Source of the DNA: an uncultured Verrucomicrobiales bacterium
GTDB taxonomy: Bacteria; Verrucomicrobiota; Verrucomicrobiia; Verrucomicrobiales; DEV007
DNA: 60,520 nucleotides
NCBI GenBank assembly: GCA_937891465.1
Contig: CALAHF010000089.1
Location: 1-60,520, forward strand
Reading direction: 5' to 3'
How positions within the stretch are numbered: the stretch's first letter is position 1; every line of letters starts with the position of its first letter. Below, piece after piece: positions 1-60,520 of this stretch. Below the pieces are notes generated by a model. The model did no database searches, was not told where the DNA came from, and was given only the letters and a program-made list of their open reading frames with translations. The translations under genes and the position numbers were made by a program.

Positions 1-358
1 TGGAGGCGAGGGGAGTTGAACCCCTGTCCTAATGGCCGTCTAAATAAACGTCTACATGCATATTCGATCTTTTAATTTAGGAGTCGTGGCTTCGAACGAC
101 AGAATCCATCACCTCCGATTGCCACTGTAACCTCTCGCGTCAACGGCCGGACACCCGCCATGACGCCAGCCTGCTAAAGTAGTCATAGATTGCCTCAGCA
201 GGCGTCGGACAATCTACGGGAGGCCTAATTAGGCCGCCATTGCAAGTTCAGGTTCTTCGTTTGCTTTTGTTTGTTTGATCAGCTTTTTACGAGGCCAACT
301 GATCAACCTCGGCATGCAGTCTATCTTTCAAACCACCAGTCGAAACCAGTACGCCCCC
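1..358 (-). ncRNA. ssrA: transfer-messenger RNA (tmRNA)
   Basis: tmRNA rescues stalled ribosomes and tags the incomplete protein for degradation. Read on the minus strand, the 5' end (GGGGGCG, 358-352) pairs with the 3' end (CGCCTCC, 8-2), forming the acceptor stem. A T-arm sequence GGGTTCAACTCCCCTCGCC is visible near the 3' end. The tag reading frame runs 264 to 229: resume codon GCA, then codons for NEEPELAMAA and a TAA stop, so the added tag would be AANEEPELAMAA. The discriminator base is position 1; a CCA end, if encoded, lies outside the window. The region from about 265 to 358 resembles the usual tRNA-like domain and pseudoknot 1. Confidence 0.95.
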
Positions 359-445
359 AGATAAATCTGTCACAATTTAATAGACCGACGGTAGCTGGAT
401 TTGTTCAATATTCAATCCCTCAACGTGGGTATTTTCATCGCTCCC

Positions 446-1135
446 TCAAATGCCCAACTCCGATTTTACGGCTGAAAGCTCAGCCTTTACGCCGGAGAGC
501 CCGGTTTCGAGGGTGGAAATCTCGGTCCGCATCTCAGCCATCGCTGTTTCCATTTCTTCACGCCAACTGGCGCTGCTCACGGTGGTTGCTTGCACCGGAG
601 CGGCTGAACTCGAAATCACATCTTCAGCGTGTGCCGGAGAAACATCGCCGGACAGCATATGCACATACGTCACCGCGCGGCGACCGCCACCGGCAGGAAC
701 CATTTTTACCAAGGGCTCGTGTTCGTAATTTATCAGCTTATCGAGCGATTTTTGGGCTCGGTCCAAGTCCGGAAAGGAGTGCATTCTCTCAGTTCGCTGT
801 CGCAATTCGCCCAAGGTTTGCTGTCCGCGAAGCAAGAGAACACAAAGCAACGCTCGTTCAGCCTTGTCGAGATACACGAACTCATTTTCGAGCGTGTGTT
901 TGTTTTTTGGAACACGTGCCCCGGCCTGATGCACCAGAAGCGATAGCTTTTTTTAGCGAAGCCCCTCCATCGCTTCTTCCACTGTGTCCGTCCCAAAATC
1001 GACGACTGGTTCCCGCGAGCTTTTCTGATTACACGCCGAATGAAGTTGATTGAGTGTCAGCGGATATTGTTCCGGGGTGGACATTTCTTTTTCCAGCAAG
1101 CAGCCCAAAACACGGGCTTCCTCAAAAGTAAGCAT
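446..1135 (-). pseudogene. yceH: YceH family protein (DUF480) interrupted by an in-frame TAA
   Basis: The N-terminal part (ATG at 1135) carries the family pattern [20 protein letters not shown] and [12 protein letters not shown]. The C-terminal part continues with HQAGARVPKNKHTL, LLLRGQQTLGELRQR and a short C-terminal coiled coil. Both parts are in the same frame and are separated only by a TAA codon at 953-955 (context LR-stop-KKLSLLV). The spacing matches E. coli YceH with no gap, so a single codon change explains the break. A later GTG at 934 could restart a shorter product. YceH has winged-helix folds and no established function. The lesion may be a real nonsense mutation or a sequence error; a programmed event is unlikely. 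The start at 1135 is only 14 bp from the divergent TraB-like gene. Confidence 0.85.
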
Positions 1136-1148
1136 CGGCAAATCGGAT

Positions 1149-2072
1149 GTGTTACAAACGGCGATTGCGTGTTTTGAGCGAAAATCGGATGGCAAAGTCG
1201 TTGATCTTGTTGCGGTCGTTCACATTGGCGGTCAGAGTTATTACGATCAGATCGATCTATTACTGAAAAACTATGACGCGGTTTTATACGAGCTGGTTGG
1301 CGGTGAATTTTCCCAGCGAGCCGTGAATCCTCCGCCTGAGGAAATGGGCGGCGTTCGTGGAATGCAGGGGATGGCCAAGAGTTTGCTTGGTCTCAAATTT
1401 CAGCTCGATTCGGTCGATTACGAAGCGAAGAACTTTGTCCATGCCGATGTGCTGTGGGATGAGTTTAATCAACTCATGGTCGCGAAAAATCAAAGCATGG
1501 CGACGATGTTCGCGCGTGCTATGGAGCTTGCTTCCAAGGGAGAAATCGAAGGGATGCCGACTTCGGAAAAAGATTCCAACGCCATGTTGATTTCACTGAT
1601 CGGTTCGCTCGCGAGCGGAGATTCGTCGGGTTTGAAACGAACCATCGGACCGTTTTTGGCGGAAGCGGAAACGCTGATCACCCAATTGGAGGGCGAAGAC
1701 GGAACCGTTCTCGTGTCTGAGCGAAACAAGGTCGTCATGAAAAAGCTGAAGTCCGAGATCACGGCCAAAAAATCGAAGCTCGCGATTTTTTATGGGGCCG
1801 GCCACATGCCTGATTTGGAAGATCGCCTCATCGCAGACGAATTTGTGAAAAAGAACGTCAGTTGGGCAACTGCATGGGATATCGGACCTCCCAAAAAGGG
1901 ATCAGGCACTGCTTCGAGTCAGTTTTTTCAAAATCTCCTGAGCGAAGATTCAAGCATGCTCGACGTATTGCAGAGCTTCGGAAATGCGCTCAACGAAGCG
2001 AATAAAACTCAGCCGTCCGATCCGCCAGTGGAGGCCGAAGCCGAGGCAAAACAGGGTTCAACGAACCAATAG
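1149..2072 (+). CDS. TraB/GumN-like protein, possibly lacking its N-terminus
   Basis: The protein begins with a TraB-like block ([20 protein letters not shown], then LYELVGGE) and has a second conserved block, [16 protein letters not shown], toward the C-terminus. This family resembles TraB/PrgY and the metalloprotease-like Tiki/GumN fold; activity of the bacterial members is poorly known. The open frame extends upstream to 1050, but that part is antisense to yceH and looks non-coding. The best start is GTG at 1149. Exported relatives usually have a signal peptide and some 20-40 more residues before the VVDLVAVVH block, so the N-terminus may be missing. The last residues (STNQ) and stop are encoded by a dispersed 43-bp repeat. 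The start is uncertain. Confidence 0.6.
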
Positions 2073-2104
2073 GGTTGGTTCGTCGAACGCACCCAATTAC
2101 TTCG
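2062..2104. repeat. 43-bp palindromic repeat, copy 1
   Basis: Two 21-bp halves separated by one base: the left half starts CGAACCAATAGGGT and ends GGTTCG; the right half is CGAACGCACCCAATTACTTCG-like, a degraded inverted copy. It lies between two convergent genes and supplies the stop codon of the TraB-like gene. A further partial unit (AACAGGGTTCAACG) lies just before it, at about 2050. Confidence 0.85.
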
Positions 2105-2109
2105 TAAAA

Positions 2110-3375
2110 TCAGAGTGACTTGATTGCCTTGAGATATTGCTCCCAGTCGAAATCGGTCACGTCATGTTTTCCGGTTCTCACGTGATACCGAATAGTTTCG
2201 CCGACGGGGGTGTTTACGGCAGGCTGCTCGGAAAGGCCGCCAATCCCGGGTTTGCCGAGCAATTCGTAGACGGGGCTGGCGAGTGTAGCTGAGAGGAATT
2301 CTCCCTTGGGATCAGCCCAAGTATCTTCTTCAGCGCTGGCGACATAAACCATTCGTGGAGCGATCAGCGAAATGAGCTGATGCTGATCGATCGGCAGGTC
2401 GTTTTCCTTGTCGTTGTATTTTAAAAAATTGTCGCAGAACCAATGGGGGAAACTCGTGTTGATTCGTTTCACTTTTTCGCCGAACCGCCGACGATTCAAT
2501 GCGGCTCCTCCGCACCCGGAATCGTTTGAGATGGTCAGTGCAAAGCGCTCATCAGTAGCTCCTGCCCACAGGGAGGTTTTTCCAAGTCGTGAATGTCCGA
2601 AAACGGCTACTTTTTTTGGATCGACTCCGTCGGCAGTTTCAAGAAAATCCATCGCGCGGCTCAAGCCCCAGGCCCAGCTTGCGATTGATCCCCATGCTTT
2701 GGGACCGTCCGGCTTTCCGAAATGAGCATGAAGCCCGTTTTTGAATCCGTCGTCGAAATCGGGATCGATATCGCCGTAATAAATCGTGGCGATTCCAACG
2801 CCGGAATCGATGATTTTTTCGATCGGCCAACGATTTACTTTAAAGCCGCGAGCGGACTCTTGAGCTTTGTTTTTGATGACTCGGCCGGACTTTTTATCAT
2901 CGCCGGACATTCGCATCCACGAGGTTGGAATCGTGATTTCAGGAGACGAATGAACGGTGTGATTTCCTGAAAAATTCAGTGTCAGAAACGTGGGGGCTTT
3001 TTCGACCGACTTCGGGGTGATAAGCAGCATGGTCAATGAGGGGCCCGCTTCGTCGCCGACGAGATAAACCTCGACTTCGCGCATCAGCGCTTTTCCGTCC
3101 ATGAAGTCAGGAATCGTTTTGGTTATCTTGGAGGTGATTTTTGCTGCAGTTGGAGCGTTTCCATACATTTCGTTCGCGAATAACCCGAGCGTTTCAGCGC
3201 GACGTTTTTTCCAATCATCCGGTGTTTTTACGGCGCTTCCATCTTCAAAAACCAGTGGATCCGGTAATTCGAATTTCGGCACTTTGGCCTCGTCAATATT
3301 GACGTCAGGACGGTTTTGAGCCGTTGCTACGGTGGCGGCGAAGGTGAGAGTCGAGATTAAAAACAGATGTTTCAT
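2110..3375 (-). CDS. CE15 4-O-methyl-glucuronoyl methylesterase
   Basis: This 421-residue secreted hydrolase probably cleaves ester bonds between lignin alcohols and 4-O-methyl-glucuronic acid side chains of xylan, or similar uronate esters. A signal peptide covers residues 1-19 (ends TAQ). The nucleophile elbow GHSRLGK lies at 260-266 (Ser262). A candidate acid Glu300 lies in RRRFGE and the catalytic His404 in GKHDVTDFDW; these match the bacterial CE15 layout. Length fits the family. It is transcribed away from the HupE-like gene, with a 97-bp shared upstream region, and fits the carbohydrate-degrading character of the window. Substrate identity is inferred from the family only. Confidence 0.88.
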   Translation of the reverse strand: MKHLFLISTLTFAATVATAQNRPDVNIDEAKVPKFELPDPLVFEDGSAVKTPDDWKKRRAETLGLFANEMYGNAPTAAKITSKITKTIPDFMDGKALMREVEVYLVGDEAGPSLTMLLITPKSVEKAPTFLTLNFSGNHTVHSSPEITIPTSWMRMSGDDKKSGRVIKNKAQESARGFKVNRWPIEKIIDSGVGIATIYYGDIDPDFDDGFKNGLHAHFGKPDGPKAWGSIASWAWGLSRAMDFLETADGVDPKKVAVFGHSRLGKTSLWAGATDERFALTISNDSGCGGAALNRRRFGEKVKRINTSFPHWFCDNFLKYNDKENDLPIDQHQLISLIAPRMVYVASAEEDTWADPKGEFLSATLASPVYELLGKPGIGGLSEQPAVNTPVGETIRYHVRTGKHDVTDFDWEQYLKAIKSL

Positions 3376-3472
3376 TTAAAGTCAGTATAGGAAATGGAGC
3401 TGGTTTTTCCAACCACAATTCGGGCCGCGATTATTCGATTGGAATTCTACTGACCTCGTCGAAATTTCAGCA

Positions 3473-4618
3473 ATGCTTCACTTTCGCTTTCAGTGTTTCT
3501 TTTATCTTCTTGTCTTGTTTTTCGCCGGTTCTGCGAGCGCTCACAAGGTGACGACGGTTTCTGTGGTAACGGATATCGATACCAAAAAACAGACCTACGC
3601 CGTTAATTTGGCGATGGAGGTTGAGTCGAGTGGTGATGCGGAAGTCGACGAGCAGATATCGCCCGAACAGGCGGCACGCAACTTCACTCAAGAAGCACTC
3701 GTAATTTATTTTGATAAGACGGAGCTCAAAGAGCACGACGTAAAAAGCGAAATCATCACGACTTCGGATGAAGACACGCCGGAAGAATTGAAGCGAATGA
3801 CAGCGACGGTTATTTTGTCTGGGAAAATACCGAAGGGATCTGAGAATTTTCTACTCTACGTGGATGAAAGCACGGAGGCGTCCGTTGTCATGGTTTATCG
3901 GAAAGATGGCAAACCCAGCCGTCGAATGCAGGTACTGTATCCCGGAGATTTCAGCCGTCCCAATGATATTCTTCCGATCGAAACGGGGGATCCATTTGAA
4001 AAAGCGGAGGAGGAAAAAATTGCGGCCACGAATGGAAAATTGGGAGTTCTTGATTCTTCATCAGCCCCCAATGGCGTTAAGACGCTTGGCTTTATGGACA
4101 ACTTGAAAAATGGCATTGCTACCGTTTTTCCAAATGGGACGGTGCATTGGGTTTTTGTGATTGGATTTCTCCTTCTCAATTTACGAATGCGGCCGATCAC
4201 CGTGCAAGTGGGGGCTTTTGTTATTGCACATTCGCTTGGATTAGCCTTGTCCGTTTTCGAAATTGCCACGGTTGCTGAGAGTATTTCGCTGGTGATTGTT
4301 GGTTTGGGTGTTCTCTACGTGGGGCTGGAAAATCTGATTCTAACCACGCTTAAACCATGGCGTCCGGTCGCGATTTTCGTTGTCGGATTGTTTCATGGCT
4401 TCATGTTCTCAACCCATTATTCAGGCCGGGGAATTTCCGAACTAATCGGGTTTAACTTCGGTATCGAGATTGCTATTATTGCTATCTTGATGATTGGCCT
4501 CATCGTTTTGAATATCTTGTTCAAGCAGGAGTGGTATCGAAATGTAATCGTTCTTCCTGCGAGCGGGTTGCTTGTTGCCGCGGGTCTTTATTGGGCCTGC
4601 CTTCCTTTTTTGAAGTGA
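3473..4618 (+). CDS. HupE/UreJ-like membrane protein with periplasmic N-terminal domain
   Basis: Residues 1-23 form a signal peptide ending ASA before HKVTTV. A soluble region follows to about residue 200, then six or so hydrophobic helices. The membrane part contains the HupE/UreJ-type signatures LFHGFMFSTHYSG and an early FPNGTVHWVFVIGF helix. Members of this superfamily are linked to nickel or cobalt handling or have no known role; the N-terminal periplasmic domain makes it the HupE/UreJ_2 type. No urease or hydrogenase genes are nearby, so no substrate can be assigned. The following gene starts 51 bp downstream and may be co-transcribed. Confidence 0.75.
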   Translation: MLHFRFQCFFYLLVLFFAGSASAHKVTTVSVVTDIDTKKQTYAVNLAMEVESSGDAEVDEQISPEQAARNFTQEALVIYFDKTELKEHDVKSEIITTSDEDTPEELKRMTATVILSGKIPKGSENFLLYVDESTEASVVMVYRKDGKPSRRMQVLYPGDFSRPNDILPIETGDPFEKAEEEKIAATNGKLGVLDSSSAPNGVKTLGFMDNLKNGIATVFPNGTVHWVFVIGFLLLNLRMRPITVQVGAFVIAHSLGLALSVFEIATVAESISLVIVGLGVLYVGLENLILTTLKPWRPVAIFVVGLFHGFMFSTHYSGRGISELIGFNFGIEIAIIAILMIGLIVLNILFKQEWYRNVIVLPASGLLVAAGLYWACLPFLK

Positions 4619-4669
4619 AGCGGGTCGAATAAAATTTTTTAGACGAAACAACACGGCGGATGCGCTTCG

Positions 4670-5266
4670 ATGGGTGAAAACAAAACACCCATGAACGACG
4701 ACAGTTCACATCCTAACGACGACGAGAAATTCAATGAACTCGCGGAGATTGAAAGATCTCTCGGAGAATTGAAGCCATCGGAACTGAAAAGCGACTTCTT
4801 GCGTGAGCTTGAGCGCGATCAGCGGAACGTGCACCGCACGCAGACGGCGGAGCCCGGCAAAATTGTCATGGTGCGATTCATTCCGCTAATGGCCGCGGCG
4901 TGTGTTGTTTTGGTAGGGTGTCTGGCCTTCCAAATGGGAGCATTTAGGTCCGATCCTGCACCGACGAATTCTGTCGTGGCAAATTCCACTGCACCTAAAA
5001 ATGTCGTCCCGCCAGAGGATGAGTATCTTATCAATGGCCTTCCACCGAGAGGTGGGGATGGGTTTCAACCCGTTTCTGCACAGGGAATTATTCGAAACGC
5101 CTCTGCTGGAGGTGCCGTGCAAATTGATGAGAGTGGGCGTCTCGTGCGGGAAATGAGCCTGGAAGTCGAAGATGTCTATCACTTTCACAATCCCGAAACG
5201 AAAACGAACATTCGATTCTACTCCCCTCGGGAAGTGATCATCATGATGCCCGTAGAGGCGGAGTGA
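4670..5266 (+). CDS. single-pass membrane protein, possibly anti-sigma-like
   Basis: The protein has a charged cytoplasmic N-terminus (about 65 residues), one transmembrane helix (MAAACVVLVGCLAFQMGAF, about residues 68-87) and a periplasmic C-terminal half ending VIIMMPVEAE. This layout recalls membrane anti-sigma factors, but no cysteine/histidine zinc-finger motif is present and no sigma gene is adjacent, so the function stays open. ATG at 4691 (MNDDSSHPND) is an alternative start. It precedes the PDZ protein by 23 bp, and the two are probably one operon. Confidence 0.6.
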   Translation: MGENKTPMNDDSSHPNDDEKFNELAEIERSLGELKPSELKSDFLRELERDQRNVHRTQTAEPGKIVMVRFIPLMAAACVVLVGCLAFQMGAFRSDPAPTNSVVANSTAPKNVVPPEDEYLINGLPPRGGDGFQPVSAQGIIRNASAGGAVQIDESGRLVREMSLEVEDVYHFHNPETKTNIRFYSPREVIIMMPVEAE

Positions 5267-5289
5267 GCCGGACCGAAATTATTTTGAAC

Positions 5290-6288
5290 ATGAACTCTTT
5301 TCCTTCCAAATTGGTCGCTGCTTTTGCTCTTTTAAGCATTGGCGGCATGATTGGTATTTCGCAAGAAAACAGCCGACCGGATCCCGATCTCCCAAAGACA
5401 AAGAAAATTGCCTATCTCGGCATTTTATCGTGCTCGCTGGAAGATTCTTTGCGCCAGCATTTGGAGCTGCCCGATGGTTTTGGATTGCAGGTTAAGGATG
5501 TCATGAAGGATGGTCCTGCTGCGACGGCGGCGCTGACGCCACATGATGTCCTCACCATGATCGACGACCAGCGGCTAACGACGGTTTCGCATCTGGCACT
5601 CCTTGTTCGGTGTTATGCTCCAGGGGAAAAGGTCAGTCTGACGTTCATTCGCAAAGGAAAAGAAGAAGTGGTCGAAGTGGTTCTGGGAGAGCGTGAAGTG
5701 GCGGATCAGCCTTTTTTCGCGATCCACCCGCATTTGAACAATCCTGTAGGGCAGGGAAATTCCGCTGAATGGCAACATGCCGTGCAATGTTATCAGGACA
5801 GTCTCAATCAGTGGCTGCAGCAGAATGGGCGTAGTCCGCAGGGCGATCGGCGTTTGAATTCCCGTCAGAATGCCAAGCCGTCCGCTCCGGGAAATACCGG
5901 CAAGCCGCCATCAATCTCGGTTCGCCCCGGATTCCCGATTCAGGTTTTTGGATCCAGTGGAATTGTAAAAATCGATAACGGGTTTGGCGAGGTCACGATT
6001 AAAACAACGGATGAAGGGCATCAAATTATTGTGAAAGACGAGAACGGCGAGGAGGTTCACGAAGGGGCTTACGACGCTGAAAAAGGCACGGCCGGACTGC
6101 CAAAGGAAGCGCAAGAGCACCTCAAAAAAATGAAGCTCGACGATCTTAAGATTCTGGTTCCCAGTGGCCCCGTCATGAATCCTCCGGCGGGAGAAAAGGC
6201 TGAAAAGAAGCCGGCGGTGGAAAAAATCTCTGAGGAGATTTCATCTGCGGAAACAGACCGTGCCGGTAGTAAAAGCGACCTTTTGTGA
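5290..6288 (+). CDS. secreted PDZ-domain protein
   Basis: ATG at 5290 gives a clear signal peptide (MNSFPSKLVAAFALLSIGGM... before SQENSRPD); the upstream GTG at 5263 would spoil it. A PDZ domain spans roughly residues 35-130 (YLGILSCSLEDSLRQHL, then VKDVMKDGPAATAALTPHDV and GEKVSLTFIRKGKEE). The rest is low-complexity and charged, with Pro/Lys/Glu-rich segments and no protease catalytic triad, so it is not DegP. It probably binds a partner in the periplasm. It follows the membrane-anchored protein at 4670 closely, suggesting that the two act together. Confidence 0.72.
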   Translation: MNSFPSKLVAAFALLSIGGMIGISQENSRPDPDLPKTKKIAYLGILSCSLEDSLRQHLELPDGFGLQVKDVMKDGPAATAALTPHDVLTMIDDQRLTTVSHLALLVRCYAPGEKVSLTFIRKGKEEVVEVVLGEREVADQPFFAIHPHLNNPVGQGNSAEWQHAVQCYQDSLNQWLQQNGRSPQGDRRLNSRQNAKPSAPGNTGKPPSISVRPGFPIQVFGSSGIVKIDNGFGEVTIKTTDEGHQIIVKDENGEEVHEGAYDAEKGTAGLPKEAQEHLKKMKLDDLKILVPSGPVMNPPAGEKAEKKPAVEKISEEISSAETDRAGSKSDLL

Positions 6289-6339
6289 TCAAACCGGCCG
6301 CTTGCGCCAAAATTCAGACGGGTTTACAGAAAACGGCAC

Positions 6340-7014
6340 ATGAGTCAGCCCATCGTCGAACTTAAAAATGTCTCCAAGTGGTATGAATCCGATCCGGATC
6401 GTCGGGTGCTCGATCAGGTAGATTTAGCCGTCATGCCTGGAGATTGTTTCGCAATCGTCGGTCCTTCCGGTTGTGGAAAAAGCACCTTATTGAACTTGTT
6501 GGGGACGTTAGACACTCCGAATGAAGGTGAAATCTTAGTCGGGGGCGAATCCATTTTAGGGAAAAGCGAAAAAGCTGTTGCCCACATTCGAAGCTCCGAA
6601 ATCGGATTCATCTTTCAGCTTCATCATCTGTTGCCGCAATGTACTGTTTTGGAAAACGTGCTGGTTCCGACCCTGGCGCTTGGGGGAGAGCGTGACTCAA
6701 AAGCGGCGACCGATCGGGCGAAGTCGTTGCTGGAGCGCGTTGGACTGGGTGATAAATTCGATAGTAAGCCCGGACAGCTTTCCGGAGGCGAACGACAGCG
6801 GGTTGCCGTGGTCCGCGCATTGATCAATTCGCCGAAAATTCTCCTCGCAGACGAACCGACCGGCGCGTTGGACGAGGAAAATGCCGAGAAGCTCATCGAC
6901 TTGTTGGTGGACTTGAATAAAACGGAAAACCTGGCGCTCGTCATGGTGACTCACGATATGAACCTCGCTGAAAAGCTGGGTGACATCCGACCGCTAAAGA
7001 CATTCGAGCGCTAA
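6340..7014 (+). CDS. LolD/MacB-type ABC transporter ATP-binding protein
   Basis: This 224-residue ATPase contains Walker A GPSGCGKST, a Q-loop region (IFQLHHLLPQ), the signature LSGGERQR, Walker B ILLADEPTGALD and switch His in VTHD. The LLPQ...TVLENVLVP pattern is typical of the LolD/MacB/FtsE branch, which powers mechanotransmission rather than substrate import. Such genes normally sit beside an FtsX-like permease. Here the only candidate is the large permease at 12387, separated by the TonB2-type operon. The exact role (lipoprotein release or other export) cannot be told from sequence. Confidence 0.9.
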   Translation: MSQPIVELKNVSKWYESDPDRRVLDQVDLAVMPGDCFAIVGPSGCGKSTLLNLLGTLDTPNEGEILVGGESILGKSEKAVAHIRSSEIGFIFQLHHLLPQCTVLENVLVPTLALGGERDSKAATDRAKSLLERVGLGDKFDSKPGQLSGGERQRVAVVRALINSPKILLADEPTGALDEENAEKLIDLLVDLNKTENLALVMVTHDMNLAEKLGDIRPLKTFER

Positions 7015-7099
7015 AAAATCGGCCAGTTGATAAGTGCGGAGTTATTGGGATCTGCTACGTTTCGCCGCTTTGCGAAGTGTAGAGAAGCAATCAATTCCG

Positions 7100-7882
7100 A
7101 TGTTTTGTCAAATCCATCACCCTTTCCTGATCGCCGCAGCAACGATTGTTGTGTGTTGTGTCGGTGCGTTTGCCCAGGAAGCGCAGACGCCGCCGGCCGC
7201 AGTTCAGGAGAAAGTGCGTGAATGGATTCGCGTGCAAAAAACGATCAGCGCCGAGAAATCGGGCTGGGAGCAGCAAAAGACGACGTTGTCTGATCTCAAT
7301 GAAATTCGGAAAAAGGAAATTGCGAAAATCGATGAGCTGATTGAAGCGGCTGGGAATCGGTTCGCCGATGCCGAAAAGCAGCGCGCCGAACTCACTACCG
7401 AAGAAGTTGCACTCCAGGAAAAACGGGCGCTCTTTGAAAAACGCGTAATCGCCCTTGAGGCAGGCCTTCGCGAGCGCGTCGCGTATTTTCCAACGCCGCT
7501 TTTAGAAAAAATCGACGACGAGGTTGGGCGGCTGTCGGAAACGGACTCTGCAGCTTCGCTTCAAAATCGATTTCGCGATGTCATTGCTATTTTGACGGAA
7601 GCCGGTGCATTCGAAAACAAAATCACGGTTGTGACCGATCTTCAGGAAATTGGAGATCAGCAAATTGAAGTGGATATCATTTATGTCGGTCTCCATCATG
7701 CATACTACGTCAACCGCAACGGGGATCATGCCGGAACCGGTCAGCCTGGCGCGGATGGTTGGATATGGAACTCTAATAACAAACTCGCCGGAGAAATTCG
7801 GGAGGCGATCTCAATCCATCGGCGCGAAACCACACCTCGATTTGTGAAATTGCCGCTTTCTGGAAAGGAGAGCGCGGAATGA
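7100..7882 (+). CDS. DUF3450 family periplasmic coiled-coil protein
   Basis: ATG at 7100 gives a signal peptide (ends VGAFAQ). The mature protein is a long coiled coil (residues about 45-130, rich in Glu/Lys/Arg/Ala) followed by a compact C-terminal domain (IIYVGLHHAYYVNRNGDHAG, DGWIW). This matches DUF3450 proteins that precede ttpC-exbB-exbD-tonB in TonB2-type systems. It is the first gene of the operon and overlaps the next by 4 bp (ATGA). An upstream in-frame start at 7034 is less likely because it would mask the signal sequence. Confidence 0.82.
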   Translation: MFCQIHHPFLIAAATIVVCCVGAFAQEAQTPPAAVQEKVREWIRVQKTISAEKSGWEQQKTTLSDLNEIRKKEIAKIDELIEAAGNRFADAEKQRAELTTEEVALQEKRALFEKRVIALEAGLRERVAYFPTPLLEKIDDEVGRLSETDSAASLQNRFRDVIAILTEAGAFENKITVVTDLQEIGDQQIEVDIIYVGLHHAYYVNRNGDHAGTGQPGADGWIWNSNNKLAGEIREAISIHRRETTPRFVKLPLSGKESAE

Positions 7883-9297
7883 ATTCCACGAACCAACAGG
7901 GCGACAAGCTGGTGCGCCAGCGATCTGAGGATTCTCGCGAAGCGGATCCGGAAGATAGCCCTACTAATAAAAAAGGTGCGTTCGCCAAACCAACCCTATT
8001 GATTCGATTTGTGGTTTTAGTATTTGGCCTTGCGGCGGTGAGCAATGCTCAAGAACCTGCCGAAGAATATCGAAATGCGGTCGCCGGGGTTGAAGCGGAC
8101 CTTGCTGCAGAACTGCAAAAACTGGCGGAGCTTCGAGAGCAGATTGCCGCGGAGAAACCTGCGCTTGCCAAAAAAACCAACGAGATTGCCGCAGAATTTC
8201 GAGAGAAAACTCGTCGAGCCAAGCTCGCTGATCTGGAGCGTGAATCTCTCGTGCATGATCTTTCGACCTTATCCGATCGGGTAAAGAAATGGCGGGACGA
8301 AAATCATTACATCATAGGATTACTGGATGAATTTGATAAGCAGCATGAAGCCAGCATCAGTTTGGCTGAATTGACCGATGCTGATTCTGAACTGGATACA
8401 GCAGAGCAGGCGCTGGCGCGACTGGCTGTTCCGCAGCGAGTCATTTCAGGCCAAGCGTTGACCGATGAGGGCACCGCTGTTTCAGGAACGTTTCTAGGAG
8501 TCGGACCGATCAGCTGGTTTGTTGCAGACGATAATTCACGCGGTGGTCTCGTCGCCGGGAGTGCAGGATTGCAGCCGGAAATCGTGAGCGACACCACCAA
8601 CCCGAGCGCGATTCGGAAGCTGGTGGAAAACCAGTCTGCAACCGTCACTTTTGATCCGACGTTGGGAACGGTTGTTGCCCTTGGTGAGACAAAAACGTCG
8701 TTGCAAGATCACATCAAAAAGGGCGGATTCTGGATTTACCCCATTCTGCTTCTCGGTCTGATCGCGACGATTGCTGCGATCGCAAAATGGATTCAACTCA
8801 GCCGGATTCGCGAAGTTCGTCCGGCGGTTGTTCAGCGTATTTTGAAAAATCCAGACGGCGCCGAAAAGGAGCTGGTTGGTGTTCGTCACCCTGCCCGGGA
8901 AATTTTAGCGCGGGGAATTGAACTTCGTGATCAGCCGCGTGAGGACGTGGAAGAGGCGCTTTATGAAAAATATCTCGCGGCTCAGCCTCCGCTGCAAAAA
9001 GGGCTCGCGCTCATTGCTATCGCCAGCGCCACGGCTCCACTGTTAGGATTGTTGGGAACCGTCACAGGCATGATTCATACCTTCGATCTCATTGATGTTT
9101 TTGGAACGGGTGATGCAAAATCGCTCGCCTCCGGAATTTCCGAAGCGCTTATCACTACGAAATTTGGACTGATCGTTGCGATCCCCGCGCTGATTATTCA
9201 TGCGTTATTGCGCCGTAAAGTTCAGGGAATCAAAGCAACGATGGAAATGATCAGCCTCGCATTCCTCAACGGATTAAAAGGAGGGAAAACTCTATGA
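7879..9297 (+). CDS. TtpC-like MotA/TolQ/ExbB proton channel protein
   Basis: At 472 residues this is longer than ExbB and fits TtpC, the extra component of Vibrio-type TonB2 systems. A hydrophobic export segment (LLIRFVVLVFGLAAVSNAQ, about residues 40-58) is followed by a coiled-coil periplasmic domain. Then come three transmembrane helices in the MotA/TolQ/ExbB domain: FWIYPILLLGLIATIAAIA, ATAPLLGLLGTVTGMIHTF and ALITTKFGLIVAIPALIIHA. Residues 4-43 are encoded by the long form of the dispersed repeat (7889-8006), so the N-terminus is unusual. The true start is uncertain; ATG 7879 overlaps the DUF3450 stop. The gene ends in an ATGA overlap with exbB. Confidence 0.85.
   Translation: MNSTNQQGDKLVRQRSEDSREADPEDSPTNKKGAFAKPTLLIRFVVLVFGLAAVSNAQEPAEEYRNAVAGVEADLAAELQKLAELREQIAAEKPALAKKTNEIAAEFREKTRRAKLADLERESLVHDLSTLSDRVKKWRDENHYIIGLLDEFDKQHEASISLAELTDADSELDTAEQALARLAVPQRVISGQALTDEGTAVSGTFLGVGPISWFVADDNSRGGLVAGSAGLQPEIVSDTTNPSAIRKLVENQSATVTFDPTLGTVVALGETKTSLQDHIKKGGFWIYPILLLGLIATIAAIAKWIQLSRIREVRPAVVQRILKNPDGAEKELVGVRHPAREILARGIELRDQPREDVEEALYEKYLAAQPPLQKGLALIAIASATAPLLGLLGTVTGMIHTFDLIDVFGTGDAKSLASGISEALITTKFGLIVAIPALIIHALLRRKVQGIKATMEMISLAFLNGLKGGKTL
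7889..8006. repeat. long form of the dispersed repeat, inside ttpC
   Basis: A 76-bp extension (begins CGAACCAACAGGGC; includes CAGCGATCTGAGGATTC) is followed by a degenerate 43-mer that ends ACCCTATTGATTCG. The same arrangement occurs on the opposite strand at 58099-58219; the extension core matches at roughly 80 percent by eye. The element lies in the first 43 codons of ttpC, just before and partly within its export segment. Confidence 0.85.
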
Positions 9298-9734
9298 TGA
9301 CGAAATTCGTTACTGAATTGCAGGCCCTCTTTGTTGAAGGCGGCTGGGTCCTGTGGGGATTAATCGCACTGGCATTTGGAATTGCCTTTGCTCTGATTTC
9401 GATTTGGAAATCGCTTCAGGAAATTTCTTCGCAACAGCTTGATGCCGTTGATGAATTTTATTTTGCGAAACCTCGCCGACGAATTCCGTTCGCGTTTGCT
9501 CTCATCGGAGCGGCTCCGCTTATCGGTTTGTTAGGGACGGTTTTGGGGGTGCTGACGACCTTCACTGGGCTTTCCGGAGTGACAAACCGCACTCCGATCG
9601 ATGTAATTTCACAGGGCATTTCGGAGGCTCTGATCACGACACAGGCGGGGCTCATCATTGCGGTCCCCGCGTTGATCACGTGCACGCTTTTGAAAAACCG
9701 GTTCGAGACTCTGCAACAAAAAGCGAAGGTATAA
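9294..9734 (+). CDS. exbB: ExbB-like proton channel protein
   Basis: A 146-residue inner-membrane protein with three helices and the MotA/TolQ/ExbB core: LIGAAPLIGLLGTVLGVLTTF, then ALITTQAGLIIAVPALITCTLL. The short length fits ExbB2 of TonB2 systems. With ExbD it forms the proton-driven motor that energises TonB. The start overlaps ttpC by 4 bp and exbD begins 6 bp after the stop, so translation is probably coupled. Confidence 0.9.
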   Translation: MMTKFVTELQALFVEGGWVLWGLIALAFGIAFALISIWKSLQEISSQQLDAVDEFYFAKPRRRIPFAFALIGAAPLIGLLGTVLGVLTTFTGLSGVTNRTPIDVISQGISEALITTQAGLIIAVPALITCTLLKNRFETLQQKAKV

Positions 9735-9740
9735 GTAGAG

Positions 9741-10166
9741 ATGGCCCGACGATTTTCCAGATTTTCAGATGAGGCTGCCGATAGCGATTCGAGCGGGGAG
9801 ATTAATATTTCGCCGCTGATTGATATCGTATTCATCCTGTTGATTTTCTTCATTGTCACGACCGTCTTTGTTGAAGAAACCGGTTTGAAAATTGAAAAGC
9901 CGCGTGCGGTAGCTCAGCAGGATTTGGAAAAAAATAGCGTGCTTATTGGGATCAGCCCCGAAGGCGCGGTCTATTTTGGAGGGCGTGAAATTGGTGTGAA
10001 CGGCGTTCGTTCGGTTGTGAGCCGCCTAATGAAACAGGAGGAATCTCCCGTGATCATTCAGGTCGACCGGCGCACCGCGACCGAGGTTACGGTCGAAGTC
10101 CTTGACGAAGCAAAGCTAGGTGGGGCGATGCAGGTATTTGTCTCTACCGTGGGAGGTGATCAGTAA
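9741..10166 (+). CDS. exbD: ExbD/TolR-like biopolymer transport protein
   Basis: The 141-residue protein has a short cytoplasmic N-terminus, then the ExbD signature INISPLIDIVFILLIFFIVT, a single helix with the conserved Asp that takes part in proton flow. A periplasmic domain follows, with the usual VIIQVDRRTATEVTVEVLDEA region. It works with ExbB in the TonB2 motor. tonB starts one base after its stop codon. Confidence 0.93.
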   Translation: MARRFSRFSDEAADSDSSGEINISPLIDIVFILLIFFIVTTVFVEETGLKIEKPRAVAQQDLEKNSVLIGISPEGAVYFGGREIGVNGVRSVVSRLMKQEESPVIIQVDRRTATEVTVEVLDEAKLGGAMQVFVSTVGGDQ

Positions 10167-10167
10167 A

Positions 10168-10944
10168 ATGAGCGCTTCACGATCTAACCCTATTGAGTCA
10201 TCGATCCAACCCTATTGGATCGTTTTGCGCATTGTCGGCTCAACGGCGTTGACCGCATTGTTGGTAACATTTTTAGTTTTTGCTCGCTGGTTGACGGTTG
10301 CGCCGGAGCCGGATCGGTTCATTCGGGAAATGGCGTCAGTGCCTCCGGTGGCTCTTCCGGCCCCCGAACCTCCGACGCCCGAAACGAGTAAGCCGGAACC
10401 TGCGGCCCCTCCGCCGCAAGTTCCTGATTTGCCCCAGCTGGAGCTTCCGATTGAGCAATTCGCACCGCCGATTCGGGCCATCGTCGACAAGCAAACCGTC
10501 GATTTTGCAATGCAATCGCTCGACTTTGAATTGGAAACGGATCCGGTGGTCCAAGTTAAGAAAACGACTCGGTCGAAGAAAGCTTCTTATTCTCCGCCGA
10601 AAACAATTTCAAAGGCTCCTTCACGATCCGCTCCGAAACCGGCCCCACGGCGCACGACTTTTTCATCGTCTGAATTGGATGGAAAGCCCCGGTTGTTGAA
10701 TCGTCCGCGGGCAACCTATCCTGCTTCGATGCTGCGGAAAGGTGTTCGATCAGGCAAAGTCTTGCTGGAAGTCTCAATCAGTCCGTCAGGGAAGTGCAGT
10801 GTCCGCCGCGTGATTTCCAGCACGCATGGCGATTTTTCGGCGATCGCGCGTTCCTTTGCCAACAGCGCTCGGTTTTCGTCTCCAAAAAAGGATGGGCGTG
10901 CTGTCACCGCCATCTACAAATGGCCACTCGTTTTGAAACCATGA
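10168..10944 (+). CDS. tonB: TonB family energy transducer
   Basis: This protein has one N-terminal membrane helix (STALTALLVTFLVFARWL), a Pro-rich spacer (PAPEPPTPETSKPEPAAPPP) and a C-terminal TonB domain with the typical start RPRATYPASMLRKGVRSGKV and a VLLEVSISPSGKC strand. It would carry proton-motive energy to outer-membrane TonB-dependent receptors, none of which are in the window. Start at ATG 10168; residues 5-18 (starting RSNPIESSIQPYWI) are encoded by a 43-bp dispersed repeat, which forms the cytoplasmic tail before the helix. Confidence 0.9.
   Translation: MSASRSNPIESSIQPYWIVLRIVGSTALTALLVTFLVFARWLTVAPEPDRFIREMASVPPVALPAPEPPTPETSKPEPAAPPPQVPDLPQLELPIEQFAPPIRAIVDKQTVDFAMQSLDFELETDPVVQVKKTTRSKKASYSPPKTISKAPSRSAPKPAPRRTTFSSSELDGKPRLLNRPRATYPASMLRKGVRSGKVLLEVSISPSGKCSVRRVISSTHGDFSAIARSFANSARFSSPKKDGRAVTAIYKWPLVLKP
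10180..10222. repeat. 43-bp repeat inside tonB
   Basis: Both halves carry the ACCCTATTG arm in the same direction: CGATCTAACCCTATTGAGTC, a spacer, then CGATCCAACCCTATTGGATCG. This shows that the two 21-bp halves can be direct as well as inverted copies. The element encodes part of TonB's cytoplasmic N-terminus. Confidence 0.85.
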
Positions 10945-10951
10945 TTTTGAT

Positions 10952-12325
10952 ATGAATCGTCTCATTTTTAGAATTCAGATTTCCGGAATGATTGCACTTA
11001 GTTGGGTATGTTCCGTTGTGGGCGCTGATTTGATGCCGATCGATCCGTTATGGAAGAGCGCCTCGTTTCGAAAGGCATTCACCGGAAGTTATGGAATCGA
11101 TTCGCGGATCGAACCTAAAGTCACGACGAGCGAAAAGTCGGTGTTGGAGGCTGTTGCTGCGGAACTTGCCGATAAAGACCGCGACGGGGCAGCCGCCAAA
11201 TTAACGGGCAGTTCTCTTTTAAAAACCAGCCCGGCCCTCATGTTTGCGCTGGGGAATTTGCGGTTTGAGCAGGGTGAAATCGAAGACGCGGTCGAGAATT
11301 TTGAAGCAGCTGTGAAATTGTATCCCAACTTTCGGGACGCGCATCGGAACCTCGCGATTGCTCAAGTTCAGCAATCAGAATTTAAAAAAGCGGAGCCGCA
11401 TTTGATTCGGGCGATTGAACTCGGTGCGCAAGATGGCCTGGCGCTTGGCTTGCTCGGCTACGTTCATTCCAACGCAGATCGGCATCAGGCTGCGCTACAG
11501 GCATTTTGCCTTGCTCAGCTGACAATGCCGGCTGAAATCCAGTGGAAAGTTGGAGAAGCCCACGCGCTGCTTTCGCTCGATGAACCGCGTGGTGCTGCTT
11601 CTATTTACGCCGATATCCTGACTCAACAACCAACCGAGGCAGGGATTTGGAAAAATCAGGCGTACGCTTTTTTTCTTCTCGAAGAATCGGTTAAAGGCCT
11701 CGCCAATCTCGAATTTGCCTCACGACTCGGAAAACTCACTGCGTCGGAAACACTTTCGCTGGGGCATTTATACCTGAATGAAACGCTCTATGATCTTGCA
11801 AAAAATCGATACGAAGAAGCGGTCAAGATGACCGAAAATCCGGCGTCGCCAGATGAACTCATCGCAGCGGTTGAATACTTGGCGGATGTTTACCAATGGG
11901 AATCTGCCAAGAGCATTTTAGAGGAAATTCGGGTGATTCATGGTGAAAAAATCGACGAGAAAGACATTCTTCAAAATCGGTTCAGTCGAGCTGAAGCCCT
12001 GATCGAATTGGAGATCGGCAATTCGGAAAAAGGGGCCACTTTGGTGGCTGAAATTCTCAAAAAGAATCCTGTAGATGGGGAAGCGCTTATTCTTCTAGCT
12101 AAATTTCATCTACGGGAAGCAGAGGCAGAAGAAGCCGTCATGATGTTTGAGCAAGCTGCACTAATTCCTGAGAGCGAGGCCGAGGCTCGGCTAGAGCACG
12201 GTCAGATTCTGGTGAATCAGGGAGATTACAAAGCGGGGATCGAGATGTTGAAGCGATCCCACGAACTGAAGCCGAATCCAAGTATCGCTGAATACATTGA
12301 AGGACTCCGCGAATTTTTGCGCTAA
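10952..12325 (+). CDS. TPR repeat protein of the TonB2-type operon
   Basis: The 457-residue protein has a hydrophobic export signal at the N-terminus (ends VVGADLM) and then tandem tetratricopeptide units. Examples are ALGNLRFEQGEIEDAVENFEAAVKLYPN-type blocks around residues 90-160, and another set near the C-terminus (ARLEHGQILVNQGDYKAGI). TPR proteins are a regular last member of DUF3450-TtpC-ExbB-ExbD-TonB operons and are thought to be periplasmic scaffolds. It starts 7 bp after tonB and ends 61 bp before the permease gene. Confidence 0.85.
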   Translation: MNRLIFRIQISGMIALSWVCSVVGADLMPIDPLWKSASFRKAFTGSYGIDSRIEPKVTTSEKSVLEAVAAELADKDRDGAAAKLTGSSLLKTSPALMFALGNLRFEQGEIEDAVENFEAAVKLYPNFRDAHRNLAIAQVQQSEFKKAEPHLIRAIELGAQDGLALGLLGYVHSNADRHQAALQAFCLAQLTMPAEIQWKVGEAHALLSLDEPRGAASIYADILTQQPTEAGIWKNQAYAFFLLEESVKGLANLEFASRLGKLTASETLSLGHLYLNETLYDLAKNRYEEAVKMTENPASPDELIAAVEYLADVYQWESAKSILEEIRVIHGEKIDEKDILQNRFSRAEALIELEIGNSEKGATLVAEILKKNPVDGEALILLAKFHLREAEAEEAVMMFEQAALIPESEAEARLEHGQILVNQGDYKAGIEMLKRSHELKPNPSIAEYIEGLREFLR

Positions 12326-12359
12326 ATTGAGGCATAGCAGGCTTGCCAAACTGTCGTGG

Positions 12360-12380
12360 CAATCCAACCCTATTGGATCG
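12360..12380. repeat. solitary 21-bp half repeat
   Basis: CAATCCAACCCTATTGGATCG is one half unit, ending 6 bp before the permease start codon. The sequence just before it (GCAGGCTTGCC, about 12338) faintly recalls the GCAAGCTGGCTTGCC palindrome of the long form, so this may be a decayed long copy. Confidence 0.7.
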
Positions 12381-12386
12381 TAAAAT

Positions 12387-15300
12387 ATGAGTTTCTGGAA
12401 ATTGGTTTTTAAATCGCTGCTTCATTATCGCGGGATTAATCTGGCTGTCCTCGCGGGAGTGGCGCTGACTTCGGCAATTCTCAGCGGGGCACTTGTTGTT
12501 GGGGATTCGGTGAAAGAAAGTTTGCGACAAAATGCGGCTGCCCGGATTTCAAATATTGGTGAGGTGGTGATAGGAGGAGACCGCTTTTTTACTTCAAAAT
12601 TGGCCGATAACCTTGAATTGACGGAAACGGTCGCTCCAATTCTACAAGTTCAGGGAACGGTAGCGACGCGGGGAGGCGGACAGCGTTCCAATGCCGTTCA
12701 AATCGTGGGAGTGGATGAGCGCTTTTGGAATCTCGGACGTGTTGCTGAATTCTCAATCGAAGGCGACTTTTTTGCGATCAATGATGTGCTGGCCGATCGG
12801 TTGGGAGTGAAAGATGGCGATACTCTGATCTCTCGCGTCGAAATTCCCGGCGAGCTTTCCAAAGACGCGCCGTTGTCGGGCGAGTCGGAGCAGACCAAGC
12901 CGTTCACTGAAAAAATTACTCACATTCTCGGGGCGAACACGATGGGATTGTATTCGTTGAAAGCGGAGCAGATTCCGCCGGGCACAATTTTCATTCCGCT
13001 TCAAAAACTCCAGACGATTCTCGAAAAATCCGGTCAGGTGAATTTGTTGCTCGTGGGGAATTCTGAATCTGGCGATGGTCTGAAATTACTTCAGGCGGCT
13101 TTAGAAAAAGGCTGGAAGTTGGAGGACGCTCAAATTGAACTGACAACATTGGAAGCGGGATCCAATCTCCGTCATGTCACGACACCGCGAGTTTTTCTCG
13201 ATTCAAAAGTGATCGATACCGTGGAATCGGCGCTCGGCGGACGTGAAAAATCGGACCGCGTCCTCACCTATTTGGCGAACAAGATTCGATTCGGTGACAA
13301 GAAGCTGACGCCGTATTCGATGATCACGGGGGCGACACCGGAACTCAATTCGATTGTTCCTCCAGATTTGAAAGACACCGAAATTGTCGTTAGCCAATGG
13401 CTTGCGGATGATCTCGGAGTTTCCGTCGGCGAAGAATTGGAGTTGGAATATTACGTCGTTGAATCGGGGCGAAAGCTGGTCGATACGACGTCGAAATTTA
13501 CGGTGCATTCCATTGCCGAAATCGGAGAGAATGGCTGGAACCAATCGTGGACTCCGGAATTCCCTGGGATTTTTGAAGTGGAAGATTTATCCGGTTGGGA
13601 GCCGGGAATTCCCATCGATCGCGATTCAATTCGGGATAAAGACGAGGATTTCTGGGATGAATATCGAGCGACTCCCAAAGCGTTTGTGACGTTTGCTGCG
13701 GCCGAAAAGATGTTCGCGAATCGCTTTGGAAACGCCACGTCGATTCGGTTTCCAGCAGGAATTACGGATGATATTTTTGAGGCCGATCTGAAAGGGAAAC
13801 TCAAATTTTCCGATCTCGGGATCACTGTTCGCGATGTCGCGGCTGAAGCAAAAGCGGCCGTCGGGCAGTCGTTCGATTTTGGTCAACTGTTCGCTTACAT
13901 GAGTTTTTTCCTCATTTTATCGGCTCTGATTTTATCGGCGTTGGTTTTTATTTTTGGAATCGAAAGCCGCACTCAGCAGATCGGTTTATTGCTCGCCGTC
14001 GGAGTGTCGGCAGGACGAACGCGTCGGCTCTTTTTGGCGGAAGCCACGATTTTATCAGTGATCGGAGCGTTGATCGGACTCGCTGGTGGTTGGGTTTACA
14101 CCACGCTGGCATTGCGAGGCATGTCGAGCGCGTGGCAGGATGCTGCAGCTGGTATCGAATTTTTCTATCACCTTCGGCCTGTCAGTTTGGCGATTGCTTT
14201 TGGCATTACGGTGCTGCTTGCATTGATCACCGTGTGGATCGCGAGTCGAGCGGTGATGAAAGTTCAGCCCGGACATTTGATCTCCGGAAGTGGAGATGGA
14301 ACGTCGAATTCGCAGACAACTCCGCTTTTGAAAACAAAGGCATTCTGGCTAGGTGTGGTTTTTCTGCTTGGCGGAATTTATTGTCTAATTGCTCCAAAAT
14401 CGCCCGGTTCAATGGCTGAGCAGGGCATGTTTTTCGGTGGCGGATTTTGTTTCACGCTCGCCGGCGTCGCAGCATGCGCGTTGCTACTGCGTCAGTTCGA
14501 AAAACCGTCAGCTTCTCTCACCAGTCTTGCCGCTCTTGGACGGCAAAATGCAGTTCGCAGAAAAGGACGGAGCCTCGCTGTGGTCGGGTTGATGGCGGCC
14601 GGTGTGTTCATGGTGACGGCGATCAATTCATTTCGTCTGCAAGGCGAGCGCGGAGCCTCCCTCCGGGATTCTGGAACCGGCGGTTTTACGCATGTTGGTC
14701 AATCGTCTCTGCCAATTTACGAAGATTTAAATGGCGATCAGGGACGCAAAAAATATGGTTTGGATCAGTTTGCTGGTACCGATTTTCGAATCGTTCAATT
14801 TCGGGTAAGTGATGGTGAAGATGCCAGTTGTCTTAATTTGAATCGTTCCCAGCGGCCGCGTTTGATGGCTGTGAATCCAGACATGCTGACAAAAGTGGGT
14901 GCATTTGGATTTGCAAAATCAGCAGGTTCGGAAGGTTGGGCGGGCCTTTCTGATGATGCTGCGAAAGGAATTCCGGGAATTATCGATATGAATACGGCGA
15001 CGTATGCGCTGCAGAAAAAACTCGGAGATGTCATCGAATACGAATCCTCCGCTGAGGAACCTTTTGGTGTGAAACTTTCCGGCTTTCTGGAAACATCCCT
15101 GCTGCAGGGCTCCATCATCGTTGCTGAATCACATTTCATCGAGCAATTTCCGGATGCCGGCGGCTACCGCTTTTTCCTGCTCGATTGTCCGAATGATCAG
15201 GCTGCTGCTAAAAAAATCGCGGCTCACCTGACGCGCGAGTTCGACGGTCGTGGACTCGAAATGCGTTCGGCTTCAGCTCGGTTAAATGAATTCAATGCCG

Positions 15301-15689
15301 TGCAAAACACCTACCTCTCGATATTTTCCACGCTTGGCGGTCTCGGGATTTTGTTGGGCACGATCGGCTTGGCGATTGTCGTGGGTCGCAATGTGATGGA
15401 GCGCCGCGGTCAACTCGGACTCATGCAGGCGGTCGGTTTTACCCGCGATTCGTTGGCCAAAATGGTCCTCGCAGAACATTGGTTTCTCCATGCTGTCGGT
15501 GTGATTCTAGGCGTTGCTGCGGCTGCGATTGCAGTCGCGCCGAAACTGTTCAGCCGAACTTCAGATCTCCCGCTCGGTTTATTGATCGGAATGAATCTTG
15601 CAATTTTAGTTGGCGGAATTGCCTTTTGCTGGATTGCCGCGCGCGTTGTGGTTCGCGGAAAATTGATGGACGCGTTGCGATCGGAGTAG
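12387..15689 (+). CDS. large FtsX-like ABC transporter permease
   Basis: This 1100-residue protein begins with a membrane helix (INLAVLAGVALTSAILSGALVVG), has a large periplasmic domain to about residue 490, a three-helix FtsX domain near 505-615, further helices near 655-740, a second periplasmic region and a final FtsX domain at about 980-1095 (RNVMERRGQLGLMQAVGF). This two-FtsX-domain layout is usual for MacB/Lol-like transporters fused into one chain. The LolD-type ATPase at 6340 is the likely partner. The stop is 3 bp from the convergent histidine kinase gene. The exported substrate is unknown. Confidence 0.88.
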   Translation: MSFWKLVFKSLLHYRGINLAVLAGVALTSAILSGALVVGDSVKESLRQNAAARISNIGEVVIGGDRFFTSKLADNLELTETVAPILQVQGTVATRGGGQRSNAVQIVGVDERFWNLGRVAEFSIEGDFFAINDVLADRLGVKDGDTLISRVEIPGELSKDAPLSGESEQTKPFTEKITHILGANTMGLYSLKAEQIPPGTIFIPLQKLQTILEKSGQVNLLLVGNSESGDGLKLLQAALEKGWKLEDAQIELTTLEAGSNLRHVTTPRVFLDSKVIDTVESALGGREKSDRVLTYLANKIRFGDKKLTPYSMITGATPELNSIVPPDLKDTEIVVSQWLADDLGVSVGEELELEYYVVESGRKLVDTTSKFTVHSIAEIGENGWNQSWTPEFPGIFEVEDLSGWEPGIPIDRDSIRDKDEDFWDEYRATPKAFVTFAAAEKMFANRFGNATSIRFPAGITDDIFEADLKGKLKFSDLGITVRDVAAEAKAAVGQSFDFGQLFAYMSFFLILSALILSALVFIFGIESRTQQIGLLLAVGVSAGRTRRLFLAEATILSVIGALIGLAGGWVYTTLALRGMSSAWQDAAAGIEFFYHLRPVSLAIAFGITVLLALITVWIASRAVMKVQPGHLISGSGDGTSNSQTTPLLKTKAFWLGVVFLLGGIYCLIAPKSPGSMAEQGMFFGGGFCFTLAGVAACALLLRQFEKPSASLTSLAALGRQNAVRRKGRSLAVVGLMAAGVFMVTAINSFRLQGERGASLRDSGTGGFTHVGQSSLPIYEDLNGDQGRKKYGLDQFAGTDFRIVQFRVSDGEDASCLNLNRSQRPRLMAVNPDMLTKVGAFGFAKSAGSEGWAGLSDDAAKGIPGIIDMNTATYALQKKLGDVIEYESSAEEPFGVKLSGFLETSLLQGSIIVAESHFIEQFPDAGGYRFFLLDCPNDQAAAKKIAAHLTREFDGRGLEMRSASARLNEFNAVQNTYLSIFSTLGGLGILLGTIGLAIVVGRNVMERRGQLGLMQAVGFTRDSLAKMVLAEHWFLHAVGVILGVAAAAIAVAPKLFSRTSDLPLGLLIGMNLAILVGGIAFCWIAARVVVRGKLMDALRSE

Positions 15690-15692
15690 ATT

Positions 15693-17050
15693 TCAGTTCG
15701 ACAGCGCGAGTTCGTGGCATTTCCTCAGGTGAATGCACTCCACCAATTCGCCGAGCGATTCCAAATCGAGCGGCTTCGTTAAGAAATCATTTATTCCGGC
15801 AACCCGACATCGTTCTTTGTCCTCATCAAAAGCAAGGCCGGTCAGTGCCAGTGTAAAGGTTTCGGAATTCGGGTAATTTTGCTCTCGAATCCGCCGCATC
15901 GCTTCAAGGCCATCCATCACAGGCATTTGGAGGTCCATACAAATCAGATCAAATCGCATATTTCCAGAAGCGATTTCAACGGCTTCTTTTCCATTGCTGG
16001 CAATTTCAACCGTGCACCCAAGTCGTTCCAGCGACATAGATGCGACTTTCTGATTCACTGGATTGTCTTCGACCAATAAAACAGAGAGCGAGAGTTCCTC
16101 GTTTTCATGGGCAGCTTCTTTCATTGATGAAAGCGTTTTTTTCAAACTACTGATTGATGGGAGCTGAACGGCGTTCGCTGGATTCGAGTCAACCCGAGTG
16201 GCCGGGATCTCAAAAATGAAAGTCGAGCCTTCATCCACTGTACTTTTCACTCTGATTTTCCCCTTCATCAAATTCACCAGGTTTCGGGAGATTGCCAGCC
16301 CCAGTCCGGTACCCTCATACTTTCGAGTCATCGACGTGTCTGCCTGAGTGAATGGTTGAAAGAGTGATTTTTGCTTTTCGGCAGCAATCCCAATCCCAGT
16401 GTCTTCAACTGTAAAGAAAAGCCGCACTTCTTCAGGGTTCGTACGATTCGCATCGAGTTTGATTCGTACTTCGCCGCCGGGATCCGTGAATTTGAGGGCA
16501 TTTTTTACCAAGGTGAATAGGACCTTCTGAATTCGGATGTCATCCCCCATCAGTTTGGTGGAGACGTAGTCTGAGATTTCGTGAATTAGTTGAACCTCTT
16601 TTTTTCTGCGATAGGGCCGAATGTCTGGGCGACTGCCTCCATCATCCGGTGAGGTGAAAAATTGCGTTCAACCAATTGAAGATTGCGGTTTCCTGACTTA
16701 GAAAATAGCATCACGTCATTCAGCATATTCAGAAGCAATTCCATCGAGGAACGAATTGTCATCAATTGATCGGCAAAATGCGGGTCGGGATTTGATTGCA
16801 AGATGAGTTCCACCATGCCGAAAATGCCGTTCATCGGCGTCCGGATCTCATGGCTCATGTTCGCCAGGAATTCGCGCTTCGCCTGCTCACCTTCATCCAT
16901 CAGCAAAACATTTTTGGAGATCTGATTCCGCTGCTTAGTCACCAATTCAGTCAATTCACGAATGGAATTGACCAATGTCTCTTTCTCAGAAGTGTTTGCC
17001 GGCTTCGAGAGAGAAATGCCAGAGTTGGTAACACGAAACGTTGTCATCAT
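15693..17050 (-). pseudogene. hybrid histidine kinase with a frameshift at an A7 run
   Basis: Reading from ATG 17050, the first part has a coiled-coil N-terminus and the H-box [16 protein letters not shown], then stops at 16586. The second part, in the -1 frame, carries the N-box (LVKNALKFTDPGG), DTGIGI, GTGLGLAI and a C-terminal receiver domain with the phospho-acceptor in LICMDLQMPVMDG. The frames join at a run of seven A (16599-16605); one more A or a -1 shift at A AAA AAG would restore a 452-residue soluble HisKA-HATPase-REC protein. No sensor domain or membrane helix is seen. Gene decay or a homopolymer sequence error is the simplest reading; slippage is possible. Confidence 0.85.
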
Positions 17051-17182
17051 TTCCGAAATCTCGGTAGTGACGAAGGAGAAATATGTTTGTTTGGTCGAAG
17101 TTATATATAATTACCATAATTTTGGGCCTTTTTATGATTCTGCAATGTTTTTTCTGTTTGAAGCGCCAAACCTCTTCGTGAT

Positions 17183-18196
17183 TTACGCGGTTTCCGTCGA
17201 TTTTACATCGCCGGCAACGGCTGCCCTTTTTTTAGCGCCGATTTTCTTGGCGACTTCATCTCCAATGGCTCCGGCAAGAATAACCGAGCCAACAATAGCG
17301 AATTCGATGTTGTCGTTCATCCAATCCACCTGGGTAATCATATTCTTCAGCACCTGCATGAGCGCCGCTCCGATGATCACCCCAAGAATTGATCCCGTTC
17401 CGCCTCGAAGGCTGCATCCGCCCAAAACGGCAGCGGCAATGGCGTAAAGTTCGTAAAAATTTCCAAAATCAACCGGCTGAGCGCTTTGATTATCAATGAT
17501 GTAGAGCACACCGCCGAATCCAGCGAGCATCGCGGAAATCACGTAGGCAATCACTTTCATCCGCGTGGTGTTGATTCCCGAAAACTTCGCAGCTTCCTCA
17601 TTATTTCCCATGGCGAGGAGATACCGACCATAAATTGTTTTGTTTAGAAAAATTCCAGCAATCACAGCGACAACAATTAGAACGAAAAACGAAATTGGGA
17701 TGTCGAATCCGAACACGGGTAATTTTCCGCTAACAATCCACTTCAATTCCTGAAACTGGCCATCAAATCCGACGTTCTGATCGCGAGTGATACCGCGAGT
17801 GACCCCGCGATAGATCAGCAGTCCACAAAGGGTCACGATGAAGGGTTGAAGATTCACTTTAGTGATCAAAAATCCGTGCCACAAACCGATCAACAACGAA
17901 AGCCCGAGGCAGCAAACCAACGCCAGCCACAGGGGCCACCCTATCGTAATCAGCATGTAAGGCAATGCAGCACCAACAAGGCACACGACAGACCCGATCG
18001 ATAAATCAATCCCTCCCGTGATGATGACGAACGCAACTCCTATGGCGAGGATCGCTGCGAGAGACGTTCTCCTGAGCAAATTTCCCTGGTTAAATGCCGA
18101 CATAAAACCGCTGCGACCTGTAGCGAGATCACTGAAAATCCATGTCGCCAAAAAGACAACCAACAGCAGCACAAAAATTCCCAAAATTCGTTTCAT
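17183..18196 (-). CDS. RbsC-like sugar ABC transporter permease
   Basis: A 337-residue polytopic membrane protein of the BPD_transp_2 family. The family block VAFVIITGGIDLSIGSVVCL is near residue 55, and the cytoplasmic loop AMGNNEEAAKFSGINTTRMK near 195 contacts the ATPase. It then continues AAAVLGGCSLRGGTGSILGVIIGA. Relatives import ribose or other sugars. The matching ATPase (RbsA) and binding protein are not adjacent, which is unusual for this transporter class. Substrate cannot be assigned. Confidence 0.9.
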   Translation of the reverse strand: MKRILGIFVLLLVVFLATWIFSDLATGRSGFMSAFNQGNLLRRTSLAAILAIGVAFVIITGGIDLSIGSVVCLVGAALPYMLITIGWPLWLALVCCLGLSLLIGLWHGFLITKVNLQPFIVTLCGLLIYRGVTRGITRDQNVGFDGQFQELKWIVSGKLPVFGFDIPISFFVLIVVAVIAGIFLNKTIYGRYLLAMGNNEEAAKFSGINTTRMKVIAYVISAMLAGFGGVLYIIDNQSAQPVDFGNFYELYAIAAAVLGGCSLRGGTGSILGVIIGAALMQVLKNMITQVDWMNDNIEFAIVGSVILAGAIGDEVAKKIGAKKRAAVAGDVKSTETA

Positions 18197-18304
18197 AAAC
18201 TGGTAAAATCAGAGTCCGATGATGCTGGTCATGCCGTCACAAGTCAATTCCCGTGTTCAAAGTTCCGTCTTGAAAGTTTAACGTTCGACGTTCTTTTACC
18301 CATC

Positions 18305-19021
18305 ATGCCGGCCGACGATCCCAACGCCATTTCAGAGAAGCAACTTGCGCGCGAAAACAGCTCGCCGATTCCCGGTTGCGCCATTCTTGCGACCATTCTG
18401 CTCGTCTTCGGCGGGCTCGTCGTATTGTATGTGACGGTTGGTTTTTACCAGGCGAAAAAATTTGGCCAATTTACCGATGCCGAACCGCTCACGTTTCCCG
18501 TTACGGAACCGAGTGCAGACGATGCAAAACGAGTTCAAGATGAGCTTCTAAAAATTAAAACGGCGACCGAAAACAATGAAGTCATCATGGCGAAATTTTC
18601 GGCAGACGATTTGAATACGTTGATCGCGAGCGTTGAAAAGCTGAAAGATTTTCGTGGAAATACGCTAATCAGCTCGATCACCGATGACGGGATCGAAGTG
18701 GAAATGAGCCAGCCGATTCGGCAGATGGGCTTCAGTAAGCCGAACCGCTATTTGAACGGGACTTTTGTTTTTAAACCGGAAGTCCGCTCCCGCACGATTG
18801 CCTTCAAATTGGTCGATATTCGTCAGGAAAATCGCGAAACTCCGATTCCATCGCAATTCATAGGCAGTTTTGGGGCGATTGATTTTTTCAAAGTTGATCC
18901 TGACGAAGAAAAGCTGGAGCCGATTCTCCGCAAATTGAAGCGTGCTGTGATCGAAGATGGCTACGTCCAAGTGCATACGAAAGACCCGAGTGTGACCCCA
19001 AACGATCTGGACGACGAGTGA
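18305..19021 (+). CDS. single-pass membrane protein of unknown function
   Basis: The 238-residue protein has one N-terminal helix (CAILATILLVFGGLVVLYVTVGF, about residues 24-46) and a soluble remainder rich in charged residues, ending in an acidic tail (PNDLDDE). I recognise no domain. The pattern FSADDLNTLIAS followed by beta-rich text recalls small membrane-anchored lipid-binding or DUF proteins, but not clearly. Two dispersed repeats follow directly and separate it from the sigma factor gene. Confidence 0.6.
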   Translation: MPADDPNAISEKQLARENSSPIPGCAILATILLVFGGLVVLYVTVGFYQAKKFGQFTDAEPLTFPVTEPSADDAKRVQDELLKIKTATENNEVIMAKFSADDLNTLIASVEKLKDFRGNTLISSITDDGIEVEMSQPIRQMGFSKPNRYLNGTFVFKPEVRSRTIAFKLVDIRQENRETPIPSQFIGSFGAIDFFKVDPDEEKLEPILRKLKRAVIEDGYVQVHTKDPSVTPNDLDDE

Positions 19022-19033
19022 TTTTGAGTTTCA

Positions 19034-19076
19034 CGAACCAACAGGGTACGTTCGACGAATCAATAGGGTAAGTTCG
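19034..19076. repeat. 43-bp repeat, direct half units
   Basis: Two halves in the same direction: CGAACCAACAGGGTACGTTCG, then A, then CGAATCAATAGGGTAAGTTCG. The 22-bp period is clearest here. It lies upstream of the ECF sigma gene. Confidence 0.9.
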
Positions 19077-19087
19077 AAAAGGCTCCA

Positions 19088-19130
19088 CGATCCAATAGGG
19101 TATGTACGGCGAACGAACCCTGTTCGATCG
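19088..19130. repeat. 43-bp repeat, inverted half units
   Basis: CGATCCAATAGGGTATGTACG followed by GCGAACGAACCCTGTTCGATCG. It lies 11 bp after the previous copy and 41 bp before the sigma factor start, so it may lie in the promoter or leader of that operon. Confidence 0.9.
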
Positions 19131-19171
19131 TTTTTCTGTCCAAAAAGACAATTTCGCGCCTTATTAAAGCG

Positions 19172-19711
19172 ATGGCCGAACATACTACTCCGGATCGAAC
19201 CGAGGTGTTTCTCATGCTTTTGACTGAGCATGAGAAGAGGCTCGGGATTTACGTGACTGGTTTGATTGCCTGTCCGCAGGACGCTCAGGATGTTTTGCAG
19301 GAAGGCAAAATTGTGATGTGGCGGAATTTCGAAAAGTTCGAGTTGGGAACCAATTTCCCGGCGTGGGTTCGCAAGGTATTGTTCCATCAAGTGCTGGCCC
19401 ATCGGCGGAAATCGAAACGGAATCCTTCCGGATTTTTGAATGAAGAAACGCTGCATCTTTTGAACGAAGAGGCGGAGTCGGCGATTCGCGAACAGCGTTG
19501 GGAGCGTCGCGAAAAATCGCTGCAGAACTGCCTTTTGAAATTGAACGAACAGCATCAACAAGTAGTCGAGATGCGCTATCGCGATGAAGCGTCGATAGAG
19601 AAAATTGCCCACCGGACGGAACGAACGGAAGGAGCGATCTACCGATTGCTCAGTCGATTGCGACGTTCGCTTTTTGAATGTGTTGAAAAAGAATTGAACC
19701 AAGCATCATGA
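19172..19711 (+). CDS. ECF RNA polymerase sigma factor, Rhodopirellula/Verrucomicrobium type
   Basis: The 179-residue protein has a sigma region 2 block (DAQDVLQEGKIVMWRNFEKFE, with FPAWVRKVLFHQVLAHRRK) and region 4 (LLKLNEQHQQVVEMRYRDEASIEKIAHRTERTEGAIYRLLSRLRRSL) with a helix-turn-helix. The FPAWVRK pattern is typical of the lineage-specific group from Planctomycetes and Verrucomicrobia. Its stop overlaps the start of the FecR-domain gene (ATGA at 19708), the usual sigma/regulator pairing. It likely drives expression of a set of surface or degradative genes. Confidence 0.92.
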   Translation: MAEHTTPDRTEVFLMLLTEHEKRLGIYVTGLIACPQDAQDVLQEGKIVMWRNFEKFELGTNFPAWVRKVLFHQVLAHRRKSKRNPSGFLNEETLHLLNEEAESAIREQRWERREKSLQNCLLKLNEQHQQVVEMRYRDEASIEKIAHRTERTEGAIYRLLSRLRRSLFECVEKELNQAS

Positions 19712-21117
19712 ACGACACCGCCTACCAGGAATTAATCGATTTGGCGAATGCCCACATCGAAGGCAAGCTCGATCCCGAGCCGCGGACTCGATTGGAATCG
19801 ATTCTCGTCGATGACGAAAGCGCACGTCGAATTTTCGTCGATTTCATGCATGATCACGCTGCGTTGCATTGGGATCAAATCGGGGAGAATGAGGATTCGA
19901 TTGTCGATTTTCCTCTTTCCGAATCAACTTCGAAGTCCGGCGGGCGATGGCTTGCAGCCGCAGCGGCGGTTGTGGTTTCCGGAGTCGTGTTTTTCATGTT
20001 TGGATCAAAAACAAACGGTGGGAACGAGTCTTTTGCGGTGATGGAAAAAACGAGCGCGGCGCGCTGGGAAAGCGGAAATTTACCAACATCCGAAGGTTCG
20101 CGTTTGGGATCAGGAACGCTTCGATTGGCTGAAGGGCTGGCAACGTTGCGTTTTGATTCAGGCGCGGAAGTGATCCTTGAAGCGCCTGCCGAAATCGAGC
20201 TGATCGACGAGATGAATTGCGAGCTCGCCAGAGGAACGCTGGTTGCGGATATTCCGGATTCGGCGATTGGATTTCGCATTGAAACACCGGCGGCGAATGT
20301 GGTCGATTATGGCACTCGCTTCGCGGTGAATGTCGATGGATCAACCGGAGCGACTCGGACCCAGGTTTTTGAGGGGCTCGTCGAAGTCGAACATCCAGAG
20401 TCTGGCGAGATCGTTGAATTGAAAACCGGTGAGGGGAACTTCGTCGCAGGGGATTCGATTAGCAAAGCGGCGAAAACTCCCGATGAAGGGGACTGGTCGC
20501 ATGCGTCGGCTCCGGTTCGCCGTGGGCCGGATTGGTCGCTGATTCAAACATCCCGCGACGCCTACGTGTATTCGACAAAAATTGCGAATCACATGTCAGA
20601 CGAAATGTTGTTGTTAAAAAACAGCAGTGATGAGCGTGGGCCGCATCGGAAAACGTATCTGGGATTTGACCTATCGAAAATCGATCCGACAAAGCTAACC
20701 GAAGCGGAATTGATTTTAAATTTTACGCCGACGGCTTGGGGCTTGGCCTCCAGCGTGTCGGACTCAGAATTTACGGTTTATGGCGTCACTGGAGAGCGGG
20801 AAGATGATTGGACCTACCGCTCAATGACGTGGCAAAATGCGCCGGCGAATATCATGAATACTGGCGACACGTTGAAAACAGGGCAGGCCAAAAAACTGGG
20901 AACGTTCTCGATTGCTCAAGGTATTCAGCTCGGTCAATTCGGGATCAGCGGTGACTCGTTGGTCGAGTTTTTACGAAGCGAATCCGATCAGAATGTGACC
21001 TTGGTAGTTGTGCGGAATACACAGGAAACCGAGGGTGGCGGGCTTGTTCATGGCATCGCAAGCCGTCGTCATCCGGCGCTTCCTGCTCCGACGTTAGCAG
21101 TTCGTGTTTCGGACTAA
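19708..21117 (+). CDS. FecR-domain membrane protein with C-terminal CBM96/DNRLRE domain
   Basis: A cytoplasmic N-terminus (residues 1-75) is followed by one helix (WLAAAAAVVVSGVVFFMFG), a FecR domain (about 95-245; LRLAEGLATLRFDSGAEVILEAPAEIEL, then TPAANVVDYGTRFAV) and a C-terminal beta-rich domain (about 270-465). The latter contains DAYVYSTKIANHMSD, KTYLGFDLSKI and MTWQNAPAN, the DNRLRE/CBM96 pattern. It probably controls the sigma factor and may sense a surface carbohydrate through the last domain (inference). The stop overlaps the stop of the convergent gene. Confidence 0.85.
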   Translation: MNDTAYQELIDLANAHIEGKLDPEPRTRLESILVDDESARRIFVDFMHDHAALHWDQIGENEDSIVDFPLSESTSKSGGRWLAAAAAVVVSGVVFFMFGSKTNGGNESFAVMEKTSAARWESGNLPTSEGSRLGSGTLRLAEGLATLRFDSGAEVILEAPAEIELIDEMNCELARGTLVADIPDSAIGFRIETPAANVVDYGTRFAVNVDGSTGATRTQVFEGLVEVEHPESGEIVELKTGEGNFVAGDSISKAAKTPDEGDWSHASAPVRRGPDWSLIQTSRDAYVYSTKIANHMSDEMLLLKNSSDERGPHRKTYLGFDLSKIDPTKLTEAELILNFTPTAWGLASSVSDSEFTVYGVTGEREDDWTYRSMTWQNAPANIMNTGDTLKTGQAKKLGTFSIAQGIQLGQFGISGDSLVEFLRSESDQNVTLVVVRNTQETEGGGLVHGIASRRHPALPAPTLAVRVSD

Positions 21118-21890
21118 TTTTTCCATCGCGCGACAACGATCGGGCGATCGCCTACGAGCCAGAGCCGCGAGTTTGAAAACATCGACCACGTGTAGCCGAG
21201 CCATTTTCCGTTTTTGTCAGTCAGTAAGCGAATCGGGCCTTCACCAATGCCGCTGTCGTTTTCTCCATCTGCAGACTGATAGCGGGTATCGTTTTTTCCG
21301 TGAGGTGATTTTGATGAGTCGATCACGTTGACCTCCCATTCGATCGCGGATTGCACTTCGATGTCCCGGGATTTGGCGCCTGTGGCGAATTCAAATGGCA
21401 AAGGCAGTTTCGAATGAAGTTTCACTTTTTTCGGGTCACCACTGATCAGCATGACATGGCCGGTGGGAATCGCTTTCTCGGATAAATAATCGACGATGAT
21501 AAAGTCGCCTGGTTTGATTGCATTGATGGATTCAATGACTTCAAAGTCTCGTTTTGTCGACGCTCCGACGAACATTTCATCGGCTTCCGGCCATTCTTCG
21601 GTGAACAGATGAATCAAATCCGGTTTGCCGAGTTGGTAGGATTTTCGAAGCAATGCCACGCAGAACGACGAGCAAACGCTGTTGTTTAAAGCCGGTTGTG
21701 AGGGAGTGGCTTCGTCAGGCCAGACGATTTTCGTTGGGTTCGCAGAGTATAAATTGCGCTCTGGTGAAACGGATTTCACCAATTCGCGCGCAAGTGTGAG
21801 ATGAGCCGGCGCCTCGTCAGCAATTGCTGAAATTACGCTGAGTAAACATACGGCGATTGCGAATGTGGTTTTTGAGAAAGCCATCATCAT
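21114..21890 (-). CDS. secreted protein resembling a CHAP/NlpC-type hydrolase
   Basis: Starting at ATG 21890, a signal peptide ends AIADEAPAH. A Cys in NNSVCSSFCVALL (about residue 70) and a His in PTGHVMLISGDP (about 150) sit as in papain-fold amidases (CHAP or NlpC/P60), with a GDFIIVDYL strand between them. The resemblance is by pattern only. It begins 5 bp after the stop of the upstream PSD1 gene and is probably co-transcribed with it. Confidence 0.55.
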   Translation of the reverse strand: MMMAFSKTTFAIAVCLLSVISAIADEAPAHLTLARELVKSVSPERNLYSANPTKIVWPDEATPSQPALNNSVCSSFCVALLRKSYQLGKPDLIHLFTEEWPEADEMFVGASTKRDFEVIESINAIKPGDFIIVDYLSEKAIPTGHVMLISGDPKKVKLHSKLPLPFEFATGAKSRDIEVQSAIEWEVNVIDSSKSPHGKNDTRYQSADGENDSGIGEGPIRLLTDKNGKWLGYTWSMFSNSRLWLVGDRPIVVARWKN

Positions 21891-21894
21891 TATT

Positions 21895-24800
21895 TCATTC
21901 CCGCGAAATATATTCATCGGTATTCATCAAGGCACGCGCTACCGCAGTCCAACTTGCGGCTTGCGCAACATCGGTTCCTTCAGGAGTTTTTGATGGGGCT
22001 ACGGCGGCTGCGTTTTCAAGATCTGCGCCGAATGCCTCGGCCTGTTGTTCCTGAAATTTTGCGAGCGTTTCGAGTTCACCATCATCTGGATTTCTCGAAA
22101 CGGTGAGTAGAAAGGCGCGATGAAGACGCTCGCGATTGGCTGAACTGTCGGAGCCTTTAACCTCGGTTAAAATCCGCGAAGCGAGTCCCTGAGCCATTTC
22201 AAAGAGCGCCACGTCATTGGCCATCGTCAGCGATTGCAGTGGTGTGTTGGACCGTGCGCGAGCGGTGCAGACACTCTGGAAATCCGGCGAATCAAATGTC
22301 GTCAGGAGAGGGTAGGGAGCACTGCGGATAAATTTCACATACATGGCACGCCGATAACGATCCGGACCATTCGGCACATTCCACGTTTTTTTACTTTGAG
22401 TGAATGCATAAACGCCTTCGGGTTGCGGCGGTGTAACACTCGGTCCGCCGAGTTTTCGCGAAAGCAGTCCGCTCGCACTGAGCGATGCATCGCGAACGAT
22501 TTCGGCATCAAAACGAATCCGGTTCTGGCGGGCTAAAAGATGATTCAGCGAATCAATTTCTTTCAGATCGGGGCGCGCTTTTGAAGATTGCCGGTAGGTT
22601 GCTGACGTTGCAATCAGCCGATGGAGTTTCTTCATTGACCAGCCGTCTTCGACAAATTTTGTAGCCAACCAATCGAGTAATTCCGGATGGGTCGGATACG
22701 TTCCCTGAGTTCCGAAATCGTTTTCGGTTTCAACAATGCCGCGTCCAAAATAACGCATCCAAACGCGATTTACGGTCACTCGTGCTGTCAGCGGATTTTT
22801 TGGGTCCACCAGCCAGTGAGCCAATTCCAGACGAGTGCGCCCGGTGGGAGCTTCGGCTTTCTCCATCGTTGGAAAAATCGAAAGCGGCCCGGGATTCAGT
22901 TTGCCGACCTCTTCGTCTTTTCTCAAAAAATCTCCCCGGGTGTGAATGAAGGTGTCGCGTTTCTTTTCAGATGGGAGATCACGCATTACCATCGTCTTCA
23001 CGATTTTACCGAGACCCAAAGCCGACTTTGCATCAGCCAGTTTCGCGTTCGCTTTCTTCAATTCGACATCGGCCTTTGCAAATTCGGTGCTAATGAATTT
23101 GGCGTCGTCTTTACTCCGTTTTTTCGACTCTTGTTTTAAAATGGTGAACAGCTTGTCTTCCGCCGTCTGACTCTTTTTTGGAGGCGTTGGAGAGGTGTCG
23201 AAGGCAAACCTTCCAATATTGTAGTTCGCATTCACTTCATGCCGCATCGTTACGGTGATAGGTCCGGCGGCTGGAATGATGGGTTCAGCAAAAATGAAAT
23301 GAGCCTCATGAGGAGCATTCATTTTTGCACCTGGGGCACTGCCTTTTCCAACATTAATCGCCCAGCCAGTGGCGGGATTTCCATCGATCGTGAATGCGGC
23401 TGAGAAGTTAGGTTGCGCGTGATCCTCCTGTGCTCGGGCGACCGTAAGCGTCTTGCTGCCTTGCTGAAATTCGACGCGGGTCAGGACAATGTTTCCATTT
23501 CCCGCCCGACCGGGGCCATTCTGGGGAAGTGATTTGTCGGGGATCAATCGAAGTCGAACCGCTGCGATTGTCTCCTTCGGGGCAGGTATTTTGACGGTGT
23601 AGGTTTCTTTGCCTGCCCCCGCGCCTGCTAGAAGCGAATTGTCTTCCAGCAATTTAAGCTTCGCTTCGATGCCGGAAAACTCGGTCGGCTTGATAGGCAT
23701 CCATGTAGCTCCCGGACCATCGGGAGCAGTCTTCGTTTTCTCCGCGAGAGCGGTTTTTTCCCATTTCGCCTGGCGATTGGATTTTGACGCATTCAAACTC
23801 GCGACTTGTTTTTTAGCAGCTTCCAACGCGGTCATTTTTTTGGAGTCAGGCTTGTCTAAAAACAATTCTCCCTCAGCGACCTCAACCGTTTGCCCGGTGC
23901 TGTTCACGTCGGTTTGTTGGTTGAAAAACGCAAAGAGTTCGAAGTATTCACGATGCTGAATCGGATCAAATTTGTGAGTGTGGCATTGGGCGCAACTCAG
24001 CGTGAGTCCCAGCCAAACTGCGCCGGTTGTGTTCACGCGATCGACCACTTCCTCATTTCGGAATTGTTCATCGTCGGTGCCGCCTTCCTGATTGATCAGG
24101 GTGTTGCGGTGAAATCCAGACGCCACCAGTTGGGCTTTCGTTGGAGTTTCCAACAGGTCACTCGCGATTTGTTCGATCGTGAATTGATCAAATGGCATGT
24201 CGGAATTCACGGCCTGAATTACCCAGTCCCGAAACGGCCACATGGTTCGTTCGCCGTCGATCGTGTAGCCATGCGAGTCCGCGTAGCGTGCCTGATCCAA
24301 CCAATGCCGTCCCCAGCGTTCTCCATAATGAGGGCTGGCTAAAAGCTCATCGACGAGATTTTTAACGGCAACGTCGGCATCCGTTTTGTAAGCCGTCACA
24401 AACGAATCGATTTGACCCACATCTGGCAACAACCCCACCAAATCGAGCGAAAGTCGACGAATCAGCGTGTGGGGATCGGCTTCATGTGAAGGTTTAATTT
24501 TCTCCGATTCCAGGCGTGCGAGGACAAACTGATCGATCTCGTTCCTCGGCCATGTCAGTTGCTTCACTGCCGGCGGTTTCGGATTTTTGATAGATTGAAA
24601 TGACCAGTGCTCTTGGTATTCCGCACCTTCTGCGATCCACTGTGTAAGCAGGGTAATTTCCGCTTTGGTGACTGGCTTTTTGATTTTCGCCGGTGGCATC
24701 AAATCATCATCGTCATCTGTGGTGATTCGAAAAATGAGCTCGCTCGCATCCGCATCACCGGGAATGATGCTTTTGATGTCGTCCACCGCCGAGCTGCGAT

Positions 24801-24969
24801 GGTCCAATCGCAAATCAGCTTTGAGAGATTCCTCATCAGGCCCGTGACATTGAAAACATTTGTCGGATAAAATGGGCCGAATATCGCGATTGAAATCGAT
24901 CTTCTTTTTCTCAGCCGCAGGACAGAGAATGGCTAAAAGAAGGCAGGGGAGTGTCAGTAAAATTTTCAC
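21895..24969 (-). CDS. PSD1 cytochrome c / DUF1549 / DUF1553 protein
   Basis: A 1024-residue exported protein: signal peptide (ends CPAAE), PSD1 cytochrome domain with haem motif CFQCH (residues 38-42), DUF1549 (about 150-360, with the second motif CAQCHTHKFDPI), a middle region with a discoidin-like segment (AAFTIDGNPATGWAINVG) and DUF1553 (from about 700; WLVDPKNPLTARVTVNRVWMRYFG). Such proteins are abundant in Planctomycetes and Verrucomicrobia and are thought to take part in carbohydrate degradation, though the reaction is unknown. The usual DUF1501 partner is not next to it; a CHAP/NlpC-like gene follows. Confidence 0.92.
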   Translation of the reverse strand: MKILLTLPCLLLAILCPAAEKKKIDFNRDIRPILSDKCFQCHGPDEESLKADLRLDHRSSAVDDIKSIIPGDADASELIFRITTDDDDDLMPPAKIKKPVTKAEITLLTQWIAEGAEYQEHWSFQSIKNPKPPAVKQLTWPRNEIDQFVLARLESEKIKPSHEADPHTLIRRLSLDLVGLLPDVGQIDSFVTAYKTDADVAVKNLVDELLASPHYGERWGRHWLDQARYADSHGYTIDGERTMWPFRDWVIQAVNSDMPFDQFTIEQIASDLLETPTKAQLVASGFHRNTLINQEGGTDDEQFRNEEVVDRVNTTGAVWLGLTLSCAQCHTHKFDPIQHREYFELFAFFNQQTDVNSTGQTVEVAEGELFLDKPDSKKMTALEAAKKQVASLNASKSNRQAKWEKTALAEKTKTAPDGPGATWMPIKPTEFSGIEAKLKLLEDNSLLAGAGAGKETYTVKIPAPKETIAAVRLRLIPDKSLPQNGPGRAGNGNIVLTRVEFQQGSKTLTVARAQEDHAQPNFSAAFTIDGNPATGWAINVGKGSAPGAKMNAPHEAHFIFAEPIIPAAGPITVTMRHEVNANYNIGRFAFDTSPTPPKKSQTAEDKLFTILKQESKKRSKDDAKFISTEFAKADVELKKANAKLADAKSALGLGKIVKTMVMRDLPSEKKRDTFIHTRGDFLRKDEEVGKLNPGPLSIFPTMEKAEAPTGRTRLELAHWLVDPKNPLTARVTVNRVWMRYFGRGIVETENDFGTQGTYPTHPELLDWLATKFVEDGWSMKKLHRLIATSATYRQSSKARPDLKEIDSLNHLLARQNRIRFDAEIVRDASLSASGLLSRKLGGPSVTPPQPEGVYAFTQSKKTWNVPNGPDRYRRAMYVKFIRSAPYPLLTTFDSPDFQSVCTARARSNTPLQSLTMANDVALFEMAQGLASRILTEVKGSDSSANRERLHRAFLLTVSRNPDDGELETLAKFQEQQAEAFGADLENAAAVAPSKTPEGTDVAQAASWTAVARALMNTDEYISRE

Positions 24970-25051
24970 GTGCAGGGAAATACTAAACCAGTGGTGAAAT
25001 CCCGAAAAGGCACGTTTGCGTGCGCGACGATTTACGGTTTGGTTGGCGCTG

Positions 25052-25993
25052 ATGTCAGATTTTCTTCAACAAACGCTCGATCACCCTGCTGTCTGGGCGG
25101 CGGACGAATTGCTCGCTCGTGATGATTGGGAGCATGAATTTGCTTCTGCTGATTGGCCAAAAATTCAGGACGCGCTCGAAAATGGTTCCGGTGCTGCCTT
25201 GATCCGTGGTTTTCCGGTGGATGGCTTTTCGAAGGATGAAGCGCGAACTGATTTTCTAAACCTGTGTCGAAAAATCGGGACACCCATTTCACAAAACGAA
25301 AACGGCGATGAAATCTTTGATGTCAGTGATGCCGGTCTCAGGAGCGACGATCCACGAACTCGTGGACCGAACACGAAAAAGAAGCTGAGTTTTCACACCG
25401 ACCGCTGCGACGTCATTGCTTTTCTCTGCTGGCGTCAGGCCAAGTCAGGTGGGGAAAACGAACTCGTCAGTTCGATGGCGTTGTTCAACGAAATTCAACA
25501 ACGACGGACCGACCTGCTGGAGGTTCTGATGCAGCCTTTCGTCTACAAAAGGCATTCCGTTGATCTTGGAAACGACGCGGCGTTTTGCAAACAGCCGATT
25601 TTTTCGTTCCGCGATGGCCATTTCGCTGCGAGTTTCTTGCGGGTCCTCATCGACCGCGCGGGTGCCGATCCCGAATTGCCGGATCTCACCGCGGAGCAAA
25701 TTGAAGCGATGGATTTTCTAGAGTCCGTTACCGCCGAGCCCGAAATGCACTTGCGATTTCGGCAAGAGCCTGGCGACATTCTGTTGCTGAACAATTGGGT
25801 GAGCCTTCACCGTCGCTCCGCGTTTGAAGATCACGAAACCGAAGCGGACAAGCGCTGCCTCTTTCGCATCTGGCTCTCAATGCCTAACAGTCGCCCACTG
25901 GATCCCCAGTTCGCGGCAAATTTTGGAGCGGTTGAAGCCGGTGCGATTCGGGGTGGAATGCGGGCGAAGAAATTTCGATCCAACAGTATCTGA
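25052..25993 (+). CDS. TauD/TfdA-family Fe(II)/2-oxoglutarate dioxygenase
   Basis: The family's iron ligands are visible: HTD in LSFHTDRCDV (near residue 125) and a distal His in VSLHRRSAF (near 258). The arginine for 2-oxoglutarate is probably in KRCLFRIWLS. The fold is supported by GAALIRGFPVD and EPGDILLLNNW. The substrate is unknown; relatives hydroxylate taurine, betaines and amino acids. I chose ATG 25052 (MSDFLQQ); the open frame continues to TTG 25016. It lies between two PSD1 genes, with the first transcribed the other way. Confidence 0.85.
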   Translation: MSDFLQQTLDHPAVWAADELLARDDWEHEFASADWPKIQDALENGSGAALIRGFPVDGFSKDEARTDFLNLCRKIGTPISQNENGDEIFDVSDAGLRSDDPRTRGPNTKKKLSFHTDRCDVIAFLCWRQAKSGGENELVSSMALFNEIQQRRTDLLEVLMQPFVYKRHSVDLGNDAAFCKQPIFSFRDGHFAASFLRVLIDRAGADPELPDLTAEQIEAMDFLESVTAEPEMHLRFRQEPGDILLLNNWVSLHRRSAFEDHETEADKRCLFRIWLSMPNSRPLDPQFAANFGAVEAGAIRGGMRAKKFRSNSI

Positions 25994-26079
25994 AAGACGC
26001 CGCTCCTTGGAGAGCATGGCGCGATTGAGTCCCGTTTTCGGTGTCCAATTCCCCTTAGAGTGGACTTTATCACGTGGAA

Positions 26080-28944
26080 ATGGCCATTAAATTCCATATC
26101 GTCGGCGCGCTAGCCGTCGCGCTTCTAGTTCTCCCGCAGATCTCGCGGGCGACGGAAGGCTTTGGGTTTTTTAAAACGAAGGTGGAGCCGATTCTTGCAG
26201 CTCGCTGTCTCGATTGTCATTCGCAAGAATCGGGAAAACAAAAGGGCGGGCTGTGGCTGGATCGCAAAGCTGCGTGGCAGCAGGGCGGCGACAGTGGACC
26301 CGCGATAATTACCGGTGATCTCGACAAAAGTCTGCTGGTCCATTCCATCGAGTATCTCGACGAAGAATTGCAGATGCCGCCGAAAAGTAAGCTGTCGGTG
26401 GAGGAAATTGCGATTCTGAAAGAATGGGTCGCGATGGGCGCGCCGGACCCGCGCGATGCTCAGCTGGCTGGGGCCGTTCGGAAAAAGGCGATCGATTTTG
26501 AAGCGGAGCGTCAGAAATGGGCGTTCCGTCCGCATTCAAAACCGGAGACTCCTGCCGTGAAAAATACGGAATGGGGGCGCGATGTGATCGACGACTTCAT
26601 TCTCGCGAATCTCGAATTGAAAAACTTCGCTCCCACCGTCGATGCCGAGGCGAACGCATTGTTGCGACGCGTTTATTTTGATCTGACCGGTCTTCCTCCG
26701 ACTCCAGAGGAAATTGCGGCGTTTTCTAAAAACCCCACGACGGAAGCGTTTGCGAAAGTTGTCGATGATCTGCTGGCGCGTCCTGCTTTCGGTGAAAAAT
26801 GGGGGCGTCACTGGCTCGATGTGGCGCGGTATTCGGACTCGAACGGCGGGGATCGAAATTTCACCTTTCACCAGGCTTGGCGGTATCGGAATTACGTGAT
26901 CGATTCTTTCAATCGCGACCGGCCGTTTTATGAATTTGTGCAGCAACAGCTCGCCGGCGATTTGATGACCGCGAAGTCAGATCCCGAGCGGCATGATCAA
27001 TTGGTTGCGTCCGGCTTTCTTGCGATTGGTCCAAAGATGCTGACCGAGCGGGATAAAGAAAAGCTGCGGCTCGACACTGCTGATGAACAGCTCGACACGG
27101 TGGGGCGGGCATTTCTCGGGCTGACGATGGGCTGCGCGCGTTGTCACGATCACAAATTTGATCCCATCTCGCAGGAAGATTATTACGCGATGGCCGGGAT
27201 TTTCCGCTCAACCCAAATCATCATGGGCACGCAAAATGGCTGCGTGAATGTCGCCAGTTGGGTGGAAACGCCGCTGCCGGGTCCCGGCTTTGACGAAATG
27301 AAAGCCAAAGTCGATCGCATGGAACTCGCCATGAAACTTGTCATCGACGCCCAGTTTAGAAACAAAGCCGGAGGCAAAATGACCCCAAACATGCTTCCGC
27401 TCGGCGGGGTGATTGTCGACGATGCCGATGCCGAGCGCGTTGGCGAATGGAAGCCATCGGCCTATTCAACGAACCGATTCGGCGACGGCTATATCCACGA
27501 TGACAAGGCGAAGAAGGGCGAAAAGAAAATCATCTACCGCGCGAGTCTACCGGAGAACGGCGTTTACGAAGTGCGGCTCAGCTACAACGGCGACGAGCGC
27601 TACGCGACCAACATTCCCATCACCGTCGAAGGCTGGGGCGAGGTCCATCAGGTTACGTTGGATCAATCGAGGACGGCCGAAGTTGCCGGGCTGTTTCAGC
27701 CGATCGGTCAGTTCAAATTTGAAAAAGGCGGCCGCGTCAATGTCATCATCGAAACCACCGGGACCGGGGACAAATACGTGATCTGTGACGCCATTCAGTT
27801 TATCAAAATCGACGACATCGAAAGCGAAACCACAGCGCTCGCCTCCGTGGAAACCGACGCCGGTGGTGACATGATGCTCTTCCGCATGAGTGAGGGCGAC
27901 TTGAAAAAGGAACTCAAGAAACTGCTCGAAGGTCTCCGAAAAGAAAATGTCGCCATGGCCGCGCGCGATGCCAATGACGCCGGCGACATCAACCTCCGCA
28001 TCCGTGGCGAAGTCGCGCAGCTTGGGAAAATGGTTCCGCGAAATTTTCCCACGGTCATTAACAAAGACGGCGCCCCGAAGATCCGTGACGGCCAAAGCGG
28101 TCGTCTCGAACTCGCCCAGTGGATGACCTCGCCCGAGAATGCCCTGCTCGACCGCGTCATGGTCAATCGCGTGTGGCATCATTTGTTCGGTCGCGGTATC
28201 GTGAAGTCCGTCGACAACTTCGGCGCGCTCGGGACCAAGCCGACCCATCCCCAGTTGCTCGATTTTCTAGCGAACGAGTTTCGCGACAGTGGCGGTTCCA
28301 CCAAAAAACTCATCCGTAAAATTGTCCTGAGCCGTTCCTACCAGCTCGCCGCTGACTCCACCGAATCCCTCGCCACGGCCGATCCCAAGAACGAACTCTT
28401 CGGTCATCAAAATCGTCGCCGTCTTACCGCCGAGGAAATTCGCGACACCGTTCTCGCTTTGTCAGGGAAGCTCGCAACTGAGCCCGGCCGCAACACCTCG
28501 CTGAAATACGGCGTAGATCTCGACAAGCCGATGAGCTACGCCAAAGAATCGCTCCGCACCGTGTATCTGCCCATCGCGCGGAATAATCCTGTCGCCGAGC
28601 TGACCGTCTTCGACGTTGCCAATGCCGATCTCGTCAGCGGCAGCCGCGCCGAAACCACCGTGCCCACCCAGGCTCTGTATTTGATGAATAGCGACTTTTA
28701 CAGAACCCAGGCCACCACCATCGGTAAAGCCGCCCTCGAAGCCGGCGCCACGCCCGATGAAGAAGTGACGTGGTTGTATCAAAAAGTGCTCAATCGTTCC
28801 CCCCGGCCCGATGAAATTTCACGGGCCAGCAAGTTCGTGGCTGAGATCAGTAGCGGAGCGGAAGATGAGAAGCAGTTGAAGGCCGCCTATGGGCATCTCG
28901 CGCATCTGTTGCTGGCATCGACCGAGTTTTTGTTTTTGGAGTGA
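26080..28944 (+). CDS. PSD1 cytochrome c / DUF1549 / DUF1553 protein with golvesin-like insert
   Basis: Signal peptide (ends SRATEG), haem motif CLDCH (residues 43-47), DUF1549 with CARCHDHKFDPIS, then at residues 443-577 an inserted beta domain with VIVDDADAERVGEW, LPENGVYEVRLSYNG and VICDAIQFI. This is the golvesin C-terminal-like (Xly carbohydrate-binding) pattern. DUF1553 follows (SPENALLDRVMVNRVWHHLFG). The insert suggests polysaccharide binding. From about 27.3 kb codon use shifts to more C/G-ending codons. GTG 26074 is an alternative start. A DUF1501 gene normally follows such genes; here it is 3.2 kb downstream, beyond a block of broken genes. Confidence 0.92.
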   Translation: MAIKFHIVGALAVALLVLPQISRATEGFGFFKTKVEPILAARCLDCHSQESGKQKGGLWLDRKAAWQQGGDSGPAIITGDLDKSLLVHSIEYLDEELQMPPKSKLSVEEIAILKEWVAMGAPDPRDAQLAGAVRKKAIDFEAERQKWAFRPHSKPETPAVKNTEWGRDVIDDFILANLELKNFAPTVDAEANALLRRVYFDLTGLPPTPEEIAAFSKNPTTEAFAKVVDDLLARPAFGEKWGRHWLDVARYSDSNGGDRNFTFHQAWRYRNYVIDSFNRDRPFYEFVQQQLAGDLMTAKSDPERHDQLVASGFLAIGPKMLTERDKEKLRLDTADEQLDTVGRAFLGLTMGCARCHDHKFDPISQEDYYAMAGIFRSTQIIMGTQNGCVNVASWVETPLPGPGFDEMKAKVDRMELAMKLVIDAQFRNKAGGKMTPNMLPLGGVIVDDADAERVGEWKPSAYSTNRFGDGYIHDDKAKKGEKKIIYRASLPENGVYEVRLSYNGDERYATNIPITVEGWGEVHQVTLDQSRTAEVAGLFQPIGQFKFEKGGRVNVIIETTGTGDKYVICDAIQFIKIDDIESETTALASVETDAGGDMMLFRMSEGDLKKELKKLLEGLRKENVAMAARDANDAGDINLRIRGEVAQLGKMVPRNFPTVINKDGAPKIRDGQSGRLELAQWMTSPENALLDRVMVNRVWHHLFGRGIVKSVDNFGALGTKPTHPQLLDFLANEFRDSGGSTKKLIRKIVLSRSYQLAADSTESLATADPKNELFGHQNRRRLTAEEIRDTVLALSGKLATEPGRNTSLKYGVDLDKPMSYAKESLRTVYLPIARNNPVAELTVFDVANADLVSGSRAETTVPTQALYLMNSDFYRTQATTIGKAALEAGATPDEEVTWLYQKVLNRSPRPDEISRASKFVAEISSGAEDEKQLKAAYGHLAHLLLASTEFLFLE

Positions 28945-28985
28945 GGCGGCTCAATCCTTTCGTTAGTAAAATTGTGATCTAAGTC

Positions 28986-29013
28986 CTTACGTAAGCGCAA
29001 AGTTACTGCGCAG
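28986..29013. other. two adjacent 10-bp perfect palindromes
   Basis: CTTACGTAAG (28986-28995) and ACTGCGCAGT (29004-29013) lie in the 91-bp gap between the PSD1 gene and the DUF2726 gene. They could be protein-binding sites for control of the DUF2726 group, or chance. No terminator T-tract follows. Confidence 0.35.
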
Positions 29014-29035
29014 TGCAGTGGTTGAAACCTAAAGC

Positions 29036-29548
29036 ATGACCCAATACCTCGAACCCTATTTTCCCGTCTTCGCACTGCTGATTGCCTTGGTAGTGATCGT
29101 TGGGGCGCTGAAGTTATTTCTACCCTCGGGCAAGGTGCGATCGTTTCCCTACCAACGAATCGAAACGCTTTTCACTCCGGCCGAACGTTCATTCCTCCAC
29201 GTGCTCGATCAGGTGTTGGCTCCCACAGACTATCGGGTGTTCGGAAAAATCCGGATCGCTGACGTGCTGAAAGTGAAATCTGGAATCAACCGAAGTGATT
29301 GGCAAAAGGCCTTCAACCGAATTTCGGCGAAGCACTTTGATTTTGTGATCTGCCGTTCCTCCGACCTTGCGATCATCGCCGCGATTGAACTCGACGACAA
29401 ATCTCACCAGAAAAGAAACAGGAAAGAGCGGGATGTGTTCGTGGACAAAGCCACTGAGGCTGCCGGATTTCCATTGGTGAGAGTGCGATGCAGCAACCGT
29501 TATTCTCAAGAAGAAATCGCAGAACTACTGGCTCCGTATTTGGTGTGA
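29036..29548 (+). CDS. DUF2726 protein with N-terminal membrane helix
   Basis: The 170-residue protein has one N-terminal helix (FPVFALLIALVVIVGALKLFL, residues 9-29) and a cytoplasmic DUF2726 domain. The domain has LFTPAERSFLHVLDQVL, FDFVICRSSDLAIIAAIELDDKSH and VRCSNRYS, a restriction-endonuclease-like core with an E-x-D pair. Its function is unknown, but the fold suggests nucleic-acid handling. It starts a group with two small genes at 29565 and 29768. Confidence 0.8.
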   Translation: MTQYLEPYFPVFALLIALVVIVGALKLFLPSGKVRSFPYQRIETLFTPAERSFLHVLDQVLAPTDYRVFGKIRIADVLKVKSGINRSDWQKAFNRISAKHFDFVICRSSDLAIIAAIELDDKSHQKRNRKERDVFVDKATEAAGFPLVRVRCSNRYSQEEIAELLAPYLV

Positions 29549-29564
29549 AATCGCAGCAGCGAGC

Positions 29565-29768
29565 GTGAACGAGCAGATCATCGCAGCACTTTCGCGATAC
29601 CTAGGTGTGCCCCCTCCCGCGATTCAACCCTGCGTAAAAGTCGATCCGCCTTCTGATTTCGGAACTCCGATTGAAATTGTGAAGACTTTTGGAGTAAAAC
29701 CGGCCTACCGTGCGGCAATCACAGAAATGGAAATTACGCTCTACCCCATCCCTACCACCGCCGCTTAA
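29565..29768 (+). CDS. small protein of unknown function
   Basis: A 67-residue product with a GTG start, 16 bp after the DUF2726 gene. It is largely polar, with a Pro-rich N-terminal third (GVPPPAIQPCVKVDPPS) and no membrane helix or known motif. Its TAA stop overlaps the next start codon by one base, which supports translation in an operon. Confidence 0.45.
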   Translation: MNEQIIAALSRYLGVPPPAIQPCVKVDPPSDFGTPIEIVKTFGVKPAYRAAITEMEITLYPIPTTAA

Positions 29769-30337
29769 TGGAAGAATCAGAGAAAAGCTGGCGAAAAGTT
29801 GAATCTACCGCGATCGAAATCTTTCAGGTTTGGATGGGCGGCGGGGAACTGGAGTGGGCTCGCGAAGCCTGGGACTATCTTTATAAGGCGAATCTCGTCG
29901 GGGTTGATAGCCCGTTGGGCAAGACGTCTTCAAATCTCCACATCCTGACGCTAGGCCTCGTCTACCACGAATTTTGCCGCATCACCTGGGATGAAGATCC
30001 CGATAAATCACTGGAACACATGATCGAACAACTCGAATTGGATCCGCTCGCTCTCGGAGTCTTCGCAGGCTCTCAGAATGATGAAGTTTTCGAGTTTGTC
30101 GAAGACGACGATGAGCTTTTTGAGGCCGCGATTGAGAATGCGACGCTCCTTCTTCGAAAAGGAATTCATCAGTGCCTCGTTTCTGCCTATGGAGACGACG
30201 TTCAGCTCTGTTCGAGAATGGTTTCTACGTGCGACGATTCAAACGACGACGATGAAGACGGTGATTCCGAGTCCGATTTGACCGGCTCCGATTCCGAGTC
30301 TCTTCAGTTTGTCCAAAACGGCTTTCACTTAGATTGA
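29768..30337 (+). CDS. acidic-tailed protein of unknown function
   Basis: The 189-residue protein is soluble. Residues 1-155 look folded (WMGGGELEWAREAWDYLYKAN, LTLGLVYHEFCRITWDEDPD). A strongly acidic Ser/Asp/Glu tail follows (about 156-180; SNDDDEDGDSESDLTGSDSE). I recognise no family. It shares its first base with the previous stop codon, so the three genes from 29036 are probably one transcript. Confidence 0.55.
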   Translation: MEESEKSWRKVESTAIEIFQVWMGGGELEWAREAWDYLYKANLVGVDSPLGKTSSNLHILTLGLVYHEFCRITWDEDPDKSLEHMIEQLELDPLALGVFAGSQNDEVFEFVEDDDELFEAAIENATLLLRKGIHQCLVSAYGDDVQLCSRMVSTCDDSNDDDEDGDSESDLTGSDSESLQFVQNGFHLD

Positions 30338-30385
30338 AATTTCCGGTGTAATTTGATTGGCTTGAGCACTCCTCAATCCCTATTT

Positions 30386-30706
30386 ATGAAACTCATCCAT
30401 CCGATTTCCTGTTTTCTTCTGCTAGCTCTGTCGATCCCGCTTTTTTCGCATGCTGAAACCAAACCGGTTCCTGCGAACGGGAAGCTGAATATCTTAATTG
30501 TATCGGGACAATCTAACATGGTCGGCTTCGGGCAGCTGAAAGGGGAAAGCCAGGGGGCGATGGAGACGCTGGTGAAAAACGATCCGGATGATTACGATCA
30601 TCTTGTCGACAAGAAGGGGAATCACTGGAATCGGAACTGGGAAACGCTGTATCTGATTGGCAAGGGGATGGGTGATGCTTTGATTGAGATTTTGCCGGGG
30701 AAGTAG
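30386..30706 (+). pseudogene. truncated SGNH/sialate O-acetylesterase-like gene
   Basis: After a good signal peptide (ends FSHAETKP) the protein shows the SGNH block I start of sugar acetylesterases (LNILIVSGQSNMVGFGQLKG, Ser in GQSN) but stops after 107 residues. Full members have about 250-330 residues with a later catalytic His. The complete relative in this window is at 45239. The remaining catalytic half is not found downstream, so this is a gene remnant, or a short protein of unknown use. ATG at 30386 is preferred over the upstream start at 30353. Confidence 0.65.
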
Positions 30707-30822
30707 GGAAGTGAGGCGGACTTTATTCAGGAATAAATAAAGCCGACGAGGACGTTAGCGGTCCCAGGGAATTCGAGTGACAATTTCTCGACAGAATCTG
30801 TGAGAGATTGAATACTGGTGGC

Positions 30823-31982
30823 ATGCCTTTCTACAAACCCCTGAAAGATCTCACTGCCTCGGAACGATCTCGGACGTTGAAAGGGCTGAGGCGGCTGCGG
30901 CAGTAGTTTATTGACAATCGATTTCCGGGAAAAAAACGGAAGAGTCTTTAATTCTCGGGACTTGGAACCTGCGGAATTTCGATGATAACCGATTCAACTA
31001 TGGGCCGCGGACGGCGGAGTCGATGCAGTATAACGCGGAAATTATCGCGAGGTTTGATGTGATCGCAGTTCAGGAAATCTGCTCCGACTTGAAGTCGCTG
31101 AAACGGTTGATGGGATTGCTGGGCCGGTCGTATGATTATATCCTGACGGATGTAACGCACTCGGGGCTGGGTGGAAACAAAGAGCGGCTGGGGTTTATTT
31201 ATGATCGGAACAAAGTGGATTTCAAAGGCGTGTCGGGTGAGATCGTCTTGCCGGATAAAATGGCGATCAGTAAGGAACTGGGGAAGCCGCAGTTTTCGCG
31301 GACACCGTTTGGCGTGGAATTTCAATCGGGGTGGTTCAAGTTTCTCTTTTCGACGGTGCACATTTATTACGGAAAGTCATCAAAGCGGAGCAAGGAATAT
31401 GCGCGTCGGGTGAAGGAGATCGATTCGGTTGCGAAGTGCCTGGCGAAGGAAGCGAGGGCGAGTGACGCGAATCAGATTCTGGTGGGGGATTTTAATATTC
31501 TGAAATCGGGGAGCGCAGGATACAACGCACTGGAGAAAAATGGATTTACCATCGTGAAAAACAGGGAGGGCAGTAACAAGGATCGGACGAAATTTTATGA
31601 TCAAATCTCGTTTCAATCGCGCCGGAATGAACTGGTCCTGATGGAGCCGGATCGGGATGATCAGACGTTTCAGTTTTTTGACAGCGTGTATCGGCCGGAG
31701 GATTTCAAGCTCTACAAGCCGGTCATGGAAAAGATGATTGCTGCGAAGCGGAAGGTCGCCGAGACCGATCTGGCGGAGGCGACATCAAAAACGGCGCGGA
31801 AGAAAGCGACGCGGAAGATTGCTTCGCTGACGAAAGTGACCGCTTCAGAGTCAGCGCTGGAGAAATACTATGATGAATGGCGGACGTTTCAAATGAGTGA
31901 TCACCTGCCGTTGTGGCTAGAGGTGTTTGTGGATTTCTCGGATGCCTATCTGAAGTATCTGGAAGAGTGGAAGCCGGAGTAA
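30823..31982 (+). pseudogene. endonuclease/exonuclease/phosphatase family gene with nonsense and frameshift lesions
   Basis: The main open part encodes an EEP-fold nuclease: LILGTWNLRNFDDNRF, FDVIAVQEICSD (metal-binding Glu), WFKFLFSTVHIYYG, ILVGDFNILKSG (Asp/Asn pair) and SDHLPLW (catalytic Asp-His). Upstream, ATG 30823 begins MPFYKPLKDLTASERSRTLK, which looks like this protein's start, but a TAG follows at 30904. The frames change across an A7 run at 30930-30936, where one extra A would join them. The continuous frame from 30915 has no ATG, GTG or TTG start before 31023, and a start at 31023 would omit the first catalytic motif. It is probably inactive, or expressed only by slippage and readthrough. 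Confidence 0.75.
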
Positions 31983-32144
31983 TCGTGAGCCACGGCTTTC
32001 GGGGCAATATCGGGATTTCGATTCCTCGTGTCGTTTATCCCAAGAAGGAGTTCGTTAGAAAAGCATTTGGACACACTTTTTCGCCCGTCATGACGCAGGG
32101 TCGCGGATTTGACACTTTGGGTGTGGATCCGATACTCTAATATC

Positions 32145-33542
32145 ATGAAATCCACGGCTTGCTTCAATTACGACGCCCCTGCGCTGACGCGACGCGACCT
32201 GCTCAAAGGTGGGGGATGTGGATTTGGTTCGCTCGCAATGTCGGCGATGGCAGCAGGTGCGGATGGTTTGCTGGCTCATCATGCACCGAAGGCGAAACGG
32301 GTGATCTTTCTGTTCATGCATGGCGGGCCGTCGCAGGTGGATACGTTTGATCCCAAGCCGGAACTGACCAAACGGGACGGACAAGTCATGCCATTTGCTC
32401 CAGCGAAAAATCTGGACCCAACGGCGACGCGGCAGGCGAAGTTGTTCGGGTCGCCCTGGAAATTTAAGCAATATGGGCAGTCGGGATTGCCGGTCAGTGA
32501 GCTTTTTCCAAATGTCGCGCAGCATGTCGATGACCTTTGTGTGGTGCGTTCGATGCAAAGCAAGGGTCAGTCTCACGGCCAGGCGGTATGCATGGCTCAC
32601 ACCGGAACGGATAATTTTGTGCGGCCTTCGGTTGGAGCGTGGGTCAATTATGGGCTTGGCGAAATCAATTCGAATCTGCCCGGATTCATCAGCATCAGCC
32701 CGTCAGCGAGCCACGGTGGTCCCCGGAATTACGGTCCGGCATTCCTTCCTGCGAAACATCAGGCGACGACGATCGGGGCCAATGGAAAGCTCGACGCGAA
32801 GGCCAACTTTCAGTTTCTCGACTCAGGGGCAGATGCCGGTTTGCAGGCGAAGAAACTGGATTTTCTTCAGCAAATGAATCGCGAGCACCTTGCCCGGACG
32901 AAGCATGCCCTGGTTGAAGGCGTTATTGAATCGATGGAGCTGGCGTTCAAAATGCAAAGCGCCGCACCATCCGTTATCGACACCAAAGAAGAGCCCGAGC
33001 ACATCAAATCGATGTATGGAATCGGTACAAAAGAAACCGATACCTACGGCCGGCAATGTTTGCTTGCGCGGAAATTTGCCGAGGCCGGAGTTCGCTACAT
33101 TCAGGTCAGCACGCCGAATGTGTGGGATCAGCACGGGAATTTAAAAAAGGCTCACGAGAAGAATTCGCTCGCAGTCGACAAGCCGATTAGTGGTTTGCTA
33201 ACCGACTTGAAACAGCGCGGATTGCTTGAAGACACGCTGGTGATTTGGGGCGGCGAATTTGGTCGGACCCCGATCGCTCAAGGCAGCAACGGCCGCGATC
33301 ACAATCCGCAGGGCTTTACCTGGTGGTGCGCTGGTGGCGGGACAAAAGGCGGCTATGCCCACGGCGCGACGGATGAATTTGGTTATTACTCAATTCAGAA
33401 CAAAGTTCACATGCACGATTTCCACGCGACGGTTCTGTATTTGCTGGGGCTCGATCATGAGGCATTGACGTATAAATACGCAGGCCGCGATTTCCGACTG
33501 ACCGATGTCTACGGCCATGTCGTGAAAGAGATGATTGCGTGA
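32145..33542 (+). CDS. Tat-exported DUF1501 protein
   Basis: A twin-arginine signal ([20 protein letters not shown]) is followed by the sulfatase-like fold of DUF1501. Visible blocks are [33 protein letters not shown] (residues near 380), [17 protein letters not shown] and the C-terminal [15 protein letters not shown]. These proteins are nearly always encoded next to PSD1/DUF1553 genes, and the one at 26080 is probably its partner. Start at ATG 32145 places the RR motif near residue 16. Catalytic function is not established. Confidence 0.93.
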
Positions 33543-33546
33543 TTTT

Positions 33547-33589
33547 CGAACCAATAGGGTTGATTCGCCGAACGTATCCTGTTGATTCG
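33547..33589. repeat. 43-bp palindromic repeat, downstream of DUF1501
   Basis: CGAACCAATAGGGTTGATTCG, then C, then CGAACGTATCCTGTTGATTCG. It starts 5 bp after the DUF1501 stop. The inverted halves could form a hairpin in the transcript, but no T-tract follows. Confidence 0.9.
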
Positions 33590-33708
33590 TGGAACCGGTT
33601 TAATGAGACAAAACGATTGCGTCCCGTGGAGGTTCGTTCAATAATTTGGCCGTCTGGATGGACCTGTCCGTTTCCGGCATTCCTCCAACATTCTATTTTC
33701 AAAAAATC

Positions 33709-34719
33709 ATGGCTGTTACCATTAAAAACAAATCAAGCATCGAACTGGGAGTTGTCCCAACGCATATCAAATTCGTCGGTGGGCTTGCTCCGGATGATTC
33801 GGGGAAATTGCCTCGCGGAGATGACGGGAAATTGCTCGTCGTCACGGAAATGGGAGATCTCATTGAGGCCTCCCCCGTGGAAATCGATAGCGCTCAGGTC
33901 CCTTATTTCGCAGGGGCGGATGCTGCTGATGTTGAGGAAATGATCAACGATCTGAAAGGGCTTGGACTCACGGTTCACCTCATCATGATGGTCGGTGGCG
34001 CAGATCCGATGAATCCGGCTGACGAGGATAAGGTTGTCGATATGCTGAAAACCGGTCTCGAAGTCGCGAAATCGTATGACATCGAGAACGTTTCCTCGAC
34101 GTCGTTCGAAGAATGGATGCAGGGCGAGCCTAAAGTGGGTGACGCATTTGATGCGGCGGTTGCGCAGGTCGCGAAGGTTCACGCACGCGCCTACGAAGAA
34201 TGTGATCTGGCCAACAGCCCGGTTCAGGCATGGCACATCGAGTTCCTTCGCGGTGGTGAAATGCAGACGTTCACCAGCTCAGCAAAATGTTTTGCCGGGG
34301 TGAAAGCCACCAACGACATCATTGGAAATACCTTTTTCAAAGTCATGGTAGATGCGGCTCACTGCGGTGATTCCGATCTGACGATCCCTGAGAACGAAGC
34401 GGTGATTCGCGAGATTTCCGAAGCCGGTGCGCTTGGAATTTTCCACGCTTCTGCAAAAACGACGCGCGGCTGCCTTTCCACCGACGACGGTTGGATCGGT
34501 GCTTTGCTGACTGAGTATGCAAAAACCGGCAACATGAAATACGTCTTTGTTGAAATCTTCCACCACGAAGATCCAGCACTCGAGCCACTTCGGGATCTTG
34601 ATCCAGGTCACGGCCTCGATACCACCGACGGACGCACCTATAGCGAAACCGTGATTGATGGTTTGGTTGATGTGACGCGTCGCCTCAATAATCTGGTGAC
34701 GCGCGGGATGCTTTCTTAA
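33709..34719 (+). CDS. conserved protein, possibly xylose isomerase-like TIM barrel
   Basis: The 336-residue soluble protein (start ATG 33709, MAVTIKNKSS) has alternating strands and helices such as GLTVHLIMMVGGADPMN, VQAWHIEFLRGGEMQTF, FFKVMVDAAHCGDSDL and LGIFHASAKTTRGCLS. The spaced His, Glu and Asp residues recall metal sites of sugar-phosphate isomerase/epimerase barrels. I cannot name the family with confidence. Its stop codon abuts the stop of the convergent pyrC. Confidence 0.6.
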   Translation: MAVTIKNKSSIELGVVPTHIKFVGGLAPDDSGKLPRGDDGKLLVVTEMGDLIEASPVEIDSAQVPYFAGADAADVEEMINDLKGLGLTVHLIMMVGGADPMNPADEDKVVDMLKTGLEVAKSYDIENVSSTSFEEWMQGEPKVGDAFDAAVAQVAKVHARAYEECDLANSPVQAWHIEFLRGGEMQTFTSSAKCFAGVKATNDIIGNTFFKVMVDAAHCGDSDLTIPENEAVIREISEAGALGIFHASAKTTRGCLSTDDGWIGALLTEYAKTGNMKYVFVEIFHHEDPALEPLRDLDPGHGLDTTDGRTYSETVIDGLVDVTRRLNNLVTRGMLS

Positions 34720-35823
34720 TTACACGGAAAGCGACCATGTCAGTTCCAGGTCCATGCCTGTTGGCAGTGGAATGACAGTTCCGTCTTCCGCAGCCAGCGT
34801 CCTTGTCGTTGAGGGTGTTTTCGACATCGTGAATGTCTCGGCGGATGCGTCGAAACCGTAAAACGCCGGACCGTTCGTGCACAAAAAGCGTTTGAAAGCG
34901 GCTTTTCCTGCCTCAGAAAAGAGATCGGCTCCGGCTTCTTCAAAAGCCATCGCGTAGAGCTGAGGAGCGCATCCGCCGGTGTAACAACCCGCGGCACAAC
35001 CGCATTCAGTCGCTTTTGTTGTATGAGGAGCGCTGTCGGTCCCTGCGAAAAATTGAGTTTGTCCCGCCTGTAAAACGGTATCGCGCAACGCATCGCGATC
35101 AGATTCAAACTTCACGATCGGCAGGCAGTAGAGGTGATACTTCAGCCCCTGAATGAGATGTCCGACAGTGTAGAGCAAATGCTGCGGTGTGATTGTTGCG
35201 CCGACACGCTCACTCGGCGCTGTCGTCACAAAGTCAGCTGCCGCTTTGGTCGTGATGTGCTCGCAGACCAGTTTCAGATTGGGATGAGCTTCCAGCAAAC
35301 GTGGCATCCACTCGGCGTAAAATTTTGATTCCGCCGTGGCTTTCGCATCAAAATATTCCGCCCCCGCGAGGCCGTGTTGTTCACCGTGAAGGCACAACAT
35401 CACGTCATTCGCTTCCATTGCCCGAAGGACATCGTGGCCGATCCATTCCTCGACAGGTACGCCGTGTTCCGAGTTTGTGGTGCCATGCGGCGGGTAATAT
35501 TTGCAAGCCTGAAGCAGCCCGGATTTCGCTCCGCGCTCGATATCGTCTGCGGTTGTTTCCCGAGTCAGGTAGAGCGGCACGATCAGTTTTTCAAAAGCGG
35601 TCGCTCCGGCGTCGTTTAGCGTTTTTCGATAGCCTTCGATTGACCAGCCATCGTTTGCGAGACCTCCTTCGATTCGGGAAACCGGCGGCTGCGTGTTCGG
35701 CATTGCCAAAGCGCCTGCGCAACCCATGGCAACGTGGTCGGCGATGTAAGCTGCCACATTTTCCCCTTGCCGAAAGTGTGTGTGAAGGTCAAACCAGCGG
35801 GGCAATTTCAGAAAATCGGACAT
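34720..35823 (-). CDS. pyrC: dihydroorotase, class II (PyrC)
   Basis: Catalyses ring closure of N-carbamoyl-aspartate to dihydroorotate in pyrimidine synthesis. Metal ligands are visible in FDLHTHFRQG (HxH), the carboxylated Lys in LQACKYYPPHGTTNS, His in LCLHGEQHG and VCEHITTK, and Asp in FAGTDSAPH. Length (367) fits class II enzymes. It stands alone, facing away from the neighbouring DUF1501 gene. Confidence 0.93.
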   Translation of the reverse strand: MSDFLKLPRWFDLHTHFRQGENVAAYIADHVAMGCAGALAMPNTQPPVSRIEGGLANDGWSIEGYRKTLNDAGATAFEKLIVPLYLTRETTADDIERGAKSGLLQACKYYPPHGTTNSEHGVPVEEWIGHDVLRAMEANDVMLCLHGEQHGLAGAEYFDAKATAESKFYAEWMPRLLEAHPNLKLVCEHITTKAAADFVTTAPSERVGATITPQHLLYTVGHLIQGLKYHLYCLPIVKFESDRDALRDTVLQAGQTQFFAGTDSAPHTTKATECGCAAGCYTGGCAPQLYAMAFEEAGADLFSEAGKAAFKRFLCTNGPAFYGFDASAETFTMSKTPSTTRTLAAEDGTVIPLPTGMDLELTWSLSV

Positions 35824-35866
35824 GGTTGAACCGTAGAGAAATCGGCGGCATCCTCAACCGTTTTTA

Positions 35867-35887
35867 CAATCAAACAGGGGTGGTTCG
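35867..35887. repeat. solitary 21-bp half repeat
   Basis: CAATCAAACAGGGGTGGTTCG fits the half-unit consensus with a few changes. It lies between the divergent pyrC and DUF1501 genes. Confidence 0.55.
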
Positions 35888-35950
35888 GAAAATCGATTAC
35901 GCCACGTTTTCTCCTTTTTCAGGGGGTAAAACCCGTTCATATTATTCTTG

Positions 35951-37384
35951 ATGAATTTTCTTCAACAACAGACTCGTCGGCAATTGTTCGAGCGCTGCGG
36001 TGTCGGGCTCGGCTCGATTGCGCTGAGCCAGATGATGGCTGAAGAAAATTCTTCGGCTGCGCAGGATCGAGCATTCAATCCCATGGCGCCACGGGAGGGA
36101 CATTTTCCGGCGAAGGCCAAGAATGTGATTTTCATGTTTATGGCGGGCGGGCCAAGTCACCTCGATTTGTTCGAGCAAAAGCCGATGCTACAAAAGTATC
36201 ATGGTCAGTTGCCGCCGGAATCGCTAACGGCAGGAAAGCGGTTCGCGTTTCTCGGGGATAAAGCAAAAATCCTCGGTTCAGATCGGAAGTTTGCAAAATA
36301 CGGCGATTGCCAAATGCAATTGAGCGAGCTGTTGCCGCATCATCAAAAGATCGTCGATGATGTGTGCTGGCTGCGCGGAATGAAAACCGATGTGTTTAAC
36401 CACGGGCCCGCCAAGTTGTTCATGAACACGGGCTTTCAGGTGCCGGGACGTCCGAGTATGGGATCGTGGCTGACGTATGGATTGGGCTCTGAATCCCAGG
36501 ATTTGCCCGGATTTGTCGTGCTGCAAAGCGGACCGCGCGGGCCTCGAGCAGGCAATGCGCTGTGGTCGTCAGGATTTTTGCCATCAAGTTATCAAGGCGT
36601 TCCCTTTCGCGGATCGGGCGATGCCATTTTGAATTTAGCCAGTCCCAAAGGCATCACGAAAGAACGCCAACGCGATTTTGTCGACGTGGTCGGAAAGCTG
36701 AACCGTGAACGCCTAGAAGTCACGGGCGATCCGGAAATCGCGACACGAATCAACGCCTACGAAATGGCCTATCGGATGCAATCGAGCGCGCCCGAGCTGA
36801 TGGATCTCAGCGATGAATCCCAGGCAACGCTCGATCTTTACGGAGCTGAGCAGGGCGGAAATTCCTACGCGAATAACTGCCTGTTGGCTCGTCGATTGGT
36901 TGAACGGGGCACGCGATTTGTGCAGATGTATCACACCGACTGGGATCATCATGGCGGTAAAGGTCAGACGCTTGGGCCGGATTTGGAAAAAGTCTGCAAG
37001 CAAGTGGATCAGGCGTCAGCAGCGCTCGTTCAGGATTTGAAAGAACGCGGTCTGCTCGACGATACCATCGTCATTTGGGGTGGCGAATTTGGCCGCACGC
37101 CGATGGGCGAAACTCGCGACAACAAAGTCGGTGGGCGCGATCATCACATCGATGCCTTTACCATGTGGGTTGCCGGGGGTGGTTTCAAAGCAGGATACAC
37201 CCACGGTTTAACCGATGATTTTGGCTACGAAGTCGTTGATCAAAAAATCCACGTTCACGATCTCCACGCCACGATCTTGAATCAGCTCGGGTTTGATCAC
37301 GAGCGATTGATTCATCGATTCCAAGGCCGTGATTTTCGACTCACGGATGTTCACGGAAAAGTGGTGAAGGATATTTTGGCTTAG
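35951..37384 (+). CDS. Tat-exported DUF1501 protein
   Basis: The N-terminus TRRQLFERCGVGLGSIALSQM is a twin-arginine signal. Family blocks are [54 protein letters not shown] and HDLHATILNQLGFDHERL. It is a clear paralogue of the protein at 32145. No PSD1/DUF1553 gene is adjacent, which is unusual. ATG 35951 directly follows an in-frame TTG at 35948; ATG is preferred. A TATTAT motif 9 bp upstream of the ATG might be a -10 box very close to the start. Confidence 0.92.
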   Translation: MNFLQQQTRRQLFERCGVGLGSIALSQMMAEENSSAAQDRAFNPMAPREGHFPAKAKNVIFMFMAGGPSHLDLFEQKPMLQKYHGQLPPESLTAGKRFAFLGDKAKILGSDRKFAKYGDCQMQLSELLPHHQKIVDDVCWLRGMKTDVFNHGPAKLFMNTGFQVPGRPSMGSWLTYGLGSESQDLPGFVVLQSGPRGPRAGNALWSSGFLPSSYQGVPFRGSGDAILNLASPKGITKERQRDFVDVVGKLNRERLEVTGDPEIATRINAYEMAYRMQSSAPELMDLSDESQATLDLYGAEQGGNSYANNCLLARRLVERGTRFVQMYHTDWDHHGGKGQTLGPDLEKVCKQVDQASAALVQDLKERGLLDDTIVIWGGEFGRTPMGETRDNKVGGRDHHIDAFTMWVAGGGFKAGYTHGLTDDFGYEVVDQKIHVHDLHATILNQLGFDHERLIHRFQGRDFRLTDVHGKVVKDILA

Positions 37385-37388
37385 GAAT

Positions 37389-38315
37389 TCACCGCCACGC
37401 CAACTCTCGCTTCACTCCGTGAGCGGAATGACTCGTATCGATCGCGCGCAATTCCGTCAGGATTCCATCGGCTGAAATCGTCGCTTTCACCCAGCCATTC
37501 GGCTGCTTTCCATCAAAAACATAGGAAGTCGGCGGAAGATTGATCTGATGAAATCCCGCCTCATCTGATTTGATGCCCCACGTATGGCTGTGTCCGTGAA
37601 CGCAGGCCTTTGCCTGCGGGCGTTTCGCGATCAATTCCAGAAACAGCTCAGAATCGATGAGTCCGGAAAGCTTATAGGGTTTTGCGGATGGAATGATGTC
37701 GTCTCGAAAAACCTGTGGGTAGTGATGGCCGATCAAAATCGTGGGTTTGTCAGGATTCGTGTCCAATACTTCGGCCAACCACGTGAGTTGTTCTTCGCCA
37801 AATTCGCCTTCGACCTTGTTTACAAAACGGAGGGAGTCGAGAAAGACAAAGTTCGCGAACTTCGATTCCACGAGCCCGACGTGCTTGCTCTCAAGCGCTG
37901 GATTCTCCGCTTTCATTTCGGAAAACGCTTCGTAAAACGGCCCGCGATCGTCGTGATTCCCGAGGGTCATGTGAATCGGCAATTTGGCATCGATCAGCGG
38001 CTTGATGATTTCCGCCAGCTGATCGTAATCGGCGCGAAGGCCCACGTTGAAGGCACAATCGCCGTCGATGAGGATTCCCGTGAGGTTGTCTTTCTCAGTG
38101 AGAACTTCCGCAACAACCTGCTTTAGATTATCAGCAATATTTGTCCCCCGGGCAACGAAGGCTGAGTCCTTATCGATGTGAGTGTCGGCCAAAAAAGCCC
38201 AGGTCTCCGATTTTGCCTCAGCCGAAAATCCGGGAAGGGCAGGCGAGAGCGAAAGAACGGCCGCTCCTCCTAAAAATCGGCGACGTGAAACGGCGGAATT
38301 GAGGTGAACCGACAT
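37389..38315 (-). CDS. Tat-exported metallophosphoesterase
   Basis: Signal VSRRRFLGGAAVLSLSPALPGF contains the twin-arginine motif. Calcineurin-like metal-binding blocks are visible: FLADTHID, GILIDGDCAFN, TLGNHDDRG (GNHD), IGHHYP and CVHGHSHTWG (GHxH). It probably hydrolyses phosphoesters in the periplasm; the substrate is unknown. Its stop faces that of the DUF1501 gene, 4 bp away. Confidence 0.9.
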   Translation of the reverse strand: MSVHLNSAVSRRRFLGGAAVLSLSPALPGFSAEAKSETWAFLADTHIDKDSAFVARGTNIADNLKQVVAEVLTEKDNLTGILIDGDCAFNVGLRADYDQLAEIIKPLIDAKLPIHMTLGNHDDRGPFYEAFSEMKAENPALESKHVGLVESKFANFVFLDSLRFVNKVEGEFGEEQLTWLAEVLDTNPDKPTILIGHHYPQVFRDDIIPSAKPYKLSGLIDSELFLELIAKRPQAKACVHGHSHTWGIKSDEAGFHQINLPPTSYVFDGKQPNGWVKATISADGILTELRAIDTSHSAHGVKRELAWR

Positions 38316-38406
38316 GGTGAAATGATAGCAAATTCGGGGTGAAATGTATCGGACGATTTTTCCTCAAACGCGGTTGAAACCCATTAAACGCCGCCGACAT
38401 TGCACC

Positions 38407-38796
38407 ATGCCGAGTGAACAAGAAGACCGCAATGTTTTGGGAGGTGAATTGATGCCGTGTAGCACGGACCCAATCACTGGATTTTGGCGCACGGGCAAAT
38501 GCCACACGGGTCCGGAGGATTTGGGGTGCCACGCGGTGTGCTGCGAGTTAACGAAAAAATTTCTCGAATTCAGCAAAGAAACCGGAAACGATTTGTCGAC
38601 GCCGATGCCCGAATATGGTTTCGCGGGGCTGAAGCCGGGTGATCGCTGGTGTGTCTGCGCGGGCCGCTGGAAAGAAGCGCTCGATGCCGGATTTGCGTGT
38701 CCGATCTATCTGGAAGCAACCAGTGAAGCGGCGCTAAAGTATGTCTCCCGCAGCATTCTCGAAGAATACGCTGTGCTGGATGACCCTGAAGATTGA
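38407..38796 (+). CDS. DUF2237 family protein
   Basis: The 129-residue soluble protein has the family pattern NVLGGELMPCSTDPITGFWRTGKC, GCHAVCCELTKKFLEFSK, and GLKPGDRWCVCAGRWKEA. The conserved cysteines suggest metal binding. DUF2237 has no known function. The start at ATG 38407 (MPSEQEDRN) fits the family length; the longer frame to 38344 overlaps the divergent upstream region. It lies 6 bp before the oxidoreductase gene. Confidence 0.85.
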   Translation: MPSEQEDRNVLGGELMPCSTDPITGFWRTGKCHTGPEDLGCHAVCCELTKKFLEFSKETGNDLSTPMPEYGFAGLKPGDRWCVCAGRWKEALDAGFACPIYLEATSEAALKYVSRSILEEYAVLDDPED

Positions 38797-38802
38797 ATCA
38801 CC

Positions 38803-39882
38803 ATGCCAACCCGACGAACTGCCCTTGCCGCCGCTGCCTCAATTGCTCCTGCCATGCTGCTTCCGGCAGCGGAGAAGAAATCGAAGAAGCTGAAATACGT
38901 TCAGATTGGAACGGGGCATCCGCACGCCAGTAAAATCGGAGTTTACGATAGCAGCGATGATTGGGACGTGATCGGAATTGTCGAAGAAGATCCCGAAGCG
39001 CTAGCGAAAGCGAAGCAAAACGATACCTACAAGAAATTTAAATTTCTGACTCTGGAAGAGGCCTTGAACACGCCGGATCTCGCTGCGGTTGGCGTGGAAA
39101 CGCCGATTCGGGATCTCTTGAAATACACGGAGATCGCGATCGATGCCGGGCTTCACTGTCATCTCGATAAGCCGGCGGGGAATTCGATGCCGGATTATCG
39201 GCGAATCATGAAAAAGGCCGATGCGGGGAATCTCGTCGTGCAAATGGGCTACATGTATCGATTCAATCCGGCGGTGCAGCTTTTTCATAGAATGCGAGAC
39301 GCGGGTTGGCTTGGGGAGATTTTCGAAACCCACGCAGTGATGTCCAAAGTCCTTCCCATGGCTTCCCGCGAGGAAATCGATGAGTTTTCGGGGGGCATCA
39401 TGTTCGAGCTGGGCTGCCACATCATCGATCTGACGATCGGCGTTCTCGGGAAGCCTGAAAACATCACTGCTTTTCCGCGTCGCGTGATTGATTCAGGTAA
39501 AGACACGCTGCAAGACAACATGTTGGCAGTGTTTGAATATCCGAAAGCTACCGCGACGATTCGTTCCACCTGTGTCGAGGTCGATGGGTTTGCCCGTCGT
39601 CATTTCGCAGCCTGCGGAACGGGGGGTACGTGCCATATTCAGCCGCTGGATCGCCCATCGATGATCGTTTCACTCGATCAGGAACGGAAATTTGAAGGTG
39701 AAGATCGGATTTTCAAAAAAGGGAAAAACGAAATCAAATTCGATCCACCGTATTCCCGCTACGTTGGTGATGCGGCTGATTTGGCACAGATTATTCGCGG
39801 TGAAAAAGAGAATTCGTTCCCGAGTTCGCACGATCTGGCCGTTCAGGAAGCCGTCTTCCGCGCAAGTGGGGGCACGATTTAA
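38803..39882 (+). CDS. Gfo/Idh/MocA family oxidoreductase
   Basis: NAD(P)-dependent dehydrogenase of sugars or inositols. An RR-containing, Ala-rich N-terminus (MPTRRTALAAAASIAPAMLLP) looks like a Tat signal. The Rossmann start is KYVQIGTGHPHASKIGVY, and the conserved HCHLDKPAGN (EKP-type Lys region) lies near residue 130. A C-terminal substrate domain includes GGIMFELGCHIIDL. Such exported versions are common in Verrucomicrobiota. The frame shows a normal C-terminus. Confidence 0.88.
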   Translation: MPTRRTALAAAASIAPAMLLPAAEKKSKKLKYVQIGTGHPHASKIGVYDSSDDWDVIGIVEEDPEALAKAKQNDTYKKFKFLTLEEALNTPDLAAVGVETPIRDLLKYTEIAIDAGLHCHLDKPAGNSMPDYRRIMKKADAGNLVVQMGYMYRFNPAVQLFHRMRDAGWLGEIFETHAVMSKVLPMASREEIDEFSGGIMFELGCHIIDLTIGVLGKPENITAFPRRVIDSGKDTLQDNMLAVFEYPKATATIRSTCVEVDGFARRHFAACGTGGTCHIQPLDRPSMIVSLDQERKFEGEDRIFKKGKNEIKFDPPYSRYVGDAADLAQIIRGEKENSFPSSHDLAVQEAVFRASGGTI

Positions 39883-39904
39883 CAACCCAAACTCAAATTG
39901 AGAT

Positions 39905-40705
39905 ATGACGTCGAAGTTGTCAGTTAGCTTTATTTTTCTGGGTGTTTTCATCTGTCACGCAGCTCCGCCTGTCGTTTCGGATGTGTCACTGGCCGACCAA
40001 ATTCCCGATTTGGTTCAGACCGATCCGAAAGGGAAATTCGCCCGCGGAGGGAAAAGTTTTTGCGGTCCCGTGGCGGCTTCGAATTCACTTGTTTGGCTCA
40101 AAACGGGCAAGAAAAGCGACGACTTCAACTTTCAGTATTCTGTCGTCAATAAACTAGCTTCTGCCGAATACATGAAAGTCGATCCGGTGGACGGAATCGG
40201 TGCGAAAGGGCTGATTCGTGGTGTCAGCCGATATGTCGAAAAAGACATTGGCGACAGCGATTTCGTTCTCAAATATCAAGGGTGGCGTTCGACACCAAAA
40301 GAACATTTCACGGGTGTTCGTGATCCTCAAATCAAGTGGATACAGGGTTTCGTCGGTATGCGAAAAACAGCCTGGATCAATCTTGGCTGGTATTCTTACG
40401 ATGCAGAAAAAGACGAATACGTTCGTGTTGGCGGCCATTGGGTCACTGTCGTCGGCTACGGAGTCGATGAGAAAGGCAAACCCAATGAACGAATGATTGT
40501 GATTCACGATCCCTCTCCGCGAACGGGAGCCGACCCAAACGATTACGTCTTGCTCAGCGACATTAAAACTGGAACGCTGCTCCGAAAAAACGGCAGTCGC
40601 TATCGATCTGCCAGCGGGCTTTTGAAAATGGGTGGCGGGATGCACATCAAATCGTCCGCCGACGTCGCCTTGATCGATGGTGTTGTCGGGCTCGATTTAA
40701 AATAA
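39905..40705 (+). CDS. secreted peptidase C39-like cysteine protease
   Basis: Signal peptide ends at CHAAPP. Papain-fold residues are visible: Cys in KSFCGPVAASNSLVWL (about residue 54), His in GGHWVTVVGYG (about 180) and Asp in MIVIHDPSPR. This matches the C39-like group, which includes proteins of unknown target. It starts 22 bp after the oxidoreductase gene. Start ATG 39905. Confidence 0.72.
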   Translation: MTSKLSVSFIFLGVFICHAAPPVVSDVSLADQIPDLVQTDPKGKFARGGKSFCGPVAASNSLVWLKTGKKSDDFNFQYSVVNKLASAEYMKVDPVDGIGAKGLIRGVSRYVEKDIGDSDFVLKYQGWRSTPKEHFTGVRDPQIKWIQGFVGMRKTAWINLGWYSYDAEKDEYVRVGGHWVTVVGYGVDEKGKPNERMIVIHDPSPRTGADPNDYVLLSDIKTGTLLRKNGSRYRSASGLLKMGGGMHIKSSADVALIDGVVGLDLK

Positions 40706-40722
40706 AACTCACTGGCTTGGAA

Positions 40723-40765
40723 CGATCGAATAGGGTCTGTTCGACGAACCAACCCTGTTGGTTCG
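40723..40765. repeat. 43-bp palindromic repeat, upstream of truB
   Basis: CGATCGAATAGGGTCTGTTCG, then A, then CGAACCAACCCTGTTGGTTCG. It begins 17 bp after the stop of the protease gene and ends 61 bp before truB. Confidence 0.9.
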
Positions 40766-40826
40766 TCGACTTTGGCTGGTTGCTTTTGATGAGTTTCCTC
40801 TTAGAATTCGCGCCCTTAAAAATTTT

Positions 40827-41543
40827 ATGAATCAGGATGTAACAGGAGTATTGCTCGTCGATAAAGGTCAGGACATGACGTCTCACGATGTTGTGGCTGT
40901 GGCACGGCGCACGCTTGGAATGAAGAAAATCGGTCACTGCGGAACATTGGATCCGATGGCGACGGGTTTGCTGATTCTCGTAATCGGAAAAGCGACCAAA
41001 ATTCAGGATTTGTTGATGGCGGAAGACAAAGAATATGTCGGCTCCATGACGCTCGGCGCGACCACGAACACCCAGGACGCTGAGGGTGAGATTTTGGAAG
41101 AAAAGCCGGTTCCTGAGCTTTCGGACGATGAAATCAAAGCGGTCTTTGAAGAATACAAAGGCGATTTTTATCAAACGCCTCCGATGGTTTCCGCGATCAA
41201 AAAAGACGGCGTGCCGCTCTACAAGTTGGCTCGTCAGGGCAAAGTCGTTGAGCGCGAGCCACGGTTTGTGCATATTTCGGGATACCGGATCGATGGAATC
41301 GAACTGCCGCGAATCGATTTCACGGTGAAGTGCAGCAAGGGTTTTTACGTTCGGACCTATGCGCATGATATCGGTGAGAAATTTGGCTGCGGGGCACACC
41401 TCAGCGCGCTGCGGCGCACGCAGTCGGGGAAATTTAATCTCGAGCGTTCGGTTACGTTTGATGAACTGAAACACGGGAAACGCGAGGACATCGTCGAGAA
41501 AATGCTGACGTTGCCGGAAGTTTCTCGACTTCGCGGAGCCTAA
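40827..41543 (+). CDS. truB: tRNA pseudouridine-55 synthase
   Basis: TruB makes pseudouridine 55 in the T-arm of tRNAs. The protein (238 residues from ATG 40827) shows GVLLVDKGQDMTSHDVV and the catalytic block KIGHCGTLDPMATGLLIL (Asp in TLDP), then FYQTPPMVSAIKKDGVPLYKLAR and KGFYVRTYAHDIGEKFGCGAHL. No C-terminal PUA domain is present, as in short TruB forms. The GNAT gene follows after 6 bp. Confidence 0.94.
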   Translation: MNQDVTGVLLVDKGQDMTSHDVVAVARRTLGMKKIGHCGTLDPMATGLLILVIGKATKIQDLLMAEDKEYVGSMTLGATTNTQDAEGEILEEKPVPELSDDEIKAVFEEYKGDFYQTPPMVSAIKKDGVPLYKLARQGKVVEREPRFVHISGYRIDGIELPRIDFTVKCSKGFYVRTYAHDIGEKFGCGAHLSALRRTQSGKFNLERSVTFDELKHGKREDIVEKMLTLPEVSRLRGA

Positions 41544-41549
41544 GATCTT

Positions 41550-42032
41550 ATGAAGTTTCGCGATTGTCAGCCGGAAGATGCGGAAGCAATTTCGGAGATG
41601 GCGGCGCGAATTTGGCCGCAGGTCTATTCAGAAATGATCTCGGTCGAGCAGATTGAATTCATGCTGAAATGGATGTATTCGCCTGAGAAAATTCGCGAGG
41701 ATTTAGAACGCGGGGTGACGTATTTTTTTATCGAATCCGAAACAGGAGAAACCGCTGGATACGCGGCTTTTGGAGAGGATTCGGAGGATGGCGGAACTTG
41801 GCTTCACAAACTATACGTGGATCCGAGGTTTCATCGGCAGGGGCTTGCATCAGGTGCGATTTTGGAAATCCGGCGGCGAATTGGCATTGATGAGAAGCTG
41901 TGGCTGCGGGTCAATCGGGGGAATACGACGGCGATTGCCGCGTATGAGAAAAACGGATTTTCGACGGTCGAAGAGCGTTGCAGCGGTATTGGTGGCGGCT
42001 TTGTGATGGACGATTTTATCATGCGGCTTTGA
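41550..42032 (+). CDS. GNAT family N-acetyltransferase
   Basis: A 160-residue acetyltransferase with the acetyl-CoA motif LYVDPRFHRQGLASGAILEI and a following LRVNRGNTTAIAAYEKNGF block. The FRDCQPEDAEAISEMAARIW start is typical. The acceptor substrate is unknown. It lies directly after truB. Confidence 0.88.
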   Translation: MKFRDCQPEDAEAISEMAARIWPQVYSEMISVEQIEFMLKWMYSPEKIREDLERGVTYFFIESETGETAGYAAFGEDSEDGGTWLHKLYVDPRFHRQGLASGAILEIRRRIGIDEKLWLRVNRGNTTAIAAYEKNGFSTVEERCSGIGGGFVMDDFIMRL

Positions 42033-42063
42033 AAATGATGGCAGTTGGGCTTTACCTGTGAGC

Positions 42064-42441
42064 ATGATCGAAATTGTCGACCTCAATCACGTCGCGCTCG
42101 CAGTCAGCGATGTTGCGCGCAGCATTCAATTTTACGAAGACATCGTCTGCCTGAAGCAGAAGCCGCGGCCTGCGTTTGATTTCGAAGGCGCGTGGTTTGC
42201 GCTCGGTGAGACGCGCGAGCTTCACCTGTTGGAAGGTTTAACCACGGAACTTCACGAACATCCTCGTGGTGACCATTTCGCGATGGAAGTCGCTGACTTT
42301 GAGGCCTGCCAGCGTCATTTGGAGGCGAAATCAGCTACGATTGTGAATATAAATCTCCGACCCGACGGAGCGCGCCAGATCTTCATTGAAGATCCAGATG
42401 GCCACGTCTTGGAGTTTTGCGTGATGCCGCCGAAAAACTAA
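42064..42441 (+). CDS. VOC/glyoxalase family protein
   Basis: A single glyoxalase/bleomycin-resistance domain: LNHVALAVSDVARSIQFYEDIV, GEAR-like RELHLLEGL, DHFAMEVADFEACQRHLE and FIEDPDGHVLEF. His and Glu metal ligands are in LNHVA and VLEF. GTG 42058 is an alternative start. The function may be lyase, dioxygenase or binding protein. The stop is one base from that of the convergent LOG gene. Confidence 0.85.
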   Translation: MIEIVDLNHVALAVSDVARSIQFYEDIVCLKQKPRPAFDFEGAWFALGETRELHLLEGLTTELHEHPRGDHFAMEVADFEACQRHLEAKSATIVNINLRPDGARQIFIEDPDGHVLEFCVMPPKN

Positions 42442-42442
42442 A

Positions 42443-43552
42443 TCAGGCAGCAACCTGATTGATACGGTTAATCAGCTCACGAATTCGTCCAGCCCGACCG
42501 CGTTCGGCTGAAAATATGAGTCGTGGCATATCAGCGAGATGCTTCTCGTTCGCTTCCTGAGGCAGTGCCTTACAGGTTTCGAATTCGCCTTCAGCTAAAA
42601 TATCTTTGAAGTCTTCGTTCAGGCCGGCCACAAATCCGTCGCTCAACTCAAAGTTCATCCGGATAACCATCTTGCCTTTTACAAACCGGTAACTGTGAAA
42701 ATTCCGATAAAAGGTCACGATTTCTGCGACGGCTTCGTCGATGTCATCGGTGATTTTGAAAAGGCTGAAATCGGCTTCTGAAATAAGGCCAAGTCGAAAC
42801 AGTTGGTCTTTCACAAAGCGTTCCCACGTCTTCCAATAGGTTCCGCCGGGAGCATCGACCATGACGACTGGGTAAATCAGTGCTTTGCCGGTTTGCATCA
42901 ATGTGAGGACTTCAAATCCTTCGTCCATGGTTCCAAATCCACCCGGGAAAAGGGCCGCAGCGTCTGATTCTTTTACGAAAGCGAGCTTCCGCGTGAAGAA
43001 ATAATTGTAATCAATCAGCTTTGGATCGCCGTGGATCGTGACATTGGCACTTTGTTCAAATGGCAGGCGAATATTCAAACCAAAACCGTTTTCACGGCCG
43101 GCACCTTTCTGGGCGGCCCCCATAATGCCGTCACCTGCACCGGTAATAGTCATGAAACCGGCGTCTTTCATGTGGCGCGCAAATTCTTTGGCGGCCTCAA
43201 ATTCCGGCTCCCCCGGTTTGGTTCGGGCACTGCCATAAACGGATACTTTTCGCTCTTCGGTGAAAGGCGCGAATACGTTGCTGGAAGCCCGCATCTCCTT
43301 CAGGGCACGGTTGTAGAGCTTTAAATCGCCTTCAACGAGGCTGTCTTTACCCATTTGCAGAGCTGTCGTCACCAATTCTTTGATGAATGAAGATGATGTG
43401 GCGCAGCCAAAATCGTCGACTAAATCAGAGATCCTGGCGTCGATGGCTTCATCGCCCGTCGAAAATTTTCGGTTCTGCGGAATATTAAAAATCCCGCCGG
43501 CCATGAAATCGCGGGGGTCTTTGCGGAGGTGAGGGCGTTTTCCTTTCGGCAT
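42443..43552 (-). CDS. LOG family protein (TIGR00730-like)
   Basis: The Rossmann-like core contains the signature PGGFGTMDEGFEVLTLMQTGK (PGGxGTxxE) and ITGAGDGIMGAAQKGA, as in cytokinin-activating phosphoribohydrolases (LOG), often misnamed lysine decarboxylase. At 369 residues it is longer than the usual 180-200. There are extra N-terminal helices (residues 1-85) and a C-terminal extension after about 290 (FRNFHSYRFVKGKMVIRMNFEL). It may hydrolyse a nucleotide 5'-monophosphate (family inference). ATG 43552 is preferred over 43594. Confidence 0.85.
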   Translation of the reverse strand: MPKGKRPHLRKDPRDFMAGGIFNIPQNRKFSTGDEAIDARISDLVDDFGCATSSSFIKELVTTALQMGKDSLVEGDLKLYNRALKEMRASSNVFAPFTEERKVSVYGSARTKPGEPEFEAAKEFARHMKDAGFMTITGAGDGIMGAAQKGAGRENGFGLNIRLPFEQSANVTIHGDPKLIDYNYFFTRKLAFVKESDAAALFPGGFGTMDEGFEVLTLMQTGKALIYPVVMVDAPGGTYWKTWERFVKDQLFRLGLISEADFSLFKITDDIDEAVAEIVTFYRNFHSYRFVKGKMVIRMNFELSDGFVAGLNEDFKDILAEGEFETCKALPQEANEKHLADMPRLIFSAERGRAGRIRELINRINQVAA

Positions 43553-43645
43553 ATCTGGTATTATAACATTACCGATTTTTTGAGGACATTTCACTCGGTT
43601 TTTTTACTTTAAAGTCACCCAATTCCGCTCCTTATTCACCGCCTC

Positions 43646-44728
43646 ATGTCCACGAACGCAACCACAGACGACATTCGCATTGCTGACCTTCATCAACTGA
43701 TCGCTCCAACGATTTTGATGGAGCAGGAAGCGATTACCCCAACAGCCGCCGCGACGGTGAAAAAGGCTCGTGATGAAGCTGCTGCAATTTTAAACGGCAG
43801 CGATGATCGCGTGCTTGCCGTTGTCGGTCCATGCTCGATTCACGATATCGATGCGGCTCATGATTATGCTGAAAAGCTCGCCGCCTATGCTGAAACGGTG
43901 AAAGATGATCTCCAAATCATCATGCGGGTCTATTTTGAAAAGCCACGCACCACGGTTGGCTGGAAGGGATTGATCAATGATCCTGACATGAACGATTCGT
44001 ATGAAATCAATCGTGGTCTTGCTGTTGCCCGCAAGTTGTTGCTCGACCTCGCCGAAAAAGGAATGCCGGCGGGAACGGAGTTTCTCGACACGATCTCCCC
44101 GCAATACATCGCCGATTTGGTGAGTTGGGGAGCGATTGGCGCCCGGACCACAGAAAGCCAGTGCCACAGGGAGTTGGCTTCAGGTCTTAGCATGCCGGTT
44201 GGTTTCAAAAATGGAACTGGCGGAAATTTTCAAATCGCGATTGATGCAATCGGTGCCGCGAGTCATCCACATCGTTTTCTCTCTGTCACAAAAGCGGGCG
44301 ACTCTGCTATTGTTGCAACGACAGGAAACGAGACCTGCCACATCATTTTGCGAGGCGGAAAAAACACCGGCACGAATTACGATATGGAATCGGTTGCTGA
44401 AGTTCGCAAGGCGCTTGAAACGAAAGGGATTCACAACCGCATCATGATTGATTGCAGCCATGCCAACAGCGAGAAAGATTATCGGAAGCAGGGTGCTGTA
44501 TGTGCTGAAATCGGTCGTCAGATTGCAGGAGGTGACTCTTCGATTTGTTCAGTGATGATCGAGAGTAACATCAACGAAGGCAATCAGAAGCTCAGTCTCG
44601 AAACACTGGATCAACTTCAGTATGGCGTCAGCGTGACCGATTCCTGCGTGAATTGGGATACGACTGTCGAGATGCTTGATAAGCTTGCCGAAGACGTGCG
44701 GAAACGCCGGGCGACGTCTATTGCGTGA
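43646..44728 (+). CDS. aroG: 3-deoxy-7-phosphoheptulonate synthase, class I (DAHP synthase)
   Basis: First step of the shikimate pathway: condensation of PEP and erythrose-4-phosphate. Family blocks are LAVVGPCSIHD, MRVYFEKPRTTVGWKGLINDP, GAIGARTTESQCHRELASG, GFKNGTGG and MIDCSHANSEKDY (metal-binding His). Length 360 fits the AroF/AroG/AroH type; I cannot decide which feedback class it is. It is followed by a rho-independent terminator. Confidence 0.92.
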   Translation: MSTNATTDDIRIADLHQLIAPTILMEQEAITPTAAATVKKARDEAAAILNGSDDRVLAVVGPCSIHDIDAAHDYAEKLAAYAETVKDDLQIIMRVYFEKPRTTVGWKGLINDPDMNDSYEINRGLAVARKLLLDLAEKGMPAGTEFLDTISPQYIADLVSWGAIGARTTESQCHRELASGLSMPVGFKNGTGGNFQIAIDAIGAASHPHRFLSVTKAGDSAIVATTGNETCHIILRGGKNTGTNYDMESVAEVRKALETKGIHNRIMIDCSHANSEKDYRKQGAVCAEIGRQIAGGDSSICSVMIESNINEGNQKLSLETLDQLQYGVSVTDSCVNWDTTVEMLDKLAEDVRKRRATSIA

Positions 44729-44754
44729 GAAAACTTTAGATCTCAAAAAAATTT

Positions 44755-44803
44755 AAAATCCAACTGTGGTGATCTCGTGATCAATCGCAGTTGGATTTTT
44801 TTT
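44755..44803 (+). terminator. rho-independent terminator of aroG
   Basis: AAAATCCAACTG (44755-44766) pairs with CAGTTGGATTTT (44788-44799), with a loop of about 21 bases between them, and a run of T continues to 44803. The stop codon of aroG is 27 bp upstream. Confidence 0.85.
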
Positions 44804-44896
44804 GTAAGGTTTTCGCATAAATCAAAATGCCCACCCGTCAGTCAGGCAGAACAACAAACCACTTCTGCCAAAACAAATTCTACCTAACTGACCACT

Positions 44897-45193
44897 ATGA
44901 AAAAAATCATCATCGCAGCAGCAGCAGTCATCCTCACCGGCCTTTTCATTACAGCTCCTGAAGCCGAAGCCGGTCCACGTTTCAGCATTCAAATCGGCGG
45001 TGGCCACGGGCATGGTCACGGTTGCGAGCGGGCACCTTACTTGGTTCGCACCATCGAAGTTTGCCGCCGCTGCGACCGTGTCGTGAGCTACTACCGCCCT
45101 TGCGGAACCCCAGTTTACCGCAACGTCACCGTGATTACTTATCGCGGAATTTACTCAAATGGAAGCAGCCGCACCTACACTCGCACGGTCTGA
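44897..45193 (+). CDS. small secreted His/Cys-containing protein
   Basis: The 98-residue product has a clear signal peptide (ends PEAEAG). The mature part contains the run GGGHGHGHGCE, a CRRCDR pair and a Tyr/Arg-rich end (GSSRTYTRTV). The His/Cys content suggests metal binding, but I recognise no family. It is a single gene bounded by two terminators. Confidence 0.6.
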   Translation: MKKIIIAAAAVILTGLFITAPEAEAGPRFSIQIGGGHGHGHGCERAPYLVRTIEVCRRCDRVVSYYRPCGTPVYRNVTVITYRGIYSNGSSRTYTRTV

Positions 45194-45223
45194 TTCGAAA
45201 ACCCTAGCAACAACCAAGTATTC

Positions 45224-45256
45224 AAAAAAAGGCGGCCTTCACTGGTCGCCTTTTTT
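45224..45256. terminator. bidirectional rho-independent terminator
   Basis: A7, GGCGGCC (45231-45237), a six-base loop and GGTCGCC (45244-45250), then T6. The A and T tracts make it work in both directions, serving the small secreted gene and the convergent SGNH esterase, whose stop codon lies in the loop. Confidence 0.88.
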
Positions 45257-46141
45257 GTTTTCCGATTCGGCTTTTAGAAAAGCTTCACCGAACCATTGAC
45301 CGACATTGAGAGTGCCTTTGGTATCGTAGTGAGCGGGGTTTGCCGTCGTTGCGGATGAGGTATCGACATAAATCGAATTTTCATCTGCAGCCGCCACTGC
45401 TTTCTGAGCATCAACGATTTTTGGCATGAGTTTTTTTTTCCCATAACCAAATTTCGTATTCACTGCGACCAGCGCCATCATATCCGGAGCATAGAGATCC
45501 CGACGCAGGGCAGCGATCATTTCAGTGAGCGCTTTTTCATAGTGATCCACGTCATTGAGATTGGCATCGCTTTCACCCTGAACCCAGATCAAAGCCCGAA
45601 TCTTCAGCGTTTTTCCTTCGGCTTTCGCCGCTTTGAGGGCTGCATTGGTTTCTGAAATGAGCGCGCGGTAACAGACTCCGGAATCGCCCGTTTTGTCTTC
45701 GGGATCCCAGTCTTTCCGAATCCCCGTTCCGCTGAACGCCGCTTTCACGATGGCGAGTTTTCGGTTGGGATCGGTTTTCAAGAGGTGCCGGGCAAATCCA
45801 ATTTCGGGGCCAAAGCCACCGTCTTTTGCGGCGAAGTTTCCATACTGCCGTGGCATTGTGCCTTTTTTCATGGGGTTTCCGACCGGCTGTGGCTGGAGGT
45901 AGGTCCACTTTTTCCCGCCACTCGTCGAATCATGTGCGTCTGGCGGAGGATCACCTGTTCGCCACCAGAAGAGCACGTTCTTGTCAGTGGGATCAGCCGG
46001 CAGTTCAGATGGCTGGGTGTCAGCTCCAACTGCGTTTGATTGACCGGCAACGAGAACCAGATCGATCACTTCTTTCTGTTGGCCAATTGCAACACTGGAA
46101 ATGAAGAGAGCCGGAAAAATGAGGAGTTTGGGAAATTTCAT
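45239..46141 (-). CDS. SGNH sialate O-acetylesterase-like protein
   Basis: A secreted carbohydrate acetylesterase of the DUF303/SASA group. The signal peptide (from ATG 46141, ends AIGQQ) is followed by block I VLVAGQSNAVGAD with nucleophile Ser, FGPEIGFARHL, and WVQGESDANL; a candidate catalytic His lies near the C-terminus in ANPAHYDTKGTLNVG. It would remove acetyl groups from sugars. The frame extends to 46234, but that part lacks a signal peptide. Divergent from the sulfatase gene. Confidence 0.85.
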   Translation of the reverse strand: MKFPKLLIFPALFISSVAIGQQKEVIDLVLVAGQSNAVGADTQPSELPADPTDKNVLFWWRTGDPPPDAHDSTSGGKKWTYLQPQPVGNPMKKGTMPRQYGNFAAKDGGFGPEIGFARHLLKTDPNRKLAIVKAAFSGTGIRKDWDPEDKTGDSGVCYRALISETNAALKAAKAEGKTLKIRALIWVQGESDANLNDVDHYEKALTEMIAALRRDLYAPDMMALVAVNTKFGYGKKKLMPKIVDAQKAVAAADENSIYVDTSSATTANPAHYDTKGTLNVGQWFGEAFLKAESENKKGDQ

Positions 46142-46269
46142 GATTAGTGAGATAGCCATCATTTCATCGTAAAATCGCGCGACGGGCAATTCCGCAATCA
46201 GGCGCAGCTGAGATTTTTCCTTTGATCGTGTCATTGGCCAATTTCGATGATTTTGTTAATCTGAACGCT

Positions 46270-47745
46270 ATGACTCGATTCATTCTCAGTTTTTTCGTAT
46301 GCGCCAGTTTCGCGATTGCGCAGCAGCCCAATTTGATTTTCCTGTTGGCCGATGATCAAAATTTTGATTCGCTTGGTTGCTACGGAAACGCCGATGTTTC
46401 GACGCCGAACATCGACAAGTTGGCAAGTGACGGGCTGATCTTTGATCACCACTACGATACGACCGCGATCTGCATGGCGAGTCGGGCGAATATTTTGCTA
46501 GGCCAATACGAATGGAAAACGGGCTGCAATTTCAACACTGGAAATCTTAGCGAGACTCAGGTTAAAAAAAGCTATCCCGTGCTGCTTCGGAAAGCGGGAT
46601 ATCGAACGGCATTTGCCGGAAAATTTGGAGTCGAAATTGAAGGAAAACAAAAAGAGCATGATAGCTTTTTTGATAAGTGGGGTGGTGGTCCTGGGCAGAC
46701 CAGCTACGCCACAAAGAAAAACCCATCGATGGCGAAATACGCGAAAGAATATCCACACTCAACGCGTTCATACGGAGCTTTTGGGCGTGATTTTGTTAAC
46801 GAATCCGTTGAGGCGAAAAAGCCATTCTGTCTGTCGATCAGTTTTAAAGCGCCGCACCGACCTACGACGCCTGACCCAATCGATAGCGCAGTCTATGCAG
46901 GGAAAACATTCACGAAGCCGCTTAATTATGGTCGCAACAACGGAGAGCATTTTGCTCCTCAAAGTAAAAAAGGACGCCAGTATCTACGGTTTGAATCGTG
47001 GGGCTACTCAAACAATTTTGATGAGGTGATGGCCGTCTATCATCAGCAAATTTACGCCATCGATGTTGCTGTGGGTATGGTGCGCGATGCGGTTGAAAAA
47101 GCGGGTGTGGCTGACAACACGATCATTATTTACACCTCGGACAACGGCTTCTTTTGCGGGGCTCACGGCTATGGATCGAAGGTGTTGCCTTACGAAGAAA
47201 GCATGCGAGTTCCGTTGATCGTTTATTCGCCGTTTCACAAGTCAGCCGGGAAAAATCAGCGGACGGAGGCATTGACGGCGAACATTGATTTTGCACCAAC
47301 GATGCTTGAATTGGCCGGGGTGCCGGTGCCGCCGGAAATGGATGGGAAGAGCCTGATCCCACTGCTCGATGATCCGTCTGCGAGGATTCGGGATCATCTC
47401 GCAATCATGAATTTTTGGGGGCCGGAGCAAACCCACACGTTTGGAATTGTGACGGAGCGCTTCAAATACTTGCACTGGTATTATGCGGGTGAGGGGATGA
47501 AGCCAACCGAGGAGCTTTACGATTTATCAAAGGATCGTCTGGAACTGAAAAACCGAGCAGCGGATGCTGCATCTGCGTCCGATTTAGAAAGCCTTCAAAC
47601 GATCTATGACTTAGTGGTTTCATCGATCAAAACCGAAGCGCGGACTCCTCATTACGCGAAATACGCGACGCTTTTTGATCGAACAACACCGTGGCCGGCT
47701 AAGGAGTCACTCCTGCCGAAAAAACGGACTCCGGCTGGAAAGTAA
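46270..47745 (+). CDS. secreted sulfatase
   Basis: Signal peptide (from ATG 46270, ends AIAQQ), then the metal site NLIFLLADDQNFD and the formylglycine motif C68-M-A-S-R72, the C-x-A-x-R variant of CxPSR. Later blocks are ISFKAPHRPTTPD, IIIYTSDNGFFCGAHG (DNG) and KFLYLHWY-like FKYLHWYY. The Cys must be converted to formylglycine; the FGE at 52345 in this window may do so. It probably desulfates algal or host polysaccharides. Confidence 0.93.
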   Translation: MTRFILSFFVCASFAIAQQPNLIFLLADDQNFDSLGCYGNADVSTPNIDKLASDGLIFDHHYDTTAICMASRANILLGQYEWKTGCNFNTGNLSETQVKKSYPVLLRKAGYRTAFAGKFGVEIEGKQKEHDSFFDKWGGGPGQTSYATKKNPSMAKYAKEYPHSTRSYGAFGRDFVNESVEAKKPFCLSISFKAPHRPTTPDPIDSAVYAGKTFTKPLNYGRNNGEHFAPQSKKGRQYLRFESWGYSNNFDEVMAVYHQQIYAIDVAVGMVRDAVEKAGVADNTIIIYTSDNGFFCGAHGYGSKVLPYEESMRVPLIVYSPFHKSAGKNQRTEALTANIDFAPTMLELAGVPVPPEMDGKSLIPLLDDPSARIRDHLAIMNFWGPEQTHTFGIVTERFKYLHWYYAGEGMKPTEELYDLSKDRLELKNRAADAASASDLESLQTIYDLVVSSIKTEARTPHYAKYATLFDRTTPWPAKESLLPKKRTPAGK

Positions 47746-47756
47746 AACGGGATCCA

Positions 47757-47799
47757 CGATCGAACAGGGTGCGTTCATCGAACAGACCCTGATGGTTCG
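47757..47799. repeat. 43-bp palindromic repeat, downstream of the sulfatase
   Basis: CGATCGAACAGGGTGCGTTCA, then T, then CGAACAGACCCTGATGGTTCG. It lies between the convergent sulfatase and 47822 genes, 11 bp after the sulfatase stop. Confidence 0.9.
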
Positions 47800-47821
47800 T
47801 AGAATCGGAAAATCGACGGAA

Positions 47822-48361
47822 TTAACCGTCGATGATGGTGAGCTTGTTTTTCTCGCCCCGTCCTTTTTCCTGGGCCCAAACGCGGTGGGCGTGATCGTAA
47901 ATTCGCTTGATGGTGTCTTTGTATTTCAGACGGTATTCGATCGTTTTCGCGTGGGTCGTATCCGGATAATGCTTGGTCACGATGGTATCGACATCGCCGT
48001 GACCGGTTTTTGCGGTCACCTTGTTGGTGATCGATTTGAGGCGCTCCAGCGACGCTTTACCGGTGGTGAGCGCTGAATTTTCCGTGATCGGCTCGAGGAA
48101 ATAATACCGGGCAATCAAGCCGCCGTCGGTCCCGATGGTGCATTCGTAAACGCGCACGCCGCCGTCGATGAGATAAGTATGCTCGCTAACGGAAGTGATT
48201 TGGTCGAGCCGGGCGACGAATCGTCCGCCGCTGGTTTCGCATTCCCAAAAACCTTTGATCCCGTTGTCTTGAGTGGTTCCAGTGCCGCCTCCGTTGGTTT
48301 GAGCAAAAAGTGATCCGGACAGGAGCAGGCCGGAGAGCAATGGGGTCAGGAGGAATTTCAT
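47822..48361 (-). CDS. secreted protein of unknown function
   Basis: From ATG 48361 the protein (179 residues) has a signal peptide ending SLFAQ and a Gly/Thr-rich linker (TNGGGTGTTQDNG), followed by a beta-rich part (GFWECETSGGRFVARLDQI). The C-terminal part is basic (LKYKDTIKRIYDHAHRVW). I know no matching domain. It might be part of a transcription unit with the gene at 48441. Confidence 0.55.
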   Translation of the reverse strand: MKFLLTPLLSGLLLSGSLFAQTNGGGTGTTQDNGIKGFWECETSGGRFVARLDQITSVSEHTYLIDGGVRVYECTIGTDGGLIARYYFLEPITENSALTTGKASLERLKSITNKVTAKTGHGDVDTIVTKHYPDTTHAKTIEYRLKYKDTIKRIYDHAHRVWAQEKGRGEKNKLTIIDG

Positions 48362-48440
48362 AATAATCTGATTTTTTCTGAAACAGGGTCTTTCGAGATT
48401 GAACATCGGTCAACCGGTTTGGTTTTGAATTCTTTCGCGG

Positions 48441-49019
48441 TCAATTTCCGTTTAACAAATCATCGAAGTCGCCAGGACGGTATCCGTAAGCGTTGTCGGG
48501 GATCGATTTGTTTTCGATCTTAATGAGCTTCCAGCTTCCCGGACCGAATCCTTCTTTCTTCCACGTGAAAATCCACGGCGTTTTGAGTTGATTAGCGCGT
48601 CGTAAGATTTCGCTGCCAACTCCAAGCGCACGGCCGCTCAGTTTCAGGTTCATGGTTGCGGTTGCGGTATCATCGTCGTTGAATTCAAACTGTTCTTTTT
48701 GGGCCTTCACCACGAGGGAGATAAATTGTGAGCCGGCCTCCCGGCAGGCAAGGGAGGCCTGATCTTTGTTGAAACCCCATCGATCCGAATATTCTTCGGA
48801 CATGAGTTTCATAATCTTGCCACGATTTCGTTTTTCGATTGATGTGATGAGCGCGGCCTGTTTCCGTTTTACCACATTGTTGTCGGACCAGTGGACGATT
48901 GCAAAGATGATCAGTGCAATGGAAAGAGCGAGGCCGGCGATTAAGATCAATTTAATTGACCCAATTTCACGGTTGCGTTGGATGGAGTTCACCCCTAAAT
49001 GATCCCACGAAGCTGACAA
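48441..49019 (-). CDS. single-pass membrane protein of unknown function
   Basis: One helix near the N-terminus (LILIAGLALSIALIIFAIVHW) precedes a soluble domain that has an NTF2-like feel (AALITSIEKRNRGKIMKLMSEEYSDRWGF, WIFTWKKEGFGPGSWKLIKIE). The start is uncertain: TTG 49019 or GTG 48992. It is divergent from rppH with a short gap. Confidence 0.55.
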   Translation of the reverse strand: MSASWDHLGVNSIQRNREIGSIKLILIAGLALSIALIIFAIVHWSDNNVVKRKQAALITSIEKRNRGKIMKLMSEEYSDRWGFNKDQASLACREAGSQFISLVVKAQKEQFEFNDDDTATATMNLKLSGRALGVGSEILRRANQLKTPWIFTWKKEGFGPGSWKLIKIENKSIPDNAYGYRPGDFDDLLNGN

Positions 49020-49042
49020 AAACGGAAGCTCGAAATCCTACG

Positions 49043-49534
49043 ATGGCTACCTATCGCCCCAACGTCGCAGCAATTCTGAGAAAGCCAAAAAATGGCAAGA
49101 TTCTCATCGGCCAACGCGCTGACTTCAAAGGTTGCTGGCAGTTTCCTCAAGGCGGAGTGGACAAAGGAGAAGATCTACTGGGAGCGCTGCATCGCGAAGT
49201 GGAAGAAGAGATCGGCGTTGGTCAGAATTTATACAATGTCGTGGCTTGCCGAACGGGTTATCGCTACAAATTTCCCAACGGGCATTTAAAAAAAGGTGAG
49301 TTTTGTGGGCAGGAGCAGACGTTTTTTCTCTGTGATTACCTGGGGAAAAAATCAGACTTCAAATTGGATCTGCATACGCCTGAATTTTCCAAAGTGCGGT
49401 GGATTTATCCTGAAGAATTTATTCTGAATTGGGTCCCTGAATTCAAACGTTCGGTTTTTAAAAGGCTGATGCGCGATTTTTTCAAGGTGAAGCCGAAATT
49501 GAAGGGCACAAAACAAGTGATTTCTAAATTGTGA
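49043..49534 (+). CDS. rppH: RNA pyrophosphohydrolase (Nudix)
   Basis: From ATG 49043 the 163-residue protein begins YRPNVAAILRKPKNGKILIGQR and has the Nudix box GGVDKGEDLLGALHREVEEEIG (GX5EX7REUXEEXGU). WQFPQGGVDKGED and the W-x-P-E-x-F block (WIYPEEFI) are typical of RppH/Ap4A hydrolases. RppH removes pyrophosphate from 5' ends of mRNA and starts decay. The upstream frame to 48956 is rejected because it overlaps the divergent gene. Confidence 0.88.
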   Translation: MATYRPNVAAILRKPKNGKILIGQRADFKGCWQFPQGGVDKGEDLLGALHREVEEEIGVGQNLYNVVACRTGYRYKFPNGHLKKGEFCGQEQTFFLCDYLGKKSDFKLDLHTPEFSKVRWIYPEEFILNWVPEFKRSVFKRLMRDFFKVKPKLKGTKQVISKL

Positions 49535-49569
49535 AATTTCATTAAAAATGTGGTAATTTTATAACCAGG

Positions 49570-49983
49570 TTGAAGTTCTTTACAGTTTTACTAGCCGCAT
49601 TTTTGATTTGGCAGGTGGGAGGTGAATTTTTTAGTGATCCTCCACCAACGCCCTCACCGAACGGCACAATTCCAATGGTGGAACGTCGTCAGGTGATTCT
49701 CTTCACTGGATCGGATTGGTGTTCAGCCTGCGTTCATTTGGAAAAAACGATTTTGAAGCAGAAGGCCTGGAAGCAATTTCAGAACAAGGAAATCCGAATG
49801 AATGTGATTGATGTCGGGCGCAGAGGTGCGACGGCGGGGCAGGAAGCGATGCTGAAGCAATATCGAGTTCAGGGATTTCCGACGATGATTGTGACGAATG
49901 CTGCATGTAAAGAGTTGGGGCGAAAAGTCGGCGTCACAGGGGATTTGAATCATTATGTGAATTGGATTCGCACCGAGCGCTGA
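49570..49983 (+). CDS. thioredoxin-like protein
   Basis: The 137-residue protein has an N-terminal membrane or signal helix (MKFFTVLLAAFLIWQV) and a thioredoxin-like fold with FTGSDWCSACVHLEKTIL (CxxC active site) and a cis-Pro segment QGFPTMIVTN. The start is TTG 49570. It may act as a periplasmic disulfide reductase for an unknown partner. An AT-rich 35-bp gap separates it from rppH. Confidence 0.8.
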   Translation: MKFFTVLLAAFLIWQVGGEFFSDPPPTPSPNGTIPMVERRQVILFTGSDWCSACVHLEKTILKQKAWKQFQNKEIRMNVIDVGRRGATAGQEAMLKQYRVQGFPTMIVTNAACKELGRKVGVTGDLNHYVNWIRTER

Positions 49984-50025
49984 TACGTAGTTTGCGATTC
50001 TGATGTTCCGCGCCATTTTGGTCTC

Positions 50026-50457
50026 ATGCTGAAAGGAATTTCTCCGCTGTTGAGCCCGGAATTGCTCGCGACGCTCTGCCGAATGGGCCATGGCGACACG
50101 ATTATTCTGGCTGACGCCCATTTTCCAGGTGAGTCGGTGAATGCGAACACGCTTCGAGCTGACGGATTGCTGATATCGGATTTACTGGCGGGAATTTTGC
50201 CGTTATTCGAGCTGGATAGCTATCTTGATGGGCCGGTCGCGATGATGGCTCCGGTTGAGGGCGATGAGGCGGATCCGTCTGTTGAGGAGTCTTATCGAAA
50301 AGTGATCGACGAACTGGCTCCGGGCACTCCTCCGATTGAGAAAATTGAGCGATTTGCGTTTTACGAAGCTGCAAAAAGTGCGTTCGCCGTTGTTATGACG
50401 GGTGATACGGGGAAATACGGGAATTTGTTGCTGACAAAGGGAGTCACGCCTTCTTGA
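50026..50457 (+). CDS. L-fucose mutarotase-like protein (RbsD/FucU family)
   Basis: The 143-residue protein begins [34 protein letters not shown], the FucU/RbsD signature with catalytic His in [34 protein letters not shown] is the C-terminal block. It interconverts sugar anomers; the FucU subtype is suggested by the DTGKYGN end. Its stop overlaps the convergent nth stop by 14 bp. Confidence 0.88.
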
Positions 50458-51100
50458 CCTTAATCCCGCGTTTTCGGTCCGGAAAAAGCGTTCGGCAAAT
50501 GTCACAAACCATTCCATCGCAGCCTCGCGCTGAGCAGTATTCCCGTCCGTAAAAGATGATACGGAGATGGAGCGCGTTCCATTCTTCTTTTGGAAAACAG
50601 CGTTTCAGATCCTTTTCGGTCTGTGTTACGTTCTTCCCATTCGTCAGTTTCCAACGTTGGGCCAGCCTGTGAATATGGGTGTCGACTGGAAATGCGGGAA
50701 CACCGAAAGCCTGGCTCATCACGACCGAGGCGGTTTTGTGGCCTACTCCGGGTAGGTTCTCAAGCGCTGCAAAATCTGCCGGAACTTCGCCGTCATGCCG
50801 TTCGATTAGCAGATGTGATAGATTGTAAATGGCCTTCGCTTTTTGCGGAGACAGCCCGCAGGGTCGAATGATCGCTTGAATTGCTTCGATCGAAGTGGCC
50901 GCCATTTTTTCAGGCGTGTCGGCCATTTTAAAAAGAGCGGGAGTGATCTTGTTGACCCGCTCGTCCGTGCATTGAGCAGAAAGAAGAACCGCAATGAGCA
51001 GAGTGAAGATATCGGTGTGATCGAGAGGAATCGGCGTCTCGGGATAGAGATCAGCGAGTCTTTTCTCGACAAAAGCAGCACGCTCAGCCTTCGTCATCAT
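50444..51100 (-). CDS. nth: endonuclease III
   Basis: Base-excision repair glycosylase/AP lyase. The helix-hairpin-helix block [21 protein letters not shown] contains the catalytic Lys and is followed by the catalytic Asp in [14 protein letters not shown]. The early block [19 protein letters not shown] is typical. The C-terminal Cys cluster reads [14 protein letters not shown], spaced C-x4-C-x4-C-x2-C, unlike the standard C-x6-C-x2-C-x5-C iron-sulfur loop. Normal length (218). Confidence 0.92.
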
Positions 51101-51121
51101 CTCGATCGGAGGGAAATTTAC

Positions 51122-51883
51122 TTAAGCGCTGGTATCGTTGCGCAACAGATCGGTTGGGTTGCCAACCGGGGGTAGTTTTGGCATCGGCGCTGGTTTTACG
51201 CGATGGGAAACGCGTTTTTCAACGATAGCGTCATGCATTTCGCGAACATGTGATGCGCACGGCTTTTTAACCCTTCCTGCCAAAATCTTCCGGCTCCGTT
51301 CATAGCAGCCCCACTTGATGACCTCGATTGGAACTTCACGGACTCCCCACTGATTCATCTGAGTGAATGTCGGCTTATACAAATCGATTGTGTTTGATCC
51401 AACAAGGGCGCTGCCATAATCATCAACGATATACTCATATGGCATTCCTTTGATCTTGAAGCGAGTCCCGACTGGGTAGCGTGACCAGTCAGCAGCGGCA
51501 CTGCGAACTTGTCCGAACTTTAACTCACTGCCGTCAGCACATTTTGTCCCATATGGGATCGAATCGGCTTCCAAATGACAATAAGCCGTCGTCCGGATGT
51601 TCATTTGTTCGGCAAAATGGTTGCTGGCGATCAGTGTGGTGCCCGGATTTGATTCCATGACATCGCTCGCGCTGAAGCTGACTTGCTCGACCTGGTCTTG
51701 CCCCACCAATCCAATGACAGCAGGCTTTAGATCAGATTCTGGCTTTTCTTCCGCTTGCTTTTTCGCTCCAAATGCAGCGAAGGCAGAGCCCGTCGACGCG
51801 GAAGCGAAGTTTGACCGCGTTTTGCACGCAGGCAGAATGCAAAAGATTCCTGAAATTAAGGCTATGGAAAGATATGGCTTCAT
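51122..51883 (-). CDS. 3D-domain lipoprotein
   Basis: From ATG 51883 a lipoprotein signal ends in the lipobox LPAC. The C-terminal half has the 3D domain (named for three conserved Asp residues): RTTAYCHLEADSI, GTRFKIKGMPYEYIVDDYGSALVG, and NTIDLY. 3D domains occur in cell-wall lytic enzymes related to MltA and YabG-type proteins. A role in peptidoglycan remodelling is likely by family. Confidence 0.78.
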   Translation of the reverse strand: MKPYLSIALISGIFCILPACKTRSNFASASTGSAFAAFGAKKQAEEKPESDLKPAVIGLVGQDQVEQVSFSASDVMESNPGTTLIASNHFAEQMNIRTTAYCHLEADSIPYGTKCADGSELKFGQVRSAAADWSRYPVGTRFKIKGMPYEYIVDDYGSALVGSNTIDLYKPTFTQMNQWGVREVPIEVIKWGCYERSRKILAGRVKKPCASHVREMHDAIVEKRVSHRVKPAPMPKLPPVGNPTDLLRNDTSA

Positions 51884-51969
51884 CCCGTATTTTAGACAGA
51901 AATACACGGTAGAAGGTGTAACAGTTTTCTGCACTCAGGTCAAATGTGAAAATTTGGCTCTAAATCCTG

Positions 51970-52290
51970 TTATAATGGGGCTGTGTCGCCATTTCCTAAA
52001 ATGTCAGCCACTTGTGAGGCCTCCATTTTTCGCTCTCGTTTATACATGTCGTAAATCGCTGTACCGAAAAGGTAAACGTGTTTGGAAAGTCGGCGCATTA
52101 AAAAATGTGCACCGAAGGCGATGGCTAGGCCTGTCAATATCGCTCCCCATAGCGGCAAATGGAACTTTGAAGTATTCGGAAGAATAACCGTCAACAACCA
52201 AGTCACCAGAAACGGGAGAGCAATCGTGACAGTCCACAGCCCAAAATATTGGAGCCGGGCGGACCGGTAGATTCGTTCGTTCATGACCAA
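51970..52290 (-). CDS. two-helix membrane protein of unknown function
   Basis: The 106-residue protein has two hydrophobic helices (LWTVTIALPFLVTWLLTVIL and LWGAILTGLAIAFGAHFLM) and a basic C-terminal tail (MYKRERKMEASQV). No family is recognised. It lies between the FGE and the 3D lipoprotein, same strand. Confidence 0.5.
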   Translation of the reverse strand: MVMNERIYRSARLQYFGLWTVTIALPFLVTWLLTVILPNTSKFHLPLWGAILTGLAIAFGAHFLMRRLSKHVYLFGTAIYDMYKRERKMEASQVADILGNGDTAPL

Positions 52291-52344
52291 ATTAAGTTGT
52301 ATCGAATTTTCCTTCGATTCGTCAATTTTAAAATTACGATTTTG

Positions 52345-53295
52345 TTAAATAACACAGCGAAAACCGGTATGGCATGTCGATGAATCCGGAGTGTTGGAAG
52401 ACCGGGCACCCACTCGATAACGATTGCAGTAGGATTCATGGCACAAAAACGAGCCTCCACGAATCATTCGAGCGGTCCCCGAAGTTGGGCCGGTCGGATT
52501 TTCTAAAGTCGATTGGCTCGCTCGCCAACTTGGACTGAACCAGTCGACGACCCATTCCCACACGTTTCCTGCCACGTTATAAAGCCCGAAATCATTGGCC
52601 CGGAAACTTCGGGCTGGAGCTGTCGAAGTATAACCGTCTGCGCCCGTGTCTTCCTCGGGAAAACGACCCTGCCAGATATTACAGCGGTGTTTTCCATCCG
52701 GCGTTAATTCCTCGCCCCATGGGTAAATTGCCTGATCGAGGCCACCGCGTGCGGCAAATTCCCATTCAGCCTCGGTCGGGAGCCTTTTTCCTGCCCAGCG
52801 GGCATACGTGTTGGCATCGTTCCATGATATGTGCACGACAGGATGGTCCATCAGTTTGCGAATATTCGTTCCAGGGCCACCCGGCTTTCGCCAATCGGCT
52901 TTTTCCGTCCGTACCCACCAATTCAAACCTTGAACGGTCACCAGCTGCACATTTTTCTGATGCGCCTTTGGGATTTGATTCAAAAACACAAACGACCAGC
53001 CAAATTGTTCCGCTTCAGTCACATAGCCGGTTTCCTGAACGAATCTCTCAAAGTCGGAGTTGGTCACACAGGTTCGGTCGATCCAAAAAGCATCGATCGT
53101 AACGTCCCGAATCGGTCCTTCGCCATCAGCGGTCCACGTTTCCGGGCCTTCTGCGCCCATCCGAAACATTCCGCCAGTCAATTCGACCATCCCGTCTTTG
53201 CTGCCGGCTTCTTTAGATCGCGGTAATTCCTCTTTTGTAGGCGAATGAGCGCGTTCTCCAGCGGATGGCGAGCAACAGGGGTTCTCCGATTCCAT
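52345..53295 (-). CDS. formylglycine-generating enzyme (sulfatase-modifying factor)
   Basis: The 316-residue protein has the FGE-sulfatase domain: GGMFRMGAEGPETW, DAFWIDRTCVTNSDFERFV, HPVVHISWNDANTYARWAGKRLPTE, and WEFAARGG. Near the C-terminus RGGSFLCHESYCNRYR holds the two active cysteines (about 285 and 290) that mark a true FGE rather than a related kinase-associated domain. No signal peptide is seen; the N-terminus begins ESENPCCSPS. It probably activates the sulfatase at 46270. Confidence 0.88.
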   Translation of the reverse strand: MESENPCCSPSAGERAHSPTKEELPRSKEAGSKDGMVELTGGMFRMGAEGPETWTADGEGPIRDVTIDAFWIDRTCVTNSDFERFVQETGYVTEAEQFGWSFVFLNQIPKAHQKNVQLVTVQGLNWWVRTEKADWRKPGGPGTNIRKLMDHPVVHISWNDANTYARWAGKRLPTEAEWEFAARGGLDQAIYPWGEELTPDGKHRCNIWQGRFPEEDTGADGYTSTAPARSFRANDFGLYNVAGNVWEWVVDWFSPSWRASQSTLENPTGPTSGTARMIRGGSFLCHESYCNRYRVGARSSNTPDSSTCHTGFRCVI

Positions 53296-53299
53296 TTTT

Positions 53300-53917
53300 C
53301 TATTCTCCCAAAATCTCAGCCTGCGCCTTTAGGAACTCCGCCTTCAGCTGCTCGTAATCCGTCGCTACAGGATATTGGGGGAATTCATCGATCACGTTTT
53401 GAGGAGGGCAGAAAAGAATGCCGCGATTGGCTTCGCCGAGCATCGTGGTGTCATTGTAAGAGTCACCGGTTGCGATCGTTTTGAAATTCAGCTCGTGGAA
53501 CCGCTTCACGGACTCCCGTTTCTGATCTTCCATTCGCAGATGATAATCGGTGATTTTGCCGGAGTCTGAAATTGACAGCTTGTGGCAGAAGAGCGCCGGA
53601 TAACCGAGCTTCTTCATCAGTGGCTTGGCAAATTCGTAAAACGTGTCGCTCAAAATCACGACCTGAAAGCGTTCGCGCAGCCAATCGAGGAATTCGGGGG
53701 CGCCTTCGAGGGGATCCAATTTGTCGATCACTTCCTGAACGGATTCAATCCCGAGGCCATTTTCATCCAAAAGGCGAAGCCGCTGCTGCATCAGCACGTT
53801 GTAATCAGGAATGTCACGCGTGGTGGCGCGCAATTCATCAACGCCAGTCAGTTCGGCGACATTGATCCAGATTTCAGGGATGAGTACCCCTTCGAGGTCG
53901 AGACAGGCTATTTCCAT
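53300..53917 (-). CDS. thrH: ThrH-type phosphoserine phosphatase/homoserine phosphotransferase
   Basis: A 205-residue HAD enzyme starting MEIACLDLEGVLIPEIW, with the DLEG variant of motif I (D7, E9) typical of ThrH. Motif II is VVILSDTFYEF, and motif III/IV is TIATGDSYNDTTML. ThrH dephosphorylates phosphoserine and can transfer the phosphate to homoserine. It lies 4 bp from the FGE gene, same strand. Confidence 0.87.
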   Translation of the reverse strand: MEIACLDLEGVLIPEIWINVAELTGVDELRATTRDIPDYNVLMQQRLRLLDENGLGIESVQEVIDKLDPLEGAPEFLDWLRERFQVVILSDTFYEFAKPLMKKLGYPALFCHKLSISDSGKITDYHLRMEDQKRESVKRFHELNFKTIATGDSYNDTTMLGEANRGILFCPPQNVIDEFPQYPVATDYEQLKAEFLKAQAEILGE

Positions 53918-53994
53918 CAGGTGTATTTAAATTCTGAGTTCAAATCGGCTAAAACCTCAGGATTCGCAAGTTTCATTCCGTTCGTCCCACCAAG

Positions 53995-54273
53995 TTGATT
54001 GCCTTTAGCAAAATCCACGCATTTCTGAACTCAACTTTCGTAATGATGAAAAATCCCAGTTCATGGAAGCGGCTCAGGTTGAAAGTCAGCGAGCGCCGCA
54101 CCAAATTCGCGGCGGTGTTCGAAACCGATCTCGATCTCGACGCGGGCGATTGCGGCGGCCCGATATTTTCCAGCAAAGGGAATGCGATCGGCGTCGTTAT
54201 TTCACGAGCCGGGCACCACGCCACGTTGGTGATTCCAATTTTGAGGATTGCGCAGCTCTTTGCAAAAAAGTGA
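53995..54273 (+). pseudogene. C-terminal remnant of a trypsin-like serine protease
   Basis: Residues from about 33 on (RRTKFAAVFETDLDLDAGDCGGPIFS, then NAIGVVISRAGHHATLVIP) match the C-terminal part of a trypsin/HtrA-like family, where D-C-G-G-P replaces GDSGGP. The His and Asp of the catalytic triad and any signal peptide are missing, so it is a truncated relic. The first about 30 residues are unrelated. It ends 2 bp from the stop of the convergent selenoprotein gene. Confidence 0.55.
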
Positions 54274-54274
54274 G

Positions 54275-55345
54275 TTAACCCGCTTCAGCAACAATCTCTT
54301 CGATTGCTTTTTCCAAAGAATCTCCCCGCAGCCCGATGTGGCGAATGACGCCTTTTTGATCTAGCAAATAAAGCGTCGGCCAACCGGAAACATTCCATTT
54401 CGTCGCAATCGGGCCTCCCGTGCTTCCACCGTCCCAAAACGAATCCCACAGGATGGTGCCGTCTTTTCGGAGTGAATTGAGTTTTTCCCGTGGATCGCTG
54501 TTTACGCCCACGATGGTGAATTTTCCTTCGAACGTCTTCACGAGCGACCGCTCGTGTTCGTACATGGCGCGACAAGGGCCTCACCAATCGCCCCAGAAAT
54601 CAATCAGGACGACTTTCCCTCGATAATCACTCAGCTTCATCGCAACACCCGCACCGTTCTCGCCCGTAATTTCAGGAGCCTCTTTTCCGATTGCCAGAGC
54701 GGTCAGCGAGAACAATTGAGCATCCGCTAACTCTCCGATGCTCTTTCCGCGAGCGGTTTTAACCTCTGAATAATCAGCACTCAACGTTTCAAGAGTCGCA
54801 ATCGTTTTGGCTTCGAGCGCTTCTTTTTCGGGACCAGGGGGCATTCGTTTCAAAGAACGCGAATCATTGCTCACTATCACAAACATCGATTTTGCTTTCA
54901 CCGCTGGCTGTGGAGACGATTCCGCCAGCGTTTGCAGAGCAGCAGCAGCCTTTTCATTGCGGCGATAACCGAGATAACTTGGCAGGTTCTCCATTTCCGG
55001 CGAATCCAAGTGATCTTTCAGCAATGCATCGATCGCCTTGTCCCCAATCGGGTTCATTTCCCGATCAGCCGTCAAAATCCAAACCAACGCTTTTGGAGCG
55101 ATCGCGTGCTCGGGATTTTCAGAAGCGAGGTTCCACGCTTTTTCAAGATACGGCACAACCTTTGGCCGCTTTTTCAGAACGGCCTGCCGTTCCTCGCTGG
55201 GAGTGCTTCGGTAAAGGGTCATGAAATCATTCATCTCCTTTTTCAGACCTGACGAAATCGCTTCGAACGCCTTCGCGGGATCCGCACTTTCATCCTGCCC
55301 GAAGCAGGAACTCGCCACCAAAATCAATGCTAAAAACATCCTCAT
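54275..55345 (-). CDS. TlpA-like thioredoxin selenoprotein (UGA in the active site)
   Basis: The reading frame runs from ATG 55345 (MRMFLALILVASSCFGQ, signal peptide) through a helical region to a thioredoxin domain. At 54583-54581 there is an in-frame TGA within KVVLIDFWGDW-stop-GPCRAMYEHE, exactly where the first Cys of WCGPC belongs. The rest of the domain, including cis-Pro SGWPTLYLLD, continues in the same frame to TAA 54275. With Sec at codon 255 the product has 356 residues and a U-G-P-C site. A matching SECIS hairpin follows the UGA. Automated calling would give two false genes. It probably acts as a periplasmic redox protein; the long N-terminal domain is not recognised. ATG 55339 is an alternative start. 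Confidence 0.88.
54539..54556 (-). promoter_or_regulatory. predicted bacterial SECIS element
   Basis: On the mRNA, CACGAGC pairs with GCUCGUG (7 perfect pairs) around a GGUC tetraloop, the same loop sequence as the E. coli fdhF SECIS. The stem begins 24 nt after the UGA, so the loop is about 31 nt away, within the range known for bacterial SECIS elements. It would bind SelB and direct selenocysteine insertion. Confidence 0.85.
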
Positions 55346-55397
55346 GGCGAGGAGGATGTCAAAAATCGCGCCGAAGCGCAATCCCGGATTTCCCGCT

Positions 55398-57302
55398 TCA
55401 CCCGTTCTCCGACTTCCAGGTATCCCACGCTTTCCGAATTCCCTCGAGCTCTTCCCAGCGATCATACAGGCGTTTAACCCGAACGCGTCGGCCCTCCAAA
55501 TCCTCCGTCATCGCAGCGACCTGGCAGGTGTTCTCTTTGTAAAAATCAGGATCGTTCAGCTTGGCCTCAGCTTCGCTAACAGCCTCTTCGGCTTCGAGAA
55601 TTTTCGCCTCGATTTCCTCAAGCTCCTTTTCTTCTTTCCACTTCAGCTTCGGAGGCGCTTCGGTTTTCACATTCCCGGCAACCCGCTTTTTGGGAGCCAT
55701 TTGCGCTTTGTTCGCGGCTGAAACCGCCACCATTTGCTTCCGTTTTTCGCGGTAATAGGAATAATTGCCCACCCAGACACCTACCTGGCCCGGTTCTTCA
55801 AAAACAATGACGCGGTCGCAGACGCGATCCAGAAAATACCGGTCGTGACTGACCACCAGCGACGTTCCCGTGAAATTAATCAACGCCTCTTCCAGCACCC
55901 GCAAGCTTTGCAAATCGAGATCGTTGGTCGGCTCATCGAGCACCAGAAAATTGCCGCCGCGTTTTAGAATTTTTGCGAGCAACACGCGATTTTTCTCGCC
56001 ACCAGACAAGCTTCCGACCCGATCATTAATCCGGTCATCCGCGAATAAAAAGCGCTTCAAATATGCTCGAACGGATATCGTCTCCGGGCCGAACCTCATC
56101 GATTCCTTACCTTCCGAGACTTCTTCAAAAACCGAGAGGTCATCATTCAACTCAAGCCGCGTTTGGTCGGCGTAGTTGAACTCTGTTTTCACTCCGATTT
56201 TCACGGTGCCTTCGTCTGGTTTCAGTTGCCCCATGATCGCTCGCAGCAGCGTCGTTTTTCCCGCTCCATTCGGACCTACCACGCCGACGCATTCCCCGGC
56301 TTCAAATTCCACATCCAGCCCGAGAAAGAGCGGCTTTTTCTCGATAAAATGCGAAACCGATTTCAATTTCACCACCACATTTCCCAACTTCGGAGCGGGT
56401 GGAACGACCAAGTCCATATCCAATTCCTCAGTCGGCGCTTTCTTGGCTTTCACCGAGTAAAAATTCTCCAACCGGCTCCGCTGCTTCGTTCCCCGAGCTT
56501 TTACCCCCGCGCGGACCCAGTTGATTTCGCGTCTTAGAAAGCTCTGCCGTTTCCCTTCGGCCGCCATATCAGCCCCAACCCGTTCCTGCTTTGCGAGCAG
56601 ATATTCCGAGTAGTTTCCTTCGTGAGAGAAAAATTTTCCGTCCGCCAATTCCACAATCCGCGTCGCGATTCGATCCAGAAAGTACCGATCGTGCGTCACG
56701 AAAAAACACGCCGTTTTTAAGTTCGCCAAATACGCTTCCAACCACTCAATCGCTTCCGCATCAAGGTGGTTGGTCGGCTCATCGAGAATCAACAAATCCG
56801 GCTGCGCTACGAGAGCACGCGCCAGACCGACGCGTCGTTTTTCACCACCCGAAAGATGCCCCACAATCCGCTCCGCCGGAGGCGTGTCCAACTTGCGCAT
56901 CAGCGTTTCGATTCGCGAATCGAGATTCCACCCGTCGCCGTGATCGATGATTGCCTGAACGCGATCATCCCCGCTTTCAAATCGCTCCAGCGCGTCGATC
57001 AGCTCCGCCGCGCCGCCTCGAATATTATCCAACACCGTGGCGTCATCATCCAGCTGAAATTCTTGCGGCAAATAGCCGACGACCAGCCCACGTGATCGCG
57101 AAATGTGGCCGTCATCCGCATTTTCATCGCCCGCGACGATTCGCAAAAACGACGACTTTCCGCAACCATTTCGGCCCACCATGCCGATTTTATCCCCCGC
57201 ATGAACGGCCAACGTCGCGTCATCGAGAATCAGTTGATTCCCGAACGACAGCTTCAATTGAGTCGCGGATAAAATGGGTTCGGCAGCAGTGGCAGCAGAC
57301 AT
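55398..57302 (-). CDS. ABC-F family ATPase (Uup-like)
   Basis: A soluble protein with two ABC domains: Walker A GRNGCGKSS and GPNGAGKTT, signatures LSGGEKRR and LSGGEKNR, Walker B LLILDEPTNHLD and LVLDEPTNDLD. The interdomain linker is basic (KRQSFLRREINWVRAGVKARG). A C-terminal coiled-coil region (LKWKEEKELEEIEAKILEAEEAV) is typical of Uup. ABC-F proteins act on ribosomes or nucleic acids rather than transport. Start ATG 57302 (MSAATAAEP). Confidence 0.9.
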   Translation of the reverse strand: MSAATAAEPILSATQLKLSFGNQLILDDATLAVHAGDKIGMVGRNGCGKSSFLRIVAGDENADDGHISRSRGLVVGYLPQEFQLDDDATVLDNIRGGAAELIDALERFESGDDRVQAIIDHGDGWNLDSRIETLMRKLDTPPAERIVGHLSGGEKRRVGLARALVAQPDLLILDEPTNHLDAEAIEWLEAYLANLKTACFFVTHDRYFLDRIATRIVELADGKFFSHEGNYSEYLLAKQERVGADMAAEGKRQSFLRREINWVRAGVKARGTKQRSRLENFYSVKAKKAPTEELDMDLVVPPAPKLGNVVVKLKSVSHFIEKKPLFLGLDVEFEAGECVGVVGPNGAGKTTLLRAIMGQLKPDEGTVKIGVKTEFNYADQTRLELNDDLSVFEEVSEGKESMRFGPETISVRAYLKRFLFADDRINDRVGSLSGGEKNRVLLAKILKRGGNFLVLDEPTNDLDLQSLRVLEEALINFTGTSLVVSHDRYFLDRVCDRVIVFEEPGQVGVWVGNYSYYREKRKQMVAVSAANKAQMAPKKRVAGNVKTEAPPKLKWKEEKELEEIEAKILEAEEAVSEAEAKLNDPDFYKENTCQVAAMTEDLEGRRVRVKRLYDRWEELEGIRKAWDTWKSENG

Positions 57303-57380
57303 GTGCAAGAAATAGGTCGTTTCTCGAAAATTTCATCCCCATTTCATGCTCAGTTCACATTCAGGCAGCAATATCTTCGC

Positions 57381-57767
57381 ATGACTGATCAACAACAGCC
57401 TATTCCATTTCAAAAACGCAGCACGCTTGCCCTTTCGCCCATCATCACGCGCGGCGTTGTCATGTTGAATCCCGCAACGAACCAAATTGAAATCGAATAC
57501 TGGCGAAGTTTTCGGTTCGTCCCGTTTTTCAGGTTCCCCTCGACCCTGATGAAAATCCCTGTCAATTCCGTCACCGGCGTTGAAATGAAGTGCCGCTGGT
57601 TTCCCGTGATTCGCCAGAGACTTCGCCTGTTTGGAACAAATACCTCCGTTTTTCGTCGAATTGGCATCGGAGCGCTCGATTTGAATTTCCCCGCCGAATT
57701 TCGCGAGGCCGCGCGAGCATTTACCCTCGAATTAAATTTCCGAACCGCGCTGGCATCAGTAAACTGA
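57381..57767 (+). CDS. small protein of unknown function
   Basis: From ATG 57381 a 128-residue soluble basic product: TRGVVMLNPATNQIEIEYW, RFPSTLMKIPVNSVTGVEMKC and LFGTNTSVFRRIGIGALDLNFP. It has no helix and no known motif, but the beta-rich text recalls PH-like domains. It is 9 bp from the next membrane protein, so they are likely co-expressed. Confidence 0.5.
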   Translation: MTDQQQPIPFQKRSTLALSPIITRGVVMLNPATNQIEIEYWRSFRFVPFFRFPSTLMKIPVNSVTGVEMKCRWFPVIRQRLRLFGTNTSVFRRIGIGALDLNFPAEFREAARAFTLELNFRTALASVN

Positions 57768-57776
57768 TCGTGAACC

Positions 57777-58028
57777 ATGAAAAAATTTATCCCACATCTC
57801 ATCTGGATTGCCGGTCTGGGCATCGCTATTGGATCACCTGTGATCGCCAGTTTTCTGGGCGGCGGCATTCCCTACCAAGACCCAACGCCGGAACAAGCAG
57901 CCCGCGAATCAGCCGTAAACGGGATTTTTAAGATCGGGTTCCTCATCGGCCTCGCCCTTTTCATAATCGGATTCATTTGGGCCTTAATCCGAATGGTCAT
58001 CTGGCTGGTCACGCGGTTAAAGAGTTGA
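57777..58028 (+). CDS. two-helix membrane protein of unknown function
   Basis: The 83-residue protein has two helices (HLIWIAGLGIAIGSPVIASFLGG-like start, and IGFLIGLALFIIGFIWALIRM), separated by a short polar loop (YQDPTPEQAARESAV). No family is recognised. It is followed by the densest cluster of dispersed repeats in the window. Confidence 0.55.
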   Translation: MKKFIPHLIWIAGLGIAIGSPVIASFLGGGIPYQDPTPEQAARESAVNGIFKIGFLIGLALFIIGFIWALIRMVIWLVTRLKS

Positions 58029-58044
58029 CCCGAACCCTTTTTTT

Positions 58045-58087
58045 CGAATCAATAGGGTATGTTCAACGAACCAACCCTATCTGATCG
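58045..58087. repeat. 43-bp palindromic repeat, upstream half of a repeat cluster
   Basis: CGAATCAATAGGGTATGTTCA, then A, then CGAACCAACCCTATCTGATCG. It contains the ATG at 58059 that opens the GDPD frame. Confidence 0.9.
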
Positions 58088-58982
58088 AAAAGCCATTTCG
58101 AACCAACCCTATTGGTTCAGCGAACGTACCCTGTTTGATTGTAATGGGGCTGTCTTCCAGTTCCGCTTCGTGGGAATCCTCAGACCGCTGGCAAGCCAGC
58201 TTGCCGCCCCGGTTGTTCGTTTCGCCCTGATTTTTGCCATCACCTTTTCGAACATCTCCAACGCTGAACCACCAAAAATGCCGACGATCATCGCCCATCG
58301 CGGAGCCAGCCAAAAGGCTCCTGAAAATACGTTGGCGGCTTGCCGTGAAGCGATTAATTGCAAGACGGATTGGATTGAGTTTGATGTCCGCGAGGTGGCG
58401 GACGGCGGGCTCTACCTCTTTCACGATGCGGATTTGAAACGGTTCAACCTCGGCGAAACGAAGGTGGAAACACTGACTTCCGAGGAAGCAGAGAAAATCG
58501 ATGTGGGAACCTGGTTTGACCCAAAATATGCTGCGGAACGGCCGCCGACACTTCGGAAAACGCTCGAAGTTTGCCTCGAAGGAAAGACGGTTCCGCTAAT
58601 CGAGCGCAAAACCGGCCCTGCGGCTGCCTATATCAAAGTGCTTCGCGAGCTCGATGTAATGGATCAAGTGGTGTTGCAGGCCTTCGATTGGGATTTCCTG
58701 GAAGATGCGAGAAAGCTCGAGCCAAATTTGAAACTCGGAGCACTCGGAAGCAAAGCGCTTGAACCGAAGCACTGGGAACAGCTCAAGCGATTGAAGCCCG
58801 ATTGGGTAGGGTGGAATCATAAAGATCTCACTGCGGAAATGGTCGCGGAATTTCAAAAAGAGAACTTCAAAGTCGCGGTGTGGACGGTGAATGATCTTGC
58901 CAGAATTCGCAAGGTTGTGAGTTTTGGGATCGATGGATTGATCACCGATCGGCCAGCGGCGGCCCGCGAAGTGGTCGAATAA
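58059..58982 (+). CDS. exported glycerophosphodiester phosphodiesterase
   Basis: The GDPD domain starts at residue 76: IIAHRGASQKAPENTLAACREA (HRG and E), DWIEFDVREVADGGLYLFHDADLKR (E-x-D and H), and later WTVNDLARIRKVVSFGIDGLITDRP. It cleaves glycerophosphodiesters to glycerol 3-phosphate and an alcohol. The preceding hydrophobic segment (RFALIFAITFSNISNAEPP, residues 54-72) looks like a signal peptide. Residues 1-54 are encoded by the repeat cluster. Without the repeat ATG, the next start would be ATG 58278, which lacks the signal peptide, so the true start is uncertain. Confidence 0.85.
   Translation: MFNEPTLSDRKAISNQPYWFSERTLFDCNGAVFQFRFVGILRPLASQLAAPVVRFALIFAITFSNISNAEPPKMPTIIAHRGASQKAPENTLAACREAINCKTDWIEFDVREVADGGLYLFHDADLKRFNLGETKVETLTSEEAEKIDVGTWFDPKYAAERPPTLRKTLEVCLEGKTVPLIERKTGPAAAYIKVLRELDVMDQVVLQAFDWDFLEDARKLEPNLKLGALGSKALEPKHWEQLKRLKPDWVGWNHKDLTAEMVAEFQKENFKVAVWTVNDLARIRKVVSFGIDGLITDRPAAAREVVE
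58099..58219. repeat. 43-mer with long extension
   Basis: A 43-mer (58099-58141: CGAACCAACCCTATTGGTTC... CGAACGTACCCTGTTTGATTG) continues into a 78-bp extension (58142-58219) that is the reverse complement of the extension at 7889-7964. It contains the inverted repeat GGCAAGC/GCTTGCC around TG on the other strand. It encodes the region just before the GDPD signal peptide. Confidence 0.85.
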
Positions 58983-59033
58983 AATAAACGCATAACCTGG
59001 CTCTGAATTCTCGTGCGACTCTGGAGCGTCACG

Positions 59034-60272
59034 CTACGAACTTTCCACTTCGGGAATTGTCTTCCCCATACGCGCCAATTCGTTTTCTGCAGACTCCAGA
59101 ATCAGCTTCGTTGGGTGGAATTCACGAAGCGTTTCCGTAATTCGATTGGACTCGACTTTTTCACCCACAGGGGTAAACGGAGCGGCGTAACGCGAGGCGT
59201 GTTCAGGATCCTGGCCAGCGGTGTTCCGCCAAATATGCTGCGACTCCCGCCCGGTTTTGTAAGCCCAGGTTTTCTTTTCGAAATACAGGGCGGCCCATTC
59301 CGTAAAGGTTTCGAAGGTCGCCAAATCTTCGCCGTGGCCTTCTTTCCAGACTTTCACGGCGTGCTCGTAGATGGCCTCGAGCTGATCAATCGTCCGTTCG
59401 ATATCAGCCGTTTCCCGGACTAATCGGCAGACTTTTTTTGCCATTTTCGGATTGTAATCACGAATGCGATTGCGATACGCGTCGACCGAATGCGGCTCGT
59501 AAATCAGCGCTCCCTCAAAATTTCGCTCCCGCATTTCGACAAAATTATCGGGCATCAGAAAATTTCCAGCGAGCCCCGCTTCTCCGCAGACTGCGACCAT
59601 GGCTCCCGTGGCAGCGGCTTCGAGCGCGATTTTTCCAGAGGCAAAAACCAGATCGGCGAAGGGGAGGAAGCCGGCTGTATTGACGTTGGGATCATCGATG
59701 AATTCATAGGCAACGCCTTCGGATTCACAGGCCTGGCGGATGAATTCGAAGTAATCTACCTGCCGATCTTTGTCTCCGAAGACAAAAACGGTTTCGAGTT
59801 TCTTACGGTATTTTTCCCGTTCAGGAAACCGGTATAGATCGACTCCATGAGGGATGAGGTCGATTTCTGCGGATGAAATGTAGTCCTCGTTCTGCAATTT
59901 CTCACGGCAAGCCAAATCGACTGCAACGTATCGAAGCACATTCGGTGCCGTGCAGGGAGCTTCTTTCCAATCCGTTGTGCTGCGGCAGATCGAGATAATC
60001 GGGCACGTAGGGAAACGCATTGCTGCGATCGTCGTTTCCCATTCGTGATGGCCGTGGATGATATCCGGCTCCCAGCCCACGGGAATTTCCGCCATTTCCG
60101 CGACTACCGCGATGCCCATATTTTTCAACGCCTCCGCGACATCGCCATGAGTCCGCGAAAAGCAAATGACATCATGATCCCTCCCACTCATCCGCGAAGC
60201 CAGCTCACGGATCGGGAGCAGTGTCGCTTCGGAAACCGGGTCGAGCGCGTGAGATGTGAAGAGAATACGCAT
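59034..60272 (-). CDS. glycosyltransferase, GT4-like
   Basis: From ATG 60272 (MRILFTSHALDPVSEATLLPIRELASRM) the 412-residue protein has a GT-B layout: an N-terminal Rossmann domain with DIIHGHHEWETT, then LIPHGVDLYRFPERE and FVFGDKDRQ, and a C-terminal domain with ADLVFASGKIALEAAATGAMVAV, the usual nucleotide-sugar contact region. The last 120 residues are an extra helical region. It is likely to act in polysaccharide or glycoconjugate synthesis, as the neighbouring sugar transferase suggests. The upstream frame to 60416 is not used. Confidence 0.78.
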   Translation of the reverse strand: MRILFTSHALDPVSEATLLPIRELASRMSGRDHDVICFSRTHGDVAEALKNMGIAVVAEMAEIPVGWEPDIIHGHHEWETTIAAMRFPTCPIISICRSTTDWKEAPCTAPNVLRYVAVDLACREKLQNEDYISSAEIDLIPHGVDLYRFPEREKYRKKLETVFVFGDKDRQVDYFEFIRQACESEGVAYEFIDDPNVNTAGFLPFADLVFASGKIALEAAATGAMVAVCGEAGLAGNFLMPDNFVEMRERNFEGALIYEPHSVDAYRNRIRDYNPKMAKKVCRLVRETADIERTIDQLEAIYEHAVKVWKEGHGEDLATFETFTEWAALYFEKKTWAYKTGRESQHIWRNTAGQDPEHASRYAAPFTPVGEKVESNRITETLREFHPTKLILESAENELARMGKTIPEVESS

Positions 60273-60376
60273 TGTTTGGGAATATAGGCGTGATAGGGTT
60301 TGGCACCCGAAAAAGCGACAGAAAAGTTCAATTTTCAGAAAGAGAAACCGGGGTGGTTGTGTGGCGGGGAGGGCGT

Positions 60377-60520
60377 ATGAAACGGACTTTTGACATTTTG
60401 ATTGTGTTGCTCGCATTGATTCCTGCGTTGCTGGTTGGTATCGTGCTGGCTGCCGTCATTCGGGTGAAGCTGGGCTCACCGATTCTGTTTTTACAGGCAC
60501 GCCGGGGGAAAAACGGAAAG
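60377..60520 (+). CDS. polyprenyl glycosylphosphotransferase, 5' part (cut by window end)
   Basis: ATG 60377 opens a frame that is not closed in the window: MKRTFDILIVLLALIPALLV, a membrane helix, then VIRVKLGSPILFLQARRGKNGK. This is the characteristic start of bacterial sugar transferases (WcaJ/PglC type) that load the first sugar phosphate on undecaprenyl phosphate. Its location, divergent from a glycosyltransferase with a 104-bp gap, suggests the edge of an exopolysaccharide or O-antigen locus. Confidence 0.88.
   Translation, partial: MKRTFDILIVLLALIPALLVGIVLAAVIRVKLGSPILFLQARRGKNGK

Follow-up and report, generated by a model that had tools for sequence, protein, structure and literature searches.

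Results

A minus-strand gene with a single in-frame TGA

The window, by which we mean the whole analysed stretch of 60,520 nucleotides, belongs to a genome of an uncultured Verrucomicrobiales bacterium (G000; 5.97 Mb, 96% complete). It carries a gene on the minus strand that runs from an ATG at 55345 to a TAA ending at 54275. A preliminary description of this DNA had given the interval 54275-55345 without a strand; the interval stands, and the gene proves to be a minus-strand one, while the plus strand of the same interval is out of frame and contains several stops. Translation of the minus strand with TGA read as sense yields 356 residues. The sole interruption, at codon 255 (54583..54581), is a TGA flanked as in DFWGDW-U-GPCRAM. 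The earlier claim of one TGA in an otherwise open 356-codon frame, placed at the first Cys of a WCGPC motif, was thus confirmed by translation. Standard ORF calling splits the gene into a 294-amino acid N-terminal ORF (extended upstream) and a 96-amino acid C-terminal ORF; a whole-genome search of G000 recovered it with one internal TGA. The features of the locus are as follows:

54275..55345, minus strand: whole gene, predicted to encode a secreted TlpA/ResA-like selenoprotein of 356 amino acids with Sec255 (translation; Pfam AhpC-TSA, Redoxin, and Thioredoxin_8 over cut-off)
55289..55345, minus strand: signal-peptide-like N terminus MRMFLALILVASSCFGQDE, residues 1-19 (inspection by eye; low pLDDT over 1-19)
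54701..55288, minus strand: predicted N-terminal all-helical domain, residues 20-215, about ten helices (AlphaFold2 model, mean pLDDT 87)
54278..54700, minus strand: TlpA/ResA-type thioredoxin-fold domain, residues 216-356 (Pfam, AlphaFold2 model, structure matches to DsbE/ResA)
54581..54583, minus strand: in-frame TGA codon 255, first position of UGPC (translation; same codon in 83 homologous genes)
54572..54574, minus strand: codon of Cys258, putative resolving or partner Cys of UGPC (translation; invariant in aligned orthologues)
54539..54556, minus strand: candidate SECIS hairpin CACGAGC-GGUC-GCUCGUG, encoding HERSLV, with the loop at +32..+35 after the UGA (fold; codon conservation)
54377..54379, minus strand: Pro323 (GWPT), cis-Pro of the thioredoxin fold by homology (invariant W322-P323)

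In the rest of the window, only a few places away from long ORFs could be joined across a TGA, and none had a UxxC or CxxU context; they resemble junctions between one gene and the next, or non-coding frames. The window also contains a complete tmRNA gene (1-358, minus strand) with the tag ANEEPELAMAA.

The C-terminal domain resembles TlpA/ResA-type thioredoxins

Residues 216-356 matched the Pfam families AhpC-TSA, Redoxin, and Thioredoxin_8 over cut-off, with PF13905 scoring 47.8 bits against a cut-off of 27. The best structure matches were 3gl3 (Z 18.5) and ResA (2h1b, Z 18.1), and the DsbE/ResA set aligned with Z 17-18.5 over 132-141 residues. In eight aligned orthologues, W254, G256, P257, C258, and W322-P323 were invariant. 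Thus, the Pfam matches, the modelled fold, and the invariant W322-P323 agree with the earlier proposal of a TlpA-like thioredoxin with a cis-Pro downstream. The domain combines a thioredoxin fold and cis-Pro with the CxxC pair of TlpA/ResA-type proteins in the form UGPC, with Sec standing for the first Cys, and the conservation of both frame and protein runs through to the C terminus. None of the NCBIfam models reached its cut-off, including the ResA subfamily (NF002854, 49.8 versus 170 bits) and DsbE (45 versus 123 bits).

The long N-terminal helical domain suggested in the preliminary description was borne out by the AlphaFold2 model, which is predicted to be all-helical over residues 20-215. 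Structure searches with the model returned matches filled by the thioredoxin domain, and none gave the N-terminal part a fold. The orthologues L028 and L033 carry an extra N-terminal region of about 170-200 residues. A periplasmic location is suggested by the signal-peptide-like N terminus.

Even with Sec decoding taken as real, the main role of the enzyme could be peroxiredoxin-like reduction of peroxides or electrophiles, or a reduction related to metals or cytochromes, rather than general disulfide exchange. AhpC-TSA is indeed the best Pfam match, and peroxiredoxin structures also align with the model (Z ~15). However, the best structural and sequence matches are ResA, DsbE, and TlpA, and a UGPC motif with Cys258 as partner is of the thiol-disulfide type and not the TxxC/U of peroxiredoxins (motifs according to PMC13188914). 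We therefore regard a peroxiredoxin-like or metal-related role as rather unlikely and favor a thiol-disulfide oxidoreductase. Among 80 loci, we found no conserved neighbor genes; the largest neighbor clusters were the family itself together with its antisense frame, followed by ABC transporter ATPases in nine. Because the neighbors are not conserved, the substrate cannot be read from the genomic context.

The TGA is conserved across genomes

Among 190 genomes of the order, the best matches (205-227 bits) were six genes with an internal TGA at the same place; one Cys-bearing match scored 195 bits, and the rest reached at most 139. SelA exceeded its cut-off in 59 of the 190, which include all seven genomes with a TGA-bearing orthologue as well as the genome with the Cys match. 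By our own arithmetic, the probability that the six other TGA genomes all have selA is about 7e-4, a figure to be read with the caveat that the genomes are only partly independent of one another.

Scanning 84,980 species genomes yielded 80 further loci. Most come from MAGs of Planctomycetota and Verrucomicrobiota; one MAG each bore the label Deltaproteobacteria, Armatimonadetes, or Bacillota. At codon 255, we found TGA in 83 homologous genes and Cys (TGT) in 5, a ratio biased by the ranking of loci by similarity to a Sec-bearing query. The alignment proposed in the preliminary description, which predicted Cys at this codon in relatives, accordingly brought up five such homologues. Of the 29 TGA genomes tested, 27 had SelB over cut-off; in the other two, the drafts G207 and G218, it was not found. 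Adhaeretor mobilis, the only complete chromosome among those tested, carries the Cys form, and no SelB of it reached the cut-off; SelB is present in two drafts that have the Cys form. The gene therefore shows the traits of a bacterial selenoprotein: a frame open through the UGA, homology on both sides of it, alignment of the UGA with Cys, and conservation in Sec-using genomes.

A TGC or TGT that mutated or was misread as TGA in a pseudogene or faulty assembly of an ordinary Cys-type TlpA would need one base change only, and Cys relatives exist; yet the same TGA recurs in 83 homologous genes from independent assemblies and across phyla, the frame and protein conservation extend to the C terminus, and the hairpin is conserved at synonymous sites (see below), which refutes this explanation for all practical purposes.

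Several family members show peculiarities of their own. L033 (G128) has a second in-frame TGA at codon 290 (TTAY-U-AAAD), where relatives mostly carry Arg and no redox motif is present; it may have arisen by mutation or by error, or may encode a second Sec. Two paralogues (G148:C639:9394-9882 and G096:C259:12787-13302) have two in-frame TGAs in the matched stretch. L064, from a Mariniblastus MAG, carries tandem Sec copies at 4766 and 5935, with UGPC and UPPC, and the tandem copies of L127 consist of one Sec (UPPC) and one Cys form.

The genome encodes a selenocysteine machinery

SelA (496 bits), SelB (283 bits, 647-amino acid ORF), and SelD (278 bits) were all found in G000 above their curated cut-offs. 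Contig C113, which is not the contig of the window, ends within a tRNA-Sec gene with anticodon UCA that scored 51 bits against an Rfam gathering score of 47. The gene lacks the last bases of its 3' end at the contig end and adjoins a cysteine-desulfurase-like gene. ARAGORN did not list the tRNA-Sec, as expected for a gene missing its 3' end. The search for selA, selB, selD, and tRNA-Sec suggested in the preliminary description, which had named a genome without sel genes as evidence against its reading, therefore found all four, and their presence indicates that the organism probably makes selenocysteine. As a separate observation, SelD (L018, G000:C43) forms the C-terminal half of a 748-amino acid ORF whose N-terminal half looks FAD-type oxidoreductase-like by eye.

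A fully open frame through a UGA could also arise if UGA were reassigned throughout the genome, or if a suppressor tRNA other than tRNA-Sec decoded it, such as one that inserts Cys or Trp. TGA is, however, the ordinary terminator of other genes of this genome (selA, selB, an ABC-F gene, and an nth-like gene of the window), which makes a genome-wide reassignment unlikely; moreover, the position corresponds to an active-site Cys in relatives, a complete Sec machinery is present, and a SECIS-type hairpin follows, so that we give this explanation next to no credence.

Two other genes of G000, both on contig C19 (L027), attracted attention. A ResA-like protein with EYWGTR-U-GPC is encoded on the minus strand (1986-1243, TGA at 1785) and is likely a second selenoprotein of this genome; some 23 nt separate its TGA from a hairpin of 7 bp. 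Adjoining it, on the plus strand (489-809), lies a gene for a small HMA (MerP-like) domain protein, predicted to be secreted, with a TGA at TGVT-U-GGC that is followed by a hairpin; judged from its sequence, it is likely a further selenoprotein gene. PMC2398784 includes proteins of the MerP type among its selenoproteins.

The hairpin is conserved at synonymous sites

The 7-bp hairpin with a GGUC loop, reported earlier as starting 24 nt after the TGA, is present at 54556..54539 in the minimum-energy fold, which corroborates that observation. Its stability is unexceptional for its composition (z -0.59 versus dinucleotide shuffles), and 4.3% of random synonymous recodings equal or surpass the native hairpin in stability. 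A SECIS claim based on this single sequence alone is therefore suggestive only. Searching G000 with the pattern TGGTGANNNCCNTGY gave 17 matches, with only the window gene in a long open homologous frame.

The comparison across genomes indicates that the arrangement exceeds chance by far: the TGA recurs at the same codon in 83 homologous genes, and 72 of the 80 distinct Sec sequences have the hairpin at the usual position, all 72 with a GGUC loop and a stem of 5-7 bp. The inner five pairs are intact in 72/72, also where C-G has become U-A or A-U has become G-U. In the 73 class-A sequences, the Glu, Arg, Ser, and Leu of HERSLV are encoded by GAG, CGG, TCG, and CTC with zero entropy and zero synonymous variation, while most neighboring four- and sixfold degenerate codons on both sides have 1.4-1.9 bits of entropy. 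Class A was picked by its loop, which introduces a circularity that counting all 80 distinct Sec sequences avoids: Arg is CGG in 73/73, Ser TCG in 72/72, and Leu CTC in 78/79. Thus, the codon invariance is not an artifact of class-A selection and, as far as codon usage can tell, the hairpin is under selection at the RNA level.

The Cys relatives have lost the GGUC loop or its closing pairs. In two of them, L034 (CACGAGC-GCAA-GCTCGTA) and L101 (CACGAGC-GGTA-TCTCGTT), the corresponding sequences still resemble the Sec hairpin, as if it were in decay.

Nine loci representing eight distinct Sec sequences (L075, L102, L108, L114, L116, L117, L122, L124, and L136) lack the hairpin at the usual position. 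Most of them can form a 7-bp hairpin further downstream, with the loop at about +39. Its pairs vary in a compensatory manner, from A-U to G-C and from C-G to A-U, and 91% of its cells are paired, clearly above all slid controls, albeit in few sequences (n=8); L102 and L136 fit it poorly. The sequences without the hairpin at the usual position fall into two separate groups of a tree whose deep forks are weak, which, if both groups hold, would mean that the hairpin relocated more than once.

Discussion

We conclude that the gene almost certainly encodes a thioredoxin-like redox enzyme, probably a secreted thiol-disulfide oxidoreductase, that uses Sec as its nucleophilic active-site residue. For SelB-dependent insertion of Sec at UGA 255, the support is as strong as sequences can give. 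On the mRNA, UGA codon 255 is followed by the GGUC-loop hairpin at +32; according to the mechanism we propose, SelB carrying Sec-tRNA(Sec) would bind to this hairpin, so that Sec would be inserted instead of termination. The UGPC site of the exported protein would then attack disulfides or other oxidized thiols, with Cys258 resolving the selenenylsulfide. A membrane reductase of the DsbD/CcdA type, or another one, would recycle the enzyme. The UGPC motif is most naturally read as a site of thiol/selenol-disulfide exchange via Sec255 and Cys258; the export, redox direction, reductant, and substrate are those we infer as most plausible for such an enzyme.

Standard gene calling cuts the gene at the TGA into a truncated 5' ORF and a spurious 3' ORF, so that annotations of a redox enzyme found in many PVC bacteria are probably wrong. 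With its synonymously frozen hairpin, a group in which the hairpin lies further downstream, and Cys forms whose hairpins are decaying, the family is a natural data set of unusual clarity for SECIS biology and makes Sec-to-Cys conversion and SECIS drift testable.

Descriptions of UxxC selenoproteins of the thiol-disulfide isomerase-like class go back to the Sargasso Sea survey of 2005 (PMC1088965). Published inventories list thiol-disulfide isomerase-like (cd02966), Prx-like thiol:disulfide oxidoreductase (PF00578), and Redoxin family (PF08534) selenoproteins, all UxxC (PMC13188914), as well as thiol-disulfide isomerase-like proteins with PF13905 and UxxC (PMC9312934), and planctomycete selenoproteomes have already been reported (PMC4807772). 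A literature search for the UGPC motif returned unrelated text only, such as the ugpC gene. The gene adds to the catalogued UxxC TlpA/thiol-disulfide selenoproteins, possibly as part of an unlisted subfamily, the catalogued entries having been compared by description. Our tentative proposal, which we hold with slightly less than even confidence, is that this unlisted subfamily spans Planctomycetota and Verrucomicrobiota, with Sec as the usual and Cys as the secondary state, a near-invariant SECIS that imposes HERSLV, and a fossil hairpin left upon Sec-to-Cys replacement.

Compared by description, the Sargasso Sea family shares with the gene a UxxC at the first redox Cys, a TlpA/Thioredoxin_8-type domain (here PF13905 over cut-off together with UGPC), and an origin in environmental bacteria, but the gene differs in its long N-terminal helical domain, its PVC-centered distribution, and a SECIS that dictates HERSLV. 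The PF00578 Prx-like and PF08534 Redoxin selenoproteins belong to the same Pfam families, over cut-off here, and also have UxxC, whereas the domain architecture here is another and the fold is nearer to ResA/DsbE than to peroxiredoxins. With ResA, TlpA, and DsbE (CcmG), the protein has in common the fold, the position of the active site, and the invariant Pro of GWPT; in contrast to them, it would carry Sec for the first Cys and an extra N-terminal domain, and it scores far below the NCBIfam ResA and DsbE cut-offs. The ResA-like selenoprotein model NF041054 (WAxxUGC_long) likewise combines a ResA-like fold with Sec, but its motif is UGC instead of UGPC, and our protein reached only 18.6 against its cut-off of 300. 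As for the RNA element, the SECIS of E. coli fdhF has a GGUC loop at about +19 after the UGA and a GC-rich stem with a bulged U. The hairpin described here shares the GGUC apical loop and the GC-rich stem downstream of the UGA; unlike the fdhF element, it places the loop at +32, and its 7-bp stem has no bulged U.
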